Assembly (NCBI GenBank): GCA_902798915.1
Contig: CADBYM010000003.1
Coordinates: 1-64,000, forward strand
Direction: 5' to 3'
Length of the DNA: 64,000 nt
Origin: an uncultured Coriobacteriaceae bacterium
GTDB taxonomy: Bacteria > Actinomycetota > Coriobacteriia > Coriobacteriales > Atopobiaceae
Every line of letters starts with the position of its first letter. The first letter of the stretch is position 1. This document shows positions 1 through 64,000 of the stretch, in pieces. The notes beneath the pieces were generated by a model. That model made no database searches. It was given only the letters and a program-made list of their open reading frames with translations, and had not been told where the DNA came from. The translations under genes were made by a program, and so were the position numbers.

Positions 1-47
1 AGCTCCTTCCGTACGACCATGGAGGAAGCATAGCCGATGGGATTCGA

Positions 48-91
48 GGGGTGACATTTTCGCTCGTTGAGGGGGTGACATTTTCGCTCGT
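48..91. repeat. Two direct repeats, possible insertion-sequence end
   Basis: A 20-bp sequence beginning GGGGTGACATTTTCGCTC occurs at 48-67 and again at 72-91, a period of 24 bases. Short tandem terminal repeats of this GTGACATTTTC type are typical of IS21-family ends, where the transposase binds several copies. A frame open from base 1 ends with a stop at 31-33, so bases 1-33 could be the tail of a transposase gene lying outside the window. No transposase can be recognised from ten residues. The family assignment is an inference from the repeat alone. Bases 92-193 show nothing further. Confidence 0.35.
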
Positions 92-193
92 CGAGGACAC
101 GAGGTCACCCAGAACCACAAAACAGCAGGTAGACGCATCAATTGTCGCAGCGAAGAATTGTGATGACGCGCCGAAACGGCCTTCCCCCGACCG

Positions 194-913
194 CTACGAA
201 CTCATCTTGACGAGACGGACGAGCGTTCCCGCCCCGCCCGGGCGGGGCTCGATGCTCACCGAGTCAACGAGCAGGCGCATGAGCATGATGCCACGTCCGC
301 GCTCGGAGTCCGGTGCGACCTGCACCGCGCTGCCATCAAAGCCTTCTCCGCAGTCCGTGACCTCCACCACCATGCGATCGGGATAGGCGCTCACGGTCGC
401 AAGGATTCCCACGCCACAGGTGTGATCTGCGGCATTGCCCAACGCCTCGCCCACCGCCAAGGTGATGTCGAACACCTCGTCATGCGAAAACGGCATTCTC
501 TGTGCCAGCTCAGTGATTCTCTCCCGCGCCGTCTGGAGGTCTTCCCCACTCACGGGAAGCGATGTGCGCCAAAGGGGCAGCGTCGAGGAGTCGAGCGCGG
601 GAACGTCTCCTTCGGCACCCAAGGCACCAACGGGCACCAAATCGACCAGACGCGCGCGACGCATGGCCCGCAGGACGTCAGGGTTGACGTTCACCACAGA
701 AAGAAGCCCGCCGCACTCCCTCATGCGGCGGACCATCCCAAATATGAGCGCCATTCCCGACGAGTCGACGAAGGGCACATCAGCCATGTTGAGCACGATG
801 CGTTGGCTACCCCGCGCGATAAGCGCCTCAAGCGCTTGCTTGAGCGCCGGCACCGTGCGCACCGACAGATCGCCAGAGACGGGAACGAGGGCTATGTTGG
901 TTGAACGTCGCAT
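194..913 (-). CDS. STAS domain fused to anti-sigma-type HATPase (partner-switch protein)
   Basis: 239 residues with two modules normally encoded by separate genes. Residues about 3-95 form a STAS (anti-anti-sigma, SpoIIAA/RsbV-like) domain with the DSSG motif at 50-53 that carries the phosphorylatable serine. Residues about 120-235 form an RsbW/SpoIIAB-like GHKL ATPase: N-box EALGNAADH (Asn160), G1 box DCGEGFD (187-193) and glycine-rich GRGI (206-209). The expected role is ATP-dependent phosphorylation of a serine in a STAS partner, perhaps its own, to control a sigma factor or another output. The neighbour at 999-3200 is the matching PP2C phosphatase. An in-frame ATG at 946 gives 11 more residues; neither start has a strong ribosome site. 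No sigma factor is nearby. Confidence 0.85.
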   Translation of the reverse strand: MRRSTNIALVPVSGDLSVRTVPALKQALEALIARGSQRIVLNMADVPFVDSSGMALIFGMVRRMRECGGLLSVVNVNPDVLRAMRRARLVDLVPVGALGAEGDVPALDSSTLPLWRTSLPVSGEDLQTARERITELAQRMPFSHDEVFDITLAVGEALGNAADHTCGVGILATVSAYPDRMVVEVTDCGEGFDGSAVQVAPDSERGRGIMLMRLLVDSVSIEPRPGGAGTLVRLVKMSS

Positions 914-998
914 AAGGGACTTATTCCCCAAGGAACGCAGGTGCATTCAGCGCGAGGAGCATTTGTGATACGAAAAACTCATTAAGGCTGCCTCGGGG

Positions 999-3200
999 CT
1001 ACCCCTCGGCGAAATCCTGAATCCCGTCGTATCGCAACGAGACGAGTGCCACGTCGTCGCCCAAGGTGCCGCCCGCGAACTCCTCGACGGTGGCGAGCAG
1101 TCGCTCGCAAATCCCCGCGTAGCCAACCGCAGCCTCGCGCACCACCGCGTCGCGAAGCCCGTCCTCCCCAAAGAAGGCGCCCTCGGGATTGCGCGCCTCC
1201 GTCGTCCCGTCCGTGTAGAGCAGCAGCACGTCACCAACGTCCAGCCTGACCTCTCCGTTACGGTATGCCATGCCCTCAAATGCCCCGACGACCCCCGACT
1301 GCACGCCAAGCGTCATGAGCTCGCCCGACTCCGACCTCACCAGGAGTGCGGGAGGATGACCCGCGGAGCAATAGGTCAGCGTTCCAGCCGCCACGTCAAT
1401 GACGCCTACAAAGAGAGTTGCGAACGTCTCGACCCGCGAGAAGCCCAGCAGGAAGTCGTTGAGCAGCGACACCATGCGTGCCGGCTCCACACCCTCCCAG
1501 GCATACGCGCCGAGGGCCGTCTTGACCGCCGACGAGACGGACGCCGCCTCCACGCCCTTGCCGCTCACGTCCCCCATGATCGCGCAGGCACGCTGGTGGG
1601 GAAGGCGAATCAGGTCGTAGAAGTCCCCGCCCACATAGGCCTCCTCGGTAGCGGAGCAGTAGAAACTCTCTGCCGTGAGGCCCTGGACGTGCTGCAGCTC
1701 GTTTCGCATGCCCCGTTGCAGGGCCTGAGAAATGCGCTTGTCTCTTGTTCTTGCGCGCGCACCGGCATCGATCGCACACACGTCCTCCACAAATGCGCGC
1801 ACGAACGAGAGGTCCGCCGTCTCGAAGGGACCCGACTCCTCGGGACGCACCAAAAGATATCCCTTGCAGGCACCCTCCTCCACGGCAAGCGCCACGAGCA
1901 GTCCCCGTGCGGGCAACGCATGCTCGGCAAGCCACCTCACGATCGGGGGCTTCTGCGTGACGTCCGTAACACACGACGCATGACGGCCCAACAGGGCGGC
2001 AAGGTCCACGGGTATCGCCTGCCACGTTCCGTCCGGCAGCTTGGCAAGCGTCGTTCGTTGGTGCGGGTTTCCCGCCAGCCTCACGCAACGAGCATCCACG
2101 CCCTCGGCCGCGCGCGCAAACGCCTCGTCCACCAAGGCTTCAGACGGCTCGCCACCCATCATAAGACGCTCACGAAGCTGCGACAGCAGAACCTCGAGAT
2201 GCTCCGCGTGCTGCGCGCGCATCGCCGCGAATGCCCCTGCCAGCTGAACCGAGAGATACTCCGCCACCGCCTCGAGCAGCCGCACGTCATCGTCTGCGAC
2301 GTTGTGTTCGTGTTTCCAACCAACGACGAGCATCGCAAGTACGTGTCCGCCAAACCACACCGGGCACGAGACAAAGCTCGCGAAGGGCATCGCCTGCTCC
2401 GCGCTGACGGTGACCGCCTTGAGCGACTCCTCCTCCACGACGTGTCGCTGCGAGACGCTGCCCTTCCTCAGGTCATCCCGCGTCGGCCTCATGGTACGCA
2501 GGCGCAGGGGTCGCGCCTCACGTAGTGCCATCTCGGCAAGCGGATGCGTGTTTGGTATGAAGTGCGGAAGGTTCGTGCCTTCAAGGTCATCCGATACGCC
2601 GCGCAGCCTGAAGCCGTCGTCATCGACCACATATGCGAGCGTGCCCCACGCATCGAGCGTCTCGGAAATCTGGCCGAGTACACGGTCGAAGAGCATGGCC
2701 ACGTCCGGCGCATCAAGTGTCTCCAAGACTATGCGCAATGTGCCCGAGAGGCGCCGGTTCGCACGCGAGAGCTCACCCACGAGCCGCTCGTGCTCCTGCC
2801 TGCCCGCCAGCTCCGCATCACTGGCAAACGCGACCAGGAGGAACCCTCCCGCCTGATGTCGCAGACGGTCGCACCGCACGCCAATCGTGATGTGTCGGCC
2901 CTGCGGTTGGCTGCATACGACCGTCGCCGTAGTGCCGTCTAGCGGGAACGGTAGGGCCTCCACACCCTCCTCGCGCGCCGTGGGGTCCGTCGGGAACAGA
3001 TCGCACACATGCGTCCCCACAAGGCTCCCCGTGCCCACGCCAAACAGGCGCTCCGCCTCGTTGTTTGCCAGGACAATTCGCCCGTCGGCATCAATGACGA
3101 GCACCCCGTCACTGGTGAGCGCAAGCAGGGTCGCAAGCGACCTTCCCAACACGCTGACATCCAATCCGCCATCATCGGCGAGCAAGAGTTCCTCGGACAT
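999..3200 (-). CDS. PAS/GAF-regulated PP2C (RsbU/SpoIIE-type) serine phosphatase
   Basis: 733 residues. A PAS-like domain covers about 20-125 (SDGVLVIDADGRIVLANN). GAF-like regions follow at about 160-320 and 355-480, with a helical linker between them. The SpoIIE/RsbU PP2C catalytic domain covers about 515-730. Its metal-binding aspartates are seen in GGDFYD, GDVSGKG and GTLGDD, and the core includes CSAGHPPALL and LYTDGTTE. Proteins of this architecture sense a signal through PAS/GAF and dephosphorylate a STAS protein. The STAS-kinase fusion immediately downstream (85-base gap) is the obvious substrate. There are no membrane segments, so it should be cytoplasmic. Confidence 0.9.
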   Translation of the reverse strand: MSEELLLADDGGLDVSVLGRSLATLLALTSDGVLVIDADGRIVLANNEAERLFGVGTGSLVGTHVCDLFPTDPTAREEGVEALPFPLDGTTATVVCSQPQGRHITIGVRCDRLRHQAGGFLLVAFASDAELAGRQEHERLVGELSRANRRLSGTLRIVLETLDAPDVAMLFDRVLGQISETLDAWGTLAYVVDDDGFRLRGVSDDLEGTNLPHFIPNTHPLAEMALREARPLRLRTMRPTRDDLRKGSVSQRHVVEEESLKAVTVSAEQAMPFASFVSCPVWFGGHVLAMLVVGWKHEHNVADDDVRLLEAVAEYLSVQLAGAFAAMRAQHAEHLEVLLSQLRERLMMGGEPSEALVDEAFARAAEGVDARCVRLAGNPHQRTTLAKLPDGTWQAIPVDLAALLGRHASCVTDVTQKPPIVRWLAEHALPARGLLVALAVEEGACKGYLLVRPEESGPFETADLSFVRAFVEDVCAIDAGARARTRDKRISQALQRGMRNELQHVQGLTAESFYCSATEEAYVGGDFYDLIRLPHQRACAIMGDVSGKGVEAASVSSAVKTALGAYAWEGVEPARMVSLLNDFLLGFSRVETFATLFVGVIDVAAGTLTYCSAGHPPALLVRSESGELMTLGVQSGVVGAFEGMAYRNGEVRLDVGDVLLLYTDGTTEARNPEGAFFGEDGLRDAVVREAAVGYAGICERLLATVEEFAGGTLGDDVALVSLRYDGIQDFAEG

Positions 3201-3209
3201 GACCCACCC

Positions 3210-3638
3210 CTACTCCACGTCGGGGATGTACAACTCGGTAGGAGCAAGCTCGCGCATCCCTGCCCTCAAGAGCCTCTCCTCGATGGGTTCGCCCGTTAGC
3301 TTGACGATGTCGAACGTACGATCCCCTATGGAGGCGCAATAGGCGTACTCGACGTTGAGCCCCACGTTCGCAAGCCGCGTGAGCATCTGTGCCAGCCCAC
3401 CGGGGACGTTATCCACCTCAAGGGCCGTGACCTGCGTCGCAGCGGCCCGATAGCCATGCTCGGCGAGCGCACGGGCCGCCGCAATCGGTGTGTCGCAAAT
3501 GATGCGCACGATGCCGTAGTCGGCCGTGTCTGCCACCATGAGAGTGTGCATCTGGACTCCCCTGCCACCAAGCAACGCAGCCACGCCGGCAAGCTCGCCG
3601 GGCTCGTTGGGCAAAAACACCGTCACCTGGTCAATCAT
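3210..3638 (-). CDS. Tandem ACT-domain protein
   Basis: 142 residues made of two ACT domains (about 3-68 and 72-135) with no catalytic domain. The first starts QVTVFLPNEPGELAGVAALL, the usual beta-alpha turn that binds small ligands such as amino acids. Proteins of this form are thought to sense amino acids, but the ligand here cannot be read from sequence. The ATG at 3638 follows AAAGGACC at good spacing. A longer open frame to 3773 is rejected because its extra 45 residues are low in similarity to ACT and lack a ribosome site. It sits 9 bases upstream of the phosphatase gene and may be co-transcribed with it. Confidence 0.85.
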   Translation of the reverse strand: MIDQVTVFLPNEPGELAGVAALLGGRGVQMHTLMVADTADYGIVRIICDTPIAAARALAEHGYRAAATQVTALEVDNVPGGLAQMLTRLANVGLNVEYAYCASIGDRTFDIVKLTGEPIEERLLRAGMRELAPTELYIPDVE

Positions 3639-4014
3639 GGGGGGTCCTTTCGGATGGGCGCTGTCGAGTGGGTCGCCGGGACAGTCCCTCGTGACCCAAC
3701 ACCTCATAATGCAAAGGGTGGACTTCCCAACGTAGCCGGGCCACTCATTCCACGCTAAGCGGATTCGCGGCATACCATCGCACCGAGACGCGCAATGGCG
3801 GCTTCAATGGGATTCTACTATGAAACCTGCCAATGCCAAAACGAGAGCTCCCAGAATCTGAGTGCGTTGAGGCCCATCCGAACGACCCCTTGAGCGACCG
3901 GCCCGTCCCTCGTGTGTACATTCTGCAATACGCCTTTTGAGCATTAGTCCATCTACCTGCGCCTATCGCGCCCATCAGCCGTGGTGCGCAACCGCCGAGT
4001 CGAGCTACAACAAA
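3639..4014. other. Intergenic region without a recognised gene
   Basis: About 375 bases between the ACT gene and the tRNA terminator. It presumably holds the promoter of the ACT-phosphatase-kinase genes. A 76-codon open frame on the minus strand (3745-3975) has no ribosome site or recognisable domain and is not called. No riboswitch or repeat was recognised. Confidence 0.5.
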
Positions 4015-4040
4015 AGCGGGAACCCCGAAGGGTTCCCGCT
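4015..4040 (-). terminator. Terminator of tRNA-Leu
   Basis: An 11-bp perfect stem, AGCGGGAACCC / GGGTTCCCGCT, with loop TTCG read on the minus strand, followed by TTTGTTG. It lies just past the 3' end of the tRNA. Confidence 0.85.
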
Positions 4041-4049
4041 CTGTTGGTC

Positions 4050-4140
4050 TGGTGTCGGAGGCGGGACTTGAACCCGCACGTCCGTTGAATTAGACACTAG
4101 CACCTCAAGCTAGCGCGTCTGCCAATTCCGCCACTCCGAC
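4050..4140 (-). tRNA. tRNA-Leu (anticodon GAG)
   Basis: A 91-base tRNA with a long variable arm. The acceptor stem is GTCGGAG/CTCCGAC with an encoded CCA end. The anticodon stem CTAGC/GCTAG encloses TTGAGGT, giving anticodon GAG (reads CTC/CTT leucine codons). The T-arm contains GTTCAAGTC. The long variable arm fits the class II leucine tRNAs. The start, 3' CCA, promoter and terminator are all visible, so it is a complete single-gene unit. Confidence 0.95.
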
Positions 4141-4165
4141 TCGCTGCCGCCTTGCGGCAAGAAGT

Positions 4166-4195
4166 AATATAGCACCGTACCCCATCCCAATGCAA
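4166..4195 (-). promoter_or_regulatory. Promoter of tRNA-Leu
   Basis: On the minus strand, TTGCAT (4190-4195) and TATATT (4166-4171) are separated by 18 bases and lie 26-55 bases upstream of the tRNA. This is a good match to a housekeeping sigma promoter. Confidence 0.6.
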
Positions 4196-4242
4196 GCACT
4201 TTTTTCGGAAATTTCTGGGCAATATCGGGGCAACCAGAAAAT

Positions 4243-4272
4243 GGCCCACAGGGGTTGCAAATCCTCGTGGGC
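4243..4272 (-). terminator. Terminator after oppF (first Opp operon)
   Basis: An imperfect stem built on GGCCCAC/GTGGGCC with extra pairs inside, followed on the minus strand by ATTTTC. It begins 11 bases beyond the stop of the gene at 4284. Confidence 0.6.
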
Positions 4273-4283
4273 CCGTCTGCATG

Positions 4284-5204
4284 CTACGTGGTCCAGCGAG
4301 CAAGCTCGGCGTCAGTGGCAAGCACCTTGTGGGTGCCCTCAATCGTATGCTCGGTGCCGGCCGCATAGTCCACGCCCTCGGCCTTGCGGTCGTAGGCGAG
4401 CGGGTGGCGGCGCTTCTCCAGCTCTGGGTTCGGGAACGGCACCGCACTCAAGAGGCTCTTTGTGTAGGGATGGATCGGATTCGCAAAGATCTCCTCTGCG
4501 GTGCCCGTCTCGACCATGTAGCCCAGATGCAGCACGCCGATGCGATCCGAGATGTACTTCACCATGGAGAGGTCGTGCGCGATGAAGAGGTATGCGCAGC
4601 CGGTCTCCTCCTGGATGTCCTTCATGAGGTTGACGACCTGCGCCTGGATGGAGACGTCGAGCGCCGAGATGCACTCGTCGGCGATGATGAGCTTTGGATT
4701 CATGATGAGCGCCCGCGCGATTCCCACACGCTGACGCTGCCCACCACTGAACTGGTGCGGATAACGCTCTGCGTGACTCTTTGAGAGCCCCACCTTGTCG
4801 AGCATCTCCCCGATGGCCGCATCACGCTCGGCCGCGTTGGCATGCCGTTTATGAATGTCGAGGCCCTCCCCAATGATGTCGGCGACCTTCTTGCGCGGAT
4901 TAAGGCTGCTCATGGGGTCCTGGAAGATCATCTGCATGTCGCGCCGAAGCATTCCCTCGGTATCGCGGTCGAGCTTGCCGGAGATCTCGCGTCCGTTGAA
5001 GATGACGCTTCCGGAAGTAGGGTTGTACAGGCGAATGATGGAGCGACCGATGGTGGTCTTGCCCGAGCCGCTCTCCCCCACCAGACCGTACGTCTCGCCG
5101 GGATAGATGTCGAACGATACGCCATTGACGGCCTTCACCGTAAAGGTGCGTGACACCTTGAAGTGTTGGTTCAGGTCCTTGACCTGCAACAATGGCTCGC
5201 TCAT
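4284..5204 (-). CDS. oppF: Oligopeptide ABC transporter ATP-binding protein OppF (system 1)
   Basis: 306 residues. It powers peptide import together with OppD. Walker A GESGSGKT is at 43-50, the signature SGGQRQR near 155, and Walker B LIIADE with its switch histidine AHD follows. The start at 5204 gives an ATGA overlap with the oppD stop, so the two genes are translationally coupled. The C-terminal oligo_HPY extension is short ([21 protein letters not shown] is followed by about 45 residues) and lacks the CPFxxRC cysteine motif that the second system keeps. A longer frame to 5297 only overlaps oppD and was rejected. Confidence 0.95.
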   Translation of the reverse strand: MSEPLLQVKDLNQHFKVSRTFTVKAVNGVSFDIYPGETYGLVGESGSGKTTIGRSIIRLYNPTSGSVIFNGREISGKLDRDTEGMLRRDMQMIFQDPMSSLNPRKKVADIIGEGLDIHKRHANAAERDAAIGEMLDKVGLSKSHAERYPHQFSGGQRQRVGIARALIMNPKLIIADECISALDVSIQAQVVNLMKDIQEETGCAYLFIAHDLSMVKYISDRIGVLHLGYMVETGTAEEIFANPIHPYTKSLLSAVPFPNPELEKRRHPLAYDRKAEGVDYAAGTEHTIEGTHKVLATDAELARWTT

Positions 5205-6289
5205 AGGTACTCCTCCACATCCTTGAGGGCGCGTGCGATGCGCGCCTGGAGCTCCTGCGGCATCTCCACCTTCGGCGCGTCGGGATGCAACAGCCACGTG
5301 GCGGCGTAGTGCGTCTCGCTCACCTTGAACATCGGCGGGGCGACCTTCTCGTCGATGGCGAGTGCGAAGGGGTTGCGTGCCGCAAAGGCGTCACCCTTCG
5401 GCTCATGGAGAAGGTTCGGCGGGCTTCCGGGAATGGACATGAGGCGGTCGTCATCCGTCTCGAGGTCCGGCATGGCGGCGAGCAGGCCCCACGTGTAGGG
5501 ATGCTTGGGCTCGTAGAATATCTCGTTGACGTTGCCGACCTCGATAATCTTTCCCGCATACATGACGTTGACGTAGTCAGCGACCTTCGCCACGACACCG
5601 AGGTCGTGCGTGATGTAGATGACGGAGAGCTTGAGTCGCGCCTGAATCTCCTTGATGAGCTCGAGGATGCGCGCCTGGATGGTGACGTCAAGCGCCGTCG
5701 TCGGCTCGTCGCAGATGAGGATGTCGGGATCCGAGGCGAGTGCGATGGCGATGACCACGCGCTGGCGCATGCCACCGGAGAGCTGGTGCGGGTAGTTCTT
5801 CATCCGCGCCTCGGCATGCGTGATTCCCACGAGCTCGAGCAGCTCGAGCGCGCGCGCGGCGGCCGCTTGCTTGTCCACCTTCTTGTGCAGCAGGATGCCC
5901 TCCATGATCTGCTTCCCGATGGTCATGGTGGGATCCAAGCTCGTCATGGGGTCTTGGAAGACCATCGCGATGTGGCTGCCGTTTATCGTGTTGCGCAGCT
6001 GCTTCTTGGGCATCTTGAGCAAGTCGACGATCGTCTCCTTGCCCGCATCGTCCACGTAGCGGTAGAGAATCTCGCCGGAGTTCACCGTGGCGTTGGCATC
6101 GAGCAGGCCCACGGCAGCCTTCATGGTGACGGACTTGCCCGATCCGGACTCGCCGACGATGGCGACGGTCTCGCCCTTCTGGAGGTCGATGTTCACCCCA
6201 CGAATAGCGTGGATGACACCGGCATTCGTCTTGAAGGAGATGTCCAGGTCGTTGATCTGCAGGATCGTCCTCTCGTTCTTCATTTCCAT
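5201..6289 (-). CDS. oppD: Oligopeptide ABC transporter ATP-binding protein OppD (system 1)
   Basis: 362 residues. Walker A GESGSGKS is at 46-53; the Q-loop [11 protein letters not shown], signature LSGGMRQR, Walker [12 protein letters not shown] and switch THD follow in order. The ATG at 6289 has GGAGG six bases upstream. The C-terminal region has the HPYTWGLL segment of the oligo_HPY extension, but the usual CPFxxRC cysteines are absent. It lies 11 bases after oppC and overlaps oppF by four bases. The protein should be cytoplasmic, docked on the OppBC permease. Confidence 0.95.
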
Positions 6290-6300
6290 GGGCGGCCTCC

Positions 6301-7278
6301 TTACATGTCCTCGAGCTTGGGCGCAAGCGCCTCGCGGAAGCCGTCGCCGATGAAGTTGAAGCCAAGCATCTGCAGGGCCAGCACCGCAATGGGCGAGAGG
6401 ATCTGGTATGGCAGGGTGGTGATGTTGTTGAAGCCCGTCGAGATGAGCGAGCCGATGGAGCACTGCGGCAGCATGATGCCAACGCCCACGAAGCTGAGGA
6501 ACGCCTCGGTGAAGATGGCCGTGGGTATGGAGAACATCATCTGGGTGATGATGGGTCCTATGGTGTTGGGCAGGATCTGCTTGAAGATGATGTGCAGGCT
6601 CTTTGCCCCTAGCGTGCGACTTGCGAGAACGTACTCCTGCTCCTTCATCTTGAGCATCTCGGCACGAGCGATCTTGCTCATGCCAATCCACTCGGTGAGC
6701 AGCAGTGCCACGATGACGAGTCCCATGCCCTTGGGCATGAAGATGGCGAGCACCGACACGATGACCAGACGTGGGACGGAGTTGGCGACCTCCACGATGC
6801 GCTGCATCACGTTGTCCACCATACCGCCGAAGTAGCCCGAGATCAGACCGTAGCTCATGCCGATGATCATGTCGATGAAGATGGTCACGAACGCGATGAT
6901 GAGCGAGACGCGCGCGCCCTGCCACGTGCGCGTCCAGAGGTCGCGTCCCAGGTCGTCCGTACCAAAGAGGAACGTCATCCCCGCGAAGGACCCCTCCGAG
7001 GTGCCCGGGGGCGCGATGCCCTTCGCAACCACCTGCTCGTTGTCGGCTGCGCGAATGATCTGGTCGTAGGCGTAGGGACTCAACATGGGACCAAGGATGG
7101 CCAGGATCACGATGACGAGCACCAGAACCAGACCCACAACCGCGCGACGATTGTGGAAGAAGTGCGTAGCGACGCCCTTCCAGTAGCTCTGGGAGGCGAA
7201 GTTCTTGTCGACGGTGATGTCGCGGTCGGTGAGAAGCTCGAAGTCCCCCGGAACGGGAACATAGGTTGTGTCTGCCAT
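6301..7278 (-). CDS. oppC: Oligopeptide ABC transporter permease OppC (system 1)
   Basis: 325 residues, a BPD_transp_1 permease. A cytoplasmic N-terminus of about 40 residues leads to the first membrane helix (VVGLVLVLVIVILAILGPML), an extracytoplasmic loop, and five further helices. The EAA loop that contacts the ATPases is seen at EYVLASRTLGAKSLHIIFKQ. The ATG at 7278 follows GGAGG (TATTGGAGG-like GGGGAGGCGTAGCC). It pairs with OppB, whose stop lies three bases upstream. Confidence 0.95.
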   Translation of the reverse strand: MADTTYVPVPGDFELLTDRDITVDKNFASQSYWKGVATHFFHNRRAVVGLVLVLVIVILAILGPMLSPYAYDQIIRAADNEQVVAKGIAPPGTSEGSFAGMTFLFGTDDLGRDLWTRTWQGARVSLIIAFVTIFIDMIIGMSYGLISGYFGGMVDNVMQRIVEVANSVPRLVIVSVLAIFMPKGMGLVIVALLLTEWIGMSKIARAEMLKMKEQEYVLASRTLGAKSLHIIFKQILPNTIGPIITQMMFSIPTAIFTEAFLSFVGVGIMLPQCSIGSLISTGFNNITTLPYQILSPIAVLALQMLGFNFIGDGFREALAPKLEDM

Positions 7279-7280
7279 GG

Positions 7281-8231
7281 CTACGCCTCCCCCTCTCCAC
7301 TGGCCGAGACGCGAATGCGCGGGTCGATGATACCGTACAGGATGTCCACCACCAGCATGATGCCGATGTAGAGCGCAGAGTACAGGATGCCGAGCGCAAG
7401 TACGTAGTTGTAGTCCACGCCCTCGCCGGCGATGGCATCCACCATGAGCTTGCCGATGCCGTTGATGCCATAGATCTTCTCTACGACCAAGGCACCCGTG
7501 AGCAGGTCCACGATGAGTGGTCCGAGCACCGTGACGATGGGGATGAGCGCGTTGCGCAGGATGTGCTTGCGCACGAGCAGGCTTCCCGTCATGCCCTTGC
7601 TCTCGGCGAGGTGCACGTAGTCGGAGTCCATGACCTCCACCATCTCGTTGCGCGTGAAGCGTGCGACGGTCGACATCGTAAAGAGCGAGAGCGACAGCGA
7701 CGGCAGAATCGCCGAGAAGACAAAGCGGTTCGGGTCGAAGAAGTACGGGAAGAACGGGATTCGGTAGGCAAAGAAGTACTGCAGGAAGATGAGGAACACG
7801 TAGCCTGGCACGCACACGCCCAGTATGGAGAAGACGGTGCAGAAGCCATCGAGGAAGCGCCCCTTGTTGAGCGCGGCCGTGATGCCCAGAAGCAGGCCCA
7901 CCGCCGTGCCCTCGAGAATGGCGATGCCACCGATGCGGAACGAGTTGGAGATGCAGGTCGAGAGCACCGTGTTGATGGGGGCTCCATAGTAGAGCGAGGT
8001 GCCCTTGCCGAAGTCACCGTGCAGCAGGTTCATGAAGTAGCGCCCGAACTGCACGAGGATGGGGTCATCGAGGCCCATCTCCGCACGCTTGTTTGCGATC
8101 TGTTCCGCACTCATGCGCTCTGAGGGGAAGGGGTTTCCCGGCATGATGCGCACCAGCACGAAGAGGATGAAGACGATGAGGAAGAGTGTGAGCAGAGCCA
8201 GTCCCACACGCTTCAAGATGTATTTGGCCAA
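7281..8231 (-). CDS. oppB: Oligopeptide ABC transporter permease OppB (system 1)
   Basis: 316 residues, a BPD_transp_1 permease with six predicted membrane helices. The N-terminal helix YILKRVGLALLTLFLIVFIL and the loop PGNPF are typical of OppB/DppB, and the EAA loop is at DYVHLAESKGM. The start is a TTG at 8231 preceded by AGAAAGGAGC, a strong ribosome site; no ATG with a site exists nearby. It is the first gene after the binding protein and is separated from it by a stable hairpin at 8269-8306. Confidence 0.93.
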   Translation of the reverse strand: MAKYILKRVGLALLTLFLIVFILFVLVRIMPGNPFPSERMSAEQIANKRAEMGLDDPILVQFGRYFMNLLHGDFGKGTSLYYGAPINTVLSTCISNSFRIGGIAILEGTAVGLLLGITAALNKGRFLDGFCTVFSILGVCVPGYVFLIFLQYFFAYRIPFFPYFFDPNRFVFSAILPSLSLSLFTMSTVARFTRNEMVEVMDSDYVHLAESKGMTGSLLVRKHILRNALIPIVTVLGPLIVDLLTGALVVEKIYGINGIGKLMVDAIAGEGVDYNYVLALGILYSALYIGIMLVVDILYGIIDPRIRVSASGEGEA

Positions 8232-8268
8232 CCGTGCTCCTTTCTGAATCGGCCGATTTCTATCGTTA

Positions 8269-8306
8269 TGCCCCCCGGCCGAGGGCACACCTTCGACCGG
8301 GGGGCA
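8269..8306 (-). promoter_or_regulatory. Intercistronic stem-loop between oppA and oppB
   Basis: A 14-bp stem (TGCCCCCCGGTCGA with one G-T pair) and a 10-base loop, without a following T-run on the minus strand. Such hairpins between a binding-protein gene and its permease genes commonly protect the upstream message or reduce read-through, giving more binding protein than transporter. The role here is inferred from position. Confidence 0.6.
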
Positions 8307-8328
8307 ACTACCCGAATCGGACGAACCC

Positions 8329-10041
8329 TTACGCCTTGGTCGTGTTCTTGTATACGCGGTTCAGCGCGACGGGGTGGAACTCGATGCCCTGGACGCTCGG
8401 GTTGATGAGGTTCGCGTTCGCCTTGGTGTAGAGCGGGGCGATGACGGCCTCCTGCATGACGAGGGCCTCGGCGTCATAGAGGGCCGACCAGCGGGCGTCA
8501 TAGTCGGAGACAAGGTCGCCGGTGGTGCAGTCGGCGATGATCTTGTCGTACTCCTTGTTGCTCCAGAAGCCATAGTTGTTGGAGTTGTTGGTGATCCACA
8601 TGCCAAGGTAGGTCATGGGATCGGCGTAGTCGGGCCCCCAGCGCGTGAGCGCGACGTCGTAGTTGTCCTCCTGCATCTTGTCCAAGCGCTCGGCCTTGGT
8701 CATGCCCTGCAGGTTGAGCGTAATGCCACTGAGGTTGCCCTCCACCTGCTCCTTGATGGCCTGTGCGACCTTCTCGACCTCGTCGCCCTCGTTGTTGCCA
8801 TAGATCATGGTGAACTCGAAGGTGTCGGTCTTGAGCTCCTTCTTTGCCTCCTCGAAGAACTTTTGAGCCTTGTCGACGTCGTAGCCGATGTAGTCGGAGA
8901 ACATCGTCTGGTCCGCCGAGAAGTCCTCGCCGGTCGTGGCACTCGCCGCAAACTGGGGCGGAACCGCCGTATAGGTTGCCAGCGAGCCGTCCATGACGTA
9001 GTTGTCCACCAAAGCCTCGCGGTCGATGGCGTTGGAGATGGCCAGGCGCAGGTTCTGGTTGGCAAGCATGCCACCCTGGGCGTTCTTCTTGGTCTGCGAG
9101 AAGGTGAGGTACCACATGTAGCCGGCACCGGTGACGGTGAGCTTGTCCTTGAGGTCCGCGTCCTCCTCGGCGCTCGCGACCTGGTTACCGCTGATCATGA
9201 CGACGTCAAGGGAGTTAGACTTGAAGGCAGTCAGGGCATTGTCGGAGGAGCCGACGACTTGGTAGTTGATGGAGTCGAGCTTGACGACGTCGGCGTTCCA
9301 ATAGTCGGGATTCTTCGTCACGGTGAGGCTGGCCGTACCGGGCGTGTAGTCACCGAGCACGAAGGCGCCGTTGGAGAGGAAGGTGGCGGGGCTGGTGCCA
9401 TAGGTGCCGTCCTCGAGGCTGGTGTAGAACTCCTCGTTGATGGGATAGAAGGTCGGGAAGTACATGAGCGAGTCGAAGTACGGCACGGGAACCTCGAGCT
9501 CGACCACGAGGGTCTTGTCGTCCTTGGCGGTGACGCCGAGCGTGGTCTCGTCCTTCTCGTCGCCCGCGACGATGGCGGCGGCACCCTTGATCTGGCCGAT
9601 GTCGCTCATCATGTAGGCATACTCGCCGGCGTTCTTGCAGATGCGACGCCAGGCAAAGACGAAGTCGTTGGCGGTGACGGGAGTGCCGTTGCTCCACTTG
9701 GCATCACGCAGGGTGAAGGTGTAGGTCTTGCCGTCATCGGAGGCCTCCATGGTCTCGGCAAGCGCTTCGACGGCCTTACCGTCGGCGTCCATCTGCATGA
9801 GGCCGTCGATGCAGTCGGCGATGACCTCAAAGGAGTCGCCATCAGTCGCGAGGTCGGTATCGAGCGACATCACGTTGGTGTAGAGCATGACGCCGATACT
9901 GCCGCCACCAGCTGCACCCTCGCTCGGAGCCACACCACCCGAACCCGAGTCGCCCGAGCCACCACAAGCAGCGAGGAACAGTGCCGCCGTCGAGGCACCA
10001 GTGGCGCCCAAGAAAGAACGGCGGGTGAAGTGCTTTACCAT
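8329..10041 (-). CDS. oppA: Oligopeptide-binding lipoprotein OppA (system 1)
   Basis: 570 residues, an SBP_bac_5 peptide-binding protein. The signal RRSFLGATGA has a twin-arginine look and ends in a lipobox LAAC (Cys26), so the protein is a lipid-anchored receptor on the outer face of the membrane. A Gly/Ser linker follows. The fold segments occur in normal order: GKTYTFTLRDAKWSNGTPVTA near 105, the YFDSL region near 170, NLRLAISNAIDREALV near 330, and DVALTRWGPDYADP near 470. It delivers peptides to OppBCDF encoded directly downstream. GGATGTG lies upstream of the ATG. Confidence 0.94.
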   Translation of the reverse strand: MVKHFTRRSFLGATGASTAALFLAACGGSGDSGSGGVAPSEGAAGGGSIGVMLYTNVMSLDTDLATDGDSFEVIADCIDGLMQMDADGKAVEALAETMEASDDGKTYTFTLRDAKWSNGTPVTANDFVFAWRRICKNAGEYAYMMSDIGQIKGAAAIVAGDEKDETTLGVTAKDDKTLVVELEVPVPYFDSLMYFPTFYPINEEFYTSLEDGTYGTSPATFLSNGAFVLGDYTPGTASLTVTKNPDYWNADVVKLDSINYQVVGSSDNALTAFKSNSLDVVMISGNQVASAEEDADLKDKLTVTGAGYMWYLTFSQTKKNAQGGMLANQNLRLAISNAIDREALVDNYVMDGSLATYTAVPPQFAASATTGEDFSADQTMFSDYIGYDVDKAQKFFEEAKKELKTDTFEFTMIYGNNEGDEVEKVAQAIKEQVEGNLSGITLNLQGMTKAERLDKMQEDNYDVALTRWGPDYADPMTYLGMWITNNSNNYGFWSNKEYDKIIADCTTGDLVSDYDARWSALYDAEALVMQEAVIAPLYTKANANLINPSVQGIEFHPVALNRVYKNTTKA

Positions 10042-10146
10042 TGGGAATCACATCCTTGTCTATAGTGAAAACATACAACGTTCGTGAGTGTAGCCACACA
10101 ATGTTTCCACTCTGTGACGCATGGGGCGTGCACCCCCAAGGGTGGC

Positions 10147-10184
10147 AAAACGGCCCACGAGGGGCAATCCCTCGTGGGCCGTTT
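10147..10184 (-). terminator. Terminator after the permuted binding protein
   Basis: A long perfect stem (AACGGCCCACGAGGG and its complement) with a 5-base loop, followed on the minus strand by TTTTG. It lies 34 bases past the stop at 10218 and separates that gene from oppA. Confidence 0.85.
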
Positions 10185-10217
10185 AGGCAATGCCTCAAAG
10201 CGTTGCGGGAAGAGACG

Positions 10218-12062
10218 TTACGCGGGGAGGATGTCCTCGTTCACGTTCCAACAGACGTAGTAGGTGCCGGCATACGGAGCGACGACGTACTGGTCGGCGT
10301 ACTCCTGCTTGACGCGTGCCATCTCGTTGGTGGGAATCTCGTCAATGAAGTGCCAGTCGCCTGCCTCCCAGTTGGCGAGGTTGGTGTTCGAGTCATCGGA
10401 GAGATACCAGTTGATCTCCTTCATGGTAATGTTGGCGGCATCCCAGTAGTCATCACGCTTGGTGAGGGTGATCACGGAGTTGTGCTTCCAGTTGGTGATG
10501 CTGTATGGACCGTTGCAGATGTAGGTCTTGGGGTCGGTCGCCCAGCCCTCGTCCGAGACGACGTCCTCGCGCACCGGGTAGAACACGGGGAATGCCATGA
10601 GCTCGTCCCAGTAGGCGATGAGATTGGTCGTGGTGACCTCGAGCGTCTTGTCATCAATCGCCTTCACTGCGAGGTCGCCGTCCTCGAAGCCCTTGATGAC
10701 GGAGTACATCTCGCCATAGTCCGCGCCAAGCTCGTCAGAGGCCGCACGCCTCCATGCAAACTCGAAGTCGCCTGCCACCAGCGGCTTGCCGTCGGACCAC
10801 GTGAGACCATCGCGCAGGGTGTACGTGTAGGTGACGGTGCCGTCCTTGTTCTCCTTGCCTTGTACCATCTCCTCAGCGCAGCCAGGCACGATCTTGTAGG
10901 ACCCGTCACTCTGGAGCTCCCAGCGGGCGAGGCCTTCGAAGGTATGTACGAGCGTCGTGGCGCCGTCGACGGCGGAGTTGAGGGCGGGGTCAATCGTGTC
11001 GGGCTCGGAGCCATAGGTAACGTTGATTGAGTCGCCCTTGCCGCCCACGGTGCACTTCTCGAAGTGCGCGAAGCCCAGCGGGGTGACGTAGAAGCCTTCG
11101 ACGTCCTTATTGAGCATGTAGGGGTTGGTGTAGTAGTACAGCGGGGTCAGCGCACCGGTATTCATGATCATGTCCTCGGCACGGTGCATGAGCTGGAAGC
11201 GCTTCTCCTGATCGGACTCCGTATTGATGGTTTCGATGAGGACGTCGTAGGTGTCGGCCCAGGTGCCGCCCTCGACGGTCACGTCGTACCCGAGGTCGGT
11301 AAGGTCGAGGTTGTAGGCCGCAATACCCTCATGGTTGCCCTTGCCGAACTGCGCGTCGTTATTGCCCGAACCGGAAGTCCACATGTCGAGCATGCAGATC
11401 GGATCGGTGTAGTCCATAATCCAACCGTTACGCGCGATGGAGAAGTCTCCCGCCTTGCGGGTATTGAGGAATGTGGCCCACTCCTGGTTCTCCATGGTCA
11501 TCTGGATGCCCACGGCCGAGAGCGCGGACTGCAGGTACTCTCCGATGGCCTTGTGCGCCTCGTTCGTGTTGTACAGATACGTCATGGAGGGGAAGTTCGT
11601 GAACTGACCCGCGGACTCATCGAAGTCGTAGTACTTCTTGAGCACGGCGACGGCCTCCTCGAAGTTGGCGGTCAGCGCCTCCTGCGTTGGATCGTAGTAG
11701 CCCTTACCCTCGCCGGCACCCGAGTTGTAGGCGAAGTCTGAGCCATCGGGCTCCTGCACGCCTTGGCACACGAAGGTGTTGGCGGGAATCTGGTCCGCCT
11801 GAGCGATGTCGTTGCAGATATAAGTGCGGTCGAAGAGCAGACCGATGGCGCGACGAATCTCCGCACGTGCCTGCTCGCGCTCGCCATCAGAGAGGCTCGT
11901 GACGTCAACCTTATCGACTGCAGCAGCTTCGGTGGAATCGCCCCCGGCGCTTCCCTCGGACGAGCTGCTCGAGCCCGCGCCGCTACCGCACGCGCTGAGG
12001 CCGCCCACGACGACGATGCCGCCCACGCCCTGCAGGAAGCTCCTACGATTCAAGTCAAGCAT
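10218..12062 (-). CDS. Peptide-binding lipoprotein with swapped halves (circularly permuted SBP_bac_5)
   Basis: 614 residues. The signal RRSFLQGVGG and lipobox LSAC (Cys25) mark a lipoprotein, followed by a Ser/Gly linker to about 60. Residues about 62-340 match the C-terminal half of OppA: ARAEIRRAIGLLFDR aligns with the DVRVRTALKLGMDR region of E. coli OppA, then LYNTNEAHKAIGEYLQSAL, NQEWATFLNTRKAGDF, and TPLYYYTNPYML. Residues about 344-614 match the N-terminal half: VTYGSEPDTIDP, then YTYTLRDGLTWSDGKPLVAGD, AVKAIDDKTLEV, YICNGPYSITNWKHNS, and a terminal YAGTYYVCWNVN that in ordinary OppA directly precedes the ARAEIRRAIG segment. The order is therefore rotated. GGGGG precedes the ATG; terminator downstream at 10147. 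Ligand unknown. It lies between two Opp operons and could serve either. Confidence 0.88.
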   Translation of the reverse strand: MLDLNRRSFLQGVGGIVVVGGLSACGSGAGSSSSSEGSAGGDSTEAAAVDKVDVTSLSDGEREQARAEIRRAIGLLFDRTYICNDIAQADQIPANTFVCQGVQEPDGSDFAYNSGAGEGKGYYDPTQEALTANFEEAVAVLKKYYDFDESAGQFTNFPSMTYLYNTNEAHKAIGEYLQSALSAVGIQMTMENQEWATFLNTRKAGDFSIARNGWIMDYTDPICMLDMWTSGSGNNDAQFGKGNHEGIAAYNLDLTDLGYDVTVEGGTWADTYDVLIETINTESDQEKRFQLMHRAEDMIMNTGALTPLYYYTNPYMLNKDVEGFYVTPLGFAHFEKCTVGGKGDSINVTYGSEPDTIDPALNSAVDGATTLVHTFEGLARWELQSDGSYKIVPGCAEEMVQGKENKDGTVTYTYTLRDGLTWSDGKPLVAGDFEFAWRRAASDELGADYGEMYSVIKGFEDGDLAVKAIDDKTLEVTTTNLIAYWDELMAFPVFYPVREDVVSDEGWATDPKTYICNGPYSITNWKHNSVITLTKRDDYWDAANITMKEINWYLSDDSNTNLANWEAGDWHFIDEIPTNEMARVKQEYADQYVVAPYAGTYYVCWNVNEDILPA

Positions 12063-12242
12063 GGTTTTGTCCCCCTTTTGTGAACAAACGTACAATACGC
12101 AACGATGGCAATGGTAGCACGAATGCAGGTACATTGGTGCGTGCGCAGCGTCAGCGCACATTCTTTGCGGCGATGCTTGATTTTTGTTTCCGAAGTGTTA
12201 CAGTGCCTGTTGCACGTGCTAGCAAGCAGAAGGAGCATAAGG

Positions 12243-12383
12243 ATGGCGATTGTAGCATTTATGGGAAGCGTGCTGGTCACAGGCATCATAGGTGCCTGCA
12301 TACCAGGCACGACGACCACCTCGCAGGTGGGAAAAGCGGACTACCACTACGTTCCCTACGCGGGCGACGTCTTTGGTGCATAA
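12243..12383 (+). CDS. Small putative lipoprotein, 46 residues
   Basis: A short frame on the opposite strand to its neighbours, preceded by AGAAGGAG eight bases before the ATG, an excellent ribosome site. The peptide has a hydrophobic stretch MAIVAFMGSVLVTGIIGAC that ends in a lipobox-like IGAC (Cys19), then a polar tail with TTTTSQ and a Tyr-rich segment YHYVPYAGDVF. It is divergent from the permuted binding protein. No family was recognised, and its function is unknown. The ribosome site and lipobox make it more than a chance frame, but homologues would be needed to be sure. Confidence 0.55.
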   Translation: MAIVAFMGSVLVTGIIGACIPGTTTTSQVGKADYHYVPYAGDVFGA

Positions 12384-12406
12384 CCGACGACTTTAGGCGC
12401 TTGAGA

Positions 12407-12447
12407 GAGGCGCGCCGTCGCTCCCGAGGGATGCGGCGGCGCGCCTC
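12407..12447. terminator. Hairpin between oppF (system 2) and the small lipoprotein gene
   Basis: An 11-bp stem GAGGCGCGCCG with its complement around a 19-base loop lies between two converging genes. There is no T-run on either strand, so it is a candidate factor-assisted or weak bidirectional terminator. Confidence 0.4.
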
Positions 12448-12471
12448 ACTTGCTCTGCAAAGCCTGCCTGC

Positions 12472-13530
12472 CTACGAGTTGACCTCGGCAGTACGATGGC
12501 AGGCTACGAAGTGCCCCTTCTCGACTTCCTTGAACTCCGGCATCGTGGCAGCACACGCCTCGGTCGCGTACTGGCAACGCGTACGGAAGGGACAACCCGA
12601 AGGCGCGTTGAGCGGGCTGGGGATGTCTCCCTGCAGGGGAATGCGCTTGTTGGCGCGCGCGATCTTTGGGTCAGGGATGGGCACTGCCGACAGCAGCGAC
12701 TTGCTGTACGGATGCAACGGACGGTCGTAGATCTCGGCTGCGTCGGCAAGCTCCACCATCTTGCCCAAGTACATGACGGCAATGCGATCGGAAATGTGGC
12801 GTACCACGAGCAGGTCATGCGCGATGAAGAGGTACGTGAGGCCCATCTCTTCCTGCAGCTCATCAAACATGTTGATCACCTGCGCTTGGATGGAGACGTC
12901 CAGTGCCGAGACCGGCTCGTCACAGACGATGAATTCGGGGTTCACCGCAAGGCTGCGCGCGATGCCGATGCGCTGGCGCTGGCCACCGCTGAACTCATGC
13001 GCATAGCGTGATGCATGCTCGGAGTTGAGGCCCACGCGGTTCATGAGCTCGAGCACACGCTCCTCCCGCTCCTTTGCGCTCGCGCACAGTTTGTGCACGT
13101 CAAGCGGCTCGGCAATGATATCCGATACGGTCATGCGCGGGTTGAGCGATGAGTATGGGTCCTGAAACACCATCGTGGTCTTCGTGCGGTACTCATTCAA
13201 GGAGAGCGTGTTGCCCGTGAGCGAACCGCCGTCAGCGGGCGTGGCGAACTTATCTATGTCCACCTTCTCCTTGGGTCCCACCACGGCCTTGCCGTCGTAG
13301 ACGACCACGCCATCCGTGGGCTCGTACAGGTGCAGGATGGTACGGCCAACTGTGGTCTTGCCGCAACCCGACTCTCCCACCAAGCCCAGAGTCTCGCCAC
13401 GCCTGATGGCAAAGCTCACGTCATCGACCGCCTTGAGTGGGGTCGTCTTGAAGAAGCCCGTATTTATGGGGAAGTATTCCTTGAGGTGACGCACCTCCAC
13501 CAACGGGGCGTCGTTTCCCTGTGCTGCCAT
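12472..13530 (-). CDS. oppF: Oligopeptide ABC transporter ATP-binding protein OppF (system 2)
   Basis: 352 residues. Walker [10 protein letters not shown] is near 54-62. About 45 residues of insertion (the [17 protein letters not shown] region) lie before the Q-loop [11 protein letters not shown], longer than in system 1. The signature FSGGQRQR, Walker B FIVCDEP and switch AHD follow. The C-terminal extension keeps GCPFRTRC and a further Cys pair, the oligo_HPY cysteine motif that in DppD-type proteins holds an iron-sulfur cluster. The ATG overlaps the oppD stop by one base (TGATG). A GTG one codon upstream is an alternative start. Confidence 0.94.
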
Positions 13531-14831
13531 CACCGTTTACCGCCCTTCCTTGGCTTCTTGTTACGCATCGCAGAATTACGTTTGCCCGAGATGCGATTGC
13601 CCTTCTCTCGCGACTGCATCAGTGCCCCGTCTCCCACGATGTCGCCATCCGGGAGAACATCGGCGCCGGCTTCCCGCACCTCCATGGCAGCCTGCTGCCG
13701 CGCGTCCTGCAGCTCCTCTTCGACTCGAGCCGCATGCACCTCCGCAGAGAGCACCGATGCGCCAAGTCCGCCAACCTCAAGCGCCTTGGCAATATCCGCC
13801 GCGTCATCGAGATCCATGCCGACCTTCTGCGCCTTCCGCATCGCGCTAGCCCCTAGGTCGCGTGCGTTGCGCTCCACGTTGATCCAGCACGACGCCTTGT
13901 GCGTGCTGCTCAACTCCATGTTCTCTGCCGCCTGCCTGATGCAGATCTTCATGGCCGCGTCGCAACGTGGTGCGAACGGACAGCCCTTGGGAAGGTTGAG
14001 CAGGTCGATGGGCGTGCCCGTGATGGGCTGCAGCTTCTGCCCCACGGTGCCCGTGGTCGGGATGGAGCGCAGCAGGCCCTTCGTGTACTCGTGACGGGGA
14101 TCGTAGAAGATCTCGTCTGCCGTGCCGCGCTCGCAATAGGAGCCTGCGTACATGACGACGATCTCGTCGCACATCTGCGCCACGACGCCCAAGTCGTGCG
14201 TGATCATGATGATGGCCATTCCCAAATCGCGCTGGAGCTGCTGCATGAGCTCAAGTATCTGGGCCTGGATGGTGACGTCAAGGGCGGTCGTAGGCTCGTC
14301 CGCGATGAGGATGTCGGGCTCGCACGCCAAGGCCATGGCGATCATGACGCGCTGGCGCATACCGCCCGAGAACTCATGCGGGTACTGCTTCATGCGCTTC
14401 TCTGGCTCGTTGACGTTGACGAGCTTGAGCATCTCGACGGCACGGTCCCACGCCTGCTCTTTGTTGCGATCCGTATGCAGGAGGATGGCTTCCATCAGCT
14501 GGTGGCCGATGGTGTAGGTTGGATTGAGCGACGTCATCGGGTCCTGGAAGATGATGGAGATCTTGTTGCCGCGGATGTCGCGCATGACGCGCTCCCCCGC
14601 GCCGACAAGCTCCTGGCCGTCGAACTTAATGGAACCCGAGACGATCTTTCCCGCAGGGGCCAATATCTGCATGATGGAGTATACCGTCACCGACTTGCCC
14701 GAGCCGGACTCGCCGACAATGCCGAGTACCTTGCCGCGATCGAGGTCGAAGGAGACGCCGTTGACGGCCTTGACCTCACCAGCGTCGGTAAAGAACGAGG
14801 TGTGCAAGTCACGTACTTCCAAAAGTGCCAT
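13530..14831 (-). CDS. oppD: Oligopeptide ABC transporter ATP-binding protein OppD with long C-terminal tail (system 2)
   Basis: 433 residues, about 90 more than usual. The ATPase part (1-335) has Walker A GESGSGKS, signature FSGGMRQR, Walker [13 protein letters not shown], and the GCPFAPRC cysteine motif of the oligo_HPY region. The extra tail (about 345-433) starts with an Ala/Glu-rich, probably helical stretch (EELQDARQQAAMEV) and ends in a strongly basic segment (RNKKPRKGGKR). The tail resembles nothing I recognise and may contact RNA, lipid or the partner ATPase. The start at 14831 is the ATG aligned to the family. It follows oppC by 13 bases. Confidence 0.92.
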   Translation of the reverse strand: MALLEVRDLHTSFFTDAGEVKAVNGVSFDLDRGKVLGIVGESGSGKSVTVYSIMQILAPAGKIVSGSIKFDGQELVGAGERVMRDIRGNKISIIFQDPMTSLNPTYTIGHQLMEAILLHTDRNKEQAWDRAVEMLKLVNVNEPEKRMKQYPHEFSGGMRQRVMIAMALACEPDILIADEPTTALDVTIQAQILELMQQLQRDLGMAIIMITHDLGVVAQMCDEIVVMYAGSYCERGTADEIFYDPRHEYTKGLLRSIPTTGTVGQKLQPITGTPIDLLNLPKGCPFAPRCDAAMKICIRQAAENMELSSTHKASCWINVERNARDLGASAMRKAQKVGMDLDDAADIAKALEVGGLGASVLSAEVHAARVEEELQDARQQAAMEVREAGADVLPDGDIVGDGALMQSREKGNRISGKRNSAMRNKKPRKGGKR

Positions 14832-14844
14832 AGGTGCCTCCCTC

Positions 14845-15903
14845 CTACTGATTGAGCTTGGGGTCGAACGCGTCGCGCAGACCATCGCCAAAGAGGTTGA
14901 GGCCAAGCACGATGAGCGAGATGACAAGGGCGGGAATCACGAGTCGGTACGGATAGCTCGTGATGCCGTTCAGCGCCTCAGAGGCAAGGCTGCCGAGCGA
15001 TGGCATCGGTGCGTTGACGCCCAGACCCAAGAAGCTGAGGAACGACTCCGTAAAGATGGCTGAGGGAATCTGAAGTGCCGTGGAGATGATGATGACCGAA
15101 ATGCAGTTGGGAATGAGGTGCTTCTTGATGATCCATCCCGCTTTTGCACCGGCCGCCTCGGCCGCGAGCACGTACTCCTGCTCGCGCAGGGAGAGGATCT
15201 GACCTCGGATGAGACGCGCCATGGAGCACCAGTACAGGAGGGCAAAGATGATGAAGAGCGAGATGATGTTTGAGCCTATGGCCTGAAGGACGGTGCCTTC
15301 AAGCGCGCTGCCGAGCGTCTCGCGCATGACACTTGCAAGGAGGATGACCATGAGCATGTCGGGCAGGGAGTAGATGACATCGACGATGCGCATGATAACC
15401 ATGTCCACGCGACCGCCCATGAAGCCCGCGACCGAACCGAGTGTCATGCCGACCACAAGCACGATGATGGAGGCAAAGAAGCCTACCGCGAGTGAGATGC
15501 GCGTACCATACACGATGCGAATGAAGTAATCTCGTCCGTGATCGTCGGTACCAAAGATGTGCGGGAAGACCGTCTCGCCCTTCGACATGGCTGCCTGCTC
15601 CGTAGTGGAATACTCCATGGGGGCGAGGTTGTTGAACGAAGGATCCACGGGATGGCCGGGCTGTACGCCGAGCTGCGTCTGGTAGTCATACGGCCAGAGC
15701 ATGGGAATGACGATCGACGAAAGTGTGATCAGGATGATGACGATCATGCTCACGAAGGCTACCTTGTTCTTGAACAGGCGCCTGCATCCGTCCTTGAAGA
15801 ACGTGGACGACGGACGCATCTGCACCATGTAGGCCTTCTCCTCCTCGCTTGCGGGGAGGAAGTCATCTACGTTGATCTGCATGCTGATGGGGTTCTTATC
15901 CAT
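14845..15903 (-). CDS. oppC: Oligopeptide ABC transporter permease OppC (system 2)
   Basis: 352 residues. A cytoplasmic N-terminus of about 55 residues precedes the first helix (VAFVSMIVIILITLSSIVIPML), followed by the external loop with GTDDHGRD and five more helices; the EAA loop is EYVLAAEAAGAKAGWI. The ATG at 15903 has GGAGGTGA eight bases upstream. A GTG three codons earlier is inside the ribosome site and was rejected. It forms the membrane pore with OppB encoded 12 bases upstream. Confidence 0.95.
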   Translation of the reverse strand: MDKNPISMQINVDDFLPASEEEKAYMVQMRPSSTFFKDGCRRLFKNKVAFVSMIVIILITLSSIVIPMLWPYDYQTQLGVQPGHPVDPSFNNLAPMEYSTTEQAAMSKGETVFPHIFGTDDHGRDYFIRIVYGTRISLAVGFFASIIVLVVGMTLGSVAGFMGGRVDMVIMRIVDVIYSLPDMLMVILLASVMRETLGSALEGTVLQAIGSNIISLFIIFALLYWCSMARLIRGQILSLREQEYVLAAEAAGAKAGWIIKKHLIPNCISVIIISTALQIPSAIFTESFLSFLGLGVNAPMPSLGSLASEALNGITSYPYRLVIPALVISLIVLGLNLFGDGLRDAFDPKLNQ

Positions 15904-15915
15904 GACCTTCACCTC

Positions 15916-16842
15916 CTATTCCAGCGTAATGCGCGGGTCGACGACCTTGTACAGGATGTCGGACACCAAGTTCATGATAACAATGAGGGTTGCCAGCACG
16001 ATGGTGGTGCCCATGATGAGCGTGTAGTCACGTCCCGTGATGGAGTTGACGAAGTAGCGCCCGATGCCCGGCACGGCAAAGATCTGCTCCACGACGAGCG
16101 AGCCCGTGACGATGTAGGCGAGCTCGGGGCCAAAGTAGGTGATGACCGGGATGAGGGAGTTCTTGAGCGCGTGATGCACGATGACGTTGCGCTCCGATAC
16201 GCCCTTCGCCTTTGCCGTACGGATGTAGTCCTGGCCGAGAACGTCAAGCATCGACGAGCGCGTAAGGCGTGTGATGTAGCTCATCGGATACAACGCCAAG
16301 GTAATGACGGGTAGAATCAGGCCGCCCTTCGCCGCGCCGTTGGCTGGCAACAGGTTGAGCGTCGTGCAGAACAGAATGAGGAGCAGCGAGCCCATGATGA
16401 AGCTCGGCATCGAGACGAACGCCGTCGTCATCACCATGATTATACGGTCAAAGATGGTGTTTCGCTTGAGGGCCGCAATCGCCCCGAAGATTATGCCGAA
16501 GACGGTGGCGATGAGAAGCGCGATGATGCCGATCTTCGCGCTGGTCTTCATGCCATCGACGATGATGTCCGTCACCATGCGGCCACGCTGCTTGATGGAC
16601 GGGCCGAAGTTGCCCTGAATAGCATCGCCAAGATAGGTGGTGTACTGCTCAAAGAGCGGCTTGTCGAGCCCATACTTGGCATTGAGCGCAGCCTGAGCCT
16701 CTGCGGAGATGGCCTTCTCACGCGTGAAGGGACCTCCGGGCACCGCATGCATCACGAAGAACGTGATGGTAATGACGGCCCACAACGTAAAGACCGCCAT
16801 CACGATGCGCTTGAGGATGTACGAGATAGTCTTTGAATCCAT
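15916..16842 (-). CDS. oppB: Oligopeptide ABC transporter permease OppB (system 2)
   Basis: 308 residues and six membrane helices. The first helix begins YILKRIVMAVFTLWAVITITFF; the loop VPGGPF and the EAA loop DYIRTAKAKGVSE are typical. It is the first gene of the operon oppB-oppC-oppD-oppF, which runs to 12472 and contains no binding-protein gene before oppF. The ATG at 16842 follows AAAGGTGG at six bases; a GTG two codons upstream is an alternative. Its promoter should lie in 16843-16937. Confidence 0.94.
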   Translation of the reverse strand: MDSKTISYILKRIVMAVFTLWAVITITFFVMHAVPGGPFTREKAISAEAQAALNAKYGLDKPLFEQYTTYLGDAIQGNFGPSIKQRGRMVTDIIVDGMKTSAKIGIIALLIATVFGIIFGAIAALKRNTIFDRIIMVMTTAFVSMPSFIMGSLLLILFCTTLNLLPANGAAKGGLILPVITLALYPMSYITRLTRSSMLDVLGQDYIRTAKAKGVSERNVIVHHALKNSLIPVITYFGPELAYIVTGSLVVEQIFAVPGIGRYFVNSITGRDYTLIMGTTIVLATLIVIMNLVSDILYKVVDPRITLE

Positions 16843-16937
16843 AGACACCCACCTTTTACGTCAGAAAATGCAATAGATTTAATTATAGGGCTGCAAACAC
16901 ACGTGCCGATGCACGCAAGTTTCGATACTGTAAAAAA

Positions 16938-16965
16938 CTCCCCCAACCGATAGCGATTGGGGGAG
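16938..16965 (-). terminator. Terminator of secG
   Basis: Stem CTCCCCCAA/TTGGGGGAG with a 10-base interior, followed on the minus strand by six Ts. It lies 29 bases past the secG stop. Confidence 0.9.
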
Positions 16966-16994
16966 TAGACTACACCGATACTCGTTATGAGGGA

Positions 16995-17252
16995 TTACAT
17001 GCCGGCGATGGTGCCTACCGGGAAGGTCAGCGCCATCACGCAGATGCAGATTGCAAAGATGGCAGCAAAGATGACGGTAAGGCGATCGAGGTTCTTCTCC
17101 CAAATGCCCGACCCCGCAGTAGCGTTGTACATGGAGGCGGCAATCATGTCGGACACGCCGGTACCCTTGCCAGAGTGCATGAGGATGAGGATGATGGTGA
17201 AGAAAGCCGAGATTGCCATGACGATGAGCAAGGCGATGTTCATAGGACTCAC
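16995..17252 (-). CDS. secG: Preprotein translocase subunit SecG
   Basis: 85 residues with two membrane helices (ALLIVMAISAFFTIILILM and LTVIFAAIFAICICVMALTF) joined by the polar SecG loop HSGKGTGVSDMI. SecG sits beside SecYE and assists protein export. The GTG at 17252 is preceded by AAGGAG at eight bases and is preferred to the ATG three codons later, which has no site. It stands alone with its own strong terminator. Confidence 0.9.
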   Translation of the reverse strand: MSPMNIALLIVMAISAFFTIILILMHSGKGTGVSDMIAASMYNATAGSGIWEKNLDRLTVIFAAIFAICICVMALTFPVGTIAGM

Positions 17253-17386
17253 GATGCGAACTCCTTGGTTTGACAACAAAAACAAGCAAGGAAGTATGCT
17301 AGCACAAATAATCCATGATTGGCAAGTAAAATGTTACAGCAATCCAAGAGGGACTATTCGCCATTCGCCGTAGGCTTGGGCACTCG

Positions 17387-19486
17387 CTACTCCTCCTCAG
17401 ATCCCCAATGGCTCGAGCGTGCCGTGTCGAGCACCTGCAAGTTCTTCATGCTCATGTCGAGGATGCCCGCCGAGTGCGTGAGCGCACCGCACGAGATGAC
17501 GTCAACCTTGAGGTCGGCGATGTACTGCACGTTCTCTCGCGTGACGTTGCCGCTGATTTCGGTGATTGTGCGCCCGTCGATGTAGTCGAGCGCCTCCTTC
17601 ATCTGCGCATGGCTCATGTTGTCGAGCATGATGACGTCCGCACCGGCCGCGACGGCCTCGCGCACCATGGCGAGGCTCTCGCACTCCACCTCGATCTTTG
17701 TCATGAACGAGCACCGCAAGCGCGCCATCTGGAGAGCCTGCGTGATACCACCTGCCGCCTCGATGTGGTTGTCCTTGAGCAAGATTGCGTCAGAGAGGTT
17801 CTGGCGATGATTCCCTCCCCCTCCGATGCGCACGGCCATCTTGTCGAATATGCGCATGCCCGGGGTGGTCTTGCGGGTATCAACGACCTGCGCCGTCGAG
17901 CCCGCCTCGGCAAGGATGTCCACCACCTCGCGCGTGTAGGTTGCCACGCCGCTCATGTGCTGAAGGTAGTTCAGCGCCGTGCGCTCGCCCGACAGCAGCG
18001 TACGCACGTCACCCTCGATCGTTGCGATCATCTGACCCTTCCGGATGCGATCGCCGTCGCGTACCAAGGGCGTGACCGTCGTCATCGAGTCGAGCAACTC
18101 GAACGTGCGCATGAAGACGGCCATGCCCGCCACCACGCCGTCCTGCTTGCAGATGAGCTCAACACGGGCCTGCCTGCGGTCGGGAATCACGGAGTCCGTC
18201 GAGAGGTCGCCGCCCGGCATGTCCTCCTCAAGAGACGCGCGGATGTGCTTCTCCATGACCATGCTCAAGGTCGAGGGATCGATGCGCGGTCGCTGCTCGC
18301 GGGTATGGTCGATGGAGATCTTCTCGGCAGCGCGACGCGCGAACACCAAGCATTCGAGCAGGCTGTTTGAGGCAAGTCGGTTGCGGCCATGCACTCCGGT
18401 GCATGAAGTCTCGCCCACCGCAAACAGGCGTGGCATGGTGGTCTCGGAGTTTGAGTCCACGTGTATGCCACCCATGAAGTAGTGTTGGGCAGGTACGACG
18501 GGAATCGGCTCCTTCGTGATGTCGTAGCCTTCCGTGAGACAGTACTCGTAGATGTGGCGGAAGTGCGTGCGGATGATTTCGTTCATCACGTTCTCGAACG
18601 AGAGCCACACGTGCTTTGAGCCTTCGCGCTCCATCTGCTCGAGAATGGCCTTGGTCACCACATCGCGCGGCTGGAGCTCGTCCGTAAAGCGCTCGAGCTT
18701 GGAGTTGAGAAGGACCGCCCCTTCGCCGCGGGCGGACTCGCTGATGAGGAACGAGCGACCCGGAGTGTCTCGGTAAAGCGTCGTGGGATGGATCTGCACA
18801 TAGTCCATGTGCTCGAGCGCCACCCCGTGCTTCGCGGCGATGCGACACCCGTCCCCCGTAAGAATCGGATAGTTGGTCGAACGCTCATAGGTTCCGCCGA
18901 TGCCACCAGTCGCGAGGATGGTGAAGCGCGAGAAGATGTCGAGTCTGCTACCGTCCTTCTGCTTGCACGAGACACCCGTACAGACGCGCTTCTCGCCCGC
19001 GCCGACCTCGTCGAGCAGATCAACCATCTCGGTGTTCTCGAAGATGCGCACGTTATGCGCGGCACGAGCCTGGAGCAGGAGCGTCTCGGTGATCTCGCGC
19101 CCCGTGATGTCCTCGTGGTAGAGGATGCGCGCCCGGGAATGTGCGCCCTCACGCGTGTAGAGGAGCTTCCCCTGCGGGTCGCGGTCGAAGCGGACGCCGT
19201 AGGAGATGAGGTCGTTGATGCATGAGCGCGAGTTGCGGATCATGATGTCCACGCTCTCGCGACGATTCTCGTAGTGACCGGCCTTGAGCGTGTCCTCGAA
19301 GTACTGCTCGTAGTCGTCCTCGTTGCGTGCCACCGCAATGCCGCCCTGCGCGAGCATCGAGTCGCACGTCTCGATGTCGCCCTTCGCGATGAGGATAATC
19401 TGACAGTTGCGTGGGAGCTTGAGCGCAGCGTAGAGGCCGGAAATGCCGCAACCGACGACCACCACGTCGCATTGGAGCTTCTTCAT
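17387..19486 (-). CDS. nadB-nadC: L-aspartate oxidase fused to quinolinate phosphoribosyltransferase (NadB-NadC)
   Basis: 699 residues joining two enzymes of NAD de novo synthesis. Residues about 1-420 are NadB: the FAD-binding VVVGCGISGLYAAL at 9-22, AQGGIA, HPTTLY, and the substrate region GRNRLASNSLLE. The C-terminal helical domain of NadB is cut short. Residues about 425-699 are NadC: SGERTALNYLQHMSG, the phosphoribosyl motif DTRKTTPGMR, RIGGGGNHRQNL, LLKDNH, and the SGNVTREN and SCGALTHS strands. The fusion converts aspartate to iminoaspartate and, after NadA acts, quinolinate to nicotinate mononucleotide. It follows nadA by 39 bases in one operon. No frameshift is present, so it is one polypeptide. 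Confidence 0.94.
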   Translation of the reverse strand: MKKLQCDVVVVGCGISGLYAALKLPRNCQIILIAKGDIETCDSMLAQGGIAVARNEDDYEQYFEDTLKAGHYENRRESVDIMIRNSRSCINDLISYGVRFDRDPQGKLLYTREGAHSRARILYHEDITGREITETLLLQARAAHNVRIFENTEMVDLLDEVGAGEKRVCTGVSCKQKDGSRLDIFSRFTILATGGIGGTYERSTNYPILTGDGCRIAAKHGVALEHMDYVQIHPTTLYRDTPGRSFLISESARGEGAVLLNSKLERFTDELQPRDVVTKAILEQMEREGSKHVWLSFENVMNEIIRTHFRHIYEYCLTEGYDITKEPIPVVPAQHYFMGGIHVDSNSETTMPRLFAVGETSCTGVHGRNRLASNSLLECLVFARRAAEKISIDHTREQRPRIDPSTLSMVMEKHIRASLEEDMPGGDLSTDSVIPDRRQARVELICKQDGVVAGMAVFMRTFELLDSMTTVTPLVRDGDRIRKGQMIATIEGDVRTLLSGERTALNYLQHMSGVATYTREVVDILAEAGSTAQVVDTRKTTPGMRIFDKMAVRIGGGGNHRQNLSDAILLKDNHIEAAGGITQALQMARLRCSFMTKIEVECESLAMVREAVAAGADVIMLDNMSHAQMKEALDYIDGRTITEISGNVTRENVQYIADLKVDVISCGALTHSAGILDMSMKNLQVLDTARSSHWGSEEE

Positions 19487-19525
19487 CCTTGGGATTCCTT
19501 CCCTGTAGGGTATCGTTGAGACACG

Positions 19526-20461
19526 CTATGCGGCGAGCTCCAGCATGCGCGTGAGGGCACGCCGGGCACCCTCGGCCGTCGCCTCGTCCACGAACACCTC
19601 GCCCGAAAGGTCGCGCAGGCACGCAACGACCTTCTCGCCCGTCACGCGACTCATGTTGGGGCAGATGGGCGTGGTCGCCGGGAAAAAGAACCGCTTCTTG
19701 CCCGCGTCGCCTGCTGCGGCGACCTGCTTCTGAATCTCGTGCAGCACGCCATAGACCGTGCAGATAATATAGTCCGTCTCGATACCTTCCACGCACCGCT
19801 TTATGATGCCCGATGTGGAGCCTATGTAGTCCGCCTCGTCGAGCACCCAGCTCGCACACTCCGGATGCGCGCAGACCACCGCACCGGGGTGCTCCGCCAT
19901 GGCGAGGCGCACCTCGGCGACCTCGATGGCCTCGTGGGTCGGGCAGAACCCGTCGTTCAGGATGATGTTCTTGCTCGGAACCTGCTGTTGGATGTAGTGG
20001 CCCAGGTGCAGATCCGGCACAAAGAGCACGTTGTGCTGCGGGAGACGCTCCACGATGCGCAGGGCGTTGGCCGAGGTCACGCACACGTCCGACCATGCCT
20101 TCATCTCGTTGGTGGAGTTGACGTAGCATGCCACCGCCAGATCGTCGCCATACTGCGCGCGAGCCGCGTCGATGGTCTCCTTGCGCAGCATGTGCGCCAT
20201 GGGACAGTCCGCAGACGGCTCGGGCATGAGCACGCGCTTCTCGGGCGAGAGGAGCTTGGCGCTCTCGGCCATGAACTCGACGCCCGCAAAGACGAGCGTT
20301 CGGCAATCGATGCTGGCCGCCTTGCGGGCAAGGAAGTACGAATCGCCCACGTAGTCCGCCAGATCCTGCGCGTCGTCCTGCACATAGTAGTGAGCGAGCA
20401 CGATCGCGTCGTGGCGCTCTTTGAGCTCGGCGAACTCGTCGAGTAGTTCCTTGCTCAGCAT
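19526..20461 (-). CDS. nadA: Quinolinate synthase NadA
   Basis: 311 residues. NadA condenses iminoaspartate with dihydroxyacetone phosphate using a [4Fe-4S] cluster. The three conserved cysteine sites are seen in ACYVNST, HPECASWV and TPICPNMSR. Other signatures are LAHYYVQDDAQDLADYVGDS near the start and the MPEPSADCPMAHM region. The ATG at 20461 follows GGGAGAAGG; a longer frame to 20506 adds 15 unlikely residues. It is the first gene of nadA-nadBC, so all three steps to nicotinate mononucleotide are made from one message. Confidence 0.95.
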   Translation of the reverse strand: MLSKELLDEFAELKERHDAIVLAHYYVQDDAQDLADYVGDSYFLARKAASIDCRTLVFAGVEFMAESAKLLSPEKRVLMPEPSADCPMAHMLRKETIDAARAQYGDDLAVACYVNSTNEMKAWSDVCVTSANALRIVERLPQHNVLFVPDLHLGHYIQQQVPSKNIILNDGFCPTHEAIEVAEVRLAMAEHPGAVVCAHPECASWVLDEADYIGSTSGIIKRCVEGIETDYIICTVYGVLHEIQKQVAAAGDAGKKRFFFPATTPICPNMSRVTGEKVVACLRDLSGEVFVDEATAEGARRALTRMLELAA

Positions 20462-20631
20462 GACCTTCTCCCTCGGTCGCCAGACAACGGCGCAACTATA
20501 GCACATGTAAGGAACAGCAACCCGCCCGAAAACGCTTGGGAGAAGGTTCGTGCCCCCTGTTTGCCCCTATTCGCCCCGCGCTGGAGCATGCCACCCTGAA
20601 GGGCAGCGTACTCCAGCTAGACCCGGCTGCA

Positions 20632-21030
20632 CTAGTAACCCCACGTCGAGCTGAGAGAATCGAGCGTCCCGTCGAGCTGGGCGTGCATGCGGTAGCGCAA
20701 TTGGGAGATGGTATGACTGCTCAGGTAAGATTGTCCGCTACCGTCCAACGTATCGTCTGGAATGAGGTGCATCCTATACGCCATGTAATTCGCGACCGAA
20801 ACACCGTGTTTATCCTGCACGGTCTGAATGGTGTTCCACGCCCTGTCGATTTCCTCGTGCGTCGGCGGGATGCGGTAGGCGTCACCGCCGGTCACGGCGT
20901 CCACCTCCTCTTCGGAGAGCTCCCTCCCGTCGCCCACAGCCTCCGCAAAGACGGCTGCTTTCTCCTCGGGCGTCTGGGCATTCTCGATGCGTCGCCTCTG
21001 ATCTTCGGTCAGGTTCAGTTCGAGGGCCAT
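20632..21030 (-). CDS. Double-glycine leader-type peptide (Nif11/RiPP precursor-like)
   Basis: 132 residues. The first 49 resemble a Nif11-like or bacteriocin-type leader: LTEDQRRRIENAQTPEEK, then the acidic GRELSEEEVDAVTGG with Gly48-Gly49 as a likely cleavage site. The remaining 83 residues contain no cysteine and are rich in Tyr, Ser, Thr and His (MAYRMHLIPDD, SLSSTWGY at the end). GGAGAAAG lies five bases before the ATG, so translation is well supported. No modifying enzyme, protease or transporter of a peptide-natural-product cluster is next to it. It may be an orphan precursor served in trans, or an unrelated small protein with a chance GG motif. Confidence 0.6.
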   Translation of the reverse strand: MALELNLTEDQRRRIENAQTPEEKAAVFAEAVGDGRELSEEEVDAVTGGDAYRIPPTHEEIDRAWNTIQTVQDKHGVSVANYMAYRMHLIPDDTLDGSGQSYLSSHTISQLRYRMHAQLDGTLDSLSSTWGY

Positions 21031-21240
21031 GGTCTTTCTCCTTCGTATACACGTCAGCTTTTTGCCTTCGCTAAACTATACGCCGGCGTTCGAGACGTGG
21101 CTCAATCTCTCAAACCATTACGCCGAATTGCAAAGGTATTGCCTCACCACACGCCGATGAACAGTAACGCGTCTTCGTGATTCGCATGGCGCGTACGATG
21201 GTGATTAGGCCGCAGGGCTCCAGGGAATCCGCACGACAGA

Positions 21241-21268
21241 GAGCTTCCGCGTCCATTGGAGGAAGCTC
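21241..21268 (-). terminator. Hairpin after the iron operon
   Basis: An 8-bp stem GAGCTTCC/GGAAGCTC lies 16 bases past the stop of the HMA gene. There is no T-run, so this is a weak candidate for the operon end. The rest of 21031-21240 is unremarkable. Confidence 0.35.
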
Positions 21269-21283
21269 CCGATGGACATGCCT

Positions 21284-21544
21284 TCAGTGCCTCGCAAAGA
21301 TAGCGCGCAGGCCCTTGCGCTCGTATGGTTCCGAGCTCACGGAGAGGAACTCATACCCGGTCTCGTCGATGGTCTTCTTGAGCAATTCCCCGTCGAGCTC
21401 CTCCTCCGAGACGATGACGCAGCTCTTCTTGCGGTGGTTGCTCTTGACGCTCTTCACGTCGAAGCTCCTGCGCACCGCGTCATTGATGTGCGCCTCACAC
21501 ATCTCGCACATCATGCCATCTATACCCACCGTCGTCTGTATCAT
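21284..21544 (-). CDS. Heavy-metal-associated (HMA) domain protein
   Basis: 86 residues, a CopZ/MerP-like ferredoxin-fold metal carrier. The motif GMMCEMCEAHI (Cys13 and Cys16) matches GMxCxxC of metal-binding HMA domains. It ends with an extra basic tail (ERKGLRAIFARH). Its ATG overlaps the stop of the upstream Cys-rich gene by four bases (ATGA), and it is the last gene of the ferrous iron operon, so an iron or redox-metal role is more likely than copper. That assignment is from context. Confidence 0.85.
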   Translation of the reverse strand: MIQTTVGIDGMMCEMCEAHINDAVRRSFDVKSVKSNHRKKSCVIVSEEELDGELLKKTIDETGYEFLSVSSEPYERKGLRAIFARH

Positions 21545-21738
21545 CGAAGCTCCTCCAACTGACGAAGCTGTTCCTCACTCAAATGAATCTGGCCGTGGCT
21601 GCACCCTGTGGAGCACCTCGCGCATCCAGAGCAGCTTCCGCCGCATCCGCAACCGCCGTCGCCGCGCAGCATGCCTCGGATGGCAAGCGCCACGATGAGC
21701 ACGAGGATTGTCACTACCACAAAGTCAGCCACGACCAA
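21541..21738 (-). CDS. FeoB-associated Cys-rich membrane protein
   Basis: 65 residues: one N-terminal membrane helix (ADFVVVTILVLIVALAIRGML), then a short loop with seven cysteines (GGCGCGGSCSGCARCSTGC) and a helical acidic tail. This form is the family of small Cys-rich proteins found beside feoB in many Gram-positives and anaerobes; the cysteines probably bind iron. It begins 10 bases after feoB. Confidence 0.88.
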   Translation of the reverse strand: MVVADFVVVTILVLIVALAIRGMLRGDGGCGCGGSCSGCARCSTGCSHGQIHLSEEQLRQLEELR

Positions 21739-21748
21739 TCATTCCAAT

Positions 21749-24010
21749 CTACCTGACGAGGAGCTCTTCGGCTTCCTCATACTTCTTCACGAACAGCATG
21801 TAGCCCACAAAGCCAAGAACTGCGATGGAGACCACCATGCCGAGGGGGTTCATAGCTCCAGCCGCAGCGAGGCCGAGCTGGTAGACCACCATGCCAGCGC
21901 AATAGGCAAAGAGGCACATGTAGCCAATGGCGAAGGCCGCCCACTTGCCGTTGTTCATCTCGCGCTTGATGGCGCCCATGGCCGCGAAGCACGGCGCGCA
22001 CAGCAGGTTGAAGATCATGAACGCGAACGCCGCGAGCTGCCCATGACCACCCGAGAAGGACTCGAAGTCCGCCTTGACGTTTGCCCAGATGGGCGACCCC
22101 TCGTCATCCCAGTCATCGGACTCGGTGTCGTAGTTGTACAGGACACCGAAGGTACTCACGACCTCCTCCTTGGCAACCAAGCCCGTGACCGTCGCGACGG
22201 CTGGCTTCCAACTACCGAAGCCCAGCGGGGCAAAGATTGGGGCAAAGGCGTTTCCGATTCCGGCGAGAATGGAGTCGTCCATGGGGCTGACCTCGTCGGG
22301 AGTCACGCGCATGCGTGCCGCAACGGTCGCAATGTACTCGTCGGTGACGAGCGACTCGTCCTCATAGAGGTCATCCACCATCCCGAAGGTGCCGTTGACC
22401 GTGCCGAAGCCGGAGAGCGCCCAAATGACGATGGACGAGAGCAAGATGACGGTGCCAGCCTTCTTGATGAACGACCAGCCGCGCTCCCACATGCTGCGGA
22501 TGACGTTGCCGAACGTGGGCATGTGGTAGGCAGGGAGCTCCATGACGAAGGGCGCGGGATCGCCTGCGAACATCTTCGTCTTCTTGAGCATGACGCCCGA
22601 GACGATAATCGCCGACACGCCAATGAAGTACGCGCTCGTGGAGACCCACGCCGCGCCACCGAAGAGGGCGCCGGCGATGAGGCCGATGATGGGCATCTTT
22701 GCGCCGCAAGGGATGAAGCATGTGGTGGTGATGGTCATGCGTCGGTCGCGCTCGTTCTCGATGGTACGCGACGCCATGACGCCGGGGACGCCGCAACCGG
22801 TGCCCACGAGCATCGGGATGAACGACTTGCCCGAGAGACCGAAGCGACGGAAGATACGGTCCATGATGAAGGCGATTCGCGCCATGTATCCGCAATCCTC
22901 CAGGATGGCGAGCAGCAGGAAGAGGACGAGCAACTGCGGCACAAAGCCGAGTACTGAGCCCACGCCGGCAAAGATGCCGTCGGAAAGCAGACCAACCAGC
23001 CAACCCGAAAGGCCCCAGCTCTCAAAGACCGCACGCGAACCCTCGGTGAGCCACTCGCCCCCCAGCACGTCATTGGTCCAGTCGGTGAGGAAGGTGCCGA
23101 GCGGCCCCATCGCGACCCAATACACGCCAAACATGATGACAGCAAAGATGGGCAGGGCCGCATTGCGGTTGGTGACGATGCGGTCGATCTTGTCCGACGT
23201 GGTGAGCTCACCCTTGTTTGCGCGCCGCAGGCATCCGTCGATGATGGACGTGATGTAGTCATAGCGCTGAGAGGTGATGATGGACTCGGCATCGTCGTCG
23301 AGCTCGGTCTCGCAGGCGACGATGTCGTTCTCGATGTGGGAGAGCGTCTGGGGCGAGAGGCCGAGCTTCTGCTGCACCTTCTCGTCACGCTCGAAGAGCT
23401 TTATGGCGTACCAGCGATGCTGCTCCTCGGGAAGGTTGTGGACCGTGACCTCCTCGATGTGGGCGAAGGCATGCTCCACGCTGCCCACGAAGCGATGCTG
23501 TGGGATGGGCTTGACGCCCGAGCGCGCCAATTCGAGGGCCTCCTCGGCCGCCTCCTTGATGCCTGTTCCCCTGAGGGCCGAGATGGCGACCACCTTGCAG
23601 TCGAGGGCCTTGGAGAGCGCGGCAAGGTCGATGACGTCGCCTCTCTTCTCGATGACATCCATCATGTTGACGGCCACGAGCACGGGAATGCCCAGCTCAA
23701 CGAGCTGCGTGGTGAGGTAGAGGTTGCGTTCGAGGTTGGTGCCGTCCACGATGTTGAGAATGGCATCGGGCCGCTGGTCGGTGAGGTAGTCACGCGCGAC
23801 CACCTCTTCGAGCGTGTAGGGCGAAAGCGAGTAGATGCCGGGCAGGTCGGCGATGGTCACGTCGGCATGGCCCTTGAGCTTGCCGTGCTTCTCCTCCACC
23901 GTGACGCCTGGCCAGTTGCCCACATACTGGTTTGAGCCCGTGAGCGCGTTGAAGAGCGTCGTCTTGCCGCAGTTGGGATTGCCCGCGAGGGCGATGGTGA
24001 TCTGTGCCAT
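21749..24010 (-). CDS. feoB: Ferrous iron transporter FeoB
   Basis: 753 residues. The N-terminal G domain has G1 GNPNCGKTT (10-18), DLPGIYSLSP, and the NMMD motif of G4, followed by a helical GDI-like region to about 270. The membrane domain has about ten helices with the conserved gates (GTGCGVPGVMASR and FIPCGAKMPIIG). GTP hydrolysis drives Fe(II) uptake, mainly under anoxic conditions. The ATG at 24010 is two bases after feoA. It is encoded with two feoA genes, a Cys-rich protein and an HMA protein. Confidence 0.96.
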   Translation of the reverse strand: MAQITIALAGNPNCGKTTLFNALTGSNQYVGNWPGVTVEEKHGKLKGHADVTIADLPGIYSLSPYTLEEVVARDYLTDQRPDAILNIVDGTNLERNLYLTTQLVELGIPVLVAVNMMDVIEKRGDVIDLAALSKALDCKVVAISALRGTGIKEAAEEALELARSGVKPIPQHRFVGSVEHAFAHIEEVTVHNLPEEQHRWYAIKLFERDEKVQQKLGLSPQTLSHIENDIVACETELDDDAESIITSQRYDYITSIIDGCLRRANKGELTTSDKIDRIVTNRNAALPIFAVIMFGVYWVAMGPLGTFLTDWTNDVLGGEWLTEGSRAVFESWGLSGWLVGLLSDGIFAGVGSVLGFVPQLLVLFLLLAILEDCGYMARIAFIMDRIFRRFGLSGKSFIPMLVGTGCGVPGVMASRTIENERDRRMTITTTCFIPCGAKMPIIGLIAGALFGGAAWVSTSAYFIGVSAIIVSGVMLKKTKMFAGDPAPFVMELPAYHMPTFGNVIRSMWERGWSFIKKAGTVILLSSIVIWALSGFGTVNGTFGMVDDLYEDESLVTDEYIATVAARMRVTPDEVSPMDDSILAGIGNAFAPIFAPLGFGSWKPAVATVTGLVAKEEVVSTFGVLYNYDTESDDWDDEGSPIWANVKADFESFSGGHGQLAAFAFMIFNLLCAPCFAAMGAIKREMNNGKWAAFAIGYMCLFAYCAGMVVYQLGLAAAGAMNPLGMVVSIAVLGFVGYMLFVKKYEEAEELLVR

Positions 24011-24012
24011 GG

Positions 24013-24243
24013 TTACGCCTCCACCGGTTCGACTTCGATCATCTCGCAGTCCGCCTTGCGCACCGAGAGCTCGTAGTTGCGCACGGTGACCTCGATGGGA
24101 TCGCCGAGCGGCGCGACCTTACGCACATGAATCTTCTGTCCCTTGGTGATGCCCATGTCCATGATCCGCCGCTTGACGGGACCCGTACCCTTGAGCTTGA
24201 CCACCTGTACCGTCTGGCCAACCCGTGCGTCACGAAGTGTCAT
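24013..24243 (-). CDS. feoA: FeoA family protein (second copy, next to feoB)
   Basis: 76 residues, an SH3-like FeoA domain: KLKGTGPVKRRIMDMGITKGQKIHVRK is the standard core. FeoA binds FeoB and is needed for its activity. The AGGAGG before the ATG is strong. The first FeoA of the operon starts 46 bases upstream and is only distantly similar. Confidence 0.93.
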   Translation of the reverse strand: MTLRDARVGQTVQVVKLKGTGPVKRRIMDMGITKGQKIHVRKVAPLGDPIEVTVRNYELSVRKADCEMIEVEPVEA

Positions 24244-24289
24244 GTTCTCCTCCTTGTTGATTCGCCCTTGTCAGTGCGCATTGGCGGGA

Positions 24290-24499
24290 CTAGACAAAGA
24301 TCTTCTTTGCCATCTCTTTGCTCACGGCCACGCGAGAGTCCTTGATGGAGCAGATCACGTTGCCACCCATCTCGCTGATCACCGTCACGTGGACCCCAAC
24401 CACGAAACCAAGGCCCTCGAGGAACTGGCGTGTCTCGGGCTTCCCACCAATTCTCGTGATGATGCTGCTCTGACCTGCCTTGAGTAACGTGAGTGGCAT
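24290..24499 (-). CDS. feoA: FeoA family protein (first gene of the iron operon)
   Basis: 69 residues. The FeoA core is seen in GQSSIITRIGGKPETRQFLEGLGF, with the family's QFLEGLG-V turn, and MGGNVICSIKDSRVAVS at the end. The ATG at 24499 follows GGAAGGA. A frame to 24529 adds ten residues without a ribosome site. It is first in the operon, just below a palindromic operator at 24535-24566. Confidence 0.9.
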   Translation of the reverse strand: MPLTLLKAGQSSIITRIGGKPETRQFLEGLGFVVGVHVTVISEMGGNVICSIKDSRVAVSKEMAKKIFV

Positions 24500-24534
24500 G
24501 TGTCCGTCCTTCCCATCGCTAATCGACAATGCAC

Positions 24535-24566
24535 AAGTTAACTTGAGCTAAGTTAGCTCTAGCTAA
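24535..24566 (-). promoter_or_regulatory. Overlapping palindromes, probable iron-repressor operator of the feo operon
   Basis: Three perfect inverted repeats lie 36-67 bases upstream of the first feoA start: AAGTTAACTT (24535-24544), GAGCTAAGTTAGCTC (24545-24559) and TTAGCTCTAGCTAA (24553-24566). TTAG and CTAA half-sites of this kind resemble DtxR/IdeR/MntR-type operators (consensus with TTAGG and CCTAA halves). The regulator is not encoded in this window, and the match is by eye. Confidence 0.6.
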
Positions 24567-24677
24567 GTTAGTGTATGCCAACTACAAAGTCAACCTATTT
24601 TTACTTTTTGTCTGTTGGGGGGAGCCACGTTTGGGTTGATGCCTTTTGGACGAGTTCCTTATCCGGCTGAGGTGACA

Positions 24678-24916
24678 CTACCGACAGAATCGGAGGTTGC
24701 GCCGGGGCGCGCCGGCCCCCTCGCCGCCCGCCTAACGGAATCGGAGGTTGTGGCGGGGCGCGCCGGCCCCCTCGCCGCCCGCCTAACGGAATCGGAGGTT
24801 GTGGCGGGGCGCGCCGGCCTCCTCGCCGCCCGCCTAACGGAATCGGAGGTTGTGGCAGAAATTCTTACAGAAATCGAGCTTGTGGCAAGCAATCTAATGA
24901 AGAGTAACCTTGTGGC
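24678..24916 (+). repeat. Tandem repeat array A, 51-bp unit
   Basis: The unit begins CTAACGGAATCGGAGGTTG and starts at 24732, 24783 and 24834 (period 51), with a diverged copy at 24678 and degenerate copies running to 24916. In one plus-strand frame each unit reads LTESEVVAGRAGPLAAR. The GC-rich second half contains the palindrome GGCGCGCC. The array lies between the iron operon and argD, where no convincing gene exists. Its core is the same as that of array B in reverse. Confidence 0.9.
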
Positions 24917-25132
24917 ATGCCACAAGGTCCGATTTCGTTAGGAGCTTTGCCACAAGGTCCGGTTTCGTTAGGAGGAGCTCTGGGGCTTTGCCACAAGGTC
25001 CGATTTCGTTAGGGGCCGTGCCACAAGGTCCGATTTCGTTAGGGGCCGTGCCACAAGGTCCGATTTCGTTAGGGGCCGTGCCGCAAGGTCCGATTTCGTT
25101 AGGAGCTTTGCCGCAAGGTCCCTTTCCGTTAG
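24917..25132 (-). repeat. Tandem repeat array B, mostly 30-bp units, inverted relative to array A
   Basis: Seven copies of a 23-bp core (GCCACAAGGTCCGATTTCG plus TTAG) start at 24919, 24949, 24990, 25020, 25050, 25080 and 25110. Read on the minus strand, each core gives LTKSDLVA, the same phase as LTESEVVA in array A. The junction of the arrays is a perfect 22-bp palindrome at 24907-24928. Repeats are head-to-tail with only 7-18 bases between cores, so they are not CRISPR spacers. Confidence 0.9.
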
Positions 25133-25366
25133 GAGGCGTTGCTCGGAGGTTGTCGAAACCTTCCACATTTTGCACACAATTGGGGCTTTCGCGAATGGCA
25201 ATTACGCAATTCTTGTCCCAGACACTTGATACGTTCAATTCGAGCTTGGGCCACCCGGCCGGCTCACCGCGCGCGACTGGCCTTCCCCCGGAGCGAAGAC
25301 GCTTCCGCTGGTCGCGCGTATTGCTGGTCGCGCGTCGTTGGTCGCACCACTTCGCTGGAAAAGAGC
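25133..25366. other. Intergenic remainder between repeat array and argD terminator
   Basis: About 230 bases. A last degenerate repeat fragment (CTCGGAGGTTGTCG) lies at 25142-25155. The rest has Arg/Ala-like codon composition on both strands, but no frame with a ribosome site or recognisable product. Confidence 0.5.
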
Positions 25367-25411
25367 GGGCGCATCCCCGCCACAGGATTTGGCTGCGGCG
25401 GGGATGCGCCC
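25367..25411 (-). terminator. Terminator of the argJBD operon
   Basis: A 15-bp perfect stem (GGGCGCATCCCCGCC and complement) with a 15-base loop, followed on the minus strand by GCTCTTTTCC. It begins 29 bases past the argD stop. Confidence 0.8.
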
Positions 25412-25440
25412 ACAACGGAACATTTGGATTGGATGAGCCG

Positions 25441-26697
25441 CTACGCGAGCATCTGCTCCAAGGCGTCGCACATCTCGTCGATCTGCTCGTCGCTCACGAC
25501 CAGTGGCGGCAGGAAGCGCAGGATGGAGTCGCCGATGTGGTTGAGCACAAGACCACGGCTGCCGTTCTCGGCCCGCTCGAGGCCCTTCTCGACGAGGTCG
25601 TTCGCCACGGGCACATCGAGCTGGGCGCCACGCATGAGGCCTGCACCGCGCACCTCCGTGACGTGCGGCAATGCCGCGAGCCGACGCGCGAGGTGATCCC
25701 CCGCCGCTATGACGTGCTCGCCCATGTCCTCCACGACGAGCGTCTCTAGGCACGCACGCCCGCAAGCCACGGCCAAGGGGTTGCCACCGAAGGTCGATCC
25801 GTGGTCTCCGGGCACGAGAAGGTCAGCGACCTCCGCACGCGCCGCCACGCCGCCAGTCGGGAACCCGCCTGCGATGCCCTTTGCGACGCTCACCACGTCC
25901 GGCTCGATGCCTGCGCGCTGGTACGAGAACGGCGCGCCAGTCCGGAACACACCGGTCTGCACCTCGTCGATGACGAGCAGGATGTTACGCTCCGAGCACG
26001 CCTCCCGCACGGCACGCAGATAGTCGAGGTCTGCCGGCCACACGCCTCCCTCGCCTTGGATGCACTCGAGCATGACCGCGCACACGCGACCGGTCGCATC
26101 GCTCGGCTCGTCAAGCGCAGCCACGAGGGCATCGATGTCGTTGAGCTCGACCGCATCGAAGCCTGCGGGCAGCGGACGGAAGCTCTTGTGGAAGACGTCC
26201 TGTCCTGTGGCGGCAAGAGTTGCGAGCGTGCGTCCATGGAAGCTCTTGCGCGCCGTGAGGATGCCCGACGCACCGTCGAGGCGCTTCTCGCCCCAGCGGC
26301 GGGCAAGCTTGAAGGCGCCCTCGTTCGCCTCGGCACCCGAGTTTGCGAAGAACGTCTTCCACATGGTACCGGTCGTGCCCGTGATGTGGCCACGCTCGTC
26401 GGTCGTCTTTGCAAGCAGCTGCGAGAGCAGGCGTGCATACTCGCCACGATTCTCCTCGTGGTAGTAGTTGCTTACCTGCCACACCTTGGTGGCCTGGTCC
26501 TGCAGCGCGGCCACGAGCGCGGGGTGCGCGTGACCAAGGCAGGCACATCCGATGCCCGCCAAGAAGTCCAGGTACTCGTTGCCCGCGGCATCCACCAGCA
26601 CCGCCCCGTCACCCGAGACGAATTCGACCGGATACCGTCCGTACGTATGGATCACATATCCCTCGTCGAGCGTAAGCGCGTCCTCGTTAGCAAACAT
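25441..26697 (-). CDS. argD: Acetylornithine aminotransferase ArgD
   Basis: 418 residues, a class III PLP aminotransferase. Seen are the FFANSGAEANEGAFKLAR cofactor-phosphate region, FHGRTLATLAATGQ, the LVIDEVQTG aspartate that holds the pyridine ring, and the lysine in SVAKGIAGGFP that forms the Schiff base. HGSTFGGNPLA follows. It converts N-acetylglutamate semialdehyde to N-acetylornithine in arginine synthesis. It is last in argJ-argB-argD, nine bases after argB, and is followed by a strong terminator. Confidence 0.94.
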   Translation of the reverse strand: MFANEDALTLDEGYVIHTYGRYPVEFVSGDGAVLVDAAGNEYLDFLAGIGCACLGHAHPALVAALQDQATKVWQVSNYYHEENRGEYARLLSQLLAKTTDERGHITGTTGTMWKTFFANSGAEANEGAFKLARRWGEKRLDGASGILTARKSFHGRTLATLAATGQDVFHKSFRPLPAGFDAVELNDIDALVAALDEPSDATGRVCAVMLECIQGEGGVWPADLDYLRAVREACSERNILLVIDEVQTGVFRTGAPFSYQRAGIEPDVVSVAKGIAGGFPTGGVAARAEVADLLVPGDHGSTFGGNPLAVACGRACLETLVVEDMGEHVIAAGDHLARRLAALPHVTEVRGAGLMRGAQLDVPVANDLVEKGLERAENGSRGLVLNHIGDSILRFLPPLVVSDEQIDEMCDALEQMLA

Positions 26698-26706
26698 GCC
26701 TTCCTC

Positions 26707-27582
26707 CTAGTCCTGAGAGAATATCGTACCGATACCCGCATCCGTAAACTGCTCAAGCAACAGCGCGTGGGGAAACGTTCCGTTCATGATGCGCACGTCA
26801 TGCACACCCGCATCGAGCGCCTCAGCAATGGATGCGATCTTGGGAATCATGCCCGCCGTAAGATCCCCGCTATTCAGGACGTCATGGCATTCGCTGCGCG
26901 TCAGGGAGCTGATGAGGCTCTCCTCGTTGCCCATCTCGCCATACAAGCCATCTACGTCGGTGAGATAGGCGAGCGTGTGCGCACCGAGCGCCTGTGCCAC
27001 CTTGCTTGCCGCAATGTCGGCGTTCACGTTGTACAGACCATCGGGCCCGCAACCCACGCTCGCGATGACGGGAATGTAGCCGCCCTCAAGCACGCTCACG
27101 ATGAGGTCGGTATTCACCTCGATAATCTCGCCCACATGTCCGAGCTTGGGGTCGGTCTGCCGACACTTGAGCGTCTTGCCGTCCGCTCCAGAGATGCCAA
27201 CCGCGTTGGCGCCATACTCGTTGAGCAGCCACACCAATTCCTGATTGACCTTGCCGATGAGCACTTCCGCAACCGCTTCCATGGTGGCGTCATCGGTGAC
27301 GCGCAGGCCATTCTCGAAGCGCACTGGAAGCTGCAGCTTCGAGAGAAGCGCGTTGATGGCCTTGCCACCACCGTGAACGAGCACCACGCGTATGCCCATG
27401 AGCTTGAGCAGCTCGATGTCGGCGATTACGGACTTGCAAAGCTCGGGATCCTCCATGGCAGCACCACCATACTTGACTACCAGGATGGACCCGCTCATCT
27501 TGTGAATCCACGGCATGGCCTCGAGCAGGACCTCTGCCTTCTTTTGCGCCTGCACGCGGCGCTTCGCGTCTTCCTTTCTCAT
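26707..27582 (-). CDS. argB: Acetylglutamate kinase ArgB
   Basis: 291 residues, an amino-acid kinase. The N-terminal helix MRKEDAKRRVQAQKKAEVL is of the kind found in arginine-inhibited, hexameric forms. ILVVKYGGAAM, VLVHGGGKAIN, and the acetylglutamate-binding LYNVNADIAAS and DVDGLYG segments follow. It phosphorylates N-acetylglutamate, the second step of the cyclic arginine pathway. Feedback inhibition by arginine is inferred from the N-terminal helix. Confidence 0.95.
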   Translation of the reverse strand: MRKEDAKRRVQAQKKAEVLLEAMPWIHKMSGSILVVKYGGAAMEDPELCKSVIADIELLKLMGIRVVLVHGGGKAINALLSKLQLPVRFENGLRVTDDATMEAVAEVLIGKVNQELVWLLNEYGANAVGISGADGKTLKCRQTDPKLGHVGEIIEVNTDLIVSVLEGGYIPVIASVGCGPDGLYNVNADIAASKVAQALGAHTLAYLTDVDGLYGEMGNEESLISSLTRSECHDVLNSGDLTAGMIPKIASIAEALDAGVHDVRIMNGTFPHALLLEQFTDAGIGTIFSQD

Positions 27583-27591
27583 GAGCCCTCC

Positions 27592-28896
27592 TTACGTGCG
27601 ATAGTCTCCGTTGATCGTGATGTACTCGTGCGTGAGGTCACAGGTCCAGATTCGCCCGTGCGCCTCACCGACGCCCAGGGACACCACGATCGAGACCTCG
27701 TCGTTCTCGTCAAACAGCCGAAGCATCTTCTCTTCGTCCATGGGCAGCGGCAGCCCGGCGCGAAGCACCGGCACGCCCATGAGGTCTATGTCGACGTCGT
27801 ACTGGTCGAACTCGATGCCGCACTTGCCCGCCGCCGCGGCGATGCGGCCCCAGTTGGCATCGTGCCCGCAGATTGCGGTCTTGACCAGAGGCGAATTCGC
27901 GATGGAGCGCGCAACGACGTCCGCGTCCGCATCGGTCGCCGCGCCCAGCACGTCTACCGTGACGAGCTTCGTCGCGCCCTCGCCGTCAGCGGCAATCATG
28001 CGCGCGAGGTCCTCGCATACGGCACGCACAGCTGCGGCGATGGCTGGGAACGCGGGTGAATCCACGTCAACAAGGGCGCCGGGCGCGGCCTTGCCCGTGG
28101 CAAAGAGGATGCAAGTGTCGTTGGTTGAGGTGTCGGAGTCCACCGTAACCTTGTTGAAGGAGCACTTCACCGCGCTCGAGAGCGCCTTCTGGGCGGCCTC
28201 GCGCGTAAGGGGCGCATCCGTGGAGAGGACCGAGAGCATGGTGGCCATGTTTGGCGAAATCATGCCCGACCCCTTGACGAAGCCGCCCACGCTCACCGTC
28301 ACCGACTCGTCACCGAGGGTCACGACTCCCCGCCAGGAGCTCTCCTTGGGAACCGTGTCCGTCGTCATCACCGCACGGGCAGCCAGGTGCGCAACCTGCG
28401 TGGTGGAGTCCAAGGCGCACACCGCAGCGGGCACGCCAATCCTGTACGGCTCGAGCGGCATCTGCTTGCCGATGACACCGGTCGACCCGACCAAGACCTG
28501 CTCCTCCGGACAGCCCAGCTCGCGGGCGAGGAGTGCGGCCGACTCACGAGCGGCCTCGAGGCCCGGCTGGCCTGTGGAGGCGTTTGCGTTGCCCGAGTTG
28601 AGCACCACGGCCCGCGCGACCCCAGTCGCCGCACGCTCGCGCGACACCTGCACCGGCGCGGCGCAGAAGCGGTTCTGGGTAAACGTCGCCCCCACCACGC
28701 ACGCCTCGTCGGCCGCCACCACCGCCAAGTCAAGACGGTTGGGGTCATCCCTGAAGCCCGCATGAACGCCGGCCGCCCGCATTCCGAGCGCCGCGCACAC
28801 GCCACCCTCGCACCGCTTGAAGCCATAGTCGGAAGCGCCACCCGTCGCCGTAGGAACACGTAGGGGCGGCACGCCCGATGCATCAGTATTACTCAT
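27592..28896 (-). CDS. argJ: Bifunctional ornithine acetyltransferase / N-acetylglutamate synthase ArgJ
   Basis: 434 residues. ArgJ self-cleaves at an Ala-Thr bond; the site is in SPNMATMLSVLSTDA, where Thr becomes the catalytic N-terminal residue of the beta chain. Other family parts are NSGNANASTG, STGVIGKQMP and VTVDSDTSTND. It recycles the acetyl group from acetylornithine to glutamate and may also make it from acetyl-CoA. The ATG at 28896 follows GAAAGG. argC, usually directly upstream of argJ, is missing here; the upstream gene is an unrelated hydrolase. Confidence 0.95.
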   Translation of the reverse strand: MSNTDASGVPPLRVPTATGGASDYGFKRCEGGVCAALGMRAAGVHAGFRDDPNRLDLAVVAADEACVVGATFTQNRFCAAPVQVSRERAATGVARAVVLNSGNANASTGQPGLEAARESAALLARELGCPEEQVLVGSTGVIGKQMPLEPYRIGVPAAVCALDSTTQVAHLAARAVMTTDTVPKESSWRGVVTLGDESVTVSVGGFVKGSGMISPNMATMLSVLSTDAPLTREAAQKALSSAVKCSFNKVTVDSDTSTNDTCILFATGKAAPGALVDVDSPAFPAIAAAVRAVCEDLARMIAADGEGATKLVTVDVLGAATDADADVVARSIANSPLVKTAICGHDANWGRIAAAAGKCGIEFDQYDVDIDLMGVPVLRAGLPLPMDEEKMLRLFDENDEVSIVVSLGVGEAHGRIWTCDLTHEYITINGDYRT

Positions 28897-28968
28897 TGCG
28901 AACCTTTCGTCAGAATCGATTCGATGGCTTTTGATTTGCAAGAATATAGTGTATCCATTGCCTCGTGT

Positions 28969-29787
28969 CTATCGGGGACGCAGGTGCGCACCGTGCACGG
29001 GCTCGAGGTCCACCAGACCCGCCTCGTCACACAGGAAGTCACAGACCTTCTGCATGCAGCGGGTCTGGGCATCCCCCTTGAATGCATGGCGCCCGTGTCG
29101 GATGACCTCCAGGCGCGCGTTCGCGTACACGGTCGTAGCGCGCTGCGCATACTCGATGGGCACCGTCGCATCCTCATTGCCATGCAGGATGAGCACCTCG
29201 CCCACGAACTCCTGCATGTGGGCATAGGGATTCGTGTCCCACGCGACCTCTCCGTAGGCACGCCCCACGCGCATGCCGAGCTGGCGATACGAGGTGGGGA
29301 TGTTCTTCTTTGTGGGGAAGAGCTGTCGCGCCTGGTCGTGCATGTTGAGCGTCGGGTGAACGAGCACCAAAGCACGCAGAACATCGGGATTCTCGTCCGC
29401 AAAGAGAACCGCCGCAACACCGCCCTGGCCCTCTCCCAGGAGGAACATCCGCGACGCATCGACCTCTTCCTGCGACGCAAGCGCCTCCATGACGGCGGAG
29501 ATGTCGGCCACCTCGGTGAGTAGGGTCATGTCGAGCGGATTGCCCTCGCTCTTGGAGGCGTACCCGCCACCACTGAAGTCGAGGCAGCACACCGCGAATC
29601 CCTCCTCCGCCAACGCCCAGGCATAGGGAACGCAGCTCAGGTAATTTGCGCCAAAGCCGTGCGCACAGAGAAGGACCGGCAGCGGCCCATCCACCTCACG
29701 TGCCGGCGTGAAGAGCTGGGAATATATGGTGAGCCCATCTCGCGCGGTGACGAGCTCACGAGATTGATAGGTGGTAGGGGCGGGCAT
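28969..29787 (-). CDS. Alpha/beta-hydrolase fold protein lacking the nucleophile serine
   Basis: 272 residues with the fold of serine esterases/peptidases of the DLH/BAAT-like type: VLLCAHGFGANY (oxyanion loop), DFSGGGYAS, the nucleophile elbow, HGNEDATVP (acid) and GRHAFKG (histidine). The elbow, normally GxSxG, reads GEGQGG: codon 120 is GGC (glycine) where AGC serine is expected, one base change away. The acid and histidine remain. It is therefore either inactive, repurposed as a binding protein, or a recent loss. The start at 29787 has a perfect AAAGGAGG. It lies 72 bases upstream of argJ and may share its message. Confidence 0.85.
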   Translation of the reverse strand: MPAPTTYQSRELVTARDGLTIYSQLFTPAREVDGPLPVLLCAHGFGANYLSCVPYAWALAEEGFAVCCLDFSGGGYASKSEGNPLDMTLLTEVADISAVMEALASQEEVDASRMFLLGEGQGGVAAVLFADENPDVLRALVLVHPTLNMHDQARQLFPTKKNIPTSYRQLGMRVGRAYGEVAWDTNPYAHMQEFVGEVLILHGNEDATVPIEYAQRATTVYANARLEVIRHGRHAFKGDAQTRCMQKVCDFLCDEAGLVDLEPVHGAHLRPR

Positions 29788-29859
29788 GCGTCCTCCTTTG
29801 CGCCTCGCAAACATGCGCGGAGAAAATACTATAGCCCAAGTCTTGCGAGGCGGACACCG

Positions 29860-31341
29860 TCAGCTGGCCACATGGCTACGTACATATTCGAACAGGCGCC
29901 GATAGGTGGCCTCGTCATAGTGCATCGAGTCACTTGCACGGTACTTCTTCGCGATGGCACCGTAAGCGTCGAGCACCACGACGTTCGACGAGAGCAGTGA
30001 CCGCATATTCTCGTTCCATCGACGAACCCGCGCGTTGGTCACACGCTTGCCAGACGAGCTTACGAACACGTCATCGCCCGGCCGCGAGCCGACGGGCGTC
30101 ACCGTCGCATAGTAGACGATCGCACCACGCCTCCTCCATTGCTTCGCCTTCCTATTGATGAGTCGCGCGTAGTGCGTCTCGTCCGAGCTGCCCAGCACGG
30201 GGTCTTCTCTGCCCCACTCGTTGAGGAGGTCGTTGACGCCAAGCAGGATGACGACGGCCGTATCGCGCTCCACATGCTCGTCCGCACGCGAGACACCCGT
30301 GTTTGCGAACCAGTTGTAGCCACCCCCATGGCGGCCAATCCACCAGTTGCCCGCTTTGTCCTCGCGCACCACGGCGACCGCGTCCCAAACCCGCTCGCCG
30401 TAGAGCGTCGCGTATGTCTCGAGCGAACGCGAGTCCCCAATGATGACCATGCGCGCACGCTGGTCCTTCTTGAAGGCGCCGGTCGTCTTGCCGGGTGCCG
30501 CACCACCCTTCGACACGAGCTTGATCTGGATGGCCTCCATACGCAGCGCACAACCCTCGGTTCCCGCCTTCTTGCCGTTCTTCGTCCAACCGAGCCACCC
30601 ATAACGCTGCGTGTGCACGCGATACCACACGTCATACTTCTTTGCCATCATGCCGGTGAGCTTGACCTGGACGGCCTCGAGGCGCTTGGACTGCCCGGAG
30701 GTACCCGCACGCTGGCCATTCGTCGCCCATGACGGCTCCCATCCGACGCCCTGAACATGGGCACGATACGTTATTCCGCCCGAGGCCAGGGGAATTCCTC
30801 CCAGGCGAATCCACATTGCCTCGAGCCTCTTGGACTCACCCGTCGTCCCGGCAATGGCACCACCTTTGACCTCTGCCCTGTCCCCATAGGTCTGGCAGTG
30901 AACGCCATAGCGCAACGTGGGGTTGTTGGTGCGTTTGCCCGCATTCTGCGTCTTGCTGCTCGATGAGCCCGCCTGTCCCTCAAGTGCTGCGCGCTCGTCG
31001 CACGCATCATCCCCCTGAGGTTCTAGCTGCACGACCTCCGTAGATTCGACAACCCCGCTCGCTTCCTCCAAAAGGGGCATCTCCAAAAGGTCCTCTTCCT
31101 CAACCGCCCCAACGACGGCTTGCTCCCCACAGGTCGCGCCCGAGTCACCCGAATCGCAGGCATTGTCCTCCTCAACGACCGGGGAAGTCTCGGATGCATC
31201 GGACTATACGATCTGGTCTTCTTCGGCGACTTCCACGTCGGCATCGCTCATCTGGGAACCCTCGAGCGCCTTCACCGGCACGGTGCCCACTCCCATGAGC
31301 AACAAGAACAAGACCACGAGCGCAACTTGGAATCGCCTCAT
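29860..31341 (-). pseudogene. Secreted ChW-repeat SGNH hydrolase, interrupted by an amber codon
   Basis: The full frame would encode 493 residues from the ATG at 31341: a signal peptide (MRRFQVALVVLFLLLMGVG), an acidic linker, three ChW repeats with the Trp/Gly pattern of YGWLGWTKNGKKAGT (about 145-285), and an SGNH/GDSL hydrolase (GDSRS near 301, GVNDLL, DSMHYD). Codon 46 (31206-31204) is TAG in frame, right after DQIV. A downstream initiation could still yield the ChW-SGNH part without a signal, so export would fail. SGNH enzymes of this place usually remove acyl groups from wall polymers. Either a real nonsense mutation or a sequencing error. The frame is otherwise intact and last in the operon starting at 36734. 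Confidence 0.8.
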
Positions 31342-31361
31342 CGGTACTCCCATCACCACAC

Positions 31362-33746
31362 TTACATCTCGTCGTGCGCCGCGTCGATGGCCGCCGTCAA
31401 CGTATGCAACGCACCATGGTCGGCCGGGATGCTCGACATGATAGCCATGACGTACGCGCCGTTCTTCGCGTACACGATGCCCCCATCGTCAGTCACGTCG
31501 AATTCTGGTCCGCCGCCATTCAGCCCCTCGACGATGCGGCCGCCAGCCGCAATCCACCCGCCCTTCGAGCGGGTCCGATACTTGCCTCCCAAGGTATCGT
31601 GGATGGTCGAGATGTTCGGACGTTCGCACCACGTGCCCAGCTCTTCGACCGCTTCGCTCTTCTCATACCACACATAGCTGTGACCCCACATGAGTGCCAG
31701 ATCACGCGCGGTATAGTATGCCCAGGGAAGGCTCTCGGCTATCGAGGCGCGCGCACCCGAATCCGCGCACCACGTACGCATGGGATCCTTGCCGTATCCG
31801 TAATACACCTGCTTGTAGTGATAGTCCCACGAATAGAAGAGCGTCTGCTGGATGTCGTACTGATACTTCGTGAGCGCTTCGGGATTCTGGCTCACCACGC
31901 TGGTAATGTAGGGCGCCTTGATGGAACTCGCCCCATAGAACAGGCCATCGCAATTGTAGGCCACACCCTTGCAGGAGGTGAGGTCCATCATAATCAGACC
32001 GACGTCATACCCGTTCTTGCGAATCTCATCGATGGCTTCGGAAATGCCATCGCTCGCCACATCGCTCGGCTCGAAGCCACCGAAGCCAGTCACCGAGCGG
32101 CTCCCCTCAGCCGCCTCGAGTCCCTTTCGTACGGACAGCAGACGGTACGGCCCATTCGTCGGCCCAGGTGCCGACGCACCCTTGGGCAGAATCGCCACCT
32201 GGATGGACTCGACGGGCCTGGAGCTGCCGCCCGTGCCGGCTGACTTACCGTTGCGAGCCCACCCGAGCCAGCCCAAGCCGGAAGCGGAGACGCGGTACCA
32301 CACGTCAAAGTAGACGGCAGCACGGCCCGAGAGCTTCATCTGGACGGCGTCGGCACCGGTGCCCGCAGCGTCGCCTGAGGTCGCACCATCCTTGGCCCAT
32401 GCCGACCAAGAGCCTCCCCTGACGCGTAGGCGGGAGCGCAGCGAGCCAGAGGGCGCGGACGTCCCCAGCTTGGCTTGTAGCGCGCAGACGGCGCCACCGC
32501 CTCCCGCACCTCGAGCGCTACCGGAGGCCCACTTGGTCCAGGAGCCGCCCGCCGGGAGCGCACGGTAACGCACGCCGGGGTTCCCGATGTAGCGCTCCGG
32601 GACATTGGAGGTGACGCCGGCCACCTTCCCCGGAGCTCTCTGGCCCTTGGGCCGCACCAGCACCTGCAGCGCCTCGAGGCGCCAGCCAAGCCCGACCGTA
32701 CCACAGGCTTGGCCGTTCCTCGCCCACGCCGTCCACCCCACCTTCTGAGCATGGGCGCGATACCACACGTCGTATTTCTTTGCCATCTTGCCGGTGAGCT
32801 TGACCTGGACGGCCTCGAGGCGCTTGCCCTTGCCGCGCGTGCCTGCCACGGCACCGTTGCGGACCCAGCTCTGCCAGCCGTAGGTCTGTACATGAGTACG
32901 GTAGGTGATGCCGCCAGCGACGGGAAACTGCTTTCCCAAGCTGATCCAGACGGCCTCGAGGCGCTTGCCCTCGCCAGTGGTGCCCGCCACGACGCCGTTG
33001 GCGACGTCGTCCTGGTCGCCGTAGGTCTGGCGATGCACGCCATACGAGACACTGGGTGCCACGATTTTGAACTTGAGCGTGCGCGTGCCGGCAAAGTTGC
33101 CTCTGCCCGCAACGGTCACCGTGGCGGTGCCGGGCTTCTTGTTGCTGGCGTACGAGACGCGATAGTCGGTGCCGGCCTTGAGCTTGGTACCGCCATACGT
33201 GAGGCTCACGGCTGGCTTGGCCGCCTTGCCGGTGTAGGGCTGGGCAGCGATCTTTGCCGCCTTGGCCTTGGAGATGGGCACGGGGGTGGCGGCCTTTGAG
33301 GTCTTGCTCGTGCCTTGGTCCGCTTGGCCCTCGATAGCCTCGAGGGCGTCGTCCTCGACGGAGTCCTGCGCCACGACGGGCTCGCTGAGGGCCTCTGGCT
33401 CCCCGGACGCGCCTTCCTCTGCCAGAAGCGCCTCGCCCTCAGACGTGTCCGCAGACTCCTCCACGGCCAACTCGGGACCCTCCGCCACTTCGAGCTGCGC
33501 CTCGGGCCTCTCGACGAGCCGCTCGTCCTGCCCCGCAATCACGTCAATCGCTTCGTCCTGCGTCCCCGCAGCCTCGAGGTCGTCCTCTCCCGTCGTCTGG
33601 TCGAGCACCTCCTCTGCTGGCTCGACCTGCCGTTCCTCCTCGTTGGGCATCTGCGCAAAGGCGTCAGCGGGAATCGAGCCCATCACCACAACCACTGTCA
33701 TGAACACGCTCAACGCACGGCGCAAGCCCTTGAAGCATTTGCCCAT
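31362..33746 (-). CDS. Secreted ChW-repeat protein with C-terminal beta-lactamase-like serine hydrolase domain
   Basis: 794 residues. A signal peptide (about 1-32, ending near SIPADAFAQ) is followed by an acidic, low-complexity linker to about 150. An Ig-like domain of the YTGKAAKPAV / GTATVTVAGRGNF type covers about 152-228. Six ChW repeats cover about 232-530 (for example VQTYGWQSWVRNGAVAGT). The C-terminal domain (about 550-794) resembles a class A beta-lactamase/penicillin-binding fold: Ser607-Ser-Ile-Lys610 fits the SxxK motif, and SKGG near 720 could be the third motif. ChW repeats bind cell-surface sugars. The start at 33746 follows AGGAAGGA. Confidence 0.85.
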   Translation of the reverse strand: MGKCFKGLRRALSVFMTVVVVMGSIPADAFAQMPNEEERQVEPAEEVLDQTTGEDDLEAAGTQDEAIDVIAGQDERLVERPEAQLEVAEGPELAVEESADTSEGEALLAEEGASGEPEALSEPVVAQDSVEDDALEAIEGQADQGTSKTSKAATPVPISKAKAAKIAAQPYTGKAAKPAVSLTYGGTKLKAGTDYRVSYASNKKPGTATVTVAGRGNFAGTRTLKFKIVAPSVSYGVHRQTYGDQDDVANGVVAGTTGEGKRLEAVWISLGKQFPVAGGITYRTHVQTYGWQSWVRNGAVAGTRGKGKRLEAVQVKLTGKMAKKYDVWYRAHAQKVGWTAWARNGQACGTVGLGWRLEALQVLVRPKGQRAPGKVAGVTSNVPERYIGNPGVRYRALPAGGSWTKWASGSARGAGGGGAVCALQAKLGTSAPSGSLRSRLRVRGGSWSAWAKDGATSGDAAGTGADAVQMKLSGRAAVYFDVWYRVSASGLGWLGWARNGKSAGTGGSSRPVESIQVAILPKGASAPGPTNGPYRLLSVRKGLEAAEGSRSVTGFGGFEPSDVASDGISEAIDEIRKNGYDVGLIMMDLTSCKGVAYNCDGLFYGASSIKAPYITSVVSQNPEALTKYQYDIQQTLFYSWDYHYKQVYYGYGKDPMRTWCADSGARASIAESLPWAYYTARDLALMWGHSYVWYEKSEAVEELGTWCERPNISTIHDTLGGKYRTRSKGGWIAAGGRIVEGLNGGGPEFDVTDDGGIVYAKNGAYVMAIMSSIPADHGALHTLTAAIDAAHDEM

Positions 33747-33775
33747 TTCCCACATTCCTTCCTGTTTCCCTCGCA

Positions 33776-35320
33776 TCACGACGAGACGGCAACGCGGGCG
33801 ATCTCGTGCGCGCCCTGCGCACCACCGACAAGTACCCGAACTTGCGCGAAGCCGGACGCGCCCTGCTCTCCCATGATAGCAAACGCGCGATAGCCCCAAT
33901 CGCCCCGTATGACGGGTTCCCCCTCTGCGCCCCCATCGCCCTCGAAGTCCTGCGTGCCCGCAGACTCCTCCGAGACATGAAAGGCCTCAACTACGCGCGT
34001 GGACCCATCGACGCCCGTCAGTTCGACGAAAACGCCGTCCTCGGCCGCGGCGCACGCCTCGTCGATGGTGCCCTCCACCACCAGATACGGCCCGTTGGTC
34101 GAGACCCGCACACTCGTACCACCCTGGCGCGCCTCTCCCTCGGGCATCGGCGCGCGCTCAGGCGAGGGCAGATAGGGCGGATTCGTCGCAAAGAGGTCCA
34201 CATGGCGCTCCGCGCGCTCCACGACCACGTCGTTGGCAGAGGCAATCGCAGGACGACTCATGTCGTAGGGCACGAGTTTGCTGAACGTCGCCTGCGCATA
34301 GGCGGTGGCGAAGTACGGCAGCAGGTTGTTGCCGAATGAGTCTCGATACATCACGAGCGAACCCGCCGCCCCCGGCATGGTCGAGGTCGTCAGGATCTTG
34401 TCGTCCTCGACGCTCGTCGCCTCGTTCGCGAAGCTCCAGGCATCAGCTGCAGCCCAATGCGGGTCGTCCTCGGACTGGGCCGTCTGGGGATGCAACATGG
34501 CGTCCACATCCCCCACGTGCGCTGCCACCGACTGTTCCGCGTCCTCGAAGGTGGGAACAGGCGTCGAGAGCAGCGGCGCGATGGTGCGGTAGGCCAACAG
34601 CGCGCCCGCACCGTTCCAGTGCGAGTCACGCTCGTAGTACAGGACGTCATCCCGCTCGGCAATGGTCGCCTCCAGGTCGCACGCACGCACGCCCTTGGCA
34701 GCCAGCAGCGGCAGGAGGCGCTCGAGGTTGCGCTCCCCCTCGCCCTCGATCTCGTAGTAGGGCATGTGCTCGGGATACAGGCTGTTCTTGTTGGGCGCAA
34801 TGGCCACGGCAAAGCCCTTGCCCTGCGCCGTCACATACTCCTGCATGAGCGCGAGGTTGGTCGCAATGTTGAGCAGCTCGTGATCGGTCATGTGGTTGCG
34901 CCGTTGATAATCGTTGAGCGTTCCCGCATAGTACAGCCACCCAGAACTGCCCACCACCACGTTGCTCGTGGAGGAGGTCATGAGCAGGCGCTGCTTGAGC
35001 GTCGCATCCAAGTCAACCAACGTGCCCCGAAAGGCGAAGTGGTCGGCGAAGTAGTCACCCGCCTCGGAAAGCACGTTGAGGTTGGGCCCGTTCTCGGTCA
35101 TGAGGCTCGGGACGGGTGCCAGCTCGCGCTTCTCGGCACTCACGTCCTCGCGCACGAACGGCATGCACACCAACGGGACCAATGCCATCACGAAGAACAC
35201 GATCACGAACGCAAGCGCGGCGGGGCCCGTTTGAGCTTGGCCGCGCACCGTCGGGGCATCAGGCTGAGCCAGTGGCTCGCCGCCCCTCATGTGCCTGGGC
35301 GCAATTCCCTTCTCTGTCAT
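33776..35320 (-). CDS. AlgJ/AlgX-like (DHHW) cell-surface acetylation partner protein
   Basis: 514 residues. One N-terminal membrane helix (LAFVIVFFVMALVPLVCMPF) anchors an extracellular SGNH-like domain. The family landmarks are GSSGWLYYAG, IAPNKNSLYPEHMP, YERDSHWNGAGAL (catalytic Asp-x-His) and YRDSFGNNLLPYF (serine motif). Proteins of this class transfer the acetyl group handed over by a membrane-bound MBOAT to a polysaccharide; the MBOAT is encoded ten bases upstream. A further C-terminal beta-rich stretch (about 400-514) has no clear family. The acceptor polymer is not known. Confidence 0.88.
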   Translation of the reverse strand: MTEKGIAPRHMRGGEPLAQPDAPTVRGQAQTGPAALAFVIVFFVMALVPLVCMPFVREDVSAEKRELAPVPSLMTENGPNLNVLSEAGDYFADHFAFRGTLVDLDATLKQRLLMTSSTSNVVVGSSGWLYYAGTLNDYQRRNHMTDHELLNIATNLALMQEYVTAQGKGFAVAIAPNKNSLYPEHMPYYEIEGEGERNLERLLPLLAAKGVRACDLEATIAERDDVLYYERDSHWNGAGALLAYRTIAPLLSTPVPTFEDAEQSVAAHVGDVDAMLHPQTAQSEDDPHWAAADAWSFANEATSVEDDKILTTSTMPGAAGSLVMYRDSFGNNLLPYFATAYAQATFSKLVPYDMSRPAIASANDVVVERAERHVDLFATNPPYLPSPERAPMPEGEARQGGTSVRVSTNGPYLVVEGTIDEACAAAEDGVFVELTGVDGSTRVVEAFHVSEESAGTQDFEGDGGAEGEPVIRGDWGYRAFAIMGEQGASGFAQVRVLVGGAQGAHEIARVAVSS

Positions 35321-35330
35321 GACACACCCC

Positions 35331-36734
35331 CTAGAACCTGAAGTAGATGAACGGGTTGTACGTGCCGGAGGAGAGGCTCACCACGCACAGAAACATCAGC
35401 ACCAGGGCGCACGCATACGAGAGCGCGCCCACAGCACCACCATGGGCACCCCCAAGCCGCGCGCAGACGACCTTGGGCAGGGATGACGCGAGCAAGACCG
35501 CCACGACCGCCGTCACCAGATACTGCGGGGTTAGCTGCTCGAGAACAAGCACTGAGGCCAGGCGACCTCCCGCCGCGCCACTGAACATGGCGCCAAGCAT
35601 CTGCACGGCCTCCGCAAGGGTATCGGCCCGGAAGATGACGAACGTGCACATCACCACGAGCGTCGCGTACACGATGCCCAGAGGCTTGGGGAGTCTGCGC
35701 ACGGGCACCACGTCCTCCAGCAGGAGGAAGAGCCCATGCAACAAGCCCCACACCACGAAGGTCCAGCTCGCCCCGTGCCATAGCCCGCACACCAGGAACA
35801 CGATGATGCGATTCACGATGGCGCGCCCACGGCCCTTGCGATTGCCGCCCAGCGGAAAGTACAAATACTCCCGCAGCCACGTCGAGAGGCTCATGTGCCA
35901 CTTGCGCCAGAACTCCTTTATGCTGGCCGAGGCGTAGGGATGGTCGAAGTTCTCCTTGAAGTGGAAGCCGAAGACACGCCCCAGGCCTATGGCCATGTCG
36001 CTATAGCCAGAGAAGTCAAAGTAGATCTGCATGAAGTACGAGAACGCCGCCAGCCAGGCGCCCGCGCACCCGATGGAGGAGGCGCCCAGCGAGTACAGCT
36101 CGTCGGTGACGCCTGCCATCACGTTGGCCACCAGCACCTTCTTTGCCAAGCCAAGGCAGAACCGCCGCAGGCCGCAGGCGACGTCTCCGACGGTCGCATG
36201 ACGGTCCTCCATCTCCGCGGCGATGTCGTGGTACTTGACGATGGGCCCCGCCACGAGCTGCGGGAAGAACGAGATGTACAACAGCACGCGCGAGTAGCTC
36301 GACTGATATCCCACGTCGCCCCGGTAGACATCGATGACGTAGGAGAGGGCCTGGAAGGTGTAGAAGGAGATGCCCAGCGGCAGGGGAATCTGCGGAACGG
36401 GCAGCGACAGGCCGAGCAGGGAGTTGAGGGTGCCCACCACCATGCCCGCATACTTGAAGACGCCAAGAAGTCCGATGTTGACCACGATTGCCACGACCAC
36501 GAGCGCCTTGCGGCTCCCCGCACGCTGCGCGGTCCCCACCAGGCGACCCATCAACCAGTTGAAGGCGGTGCTCGCCAACATGAGCAGCACGAGGACGGGC
36601 TCACCGTAGGCATAGAAGAGCAGGCTCGCCACGATGAGCATGGAGTTCTTTGCCCGCACCGAGCGAGCGAGCCGATCTGCCAAGAAGACCACAGGCAAGA
36701 ACACACACAAGAAAAGGAGTGAGCTGAATACCAT
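35331..36734 (-). CDS. MBOAT-family membrane O-acyltransferase (AlgI/DltB-like)
   Basis: 467 residues with about eleven membrane helices. The MBOAT catalytic histidine is in GLWHGASWTFVVWG, and the other invariant part, SIKEFWRKWHMSLSTW, carries the second conserved histidine. FYAYGEP, LGISFYTFQALSY, and YFDFSGYSDMAIG match AlgI. It moves acyl groups across the membrane for the AlgJ-like protein encoded just downstream. First gene of the four-gene surface operon. GGAAG precedes the ATG at 36734. Confidence 0.92.
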   Translation of the reverse strand: MVFSSLLFLCVFLPVVFLADRLARSVRAKNSMLIVASLLFYAYGEPVLVLLMLASTAFNWLMGRLVGTAQRAGSRKALVVVAIVVNIGLLGVFKYAGMVVGTLNSLLGLSLPVPQIPLPLGISFYTFQALSYVIDVYRGDVGYQSSYSRVLLYISFFPQLVAGPIVKYHDIAAEMEDRHATVGDVACGLRRFCLGLAKKVLVANVMAGVTDELYSLGASSIGCAGAWLAAFSYFMQIYFDFSGYSDMAIGLGRVFGFHFKENFDHPYASASIKEFWRKWHMSLSTWLREYLYFPLGGNRKGRGRAIVNRIIVFLVCGLWHGASWTFVVWGLLHGLFLLLEDVVPVRRLPKPLGIVYATLVVMCTFVIFRADTLAEAVQMLGAMFSGAAGGRLASVLVLEQLTPQYLVTAVVAVLLASSLPKVVCARLGGAHGGAVGALSYACALVLMFLCVVSLSSGTYNPFIYFRF

Positions 36735-36864
36735 AGCTTCCGAAATCCCCCCTGAGGAGCGGCCAAGTGCATGTATGGTAACACGAGCGCACCTCAAGAA
36801 CGGCAGCCATCCAGAACCGTCCGGGGAATCGGCGAGGGTCGACCCCCTCGTGCGCCCTCCCAGG

Positions 36865-39800
36865 TCAGTCCACGGACTTGAGCGACTCCACCATGTTCAC
36901 GCGATCGAGCTTGCGCCGCATGGCGAACATGATGAGGACGCAGAAGACGAGCGTCAGCATGAAGGCGTAGACATAGCTCATCTGGTGAATCGTGCGACCA
37001 AACATGACGTAGTCCACCTCGGCCGTCACCGCGACGAAGCTCTCCAGCCACGTACCGAAGACCATTCCAAGCGCGTCTCCGATGACCGCAAGCAGGAGTA
37101 TTTCCCTGAAGATATATGCGTACACCTCCTGCCGCGTGAAGCCAAGCACCTTCAGGCTCGCAATCTCGCGCACCCGCTCCCCGATGTTGATGTTGGTGAG
37201 GTTATACAGCACGATGAAGGCCAGCGCTCCGGCGCTCACGATAAGCAACACCACGACCATGTCCACCACGGAGAGCATGTTGCGGTAGAGGTTGATCGTC
37301 TCGTCCGAGAAGACGACCGTGGAGACGTCGCCCGTCTCGCGAAGCTCCTCCGCAACGTCGGCACGCACCTCTTCGTCCTCGGTGGTCGTGGCGTAGAGCG
37401 CTGAGTAGACGGGCTCCTCAACGTCCACCGTGCGCCACGCATCGCCCCCTACGTACACAAGGTTACCCACGTAGTTCTCTGCGACACCCGAAACGGTGAG
37501 CGCGTGGCCGTCCCCCACCGCGTTGCCAATGGTATCCTGGTCGTAGAGAAGAATCTCGTCGCCCGCCGAGAGGCCGTACTTCAGCGAGAGCTTCTCGGTT
37601 ATGACCACCGCGTCACCGTCGAAGGCGATTCCCTCGCCCGTCAGGCGATTCCGCAAGGTGATCGCACTCGCGAGCTCGCGCTCGTCCTGGGGCACGACCA
37701 CCTGCACGCGAATCGTCTCTTCGCCGTCACGCACCCCCGCCTGCATGTTCTCCTGCTGGAAGCGCACGATGCCCGACACCTCGCCGGTCCCCTCAAGCAG
37801 GCTCACCACGTCGCGAACGTCGCCCGACTTCGCGTCGTCATCGAGCACGATCGTCGTGTCGTAGTGGACGATGGGCCCGTACTGGCAGTCGATGATGTCC
37901 CAGATGGAATCGTGGAGGCCGAATCCCACCAGCAGCAGAGCCGTGCACCCCGAGATACCCACCACCGTCATGGCGAAGCGACGCTTGTAGCGAAACATGT
38001 TGCGGCAGGTCACCTTCCACGAGAAGCTGAGCCTTCTCCAGACCGGGCCAACGTGCTCGAGCAGGATGCGTTTGCCGGGCGCAGGGGCCCGGGGCAGCAT
38101 GAGCGTGGCAGGAGTCTCGCGCAGGCTCGAGACGACCGCAGCCCACGTGGCCAAGAGCGTGACGCCTACGCCGAGACCTCCCGAGAGCAGCGCGATCGGC
38201 ACGTCGATGGGCAACGGGAACGGATGCAGCGGCACCGTGTAGATGATGGAGTAGGCGCTCGTCACGATGAAGGGCAGCACCTGCGAGAGCGCCAGGACGC
38301 CGAGGAACGCGCCCATCGCACCAGCCGCGCCGGCGTAGACGAGATACTTGCTCGCGATGCGCGCGGTGGAGTAGCCCAGCGCCTTGTAGGTGCCCAGCTC
38401 GATGCGATCGTCCTCCACCATGCGGGTCATCGTCGTGAGGGCGACGAGGGCCGCGACGAGGAAGAAGATGAAGGGGAACACGTCTGCGATGCTGTCCATG
38501 CGCCTGCTGTCCGCGTCATAGGTGAGCATGCCCTCGTTCTGGCTGCGGTCGAGCACGTACACGTCAGGAGCCTCGATCTCGTCGATGTCCTTCTGCGCGT
38601 CGTCGAGCTTGCGCTCGGCGTCCGCGAGCTTCTCCTCGGCCTCCGCACGCGCGTCTTCGTATTCGGCGTTTGACGACTCGTACTCCTCGGTGCCCGAATC
38701 GAGGTCTGCCTTGCCCGAGTCCAGCTCCTCCCGCGCGTCATCGAGCTTGCGCGCGGCATCCGCCAGCTCGCGTTCGGCATCGCCGCTGCGCGCATTGAGC
38801 TCATCCTGGCCGGCCCGGAGCTGACTCCAGCCATCCTCCAGCTGCCGCTCGCCGTCCGCGATCTGCTCGCGCGCACGAGCCAGCTCCCCAGCCGCGGCAT
38901 CGAGCTGCGCGATGCCCTGCAGGCCGGAGGTCACCTGCGCCTGTGCGGCCTGGGCCTCGGCGAGGCGCGCCTCGAGCAGCGCCCTCGCCTCCTGCTCGTC
39001 GTGGGCGGTCACCCCCTGCGCCGCCAACGCCATAAGGAGCTGCGCACGCCTGGCCTCGAGCTCGCTCCGGGCCGCAGCGAGCTCGCCCGAGGCGGCGCGC
39101 GCCTCCCGGAGCGGCGCCACCTGTGCCTCGGGCGCACCGGCTGCCTCCAGATGCGCGATGGTGCCATCCAAGGCCGTCTGCGCGTCCGCGACGCTCGAGG
39201 CCGAAACGCCCACAGCGGCAAGCCCTTGCAAGAACTCCCCCTCGTGCGCCTCAAGCTCCTCCCAACCGGCGATGAGCCCGTTCACGCCCTCGAGCGCCGA
39301 GGTGACCTGGGCCGCGCCCTCATCTGCCTGCCGCTGACCCTCCGCGAGCTTGGCGCGCGCCTCGTCGAGCGACGACGCCCCGACCTCGACGAGTACCCGC
39401 GCGACCCCCTCCTCGTATGCGAAGGTCCCGTCCTCGAGTTGTGCACGCGCGGAGTCGAGCTCCGCGCCCTTCTCCACCAGCTGCGCGTAGGAGCTGTCGA
39501 TCGTCGCCTGAGCGTCGTCGAGCTTTGCGTAGGCATCCGCGCGGGAGTCATTGTAGGTGCGGGCTCCCTCGGCATAGTCCTTCTCGCCCTTGTCGATCTT
39601 CTCTTGGGCCTCGTCGAGCTCCTTGCGCGCGTCCTCGAGCTTCCGCTTCGCATCATCGAGCTCGTCGAGTGCGTCGGCACGTTCCTCCTCGTATTCCGCG
39701 CGCTTCTCGTCGAGCTCGTCCTGGGCGTCCTTGCGCACGTCGGCAAGGCGTTCGTCGGCCAGCGCGTCCCCCTTGTCCTCGAGTCGTCGCAGCACCTCGC

Positions 39801-40557
39801 CGACCACCTCGTCGTAGGCGTCAGAGCCACTCTCGTGCCGTTGCGCCCCCTCAACCGACGCATAGAGCTCGGTGTAGGGCATGTCCTCCACGAACGCTGA
39901 AGGGGCCACGTAGAGATAGGCGCCGATCATGCCGGATCCCAGCGTGGTGGAGCCGAAGCTGCCTGTGTAGGGGTAGATGGACGAGCTCACCAGGCCCACG
40001 ACCTTGAAGGTGCGCTTTCGCAGCACGTCGTCAAGGTCGCTCGTGCCGCTCAGCACCTCGATGCGATCCCCCGGCCCCAGGCCCTCGATGGGCTTGTCGG
40101 CCTCGAGCACGCACTCGTCTGCCTTGCGGGGCCAGCGTCCCTGACGCAGGAACACTCGGTTGAGGTAGGCGCCGTCGTCGGAGAGAATCACGTTCGCGTC
40201 GCGTACCACGGCGCCCTCTGCGGCATCCACGCTCAAGGAGCTCATGCGCACCGCCTGCTGCTCGGAGCCCAGACGCGCCATGACGTCACATGAGGTGACG
40301 GGCATCACCTGCTCGATCCCCTCGACCGCGCGGACGCGCTCGACGTCGTTCTCGCCGAATCCGAGCGTCGAGACGACGCGAATGTCGTAGGCGTTTGTGC
40401 CGCTATACAGCTCGTGGGCTGCCGCGCGCATGTCGGGGCCGCACATCTGCAGACCCGCGAAGAACCCGCACCCCAGCGCGACGATGCCCAAGATGGCCAA
40501 GAAGCGCCCCAGCGACCCGCGAATGCTGCGCACGATGGTCTTCGCAAAGGCCGTCAT
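36865..40557 (-). CDS. ABC exporter permease (FtsX type) with very long coiled-coil insert
   Basis: 1230 residues. An N-terminal helix (FLAILGIVALGCGFFAGLQM) is followed by an extracellular MacB-like region to about 250. Residues about 256-660 form a huge coiled coil rich in Glu, Ala, Asp and Arg heptads (DELDDAKRKLEDARKELDEA). The first FtsX core, with TM helices beginning at about 690 (FPFIFFLVAALVALTTM), ends near 820. A second periplasmic region and a second FtsX core (1100-1230) follow. It pairs with the ATPase at 40576-41277. The coiled coil probably spans far outside the cell. The substrate is unknown; macrolide-type or lipid export are possibilities. Confidence 0.9.
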   Translation of the reverse strand: MTAFAKTIVRSIRGSLGRFLAILGIVALGCGFFAGLQMCGPDMRAAAHELYSGTNAYDIRVVSTLGFGENDVERVRAVEGIEQVMPVTSCDVMARLGSEQQAVRMSSLSVDAAEGAVVRDANVILSDDGAYLNRVFLRQGRWPRKADECVLEADKPIEGLGPGDRIEVLSGTSDLDDVLRKRTFKVVGLVSSSIYPYTGSFGSTTLGSGMIGAYLYVAPSAFVEDMPYTELYASVEGAQRHESGSDAYDEVVGEVLRRLEDKGDALADERLADVRKDAQDELDEKRAEYEEERADALDELDDAKRKLEDARKELDEAQEKIDKGEKDYAEGARTYNDSRADAYAKLDDAQATIDSSYAQLVEKGAELDSARAQLEDGTFAYEEGVARVLVEVGASSLDEARAKLAEGQRQADEGAAQVTSALEGVNGLIAGWEELEAHEGEFLQGLAAVGVSASSVADAQTALDGTIAHLEAAGAPEAQVAPLREARAASGELAAARSELEARRAQLLMALAAQGVTAHDEQEARALLEARLAEAQAAQAQVTSGLQGIAQLDAAAGELARAREQIADGERQLEDGWSQLRAGQDELNARSGDAERELADAARKLDDAREELDSGKADLDSGTEEYESSNAEYEDARAEAEEKLADAERKLDDAQKDIDEIEAPDVYVLDRSQNEGMLTYDADSRRMDSIADVFPFIFFLVAALVALTTMTRMVEDDRIELGTYKALGYSTARIASKYLVYAGAAGAMGAFLGVLALSQVLPFIVTSAYSIIYTVPLHPFPLPIDVPIALLSGGLGVGVTLLATWAAVVSSLRETPATLMLPRAPAPGKRILLEHVGPVWRRLSFSWKVTCRNMFRYKRRFAMTVVGISGCTALLLVGFGLHDSIWDIIDCQYGPIVHYDTTIVLDDDAKSGDVRDVVSLLEGTGEVSGIVRFQQENMQAGVRDGEETIRVQVVVPQDERELASAITLRNRLTGEGIAFDGDAVVITEKLSLKYGLSAGDEILLYDQDTIGNAVGDGHALTVSGVAENYVGNLVYVGGDAWRTVDVEEPVYSALYATTTEDEEVRADVAEELRETGDVSTVVFSDETINLYRNMLSVVDMVVVLLIVSAGALAFIVLYNLTNINIGERVREIASLKVLGFTRQEVYAYIFREILLLAVIGDALGMVFGTWLESFVAVTAEVDYVMFGRTIHQMSYVYAFMLTLVFCVLIMFAMRRKLDRVNMVESLKSVD

Positions 40558-40575
40558 CAGCGCCTCACCCCATGC

Positions 40576-41277
40576 CTACCACTCGACGACGGAAGCGTCT
40601 GCGGGATGCGCGTTGCGCTCGATGCGATCCGCACGGCCTTCGCGAACGTGAATCACGCGGTCGGCGATCTGGGTGAACGCAAGGTTGTGCGTGACGATAG
40701 CGACGGTACGCCCGCCACTGCGACAAGTGTCCTGTAGGAGCCCAAGAATCTGCTTGCCCGTCTGGTAGTCGAGCGCGCCGGTCGGCTCGTCCGCAAGAAC
40801 GAGCTTCGGGTTCTTTGCCAGCGCGCGTGCGATGGCGACGCGCTGCTGCTCCCCTCCGGAGAGCTGCGCCGGGAAGTTGTCCCTGCGACCGGCCAGCCCC
40901 ACCTGCGCAAGCACCTCGTCCGCCGGCAACGGGTTCTTGCAAATCTGGCTCGCCAGCTCGACGTTCTCGAGCGCCGTGAGGTTCTGCACCAGGTTGTAGA
41001 ACTGAAAGACGAAGCCGATGTCGTGGCGTCGATACTGCGTGAGCTCCCGCTCCCCCATGCCCGATATCTCTCGCCCGTCAAGCGTGATGGTTCCCGATGT
41101 GGCGGAGTCCATGCCGCCGAGCATATTGAGCACGGTCGTCTTCCCCGCACCCGAGGGACCAACGATCACCACCAGCTCGCCACGCTCGATGGAGAAGCTC
41201 ATCCCATCGACCGCACGGACCTCGACGTCACCCATCCGGTACGTCTTGCAAACGTCAACGAACTCCACGAACGCCAC
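40576..41277 (-). CDS. ABC exporter ATP-binding protein (MacB/LolD type)
   Basis: 233 residues. Walker [11 protein letters not shown]-loop [16 protein letters not shown], signature LSGGEQQR, Walker [13 protein letters not shown] and switch THN are all present; the Q-loop and the GALD motif are typical of the FtsX-linked MacB/LolD group. The start is GTG at 41277 with AAGGAGG six bases upstream. It is 18 bases upstream of the large permease and forms its motor. Confidence 0.94.
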
Positions 41278-41421
41278 GGCATACCTCCTTACCTGCATTG
41301 TAAGGCACAACCGCCATGCTCCGCGCGCATATGAAGAATGTGTGCCCGCGAACGCAGTCCAATCGAACGCGAGCCGACCCTCCGTCTTGCATCGTCGCCC
41401 TCGTGCGAAGGCGCCGGGAGC

Positions 41422-42399
41422 CTACGCGAACTCGAAGCGCAGCGGACCGAAGGGACCAAGGTACACGACGTCGCCTGCCGAGAGCGGATACGGCTCTGGC
41501 TGATGCAGCATGAGACGCCCTCCATCGCGCAGCACGACCTTCGTGCCCGTGGAGGCATGGTTCACGACGCTCCAGCGACCTTCCGCCACACCGATGCTGA
41601 AGTGCTTGGCCTCCGCATAGGGGAACTCCCGCGCGGCCAAGCGCACGTTCACCTCCTCGGGCACATCGTCCGCCGACGTGACGGCTCCGACGCAATCGCC
41701 CGATCGCAGCGTGATCTTGAGCCCATCCGTCCCGAGGAGGAGCACCTTGCCCGCCTCATCCGGGCTCACGAACCTCACCGTCTCCTCCGCCGGCGAGAAG
41801 GCCATCGTCTGGGGGCCAAGTTCGGCACCCGGTACCCCAGGCGCATCCTCCCACGCACGCCTCTCCCCACGCGCAACGCTCTGCGCAGGGACGGCATCCG
41901 CGCGCACAGACAGATGCGGGACAGACTCGCGCCTCGACGTCCGGGGGGCGAGCTGCGACGCGGGACGCGGCGGCGTGCCATCGGGGGACTCCACAAACTG
42001 GCATTCGACCTCGACCTCGCCGATTGACATTGCCACGTCCTCGATGACGCGCACCTTCGGCTGCCCGGCAATCCAATAGCCCTTCTCTGCCGCGCGGGCA
42101 CGCACGTACGTCGCGACGGACTGCTCCTTGCGACCAGCGTCGATGCCCCAATAGTCCTCCCAGTCCTCGGGACTCACCAGCACCTCAAGGCGGTTGGGCG
42201 CCTCCCAGAAGCCCGGCCACTCGCGCACGTGCCGACGCATCTCGCGCCACGCCGCATAGTTGACGGTAATGGGATCGAGGTTCCTGCGGTCTTCCGGACC
42301 GATGCTGTCCCCCACGCGCGAGACCGCGTTGCGCACCCATCGGCGCATGCGATGTACGATGGGACCGATGGCACGGTCGCTCTCGATGCCAGTGGCCAT
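41422..42399 (-). CDS. DUF3662-FHA domain protein (FhaA-like)
   Basis: 325 residues. The N-terminal part (about 1-135) matches DUF3662 of actinobacterial FhaA proteins. A Pro/Arg-rich linker runs from about 135 to 205, and the C-terminal FHA domain covers about 255-325 (ISIG-like FSIGVAEGRWSVVNHASTGTKV, then GDVVYLGPFGPLRF). FHA domains bind phosphothreonine, so the protein is likely a target or adaptor of Ser/Thr kinases, but none is encoded here. GAGAGGAGCGG precedes the ATG. It is divergent from fumC across 258 bases. Confidence 0.85.
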   Translation of the reverse strand: MATGIESDRAIGPIVHRMRRWVRNAVSRVGDSIGPEDRRNLDPITVNYAAWREMRRHVREWPGFWEAPNRLEVLVSPEDWEDYWGIDAGRKEQSVATYVRARAAEKGYWIAGQPKVRVIEDVAMSIGEVEVECQFVESPDGTPPRPASQLAPRTSRRESVPHLSVRADAVPAQSVARGERRAWEDAPGVPGAELGPQTMAFSPAEETVRFVSPDEAGKVLLLGTDGLKITLRSGDCVGAVTSADDVPEEVNVRLAAREFPYAEAKHFSIGVAEGRWSVVNHASTGTKVVLRDGGRLMLHQPEPYPLSAGDVVYLGPFGPLRFEFA

Positions 42400-42657
42400 G
42401 TCCGCTCCTCTCCGCTGCTACACGCCATCTCGACACACCATTTTGTATGTTCCCCAACTCCCGGATTTTAGTCCCCGACGAAGCGTCCTTACAAGCGATC
42501 TGATGAGCATCCCGCCAACTATTGGTGAGCGCGCCGCCCAACGCCCCGCAAGAAGACGTGCCGTTTTTGGTGAGACAAGCCACCCATCCGCCCGTCGCAC
42601 GTCAGAACGTCTATCCTTTGCGCAGCCACGCACGAGGGTGCCACCGTAAGGAACAGA

Positions 42658-44058
<1,401 letters not shown>

Positions 44059-44102
44059 CACGAACCCACGGGAAGCACAACCAATCGCACGAAGGAGATA
44101 AG

Positions 44103-45263
44103 ATGATGAGCGCCGAGGATCGCAGCCTCGCACTGCACGAGCGTCTGCGAGGCAAGATAGAGATCGCGAGCCGCGCCGCCTGCAAGACTGCCGACGACCT
44201 CTCCCTGCTTTACACGCCGGGTGTCGCCGAGCCGTGTCGGGCCATCGCCGCCGACTACCAGCGCTCCTGGGACCTCACCAGGCGCTCCAACTTGGTGGCG
44301 GTAATCACCGACGGCACTGCGGTGCTCGGCCTGGGCGACATCGGACCCGCCGCCGGCATGCCCGTGATGGAAGGCAAGTGCCTGCTCTTCAAGGAGTTCG
44401 GCGGCGTCGATGCCATCCCCCTGTGCATCGACACCCACGACGTGGACGAGGCCGTACGCACCATCCACCTCATCTCGAAGAGCTTCGGCGGCATCAACCT
44501 GGAGGACATCGCTGCCCCCCGCTGCTTCGAGATCGAACGTCGCCTCCAAGAGCTCTGCGACATTCCGGTGTTCCACGACGACCAGCATGGCACGGCCATC
44601 GTCACCTCGGCGGGTCTCATCAACGCCCTGCGCCTCGTAGGCAAGCCAATGGGCTCGCTGCGCATCGTGATAAGCGGCGCCGGGGCGGCGGGTATCGCCA
44701 TAGGGACGCTCCTCATCCACATGGGCTTCGGCGACGTCATCTGCTGCGACCGCCAAGGAGCCATTTACGAAGGGCGCGAGGGTCTCAACATTGCAAAGAT
44801 GCAGTTCGCGCGCATATCCAACGTCGAGCGTCGCCGTGGCAGCCTCGCCGACGTGATGCGGGGAGCAGACGTCTTTGTGGGGGTCAGCGGTCCCAGGCTC
44901 GTCTCGGAATCGATGGTCTCCTCGATGGCCGAGGCACCCATCGTCTTTGCCCAGGCCAACCCCACGCCCGAGATCATGCCCGAGGAAGCAAAAGCCGCCG
45001 GTGCCGCCGTGGTCGCGACCGGACGCTCGGACTACCCCAACCAGGTAAACAACGTGCTCGCCTTTCCCGGCATCTTCAAGGGGGCGCTTGCGAGCCGTGC
45101 GCCAAGGATCACCGAGGAGATGGAGGTCGCCGCAGCGCGCGCCATCGCGGCGCTCGTCACCGACGAGGAGCTGCGTGCCGACTACGTGATTCCCTCCGCG
45201 CTCGACCGTCGCGTCGCAGACGTGGTCGCCGCAGCCGTCGCCCATACGGCGGGACTCTCGTAG
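44103..45263 (+). CDS. NAD(P)-dependent malic enzyme
   Basis: 386 residues, the short bacterial malic enzyme without the C-terminal phosphotransacetylase-like part. SLLYTPGVAEPC holds the catalytic tyrosine, GKCLLFKEFGGVDA the catalytic lysine, and FHDDQHGTAIV the metal ligands. The nucleotide site is VISGAGAAGIAIG. It oxidatively decarboxylates malate to pyruvate and CO2. AAGGAGATA lies before the ATG; a second ATG follows at once. Probably one operon with fumC. The cofactor preference cannot be read safely. Confidence 0.93.
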   Translation: MMSAEDRSLALHERLRGKIEIASRAACKTADDLSLLYTPGVAEPCRAIAADYQRSWDLTRRSNLVAVITDGTAVLGLGDIGPAAGMPVMEGKCLLFKEFGGVDAIPLCIDTHDVDEAVRTIHLISKSFGGINLEDIAAPRCFEIERRLQELCDIPVFHDDQHGTAIVTSAGLINALRLVGKPMGSLRIVISGAGAAGIAIGTLLIHMGFGDVICCDRQGAIYEGREGLNIAKMQFARISNVERRRGSLADVMRGADVFVGVSGPRLVSESMVSSMAEAPIVFAQANPTPEIMPEEAKAAGAAVVATGRSDYPNQVNNVLAFPGIFKGALASRAPRITEEMEVAAARAIAALVTDEELRADYVIPSALDRRVADVVAAAVAHTAGLS

Positions 45264-45311
45264 GGAAGTCTTCCCCTTTGGGGCTACCGCGCTCCCACAG
45301 CAGGCAAGGAG

Positions 45312-45485
45312 TCAGCGACTCTCGTGCTCGCGCTCCTTCGCGCGCAAGGCCTCGCGGAAGCCGTCGAGCGGGTCGAACGGCGAGAAGATCTTCGCTCGCT
45401 CCTCCAAGGGCATGGGCTGGCGGCCTCCGTACGTGGCCCTGCGCGGTACATCCTGCGCACGGGCGTCCCGCCTATTGCTCTCCAC
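45312..45485 (-). CDS. Small protein associated with Y-family polymerase
   Basis: 57 residues. The core PMPLEERAKIFSPFDPLDGFREAL matches the short sequence family (M-EDRAKxFaPFaaLkGYeea) found next to umuC/dinB-type genes in Gram-positives. The start is GTG at 45485, with GGGGGT eight bases upstream and inside the polymerase gene, so the two genes overlap by 14 bases. A longer TTG-started frame to 45500 exists but is less likely. Its function is unknown; context suggests a partner of translesion polymerase. Confidence 0.7.
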   Translation of the reverse strand: MESNRRDARAQDVPRRATYGGRQPMPLEERAKIFSPFDPLDGFREALRAKEREHESR

Positions 45486-46809
45486 TCTTGTGACCCCCAA
45501 TCTGCAGGTTGCGCTCGCGCGCCGTCGCCTCGGGCAGGAGGTCGGTGGCTCGTAGCATCGAGTTCTTGCCGAACTTCTCCTTAACCGCGCTCACCGCAAG
45601 CTGCCTGCGGCGCTCGCGCTCGAGGGCGGCATGGTCGGCAAAGAGGTCGAGTTGCACGCCAGCCGCACCGTCGTCGATCACGCCGTCAAGCGTCACGCTG
45701 AGCCTGTGCACCGGCCGGTCTCGTGCCACCTGCTCGTCGAAGACCTGCATCGCGCCTTCGACGATCTGCTGACGCGAGCTCGTCGAGCTCACGAACCGAT
45801 ACGAACCACCGTCGGAAGGCCAGCCCCGCCACCAGGCACCGTCGGCAGAGCGCATGGCGGCGCGCTCGTCGCTCGTCAGGCCATAGCCAACCCACACCAC
45901 GATCGAACTCGCTGCCTTGCCCTTCTCGACGAGCTGGAGCGCCAGGGCGTCGGCCATCTCCCACGCCACCACGCGCGCCTCGTCGAAGGAGTAGTCCCGA
46001 CTGAGCACCTGCGCAGTGGCAAGGCAGTGGGTCTGTGGCTTGTACGCCTTGATGTGGCGCATCTGGACCGGCTCGACACCCCATGCGTGATCGAGCAGAA
46101 TCTCCGCATCGACGCCCAGCTCGTCGAATATCGGGTCCGCAGGCGCGAGGGCGAGCTGCCCCATGGTGTGGATGCCCATCGAGCGCAATCGGCGCGCGAT
46201 GCCTGGCCCCACGCGCCAGAAGTCCGTGAGGGGCTGGTGGTTCCATAGCGTCTGACGGTACGTGTGCTCGTCGAGCACGCCAAAGAAGTCGGGGCTGTGC
46301 TTGGCCGTGATGTCGAGCGCGACCTTCGCGAGGTACAGGTTGGTGCCAAGGCCGCAGGTGGCCGGGATGCCCGTCCTCGCCACGACATCCGCCCGCATGG
46401 CCTCGCCCAGCTCGCGTGCGCTCTTGCCATACATGCGCAGGTAGGGCCCTACGTCGATGAACGCCTCGTCGATGGAGTAGACGTGGATGTCGTCCCTGCT
46501 CACCCAGTCGAGGTAGATGCCGTAGATCTCGACCGACTTCTCTATGTAGCGTGCCATGCGCGGGGAGGCCATGATGTAGCTCATGTGCGCGGGAATCTCG
46601 AAGACGCGACAGCGATTGCGGACGCCCTTCGCCTTGAGCGAGGGCGAGACGGCAAGGCAGATGGTCTTCTCGGTGCGCGAGGCGTCGGCGACCACGAGGT
46701 CCGTGGCAAGGGGATCGAGTCCGCGGTCCACGCACTCCACGCTGGCGTAGAAGCTCTTGAGGTCGATGCAGAGATAGCGCATGTCATCATGTGTCATCAT
46801 GCCCACCAT
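45472..46809 (-). CDS. Y-family DNA polymerase (UmuC/DinB-like)
   Basis: 445 residues. The palm motif CIDLKSFYASVEC has the first metal-binding Asp, and YSIDEAFIDV carries the second Asp-Glu pair. A little-finger region follows, with QLDLFAD near 390, which fits a beta-clamp binding motif. This is the UmuC-type branch, with the variable C-terminal tail (ATARERNLQIGG). It copies damaged DNA with low fidelity. The first ATG (46809) has only GGTGAAG upstream; starts at codon 4 or codon 10 are possible. No lexA-type operator was identified. Confidence 0.88.
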   Translation of the reverse strand: MVGMMTHDDMRYLCIDLKSFYASVECVDRGLDPLATDLVVADASRTEKTICLAVSPSLKAKGVRNRCRVFEIPAHMSYIMASPRMARYIEKSVEIYGIYLDWVSRDDIHVYSIDEAFIDVGPYLRMYGKSARELGEAMRADVVARTGIPATCGLGTNLYLAKVALDITAKHSPDFFGVLDEHTYRQTLWNHQPLTDFWRVGPGIARRLRSMGIHTMGQLALAPADPIFDELGVDAEILLDHAWGVEPVQMRHIKAYKPQTHCLATAQVLSRDYSFDEARVVAWEMADALALQLVEKGKAASSIVVWVGYGLTSDERAAMRSADGAWWRGWPSDGGSYRFVSSTSSRQQIVEGAMQVFDEQVARDRPVHRLSVTLDGVIDDGAAGVQLDLFADHAALERERRRQLAVSAVKEKFGKNSMLRATDLLPEATARERNLQIGGHKSGEQ

Positions 46810-46964
46810 GGTACTTCACCACAGCACGCAAGACGAGGGGCATGGGCCGATTGTCCAGAACTCAGGCAGCATTACCGTGCATCCGCTTCCGCGCGCTCTC
46901 CCCGCTCGGTCAACGGTCCCCTGATGCCTCGCCATGCTCACAGGACGCCTTCAGCGGCACAAGC

Positions 46965-48314
46965 TCACGCCTCCATCCGCTCGCGCACCGTGTGACGGAA
47001 GAGTGCGAGCACCCCAATTGCGAGGATTGCCGAGAGTGCGGCGGTCACCGGCATGTTGAGCCACAGGCCCAGAAGCCCGAGCGGCCAGAGTACGACGAGT
47101 GCCACGAGCGGCATGACCAGCGACTGCACTATGGTGACGATGGAGGCGAGGCGAGACTGGCCAACGGCAACCATGTAGGCCTGCGTGGCAAACGGAAGCC
47201 ACCGCACCACGAAGGAGATGCTGAAGAGCCGCAGGGCAAACACCCCCTCCTCAAGCAGTCCCTGCTCAGCGCCCGGCATGAAGACGAGCACGATCTGCGC
47301 AGGGAAGAGCTGCGCAATCGCAAGGTATACGGCCGAGATGAGCGCCGTCGCCGCAAAGCAGCATCGCTCAAGTGCCCTCACGCGATCCAGGTTCTTTGCG
47401 CCCCAGTTGAAGCCCACGGCAGGCTGGAGCGAGTCGACCGTGCCATAGATGAGGGGTACCACGACACCGTCGGTAAACAGAAGCACCCCGTACACCGAGA
47501 CGGCATCCTCACCGCCGAGCGAGAGAAGCGCAACGTTGAGCACTACCGAAGTGACGCGCCCCGCGACATTCTCCAAGAACGCGGGGACACCGTCCGCGAC
47601 GATCTCGCGAACGACATGCGCAGAGAAGCGCGGCCTCACGAACTCAAGGTCCATGCCGCCCCGGAGGAACGGCCACAGCGAGACCGCCACGCAAAGCACG
47701 ATGGCCACGCAGAACGAGAGGGCCGCCGCCCCGACACCGAGTCCACAGATGCCGAGCAGCACGTACTCTATGACCGCACCCGAGACGGCCAGCAGCACGT
47801 TGGCCAGCATGCTGCGCCGTATGCGGCCACAGATGCGCAGGTAGTTGTCGGCCGCGAACCCGATGGACGTAATCGGCAGGAATGCGGAGTAGACGCGCAG
47901 GTACACCGTCGCCTGGCGAGCCAGCTCGCCGGTCGCGCCCATCGCGGCCATGATGGAGGGTGCGGCGAGGAGGAAGAACAACCCACACGCGAGTCCCGTC
48001 CCCACGTTGAGCAGACAGGCGCAGGTAAAGATGTTGTTGGCCTTCTCGCGCTCCCCCCTACCGTGAGCGATTGAGATGGGCACGGACGAGCCGACGCCGA
48101 TGAGGTCGCCAAAGGCGAAGTTCACGATGACGAAGGGCATGGCGAGGTTGATGGCGGCGAAGGCGGTCTCGCCCACGAACTGCCCGACAAAGACGCCGTC
48201 GAGCAGCGAATACAGCGACGAGACGAGCATCCCCACGGCACCGGGCACCGCCGCCGTGAGGAAGAGCCTCACCGGCGGCGTGGACGAGAAGAGCGCCTCT
48301 GAGTCGGTTGCCAT
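46965..48314 (-). CDS. MATE-family multidrug efflux transporter
   Basis: 449 residues with twelve predicted helices in two six-helix halves. The first half has the typical FLTAAVPGAVGMLVSSLYS and DGVFVGQFVGETAFAAINLA region; the second has the ALLSLGGEDAVSVYGVLLF stretch and PAVGFNWGAK. Substrates are exchanged for protons or sodium. AAGAGGGATT precedes the ATG. No regulator lies beside it. Intergenic spacing from the polymerase is 155 bases. Confidence 0.9.
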   Translation of the reverse strand: MATDSEALFSSTPPVRLFLTAAVPGAVGMLVSSLYSLLDGVFVGQFVGETAFAAINLAMPFVIVNFAFGDLIGVGSSVPISIAHGRGEREKANNIFTCACLLNVGTGLACGLFFLLAAPSIMAAMGATGELARQATVYLRVYSAFLPITSIGFAADNYLRICGRIRRSMLANVLLAVSGAVIEYVLLGICGLGVGAAALSFCVAIVLCVAVSLWPFLRGGMDLEFVRPRFSAHVVREIVADGVPAFLENVAGRVTSVVLNVALLSLGGEDAVSVYGVLLFTDGVVVPLIYGTVDSLQPAVGFNWGAKNLDRVRALERCCFAATALISAVYLAIAQLFPAQIVLVFMPGAEQGLLEEGVFALRLFSISFVVRWLPFATQAYMVAVGQSRLASIVTIVQSLVMPLVALVVLWPLGLLGLWLNMPVTAALSAILAIGVLALFRHTVRERMEA

Positions 48315-48356
48315 AGCGAATCCCTCTTTTGCTCGACGGCATTTGACACTGTGCCA

Positions 48357-51300
48357 TCACTCGCTGCGCAGCGCCTCGACGGGATCGGCCTTAGCCGCCT
48401 TCCGCGCCGGAAGGAGTCCCGCAACGAACGAGAGCAGCACGCTCACGCCCACCAGAATCGCCGCCGCCGCAACGGGTAGGCGCGCCACGCGTTCCACGTC
48501 GAAGTTCGCCTCTACGATGGCGTTTGCGGGTATGCACGCAAGCGCCGTTATCGTAACGCCCATCAGGCCCGAGACCAGCCCCTCGATGACGGTCTCGGCG
48601 TTGAAGACACGGCTCACGTCACCCTTGCTCGCACCGATGGAACGCAGGATGCCGATCTCCTTGCGGCGCTCGAGCACGCTGATGTAGGTGATGACCCCAA
48701 TCATGATGGAGCTCACGACCAGCGATATGGCAACGAAGGCAATGAGCACGTAGCTGATCATGTTGATAATGTCGGTGACTGACGTCATGAGCGCGCCAAC
48801 GAGGTCGGTGTAGGTGATCTTCTTGTCTTCCTCGCCCTGCGCGACGGCGCGCTCGTTGTAGGCGTCCAAGATGCTGATGACCTCTGCCTTGGACTCGAAG
48901 TCGCGCGGATAGATGTCAATCTCGGAAGGTGCACTCGGGTTGGCATAGCCCATCTTCGCAAGATTGCCGCCGTAGGTCGCGCGCTCGGTGCTCATGAGCG
49001 CCTGAAGCAGCTCTCCAAGCTGCTTCTCGCTCATGCTGAGGTCGAACGCCCCTGCGAACGCATCCTTGTCGATGCTGATCGCATTCGCCATGTTCTCGCC
49101 CATGCTCTCCATGGCACGCCGCATGGCCTCCTCCATGCCGCTCTGCATCGCGGAGCCCAACGAGTTGACAAGGGAATCCTGCAGCGCCGTCATCACCTTC
49201 GTAAGATATGCTTGCATGACCTGCGCAAAGTACGTCTCCATCGTCCTTGCGAGCGACGACGAGAGCACCTGCCCGACGCGGGCACCCAACTGCTGCGCAA
49301 GCTGACCTCCCAGCTGCCCCCCGACCTGGTTGGCAATCTGGCCGGCAAGCTGCCCCAGCGTCTGTTGGGCCGCTTCCCCGAGCTTCTTGCGCGTCCCCTC
49401 GTCCAAGGAATCCCAGATGCCCGAGGCCGAAGGCGCGCTCACCTGCCCTTGGAGCCGCTTGGCCAGCACCTGCAAGTCCTCCTCCGAAATGCTTACCGCC
49501 TGCCCAAGCTCTTGCAGCGCCCGTTGTGCCTGCGCGGTGGCGAGGTAGCCCTGCACCAGCTGGCTGACGTCACCCACAGACGAGGTCTTGCCCAAGGCGT
49601 ACGACAAGTACTGCGAGAACCCCGACTGCAGGCTGGCAACCGCCGTGGAGAGCGCCGCCTGATCCACGCGTGGCGTCACCCCCTCAAAGAGCTTCGCGGC
49701 GTCGATGGCCGAGACGTTCGGCGCGAGCGCCGCCATGACCTCAGGAGAGAGCAGCGCGCCCAAGTCGATGCCGGAGAGGTCAACGCCCGAAAGGTCGATG
49801 GCCGAGAGGTCAATGGCCGAGAGGTCCGGAACGAGTGCCTGCCTCAGCTCGGGAGGTATCTGCACCTCCTGGATATCGGCCTCTTCCCCGTCGGCTATGC
49901 CAGGAGCGAGCGTCGCAGGGTCAATGGCCGAGAGGTCGATTTGGCTGAGCCGCTGGCGCATCTGCTCCTCGAGCTGCCTGCCCACCTGCGACATCACCTC
50001 TTGTGCCACCTGATCCACGACCGCCCCGATCTGGGCATCGAGCTTCGCGCGTGTCTGCGGGTCCAGTGAGTCGAGCGCATTGGGCGCGACCGCATTCGCG
50101 AGCTGCTCCCGCAGCCTGGCTTCGATGAGGGCACGGTCGGCATCCGAGATGCTCACCGAGCCAAGCACGCCTTGGAGCGCCTGGCGTGCCTCGTCGGAGG
50201 CAAGGTAGTTCGCCAAGGCGTTTGTGAGCTCCTGCGCGTCATCGGAGCCGAGCGCGTTCTTTGCGACGTAATCGACGAATCCGGTCTGCAGGGCCGCGCC
50301 GGCCTTCGCCAGCGCGTCCTCGTCGATCATTGGAGCGATGTCCGTGATGAGCGCGTTGATGTCGATTGCGGAGATGTTCGGTGCCAGCGCGCTGAGCAGC
50401 TCGGGCGAGAGCAGCGGCGAGAGGTCGACGCCCGAGAAGTCCAGACGCGAGAGGTCGATTCCCGAAAGATCGAGCGAGCTCAGGTCGAGACCGAGGTCGC
50501 CGAATTCCTCAAGCGAGGGAAGGGATGACGCCAGATCAAGCTGGCTCATGTCGAGTCCCTGAAGGTCGTCTGCCGAGAAGTCAATCGAGGAGAGGTCGAG
50601 CCCGTTCGCCATCATGGAGGGGTCGAAGGCGCCCTCCAGCCCCGAGAGGTCCAACGACGAGAGGTCGAGCGCGCTCTCATCGAACTTGAACGCCTTGGCG
50701 ATCTGGTCCTCGTCAACCGAAAAGAGCGACGAGAAGTCGAGGTCCTTGCCGCCTTGCGCCTCCTCGTCGAATGACTTGCCGCTGAGGATGTTCTTGTCTT
50801 GATGCGCGCGCTGCTCCTTGACGATCTGGGACTGCGCCGCCTGCTCCATGAGCCAGCTGGTGAGCTGGGGCGTGTAGTAGATGCCCATGCTGATGGTCGC
50901 GGCGTCAACGTCCTCGCGCCGCTGCACCACGCCGACGACCTTGAGGGTCGGCGCCTCCTTCATGAGGCCCTCCACGAATCCCTCGTCGTCACCCTTCTTG
51001 GTCCATACGTCGTATTCGGCATCATGCTCGTAGAACCGAAACGCAGGCACCACCTTGAACGTCGTCGACATCAAATCCTCGAGGCTGAAGCTCAGCTCGT
51101 CGTCCGGGGACTCGACGTTCTCCCCCTTCGCAAAGCTTTGCACCATCTCCTCGAGTTCCTTGTGGTCACGTAACCCCATGGCATAGCTCATGAAGTCCGA
51201 TATCGTACCCTGGGGCGAGAGCACCAGCACCAGCTCGTCATAGGCCTCCGGCCACCTTCCCCTCCGGACGTCGAACTGGTCCTCCACCAGAGAGAGGTCG

Positions 51301-52589
51301 GCCGGCATCTGCGAGAACACGTTTGTCGAGAAGCTCCCGCTCATCATGGAGGAGCCACCGAAGCCCAAGGACTCGAACGTGGTGTCGGGATTGACCTGCA
51401 CGGGCTTCTTTCCCTCGCTGTGCAAGAACACCTGAGGCGTCACGCTGTACAGGTACTCTATGTCCTGCACATGGCCGGCGATGCCACCACCGTCCTCGTC
51501 GAGGTACTCCTTGAGCGAGACGAGGTCGTTCTTGCCCACGCTGCCAAACATGGTTCCCACCATCCGTGACTCGATGACGGTGTTGGGGTCTTGGGCCTCC
51601 TCGGACTTGAGCTCGTCGCGCTGCCCCTGCACGTCGGCGATCATCGACGTCATGTCGAAGCCGGAGCTCGTGATCTGTAGCGGGTACACCGAGAGGGTCT
51701 CCTCCTCCACCTCGTGGATGTAGGCGTTGACACCGTTGGCGAGCGCGAGAATGGCGGCGATGCCGATGATGCCGATCGACCCCGCGAACGCCGTCATGAG
51801 CGTACGGCCCTTCTTCGTCATGAGATTGTTGAACGAGAGCGCGAGGGCCGTGAGGAAGCTCATGGAGGTGCGTCGCGGTGGCTTGGCGTCGCGCAGGTCC
51901 TCCGGCGTCGGGACGAAGGGGTCCGAGTCGGCCCGGATGCGCCCGTCGGCGAGCTCCACGATGCGAGTCGAATACTCACGTGCGAGCTCGGGGTTGTGCG
52001 TGACCATGATTACCAGGCGATCGTCGGCAACCTCGCGCAGAAGGTCCATGACCTGCACCGACGTGCGCGAGTCCAGCGCGCCGGTGGGCTCGTCGGCAAG
52101 CAGAATCTCGGGGTCGTTTATGAGCGCCCGAGCGATGGCGACGCGTTGCATCTGGCCACCGGAGAGCTGGCTCGGCCGCTTGTCCACATGGTCGCCAAGC
52201 CCCACCTCGGCCAATGCCTGCCTCGCACGCTCGCGACGCTCCGCGGCACTCACCCCCGAGAGCGTCAGCGCCAGCTCCACGTTGGCAAGGATGGTCTGGT
52301 GCGGAATGAGGTTGTAGCTTTGGAAGACGAAGCCGATGCGGTTGTTGCGGTAGGCGTCCCAGTCGCGGTCCTTGTACTCACGCGTGGAAATCCCGTCAAT
52401 GACGAGATCGCCGGAGTCAAAGTGATCGAGTCCGCCAATCACGTTGAGCATGGTGGTCTTGCCGGAGCCGGAAGGACCCAGAATCGAGACGAACTCGTTG
52501 TCCCTGAACGCGAGGCTGACGTCGTCAAGCGCCACTTGGGTGAATGAGCTTGTTATGTAGGATTTGCAAACGTGCTCGAGCTGCAGCAT
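48357..52589 (-). CDS. Fused MacB-like ABC exporter with giant extracellular insert
   Basis: 1410 residues joining ATPase and permease. Residues about 1-235: Walker [10 protein letters not shown], signature LSGGQMQR, Walker [14 protein letters not shown] helix near 265-290 ([21 protein letters not shown]) opens a MacB-type extracellular region. Residues about 630-740 and 905-955 carry pentapeptide-like runs ([37 protein letters not shown]). Two similar blocks of about 200 residues (about 696-905 and 925-1120) both contain a LLSPE...ALAPN.SAID segment, so the insert has been duplicated. FtsX core about 1250-1410 with PVEALRSE end. Start 52589: AAGGGGG before ATG. Substrate unknown. Confidence 0.9.
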
Positions 52590-52841
52590 CCGACCCCCTT
52601 CATCCACTCATCACTATACCCATATTCACCCACACCGACGCAGACAACCATCGCCCCTCACGTCATCCAGGGACGCCCGGGGAACACCCGACGCAGTCCC
52701 GTAGGCCAGAATGCGCCACAAGAAGTCGCCATAAGGGGCGCGAGGGTCCCACCCATGAGTCACACCCCAATGTGTGGGTTTCCCCCGCCGCAAAATCAGC
52801 GTATCATATGAGCATTGCTGATTCGACAGGCAGGTATCCAA

Positions 52842-55271
52842 ATGGCACAACGCACCACACGCAGGAGGCAATCTGCTGAAGACCAAGCGGACGAGCGACC
52901 TTCCCGACGAGGGCCGCGCGAGGCTTCTTCTCGCTCGGGAAGGCAGGCAAGGTCGCGAGACGCGCAACGACGCGGCGACCGTCCGCGCTCCGCGGAGCGT
53001 CCGCGGGCAGCGCGCCCCGAGCGTCCCACGCGACCGCGCTCCCAGAGCCGCGAACGCGCACAGGGATCAAGGCGCTCGTCACGCACGCCCGAACGCGCGG
53101 GAACCCGTGAGAACAGACTGCACAAGCCGGGATCGATCTTCCACGAGGAGCAGCGGAGCACGTCCGAAGGAGCACGCCGAGCGCCCAGACGGGAGTCTCG
53201 CCAGTCGCAGGGAGGAGGCCGCGTCGAGTCGCTCGAGGGCCTTCGCGCCATCGCGATCATCGCCATCGTCCTCTACCACCTCGCTGTTCCCTGGGTACCG
53301 AGCGGCCATATGGGCGTCGTCGTCTTTCTCGTGCTCTCGGGATATCTGGCGACAGCGAGCATGCTCAAGGCGCTCCGCAAAGGCGGGTTCTCGACCATCC
53401 CTCGGCTTTGGCTGCGTCGCGTCACGCGCATATGGCCGTCGATGGCGCTCATGATCGTAGTCACCGTAGCGGCATGCGTGCTCTTCAACCACGTGCTTCT
53501 CACCAAGCTCCGCCCCGACCTCATACCCTCGCTTCTTTTGGCCAACAACCTCGGCGCCATCATGAGAGGCGCATCGTACTTCGACAACCTAGGAGGAACG
53601 TCCCCACTCACCCACCTGTGGTATTTGGGCATAGACATGCAGTTCTTCGTGGCATGGAGCCTCCTTTTGGGCGCGCTGTGCCCCAATGGCCGACCCAACC
53701 GGACGGCTCGTCTGGCCACCCTTGCGCTCGCGCTCGTCTCGGTCGTGCTCATGGCGGTCCTCTATGACCCCAACGGTGATCCCACCCGCGTGTACTATGG
53801 TCCCGACACGCGCGCGTTCGCGCCGCTGCTCGGCGCTTGGCTCGGCTTGGCATGGCCGCTTGGCGGACGCCCGCTGCGCCTCGACGCGGCACGCCACACC
53901 ATCCGCAGCCTCCCGCTCGCCCTCGTGGGCCCCATCGCTTTGCTTGGCATCTTCGTCATCATGGTCGCCTGCCCCGCCATCTCGCCATTCCTCTACCGCG
54001 GTGGCATGCTCCTCGTGGCGCTCCTCTCCGTCGCGCTGATCGCGGGCGCGTTGGAGACCAGCTCCGTACTCGCACAAGCGCTCTCGGCACGCCCCCTCGT
54101 TTGGATTGGCGAGCGCTCGTTTGGCATCTACCTGTGGCACTTCCCCCTCTTCCAGCTCTTCAAGGTGACGCACACCGCCACCTCGCCCATCCTAGTGGTG
54201 CTTGCCATCGCGCTCTCGGTGCTCGCCGCCGAGCTCTCCCTGCGCTTCGTCGACGGCACCATCGCACAGGGGTGCATTCCCTTCATTCCGCAAGATGACG
54301 GTACCAGACGGAGCGCCCAGCCCAACTATCTGGCCTGGATACCGGCAGGGGCGCTTGCCCTCGTCCTCGCCGGCGGCCTGACGGGCCTGGCCATCATCCC
54401 CGACGAGACGGCCGTGCCCGAAGGAGCCATCAAGAGCACCGGCGAGGGAGCGGCCACCGCCATCGACCTTTCCAAGCGCAAACCCACCACCAACGACAAG
54501 GATGACGGAAAGACCTCGTCAAAGGGTGACGCGAAGTCGTCCGACGAGGATGCCTCCAAGGACTCCGGCAAGTCCTCGTCAAAGAAGAGTTCGTCAAAAA
54601 AGAAGAAGAGCACTTCGACCACGAGTGCCCAGCCTGTGGACGATCCCGAGGAGGCGTCCGACAACCCTCTCGTGCTCGTCGCCTCCTCCGACGACGTCGA
54701 CAAGGGCTATGCCATGCCCCTCATCGTCGCCGACTCCGTCGCGGGCGACGGCGAGTGGTATCTGGAGGACCACCTGCCCAACGGCTTCCTCGACAGCTAT
54801 GTGGGGCGCCAGCCCTTCCAGGCGGCAAGCGTCCTGGAGCAATACATCGACCAAGGCGTCGTGGGCGACATCGTGATCGTCGCGTCATTCTCCAACATGC
54901 CAGCCACCGAGGACGACCTCCAGGCCATGCGCAAGCTGTGCGATGATCGCATCCTCTACCTCGTCAACGTGCACATCCCCGAGGTCGAGGAGGAGCAGAT
55001 CAACGAGACTCTGGCCGACTTCTCCGACCGTTACGACAACGTCAAGATCATCGACTGGCATGCGGCGAGCGAGAACCACGACGATTGGTTCTACGACGAC
55101 CAGACCCACCTCAACGAGAAGGGCCAGCCGGCATACATCAACGTAATCGCGAACGCCATCGCCGAGGACTTCGCCCAAACCGATGGCAGCATACTCAGCG
55201 AGGACGAGGCCGAGGACGCCGACATCGAGGTGACGGGCGGAACCCTCGTCTACGATCCCACCGCGACCTAG
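52842..55271 (+). CDS. OatA-like acyltransferase with Arg-rich N-terminus and SGNH-like C-terminus
   Basis: 809 residues. The first 125 are extremely rich in Arg and Ser (RRGPREASSRSGRQARSRD), predicted disordered and cytoplasmic. Residues about 128-500 are an acyltransferase_3 domain of about ten helices (ESLEGLRAIAIIAIVLYH; GERSFGIYLWHFPLFQ). A Ser/Lys-rich linker (about 540-605) leads to an SGNH-like domain (about 610-790). Its serine motif is ADS (Ser632) in place of GDS, and the block III Asn motif is not in the usual GTNG form; DDQTHLNEKG gives Asp and His. OatA-type proteins acetylate peptidoglycan or other wall polymers. ATG at 52842 has a modest ribosome site; a TTG at 52815 is less likely. 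Confidence 0.85.
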   Translation: MAQRTTRRRQSAEDQADERPSRRGPREASSRSGRQARSRDAQRRGDRPRSAERPRAARPERPTRPRSQSRERAQGSRRSSRTPERAGTRENRLHKPGSIFHEEQRSTSEGARRAPRRESRQSQGGGRVESLEGLRAIAIIAIVLYHLAVPWVPSGHMGVVVFLVLSGYLATASMLKALRKGGFSTIPRLWLRRVTRIWPSMALMIVVTVAACVLFNHVLLTKLRPDLIPSLLLANNLGAIMRGASYFDNLGGTSPLTHLWYLGIDMQFFVAWSLLLGALCPNGRPNRTARLATLALALVSVVLMAVLYDPNGDPTRVYYGPDTRAFAPLLGAWLGLAWPLGGRPLRLDAARHTIRSLPLALVGPIALLGIFVIMVACPAISPFLYRGGMLLVALLSVALIAGALETSSVLAQALSARPLVWIGERSFGIYLWHFPLFQLFKVTHTATSPILVVLAIALSVLAAELSLRFVDGTIAQGCIPFIPQDDGTRRSAQPNYLAWIPAGALALVLAGGLTGLAIIPDETAVPEGAIKSTGEGAATAIDLSKRKPTTNDKDDGKTSSKGDAKSSDEDASKDSGKSSSKKSSSKKKKSTSTTSAQPVDDPEEASDNPLVLVASSDDVDKGYAMPLIVADSVAGDGEWYLEDHLPNGFLDSYVGRQPFQAASVLEQYIDQGVVGDIVIVASFSNMPATEDDLQAMRKLCDDRILYLVNVHIPEVEEEQINETLADFSDRYDNVKIIDWHAASENHDDWFYDDQTHLNEKGQPAYINVIANAIAEDFAQTDGSILSEDEAEDADIEVTGGTLVYDPTAT

Positions 55272-55347
55272 GCCACGAGCGCGTCGTCGGCTTCCCTGCT
55301 CTACGGGCGCACTCCGATGCAGACTTTCGGAGTCCGTAGCCGTCGTT

Positions 55348-55378
55348 GCGGCCCCAGGGCTTCATCGCCCTGGGCCGC
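55348..55378 (+). terminator. Terminator of the OatA-like gene
   Basis: Stem GCGGCCCAGGGC (one bulged C) with loop TTCATC, followed on the plus strand by a gap and CTTTT. It lies 77 bases past the stop. The rest of 55272-55524 should carry the promoter of the lactate permease. Confidence 0.65.
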
Positions 55379-55524
55379 GCTGTGACTGCTTTTGCACAGC
55401 CCCCCAATGCCCCGTTTTCTACCAACCACCAGATTGTTGCAATTCGCGGACACCCTCAACTCATAAGGGGAGTACACTACGACGCGGTATGCGCGGCGCA
55501 TGGCCTCGTGAAGGGAGAATCATC

Positions 55525-57075
55525 GTGTTAGACTTGCTCATCGACTTTGTACTAGCCCTTATGCCCATCCTATGGCTCGTGCTCGCCCTGTGCGGCATGA
55601 AGATGGAAGCCTGGAAGGCAAGTCTCGGCGCCTTGGTTGTGGCGGCCGTGCTCGCCATGGCGAAGTGGCACATGACCCCCGTGAACGCGCTCACGGCTGC
55701 GCTCGAGGGCATGGCGATGGCCATCTGGCCGATTGTCATAGTAATCATAGCCGCCGTCTTCACCTACAATCTTACGGTGCACACCGGTGCCATGGAGACG
55801 ATCAAGGGCATGCTCACCTCGGTATCGAGCGACATGCGCGTGCTCGTGCTCCTCATCGGATGGTGCTTCGGCGGCTTCCTTGAGGGTATGGCCGGATTCG
55901 GCACCGCCGTCGCCATCCCCGCGTCCATGCTCATGGCGCTCGGCTTCGATCCCATCACGGCGATTCTTGCCTGCCTCGTGGGCAACGGTGTGCCCACCAT
56001 GTTTGGCTCCATCGGCATTCCGACCACCACGCTCGCCAGCATTACTGGCCTCGACCCCATCAGCCTTGCCCTCACGCAAGCGCTCCAGGTGGCCCCCTTC
56101 GTGATCGCCACCCCATTCCTCATGGTCATGATCGTGGGAGGCGGCCCCAAGGCGCTCAAGGGCGTCATCCCCATCACGCTCATCACCGGTCTCGCGGTTA
56201 CGCTTCCCGAGATTGCCGCCGCCGCATTCATCGGTGCCGACCTCCCCATGGTCGTGGCAGCCGTCGTCGCCCTCATCGTCACCTTCGTGGTCGCGCTCAA
56301 GCTCAAGGGTGACGTTCCGTCCGAATACGCGCTCGAGACGCCCAAGCAGGAAGGCGAGCTCACTCCCAAGCAGGCCCTCACCGCATGGGCGCCCTTCATC
56401 CTCATCTTTGCGATCCTCGTCCTCACCTCCAAGCTCGTGCCCTTCATCAACGGCCCGCTCTCTGCCGTGAAGACCACCCTCAACATCTACCAGGGCGACC
56501 CCAACGCCACGCTGACCTTTAGCTGGATCAACACCCCCGGCGTCCTCATCCTCATCTGCGGCATCGCGGGCGGCTTCATCCAGGGCTGCCCCTTCCCCGA
56601 GATGATGCAGGTGCTGTGGGGAACCTGCAAGCAGATGAGCAAGACGATTCTCACGATGCTCGCCGTTTTGGGATGCGCAAAGATCATGGGCTACTCGGGC
56701 ATGATTGCGAGCATCGCGAGCTTCTTCGTCGGAACCTTGGGTGGTCTGTATCCGCTCGTCGCGCCAGTCCTCGGCGCCCTTGGAACCTTCGTCACCGGAT
56801 CTGGCACCTCAAGCGAGGTTCTCTTCGGGTCCGTGCAACAACAGGCCGCCCAGGCAATCGGTGCCAACGAGTATTGGCTGTGCGCCGCAAACTCCCTTGG
56901 CATCTCTGCCGGCAAGATGCTCTCTCCGCAGTCCATCGCAATCGGCACCGCCTCCTGCGGCCTGATGGGCAAAGACGGCGAGGTGCTGGGCAAGGTCGCA
57001 CCCTTCGCCTTCGGCTTTGTCGTGATCATGGCCGTCTTTATCCAGATCGGCGTACTCTTCGGCTTGGGCGTCTGA
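55525..57075 (+). CDS. lctP: L-lactate permease family transporter
   Basis: 516 residues with about twelve to fourteen helices. Family parts are GWCFGGFLEGMAGFGTAVAIPAS, the GNGVPTMFGSIGIP loop, FVTGSGTSSEVLFG and LGISAGKMLSPQSIAIGTA. It carries lactate (and glycolate in some) with protons. The start is GTG at 55525 with AAGGGAGA upstream; the longer frame to 55489 lacks a site. It makes functional sense with larB/larC seven kilobases downstream. A strong hairpin terminator follows. Confidence 0.93.
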   Translation: MLDLLIDFVLALMPILWLVLALCGMKMEAWKASLGALVVAAVLAMAKWHMTPVNALTAALEGMAMAIWPIVIVIIAAVFTYNLTVHTGAMETIKGMLTSVSSDMRVLVLLIGWCFGGFLEGMAGFGTAVAIPASMLMALGFDPITAILACLVGNGVPTMFGSIGIPTTTLASITGLDPISLALTQALQVAPFVIATPFLMVMIVGGGPKALKGVIPITLITGLAVTLPEIAAAAFIGADLPMVVAAVVALIVTFVVALKLKGDVPSEYALETPKQEGELTPKQALTAWAPFILIFAILVLTSKLVPFINGPLSAVKTTLNIYQGDPNATLTFSWINTPGVLILICGIAGGFIQGCPFPEMMQVLWGTCKQMSKTILTMLAVLGCAKIMGYSGMIASIASFFVGTLGGLYPLVAPVLGALGTFVTGSGTSSEVLFGSVQQQAAQAIGANEYWLCAANSLGISAGKMLSPQSIAIGTASCGLMGKDGEVLGKVAPFAFGFVVIMAVFIQIGVLFGLGV

Positions 57076-57094
57076 TCATCCTTTGCTCAACGGC

Positions 57095-57132
57095 GCGACG
57101 CCCCCGCACGAGATTTCGTGCGGGGGCGTCGC
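57095..57132. terminator. Bidirectional terminator between lctP and DAHP synthase
   Basis: A 17-bp perfect stem (GCGACGCCCCCGCACGA and complement) with loop GATT. On the plus strand it is followed by TTCTTTTG. It lies between two convergent genes and could serve both. Confidence 0.9.
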
Positions 57133-57148
57133 TTCTTTTGACGCCTTG

Positions 57149-58171
57149 CTAGAGACGGTCGGCGAGGCTCATGATGAGGTGGCTCGTCTTCTCCCAGCCA
57201 AGGCAGGGGTCCGTTATGGACTTCCCATAGATGCCATCGCCGATTCGCTGAGCACCGTCCTCAAGGTAGCTCTCGATCATGAATCCGCGGAAGAGGCGTG
57301 CGATCACCTTGGAACGCGCGACGCTGTCGAGCACCTCATTGCATATGCGCATCTGCTCCAGCGGGCGTTTGGCAGAGTTGTCGTGGTTGCAATCGACGAT
57401 GACCGCCGGATTCGCGAAGATGTCCTCCTTGTATGCAGCGGCGAGGCTCTCCAAATGCTCGTAGTGGTAATTCGCGTGCTGCCTGCCGTCCGACCCCACG
57501 CGGCCGCGCAGCACGGCATGCGCCAACGGGTTTCCCGACGTCTCCACCTCCCAGTTGCGGTAGATGAACGTCTGTGGCTGCTGAGCCGCATAGATGGAGT
57601 TGAGCATCACCGACAAGCTACCGCCCGTAGGGTTCTTCATGCCGACAGGTACCGGGACGCCACTTGCCACCAGACGGTGCTCCTGATTCTCCGTCGATCG
57701 AGCGCCCACCGCCGTGTAGGAGATCAGGTCCACGAGGTACTGATAATTCTCTGGATAGAGCATCTCGTCCGCCGTGAACAGCCCGCTCTCCTCCACCACG
57801 CGCAGGTGCATGTGCCGAATGGCCTTCACGCCCTCAAGCAGGTCATCGGGCCGACTGGGATCGGGATTGTGCAGGATGCCCTTGTAGCCCGTGCCCCTCG
57901 TACGTGGCTTGTTGGTATAGACGCGCGGTACGAGCACCAGCTTATCGTTGACGGATTCGCGCAACTTCGCAAGACGCGTCACGTATTCCAGCACCGCGTC
58001 CTCTCGGTCAGCGGAGCATGGACCCACAACCACGAGCAACTTGCCGCTCTCGCCCGTGAGGGCGCCAGCGACCTCTGCGTCGAACGTCTCCTTCGTAGCT
58101 GCGAGCTCTGCCGACAAGGGCATCTCCTCGCGGATCTCCTTGGGAATCGGCAGCCGTCGCTTGAAGTCCAT
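57149..58171 (-). CDS. aroF: 3-deoxy-7-phosphoheptulonate (DAHP) synthase, class I
   Basis: 340 residues, the AroF/G/H type. VVGPCSADREDAVLEY, RVYTNKPRTRGTGYKG, VGARSTENQEHR, GMKNPTGGS and VDCNHDNSAKRP match the type, with the metal-binding Cys-His-Glu-Asp set present. It joins phosphoenolpyruvate and erythrose 4-phosphate, the entry step of aromatic amino acid synthesis. The ATG at 58171 is conservative; a TTG at 58177 has GAGGTG at better spacing. Which aromatic amino acid inhibits it cannot be read from this sequence. Confidence 0.93.
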   Translation of the reverse strand: MDFKRRLPIPKEIREEMPLSAELAATKETFDAEVAGALTGESGKLLVVVGPCSADREDAVLEYVTRLAKLRESVNDKLVLVPRVYTNKPRTRGTGYKGILHNPDPSRPDDLLEGVKAIRHMHLRVVEESGLFTADEMLYPENYQYLVDLISYTAVGARSTENQEHRLVASGVPVPVGMKNPTGGSLSVMLNSIYAAQQPQTFIYRNWEVETSGNPLAHAVLRGRVGSDGRQHANYHYEHLESLAAAYKEDIFANPAVIVDCNHDNSAKRPLEQMRICNEVLDSVARSKVIARLFRGFMIESYLEDGAQRIGDGIYGKSITDPCLGWEKTSHLIMSLADRL

Positions 58172-58438
58172 TGACAATGTGATCACCTCACCTATGTACC
58201 ATCACGAGCGGAGTCTGCACGTATCCCGCCCGCAAAGACTGTCTCGTGCACGATTGGGTAGTATCCCATAAGATGCCGCCGATGCCCGCGCGGAACAGAA
58301 AAGCGAGCCATTTGGTTACATTCACACTTGTGCGGTACGTGTGCCGCTCAACGCGGCCATTTCAAAATGCCGCTCAAACATCCCCCCACATGCGGTATAT
58401 TCTTTCATACGTTTAAGCCCAAAGAAAGGGGAAGAGAA

Positions 58439-59524
58439 ATGAAGCTTTTGGGCAAGAGGATGGCCAGCGTCGTGCTCGCTGGCTCGTTAGTGCTCACAGG
58501 CCTTGCTGGTTGCGGCGGTTCGCAGCCGGCGCAGGAGGAGCAGACCGAGGCCACGAGCGAACAGACCGCTGCCACCACGGAGCAGGAAGCCGAGCAGGAA
58601 GACGCCGGTCCGAAGACCGCCAACGAGCTCATCCTCCTCTACAAGCAAAATGGGAACACCAACAATGAGCACGTTGACTTCAACATGGACTTCACCTTCT
58701 CGGACGATTCCACCAGCACCGACGAGTACGGCTACGAGGATACCAGTGCGAACGGCATCAGCATCAAGACCGTCGCGAGCCTTGACTGCGCAGGCGATAA
58801 CGCACACGGCACCCTCACGGCATCGGCTCTCGGCGAGGAGACCACAAAGGAGCTGTACTACACCAAGTCGGGAACCAAGTACGTCACGTACTCCTCCACC
58901 GACAACGGCACCACCTGGACCAAGGATGAGTCCGACCAGAACGTCATCCCCTCCGATGACCTCACCATGGACACGCTGATGAGCCAGGGCGAGCTCGCCA
59001 AGACTTCCACCGGCTACACGCTGACGGTTCCCGGCAACTTGCTGATGCAGTCTCTCTCGGGCGATCTCGGACTTGGCGAGAATGCAACGAACAGCCAGCA
59101 GCTCATGGAGTCGTTCAAGAACAGTTCTGCCGTCTATGTCTTTAACAACGACTATCAGCTCGTCGACGTGACCTTCAACGCCGCATTCAAGCCCGCAGCC
59201 ACCGCCGAGGCAAACAAGACCGAGGACGGGACCGAGGATGCCACCCAGAATGCGATGGACAGCCTCTCCGCGAGCCTCAACCTCTCCATGAAGTTCAGCA
59301 ACTTCGGCCAGATTCAGAGCGACGCGGTTACCGTGCCTCAAACGGTCACTTCGAGCGCCACTGAGGCAACTGGCGAGAACGCCTCGGGTGAGTATGGTGA
59401 GTACGACGAGTATGGCTACGACACTACCGGCGATTACTCCGAGTACGACACTGACTACTCTGGCTATGACGACACGGCAGCCTACGACGACACCTCCGCA
59501 TACGACTCGACAGAGGTCTATTAA
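58439..59524 (+). CDS. Lipoprotein with acidic Tyr-rich tail
   Basis: 361 residues. Signal peptide with lipobox LAGC (Cys23), then a Glu/Gln/Thr-rich linker (AQEEQTEATSEQTAATTEQ). The middle (about 60-310) is a soluble domain of alternating strands, of the type found in DUF6612-like/LolA-like lipoproteins, but I cannot assign it firmly. The last 45 residues repeat Tyr, Asp, Glu and Gly (GEYGEYDEYGYD; SEYDTDYSGYDD), an acidic tail that could bind metal or basic surface polymers. AAAGGGGAAG precedes the ATG. Monocistronic, with a terminator at 59579-59615. Confidence 0.75.
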   Translation: MKLLGKRMASVVLAGSLVLTGLAGCGGSQPAQEEQTEATSEQTAATTEQEAEQEDAGPKTANELILLYKQNGNTNNEHVDFNMDFTFSDDSTSTDEYGYEDTSANGISIKTVASLDCAGDNAHGTLTASALGEETTKELYYTKSGTKYVTYSSTDNGTTWTKDESDQNVIPSDDLTMDTLMSQGELAKTSTGYTLTVPGNLLMQSLSGDLGLGENATNSQQLMESFKNSSAVYVFNNDYQLVDVTFNAAFKPAATAEANKTEDGTEDATQNAMDSLSASLNLSMKFSNFGQIQSDAVTVPQTVTSSATEATGENASGEYGEYDEYGYDTTGDYSEYDTDYSGYDDTAAYDDTSAYDSTEVY

Positions 59525-59578
59525 TCAGTTGCGCACCACATACGCCATGGGTTGACTACCCCCCAATGGCGCATATTT

Positions 59579-59615
59579 GGCCCCGGGCGCCGCATCGCAG
59601 CGTCCGGGCCGTTTT
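59579..59615 (+). terminator. Terminator of the lipoprotein gene
   Basis: Stem of about 11 bp (GGCCCGGGCGC pairing with GCGTCCGGGCC, one bulged C, one G-T pair), followed by GTTTTGTTG. Confidence 0.8.
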
Positions 59616-59644
59616 GTTGCAGCGTCGCAGAAAGGAAGCGCACC

Positions 59645-61090
59645 ATGCCCTGCACGACCATACTCGTCGGCAAGCTCGCCAGCTATGATGGCTCAACCAT
59701 CGTCGCCCGCAACGAGGACTCGATGAACGGCGAGTTCACACCCAAACGCTTCGCAATCGTTCGCCCGGAAGAACAACCGCACTGCTACCAAAGCGTCCTA
59801 AGTGGTTTGCACATTGAGCTCGAAGACAACCCCCTGCGCTATTCCTCCCTGCCCAACGCACTGGACAACGAGGGCATCTGGGCTGCTGCAGGCGTCAACG
59901 CCGCACAGGTGGGCATGAGCGCGACCGAGACGATTACCTCCAACCCGCGCGTCCTTGCTGCCGATCCCCTCGTGCGAAAGCAGGGTGACGTCGCGGGTGG
60001 CATCGGCGAGGAGGACATGGTGACGCTCGTGCTTCCCTACATTGCCTCCGCACGAGAAGGCATCCTCAGACTTGGGATGCTTCTCGAGCGCCATGGCACC
60101 TACGAGATGAACGGCATCGCCTTCCACGACGCCGACGAGATTTGGTGGCTCGAGACGATTGGCGGACACCATTGGATTGCACGACGCGTCCCTGATGATT
60201 GTTACGTGACGATGCCCAACCAGCTGGGCATCGACCGATTCGACCTCGCCGACGCAGAGGGCGCGGGACGTGAGTATCTGTGCTCCTCCGATCTGCGCCT
60301 CTTCTTGAAGGAACACCACCTTGATTTGGCGTTGCAACCCGACGCCGACGTATTCAACCCACGCCTCGCCTTCGGCAGCGCAACCGACGCCGACCACGTT
60401 TACAACACCCCGCGCGCCTGGTCCATCCAACGACAGCTCAACCCACATGCCTGCGTTTGGGATGGTCCGAACGCCGACCTCGGGCCGGAGTCAGACGAGA
60501 TTCCCTGGTGCCGCGTCCCCGAGCGAAAGATTACCATTCAGGACATCAAGCGCTTGCTCTCCGATCATTTTCAGGGTACGCCCTATGATCCCTATGGCCC
60601 CGCCGCGCAGCCCGACCTGAGGGGCAGGTATCGCACTATCGGCATCAATCGCACGAGCCAGCTGAGCGCCACACAAATTCGCCCAGATATGCCCACAGGT
60701 GTTGCGGCTCTTCAGTGGATAGCGTTTGGCAGCAATCTCTTTAACGCGTTCGTGCCCCTCTTCGCCAACGTCGATGAGGCTCCGAGCTACTTTGCGACGA
60801 CCGAGAGCACCGTCTCCACCGAGAGCTTCTATTGGGCAAACCGCCTCGTCGGAGCCTTGGCTGACGCCTCGTATGGCGGGTCCCTGCCCCATGTGGAACG
60901 GTATCAGAATGCCGTCGTCGCACGGTCGCTCGCCATCCTGCAAGAGGCTGAACGCACGGGCACTTCCCCAGAGGCGGCCAACGAGCGAGTAGCGCAAACA
61001 GTGCGTGAGCTCACCGATGACCTCTTGGGAAGGGTGCTGTTTGAGGCCAGCATGCGCATGCGCAACGCATTCTCGCGCTCTGACAACTAA
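59645..61090 (+). CDS. C69-family dipeptidase (PepD-like)
   Basis: 481 residues, an Ntn-hydrolase peptidase. The first residues MPCTTILVGKLAS place the catalytic nucleophile at Cys3, exposed after removal of the first residues, and DGSTIVARNEDS is the family signature. EIWWLETIGGHHWIARRVPDD follows further on. It cleaves dipeptides, matching the two peptide importers of this window. AGAAAGGAAG lies before the ATG, immediately after the previous gene's terminator. Confidence 0.92.
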   Translation: MPCTTILVGKLASYDGSTIVARNEDSMNGEFTPKRFAIVRPEEQPHCYQSVLSGLHIELEDNPLRYSSLPNALDNEGIWAAAGVNAAQVGMSATETITSNPRVLAADPLVRKQGDVAGGIGEEDMVTLVLPYIASAREGILRLGMLLERHGTYEMNGIAFHDADEIWWLETIGGHHWIARRVPDDCYVTMPNQLGIDRFDLADAEGAGREYLCSSDLRLFLKEHHLDLALQPDADVFNPRLAFGSATDADHVYNTPRAWSIQRQLNPHACVWDGPNADLGPESDEIPWCRVPERKITIQDIKRLLSDHFQGTPYDPYGPAAQPDLRGRYRTIGINRTSQLSATQIRPDMPTGVAALQWIAFGSNLFNAFVPLFANVDEAPSYFATTESTVSTESFYWANRLVGALADASYGGSLPHVERYQNAVVARSLAILQEAERTGTSPEAANERVAQTVRELTDDLLGRVLFEASMRMRNAFSRSDN

Positions 61091-61207
61091 GTTCGGTGCG
61101 TTTTGCCTCAATTCCTGATACCATGTTTTGGTCAACGACCAGCACAGGTTGCCCGATTGTCTCTTTGGTCGCCTCCCATTTGCTCTCGGACAGTCTGAGG
61201 GGGTAAC

Positions 61208-61402
61208 ATGCTCTGCTCGCATTGCGGATATCTGCTGGAAGACGGCGCGGAGCAATGCCCGCGCTGCAAGGCAGACCTTTCTAGGTCGGCACGCAGGCGC
61301 GGGCTTCTCGCTACCCTCGCGTTGGTGGCCATCGCACTCCTTGTGGCTGCCCTCCTGACGTACTACGTACTGGCGTGGCACGACTTACAGCTGATGGCCT
61401 GA
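61208..61402 (+). CDS. Zinc-ribbon single-pass membrane protein
   Basis: 64 residues. A zinc ribbon (CSHCGYLLEDGAEQCPRCKADL, Cys3-Cys6 and Cys17-Cys20) is followed by a basic stretch (SRSARRRG) and one membrane helix (LATLALVAIALLVAALLTYYVL). GAGGGGG precedes the ATG. Small proteins of this design are common in Gram-positives; the function is unknown. It ends 13 bases before larC on the opposite strand. Confidence 0.8.
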   Translation: MLCSHCGYLLEDGAEQCPRCKADLSRSARRRGLLATLALVAIALLVAALLTYYVLAWHDLQLMA

Positions 61403-61415
61403 GCACCCTGTGACC

Positions 61416-62705
61416 CTAGCAACAACCAAGAACCGTTCGCGTCACGTCTTGGTACGAAAGATCCCGCTCCGCGGCGATACGTGCGACCTCATCGTGCTCC
61501 GGATACGTCCGCATCGAGCCGTCTGGGAGCGTTACACGCTTAGCGCGCACCACGCCATACGGAGTCTTCAGCTCGATGTGCTCGCGCACGAGTGCCGTTC
61601 GCCCAACAGCGCTGCGGCGCACCCCGATGGTGGTCGTATGCTCAAAGAGCACCGTCTCCAGCGCGGGAGCATCCTCCGCAGTGCAGAGCACCTCAATCTG
61701 ATACCCCGGTCGTCCCTTCTTCATGAAGACTGGTATGAAGTGCGCCTCGCGCGCGCCCTCCTTGTAGAGGAGCTCCAAGACGTACCCCAACGCCTCCCCC
61801 GTGCAGTCATCCACCTCGGTCTCGAGCTTGTACAGCGGCGGCTCGTCGATGTAGGGCGCCCGATCGGCTGCTGCCACACCCTCTACCAAGGTCGCACGCA
61901 ACGTGCTTGGGGGGTCGTAGGCACGCTTTCCGCATCCCAGCCCCTGTGCGATGATGCGATACAGCTCCGGCAGTTCCTCGCGGTTGCGCGTGGCCGCCGC
62001 AATCGCTACACCCGTCGGCGTTACCAGCTCTCCCTTGCGATGCGCTCGCCGCATTACCAACCCGTTTGCCTCGACGATGTTCGCCACGGCCGGCACGGGA
62101 ATCGAGAGAATCCCATGCGCGCTCCTCACGTGTCCTTCGCCCTCCGCAAGCGGCGACACGACGACGTCCTCGACTCCGAGGTCGTCAAGACACCAGGCGG
62201 CGGCGACCACGTCGACGATGGAGTCGATGGCGCCCACCTCGTGGAAGTGGACCGTCTCGCGCGTTGCGCCATGGGCCTTTGCCTCAGCGTCCGCGATGAC
62301 CTCAAACACCTTGAGGGCCGTCGAGCGCGCACGATCGCTCAGATCCGCACCGTTCACGATGGCACGAATCTCCGCTAGGCCGCGATGCGCATGGTGCCCG
62401 TGTTCGTGGCCGTGGTGCCCGTGTTCGTGTCCGTGTTCGTGGCCGTGGTGCCCATCAACATCCCCAAAGAGCCACTCCATGTCGTGGTCGTGATTCTCGT
62501 ATTCGGCATCCAAGACCACGTCGAAGTCACAGCCAACCAGCGCACCGACCTCTTTGCGCGACACCACGACCTCGAAGCCATCGACTCCAAGGCTCTTGAG
62601 GGCGGCACGCAAGCCCTCTTCGCTTGCGCCCGCATCAAGGAGCGCTCCCACCACCATGTCCCCACTTATGCCATTATCGCATTGCAGGTACAGCGTCCTT
62701 CCCAT
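61416..62705 (-). CDS. larC: Nickel-pincer cofactor biosynthesis protein LarC
   Basis: 429 residues, a nickel-inserting enzyme that completes the pincer cofactor of lactate racemase using CTP. Family parts are DNGISGDMVVGALLDAG, HFHEVGAIDSIVDVV, SPLAEGEG, and the second-half motifs VDDCTGEALGYVLE and FMKKGRPGY. A His-rich loop at about 83-107 (HHGHEHGHEHGHHGHEHGHH) probably stores nickel. In some bacteria larC is two frames joined by frameshifting; here it is a single frame. It follows larB by nine bases. Confidence 0.93.
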   Translation of the reverse strand: MGRTLYLQCDNGISGDMVVGALLDAGASEEGLRAALKSLGVDGFEVVVSRKEVGALVGCDFDVVLDAEYENHDHDMEWLFGDVDGHHGHEHGHEHGHHGHEHGHHAHRGLAEIRAIVNGADLSDRARSTALKVFEVIADAEAKAHGATRETVHFHEVGAIDSIVDVVAAAWCLDDLGVEDVVVSPLAEGEGHVRSAHGILSIPVPAVANIVEANGLVMRRAHRKGELVTPTGVAIAAATRNREELPELYRIIAQGLGCGKRAYDPPSTLRATLVEGVAAADRAPYIDEPPLYKLETEVDDCTGEALGYVLELLYKEGAREAHFIPVFMKKGRPGYQIEVLCTAEDAPALETVLFEHTTTIGVRRSAVGRTALVREHIELKTPYGVVRAKRVTLPDGSMRTYPEHDEVARIAAERDLSYQDVTRTVLGCC

Positions 62706-62714
62706 GCCAACCCC

Positions 62715-63503
62715 CTACGTGCGCGTCACATGCGCATGATCGATGAGCGCGGCCTGGTACCCCGCTCCAAAGCCATTATCAATGTTGACGACCGATATGC
62801 CGCTCGAGCACGAGTTGAGCATCGCGAGAAGGGCGGCAATACCTCCCAGCGAGGCGCCATAGCCCACGCTTGTGGGACATGCGATGACCGGACACGCACA
62901 CAGGCCGCCAACCACACTCGCCAGCGCCCCCTCCATGCCCGCAACGGCCACCACCGCGCTGGCGCGTTGCAACAGCTCAACATGCGCCAGTAACCGATGG
63001 ATGCCTGCCACGCCCACATCGTACAGGCGCTCGACGCGACTGCCCATCGCCTCTGCTGTCAACGCCGCCTCCTCGGCGCAGTACAGATCGCTTGTCCCCG
63101 CACATGCGACCACAACAAACCCATTGCCATTTGGTTCGGGCATCTCTCCCACCAGAAGAATGTGGGCGTCGGCATAGTACGAGGTGGTGACGTCAGCACA
63201 GGCACCATCCGCACCCAGCATCGTTATCACATCAGTAGCCTTCTGCACATCGACCCGTGTGACCAGCACATAGCGCTGTCTACCTTCCAGCAGCGCCCTC
63301 GTTATGCCGACAATCTGCTCGGCGGACTTACCTGCACCATAGATGACTTCAGGTGTCCCCGTGCGTATGCCACGGTGAAGGTCTGGCTTCGCGTATCCGA
63401 GCTCCTCGAACGGTTCTATTCCCACACGCTCCACGGCAGCCTCAACCGTGACGTCGCCCTGCGCCACACCCTGAAGCAACTCACGGAGCTCAGACCTGTC
63501 CAC
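62715..63503 (-). CDS. larB: Pyridinium-3,5-biscarboxylate mononucleotide synthase LarB
   Basis: 262 residues, AIR-carboxylase-like. The N-terminal extension is followed by PEVIYGAGKSAEQIVGI and the C-terminal NCAIR-mutase-like domain VVVACAGTSDLYCAEEAALTA, YDVGVAGIHRLL and AVAGMEGALASVV. It carboxylates nicotinate adenine dinucleotide, the first step toward the nickel pincer cofactor. Operon larB-larC. Neither larE nor larA is in the window. Confidence 0.93.
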   Translation of the reverse strand: MDRSELRELLQGVAQGDVTVEAAVERVGIEPFEELGYAKPDLHRGIRTGTPEVIYGAGKSAEQIVGITRALLEGRQRYVLVTRVDVQKATDVITMLGADGACADVTTSYYADAHILLVGEMPEPNGNGFVVVACAGTSDLYCAEEAALTAEAMGSRVERLYDVGVAGIHRLLAHVELLQRASAVVAVAGMEGALASVVGGLCACPVIACPTSVGYGASLGGIAALLAMLNSCSSGISVVNIDNGFGAGYQAALIDHAHVTRT

Positions 63504-63509
63504 TCAGCA

Positions 63510-64000
63510 TCACTCCAAGGCAATCCCGTTAAGCCATCCCCAGCGTACGGGGACCGTCACCCCATAGTAGTCTATCCACTCGTCGAGCGATATGCTGCGA
63601 ATGTAACCAATGTTGTCCATCACCGTGCTGTCGCCCACATACATGCCGATGTGACCGTAGATGCGCCCGGCAGACGTGTGGGGATGCGTGGAAACTGCGA
63701 CGGCCATCCCCGGACGGAGGTCGTCACGGTTGGAGCTATAGCAGAACTCGGCGTACATGTCGTTGGCGTTGCCCGCAACGAACCCGTATCCCGCGTTGAT
63801 CATCACGTTCGAACACCAACCGGCGCACAGTCCCCCTCCTGGAGAAGGAGTGCTGTAGCATGCGTCGATTACCGCAGCAGCCGCTCCCGACCCGTTCGCC
63901 CCACGGCCCGCGGAGCCACCCTCGAACTCCTCCCCCGTCTCAGGCTCGGGCTCGGGTTCCGGCTCAGGTTCAGGCTCGGGTACGGGCTCCGACTCAGGCT
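63510..64000 (-). CDS. NlpC/P60- or CHAP-like cell-wall hydrolase, C-terminal part (cut by window edge)
   Basis: 163 codons of a gene whose start lies beyond base 64000. The visible part begins with a proline-glutamate repeat linker (PEPEPEPEPE), then GEEFEGGSAGRGANG. The catalytic-type domain follows: CAGWCSNVMINAGYG holds the likely cysteine, GRIYGHIGMYVGD the histidine, and the final PVRWGWLNG resembles the C-terminus of such domains. The ATG at 63806 is inside this domain and is not the start. Such enzymes cut peptide bridges of peptidoglycan. It lies six bases before larB's upstream end, so it may be cotranscribed. Confidence 0.75.
   Translation of the reverse strand, partial: PESEPVPEPEPEPEPEPEPETGEEFEGGSAGRGANGSGAAAAVIDACYSTPSPGGGLCAGWCSNVMINAGYGFVAGNANDMYAEFCYSSNRDDLRPGMAVAVSTHPHTSAGRIYGHIGMYVGDSTVMDNIGYIRSISLDEWIDYYGVTVPVRWGWLNGIALE

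Follow-up and report, generated by a model that had tools for sequence, protein, structure and literature searches.

The intergenic space between argD and the feo operon of this uncultured Atopobiaceae bacterium holds a repeat of two arms, the units of which reverse polarity at a palindrome (about nt 24681 – 25133 of the window, i.e. the whole 64,000-nucleotide stretch analysed). The question raised by this locus is whether such a layout reflects a coding repeat, a folded structure, a mobile element or a set of protein-binding sites.

Structure of the array in the window

The features of the locus are as follows.

24290..24529, minus strand: flanking feoA-like gene, start of the feo operon
24681..24857, plus strand: left arm, outer part; four 24-nt units at 24681 (degenerate), 24732, 24783 and 24834, in 51-bp steps
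24864..24917, plus strand: left arm, inner part; two units at 24864 and 24894, step 30 bp
24907..24928, no strand: dyad; perfect 22-bp palindrome ACCTTGTGGCATGCCACAAGGT, at which the innermost units of both arms abut head-to-head
24918..25132, minus strand: right arm; seven units at 24919, 24949, 24990, 25020, 25050, 25080 and 25110
25367..25411, no strand: inverted repeat 3' of argD, 19 bp, 95% complementary
25441..26697, minus strand: flanking gene argD (aminotransferase)

Both arms and their opposite polarity were confirmed. The first-pass annotation had described two opposed arrays, the left one made of 51-bp units; the opposition stands, but the last two units of the left arm are spaced at 30 bp. 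Steps in the right arm are 30, 41, 30, 30, 30 and 30 bp. The array lies between the feo operon and the argD stop codon with its hairpin (nt 25367 – 25411), which, judged from its sequence, is probably the argD terminator and bounds the intergenic space holding the array. The feo cluster and other genes are found between nadA and argD (nt 19526 – 25440) both here and in the related genome G014 (see below), and in some other members of the genus (e.g. G010, G012 and G007) nadA directly follows argD.

A genome-wide family of arrays

When the array was used to query its own genome, 25 matches were obtained, representing at least 13 arrays (roughly 100 units over those 13 loci), 12 of them additional to that in the window, with E-values down to 1e-31. 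Four of the 13 are found on a single contig of 103 kb. The 18-nt core AAATCGGACCTTGTGGCA, at three mismatches or fewer, matched 27 times in the genome versus none for the reversed control. Among 16 genomes of the genus, the same core was present in one other, that of the sister species Atopobiaceae bacterium RGIG5762 (G014, from sheep ileum), which carries 19 arrays, giving 32 for the two genomes together. The earlier suspicion that the core is part of a genome-wide repeat family is borne out by these numbers. A scan of 85,000 species for the core returned, beyond the two array genomes, only one match, in an Azoarcus MAG, where it stands in an unrelated context and is a chance match. Such arrays were not found described in the literature on this bacterial group.

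Both array genomes are draft assemblies of more than 100 contigs each, and that of RGIG5762 is a MAG. Two of its contigs, C19 (L122:1-60) and C55 (L115:1-80), start inside or beside arrays, from which it appears that arrays probably break assemblies and that the true number of loci is higher. Collapse of reads in assembly, which had been considered as a source of the pattern, is very unlikely given the independent orthologous arrays in the second genome.

Coding and hairpin readings

Short open frames reading LTESEVVA or LTKSDLVA cross the window array, and these had suggested a coding repeat, while the opposed arms had suggested a transcribed RNA hairpin or a cruciform. Both ideas are now very improbable. 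Of 62 arms, 52 combine units of different frames and 50 have a stop in the frame of the first unit; the three codon positions vary to a similar degree (0.24, 0.22 and 0.28), and the orthologue of the window array in G014, which has 52-bp steps, is not traversed by any ORF of 60 aa or more. Within the window array itself, the 41-bp step of the right arm breaks the supposed coding phase. Nor do the repeats insert in frame into genes, as had been surmised, since every one of the 32 arrays is intergenic. Repeat frames of this kind are a caution to annotators against labelling them as repeat proteins.

A selected cruciform or RNA hairpin finds no better footing, as the similarity of units on opposite sides of the dyad does not exceed that of shuffled pairs (identity of L1 and R1 at variable positions 0.519 versus 0.556 shuffled, p 0.93), i.e. 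there is no pairing covariation, and single units fold no better than shuffled ones (mean energy of 178 distinct units 0.33 kcal/mol worse). A known RNA family was also considered and set aside; a search of Rfam gave no match above the gathering score and one sub-threshold, irrelevant match.

Repeat unit, dyad and helical spacing

The repeat unit is 24 nt in length (CTAACGRAANNSGASSTTGTGGCA). The consensus of the 178 distinct units is CTAACGRAANNSGASSTTGTGGC, followed by an A in nearly every linker. All 32 loci have their two central units placed head-to-head, with an offset of 25 bp between the 23-nt cores; in one of them (L051) the central minus unit, although degenerate, occupies the usual position. 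The switch of orientation at the palindrome, noted from the window alone in the first-pass annotation, is real, and this mirror layout is the defining feature of the family. Arrays range from 179 to 532 bp and from 5 to 13 units.

The innermost step is 30 – 31 bp in 62 of 64 arms, and the outer steps are 30, 41 or 52 bp. After clustering of linkers at 70% identity to drop copies, 53 independent linkers remained, of which 51 lie within 1 bp of 30, 41 or 52 bp (expected 14.5). The circular resultant of the spacing reaches 0.97 for a period of about 10.9 bp and is 0.96 for one of 10.5 bp. An increment of 11 bp is one helical turn, so that units remain near one face of the DNA; the steps correspond to 30 bp plus whole turns, the near-integral spacing on one face that characterises a helically phased array.

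Neighbouring units within an arm become more alike outward (identity 0.56, 0.75 and 0.89 in left arms; 0.63, 0.81 and 0.84 in right arms; shuffles 0.53 – 0.61). Likeness within arms without likeness across the dyad points to arms that have grown independently, their outer units being duplicated in tandem.

Placement, orthology and constraint

The intergenic placement is fixed, and neighbouring genes occur in all orientations. They are functionally unrelated, and include herA, rsmI, glgX, clpP and rpsI, genes for an MFS protein, a papain-type peptidase, AMMECR1, PHP and ROK proteins and a copper ATPase, and others. Among the flanking genes examined there is no DNA-binding partner common to the arrays, and an autoregulated flanking gene was rejected as an explanation on that ground. 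More generally, the arrays might be operators through which a single global transcription factor governs the adjacent genes: some lie within a few to tens of bases of start codons or in divergent intergenic regions, and the layout is compatible with cooperative operators. This reading is nevertheless improbable, because the flanking genes share no common function, many arrays are found at the 3' ends of genes, or between genes of the same direction and at distances that vary, and 5 – 13 units over 179 – 532 bp is large for an operator.

All 13 arrays of this genome have an orthologous array in G014. When the four central units were compared across the 13 pairs, identity was 90% at conserved positions (705/780), against 67% at variable core positions and 67% in linkers; an inner step of 31 or 41 bp puts some pairs slightly out of register, which lowers all of these figures. 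For loci of this genome that are not orthologous, identity is again 90% at conserved positions and 51% in linkers, and the most similar pair reaches only 81%. With cores at 90% against linkers at 51%, and a best pair of 81%, the cores have not been kept alike through recent copying; on this comparison of sequences, they are maintained by purifying selection.

Three sites at which only G014 has a full array were compared; two have no array here and one has a lone head-to-head dimer, and there was no clear target-site duplication at any of the three. Of the other G014-only sites, a fourth lies at a synteny break and two at contig ends. Sites that are empty or reduced to a dimer in this genome indicate that not every site is indispensable.

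At two loci (L048/L059 and L049/L060) the nucleotide identity between the species jumps at the array, from 84 to 95% and from 79 to 98%. A role of the arrays as interspecies recombination breakpoints, hinted at by these two loci, was unconvincing with longer flanks and was rejected.

Arrays with other cores in the genus

In G011, a genus member that lacks the window core, 344 kb were scanned blind, and the same layout was recovered, built on a different sequence, GACGRAANNYCGACCTSTGCAA. Searched over whole genomes, this pattern gave 214 matches in G011, and no other genome had more than 2. The head-to-head offset of the G011 arrays is 31 bp (21/24), the steps are 40, 41 or 82 bp and the tail-to-tail distance is 72 bp, all near whole turns; there are more than 100 units, many of them as head-to-head dimers intermixed with other repeats. 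Eight further members of the genus were scanned in part. Head-to-head arrays were found in G004, one with 7+5 units at exactly 31 bp and one with 4+3 at 30 bp, and in G015, where CTGYYGGGATTNNNRNCTGTGGC recurs at 39/30 bp and matches a window unit at 14 of 23 positions (by eye). G001 has a looser type, with GCAAAGTCTGTAGC at 21 bp and an AT-rich centre between the two arms; it may represent another class of array. Turn spacing is thus seen also in G011, G004 and G001. No convincing array was seen in 40 – 100 kb each of G006, G007, G009, G010 and G012, nor any array in 260 kb from three other genera, which is weak evidence of absence, given the small samples and a scan that failed to recover several known arrays in a positive control.

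Near gyrA in G001, a 351-aa ORF with no match in Pfam or NCBIfam lies between two arrays of 21-bp step (L245:4740-6740, contig C96) and is a candidate for the partner protein of the G001 array type.

Relationship to mobile intergenic repeats

The main rival to a binding-site reading is that the arrays are non-autonomous mobile repeats resembling REPINs or BIMEs, in which a head-to-head pair is moved in trans by a transposase and the tandem steps follow from the mechanism. REP-type repeats usually exceed 100 copies per genome, and their cognate RAYT gene, encoding a Y1 transposase, is flanked by the repeat. REPs, BIMEs and REPINs typically occur as intergenic inverted pairs, differ in sequence by species and form mosaic clusters (PMC2817692, PMC3116915). 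The present family is similarly intergenic and multi-copy, with inverted pairs, species-specific sequence and clusters of variable length, and opposed, regularly spaced intergenic repeats were found at 32 of 32 arrays. One site here holds a lone dimer, and the more than 100 units of G011, isolated dimers included, look like a spreading element and leave room for a mobile origin.

Most of the REP-defining features that were tested are, however, lacking. A REP is imperfectly palindromic and can fold into a hairpin (PMC2817692), and in a REPIN the inverted doublet folds as a hairpin and shows compensatory changes (PMC3116915). The unit described here is neither palindrome nor hairpin, the arms of the dyad show no covariation, there is no GTAG-type tag, and units are locked to steps of 30+11n bp. 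Rather than dispersed recent copies, there are about 13 – 19 loci at conserved places, all 13 sites of this genome being common to the sister species, the best pair of loci is no recent copy, and empty sites lack a clear target-site duplication. Y1 transposase genes are present in 15 of the 16 genus genomes, which is compatible with mobility, but this presence does not track the arrays and so does not discriminate, and on that ground the transposase is not favoured as an array partner. Four Y1 loci that were retrieved (one from G014; the gene of the present genome is not among them) carry no array unit, and one Y1 transposase of G001 adjoins other palindromes, GGGGACAGGTCACTTGTC. A mobile origin is on balance unlikely.

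The Y1/RAYT transposase gene at L278:10921-11964 (contig C114 of G001) directly adjoins palindromes CTGACAAGGGGACAGGTCACTTGTCAG, and GGGGACAGTCCCC-like palindromes recur in G001, G004, G006, G009 and G015. This gene and its palindromes are probably the real REP/RAYT pair of the genus.

Comparison with other repeat systems

Plasmid replication iterons, parC of ParRMC systems and tubC consist of direct repeats about whole turns apart, bound by an oligomerising protein, and some are two-armed. The arrays share with them direct repeats at about whole helical turns but differ in being chromosomal, at many loci per genome, among unrelated neighbours and with no replication or partition gene. Searches of plasmids, phages and IMG/VR gave no match to the array, and its flanks are chromosomal genes; a plasmid, phage or virus origin was rejected, as was an iteron or partition module.

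The sites parS, matS and those of Noc are single palindromes of broadly conserved sequence, dispersed on the chromosome. The arrays are likewise built of short, sequence-specific, dispersed chromosomal sites, and their 16-bp palindromic centre is about the size of a parS operator; unlike those sites, they are multi-unit and change in sequence between species of one genus. The parS consensus of ParB, TGTTTCACGTGAAACA, is not the array sequence, and a separate parS with one mismatch lies on another contig of this genome. Replacement of parS by the arrays was rejected, parS-like sites being present across the genus. A CRISPR was also rejected, as the units are degenerate, the linkers have three lengths and are homogenised within arms, and the polarity reverses.

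Proposed role of the arrays

The arrays are probably binding sites for an oligomerising, lineage-specific DNA-binding protein, a reading that rests on their sequence and layout. The putative protein would recognise a specific sequence and be encoded by these bacteria themselves. The two abutting head-to-head units would nucleate a complex of this putative protein, and outward units of the same polarity, at 30, 41 or 52 bp, would place further bound molecules near the same face of the helix and in contact, i.e. binding would be cooperative. A filament or loop could then grow symmetrically outward from the dyad, and arm length would change through local tandem duplication of outer units, each arm being homogenised separately. 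Helix-locked head-to-head arrays, orthologous intergenic sites and a core replaced between related species are together a strong signature of an unknown protein-DNA system. As the recognised sequence differs by species while the layout is constant, co-evolution of site and putative protein is implied.

The likeliest use of such sites would be architectural (nucleoid organisation or bridging) rather than the control of one regulon, as the neighbours share no common function and the sites are conserved; this role is possible but can be proposed only tentatively. Somewhat more doubtful is the wider suggestion that mirror-symmetric, helix-phased arrays constitute an undescribed class of chromosomal site in this Atopobiaceae genus, organising the chromosome via a dedicated putative protein, with the recognition sequence replaced by species and the architecture conserved. 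If true, this would be a bacterial parallel to fast-evolving centromere DNA and its binding protein. Confirmation would reveal a lineage-specific means by which a bacterial chromosome is marked or folded, and would offer a tractable example of co-evolution between a protein and its sites, in a gut-bacterial family with little-studied chromosome biology.

Other repeats observed

In the window, a 15/30-bp tandem repeat (nt 49757 – 49826) lies within a gene of 1410 codons (nt 48357 – 52589, minus strand). In G011, a 27-bp motif, CTATGAAGCATCTTGGGGAGCATATCA, occurs about 130 – 160 bp from many arrays and also without arrays (L202, L206, L221, L226, L227, L230 and L235); the sequences to its left differ and that to its right is unique, and it resembles the end of an interspersed element. 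A large palindromic element, GTGTACAATTTC...GGCTCAATGTACGAT, is present twice in contig C80 of the same genome, at L193:6390 and L196:910, and belongs to a separate repeat family.
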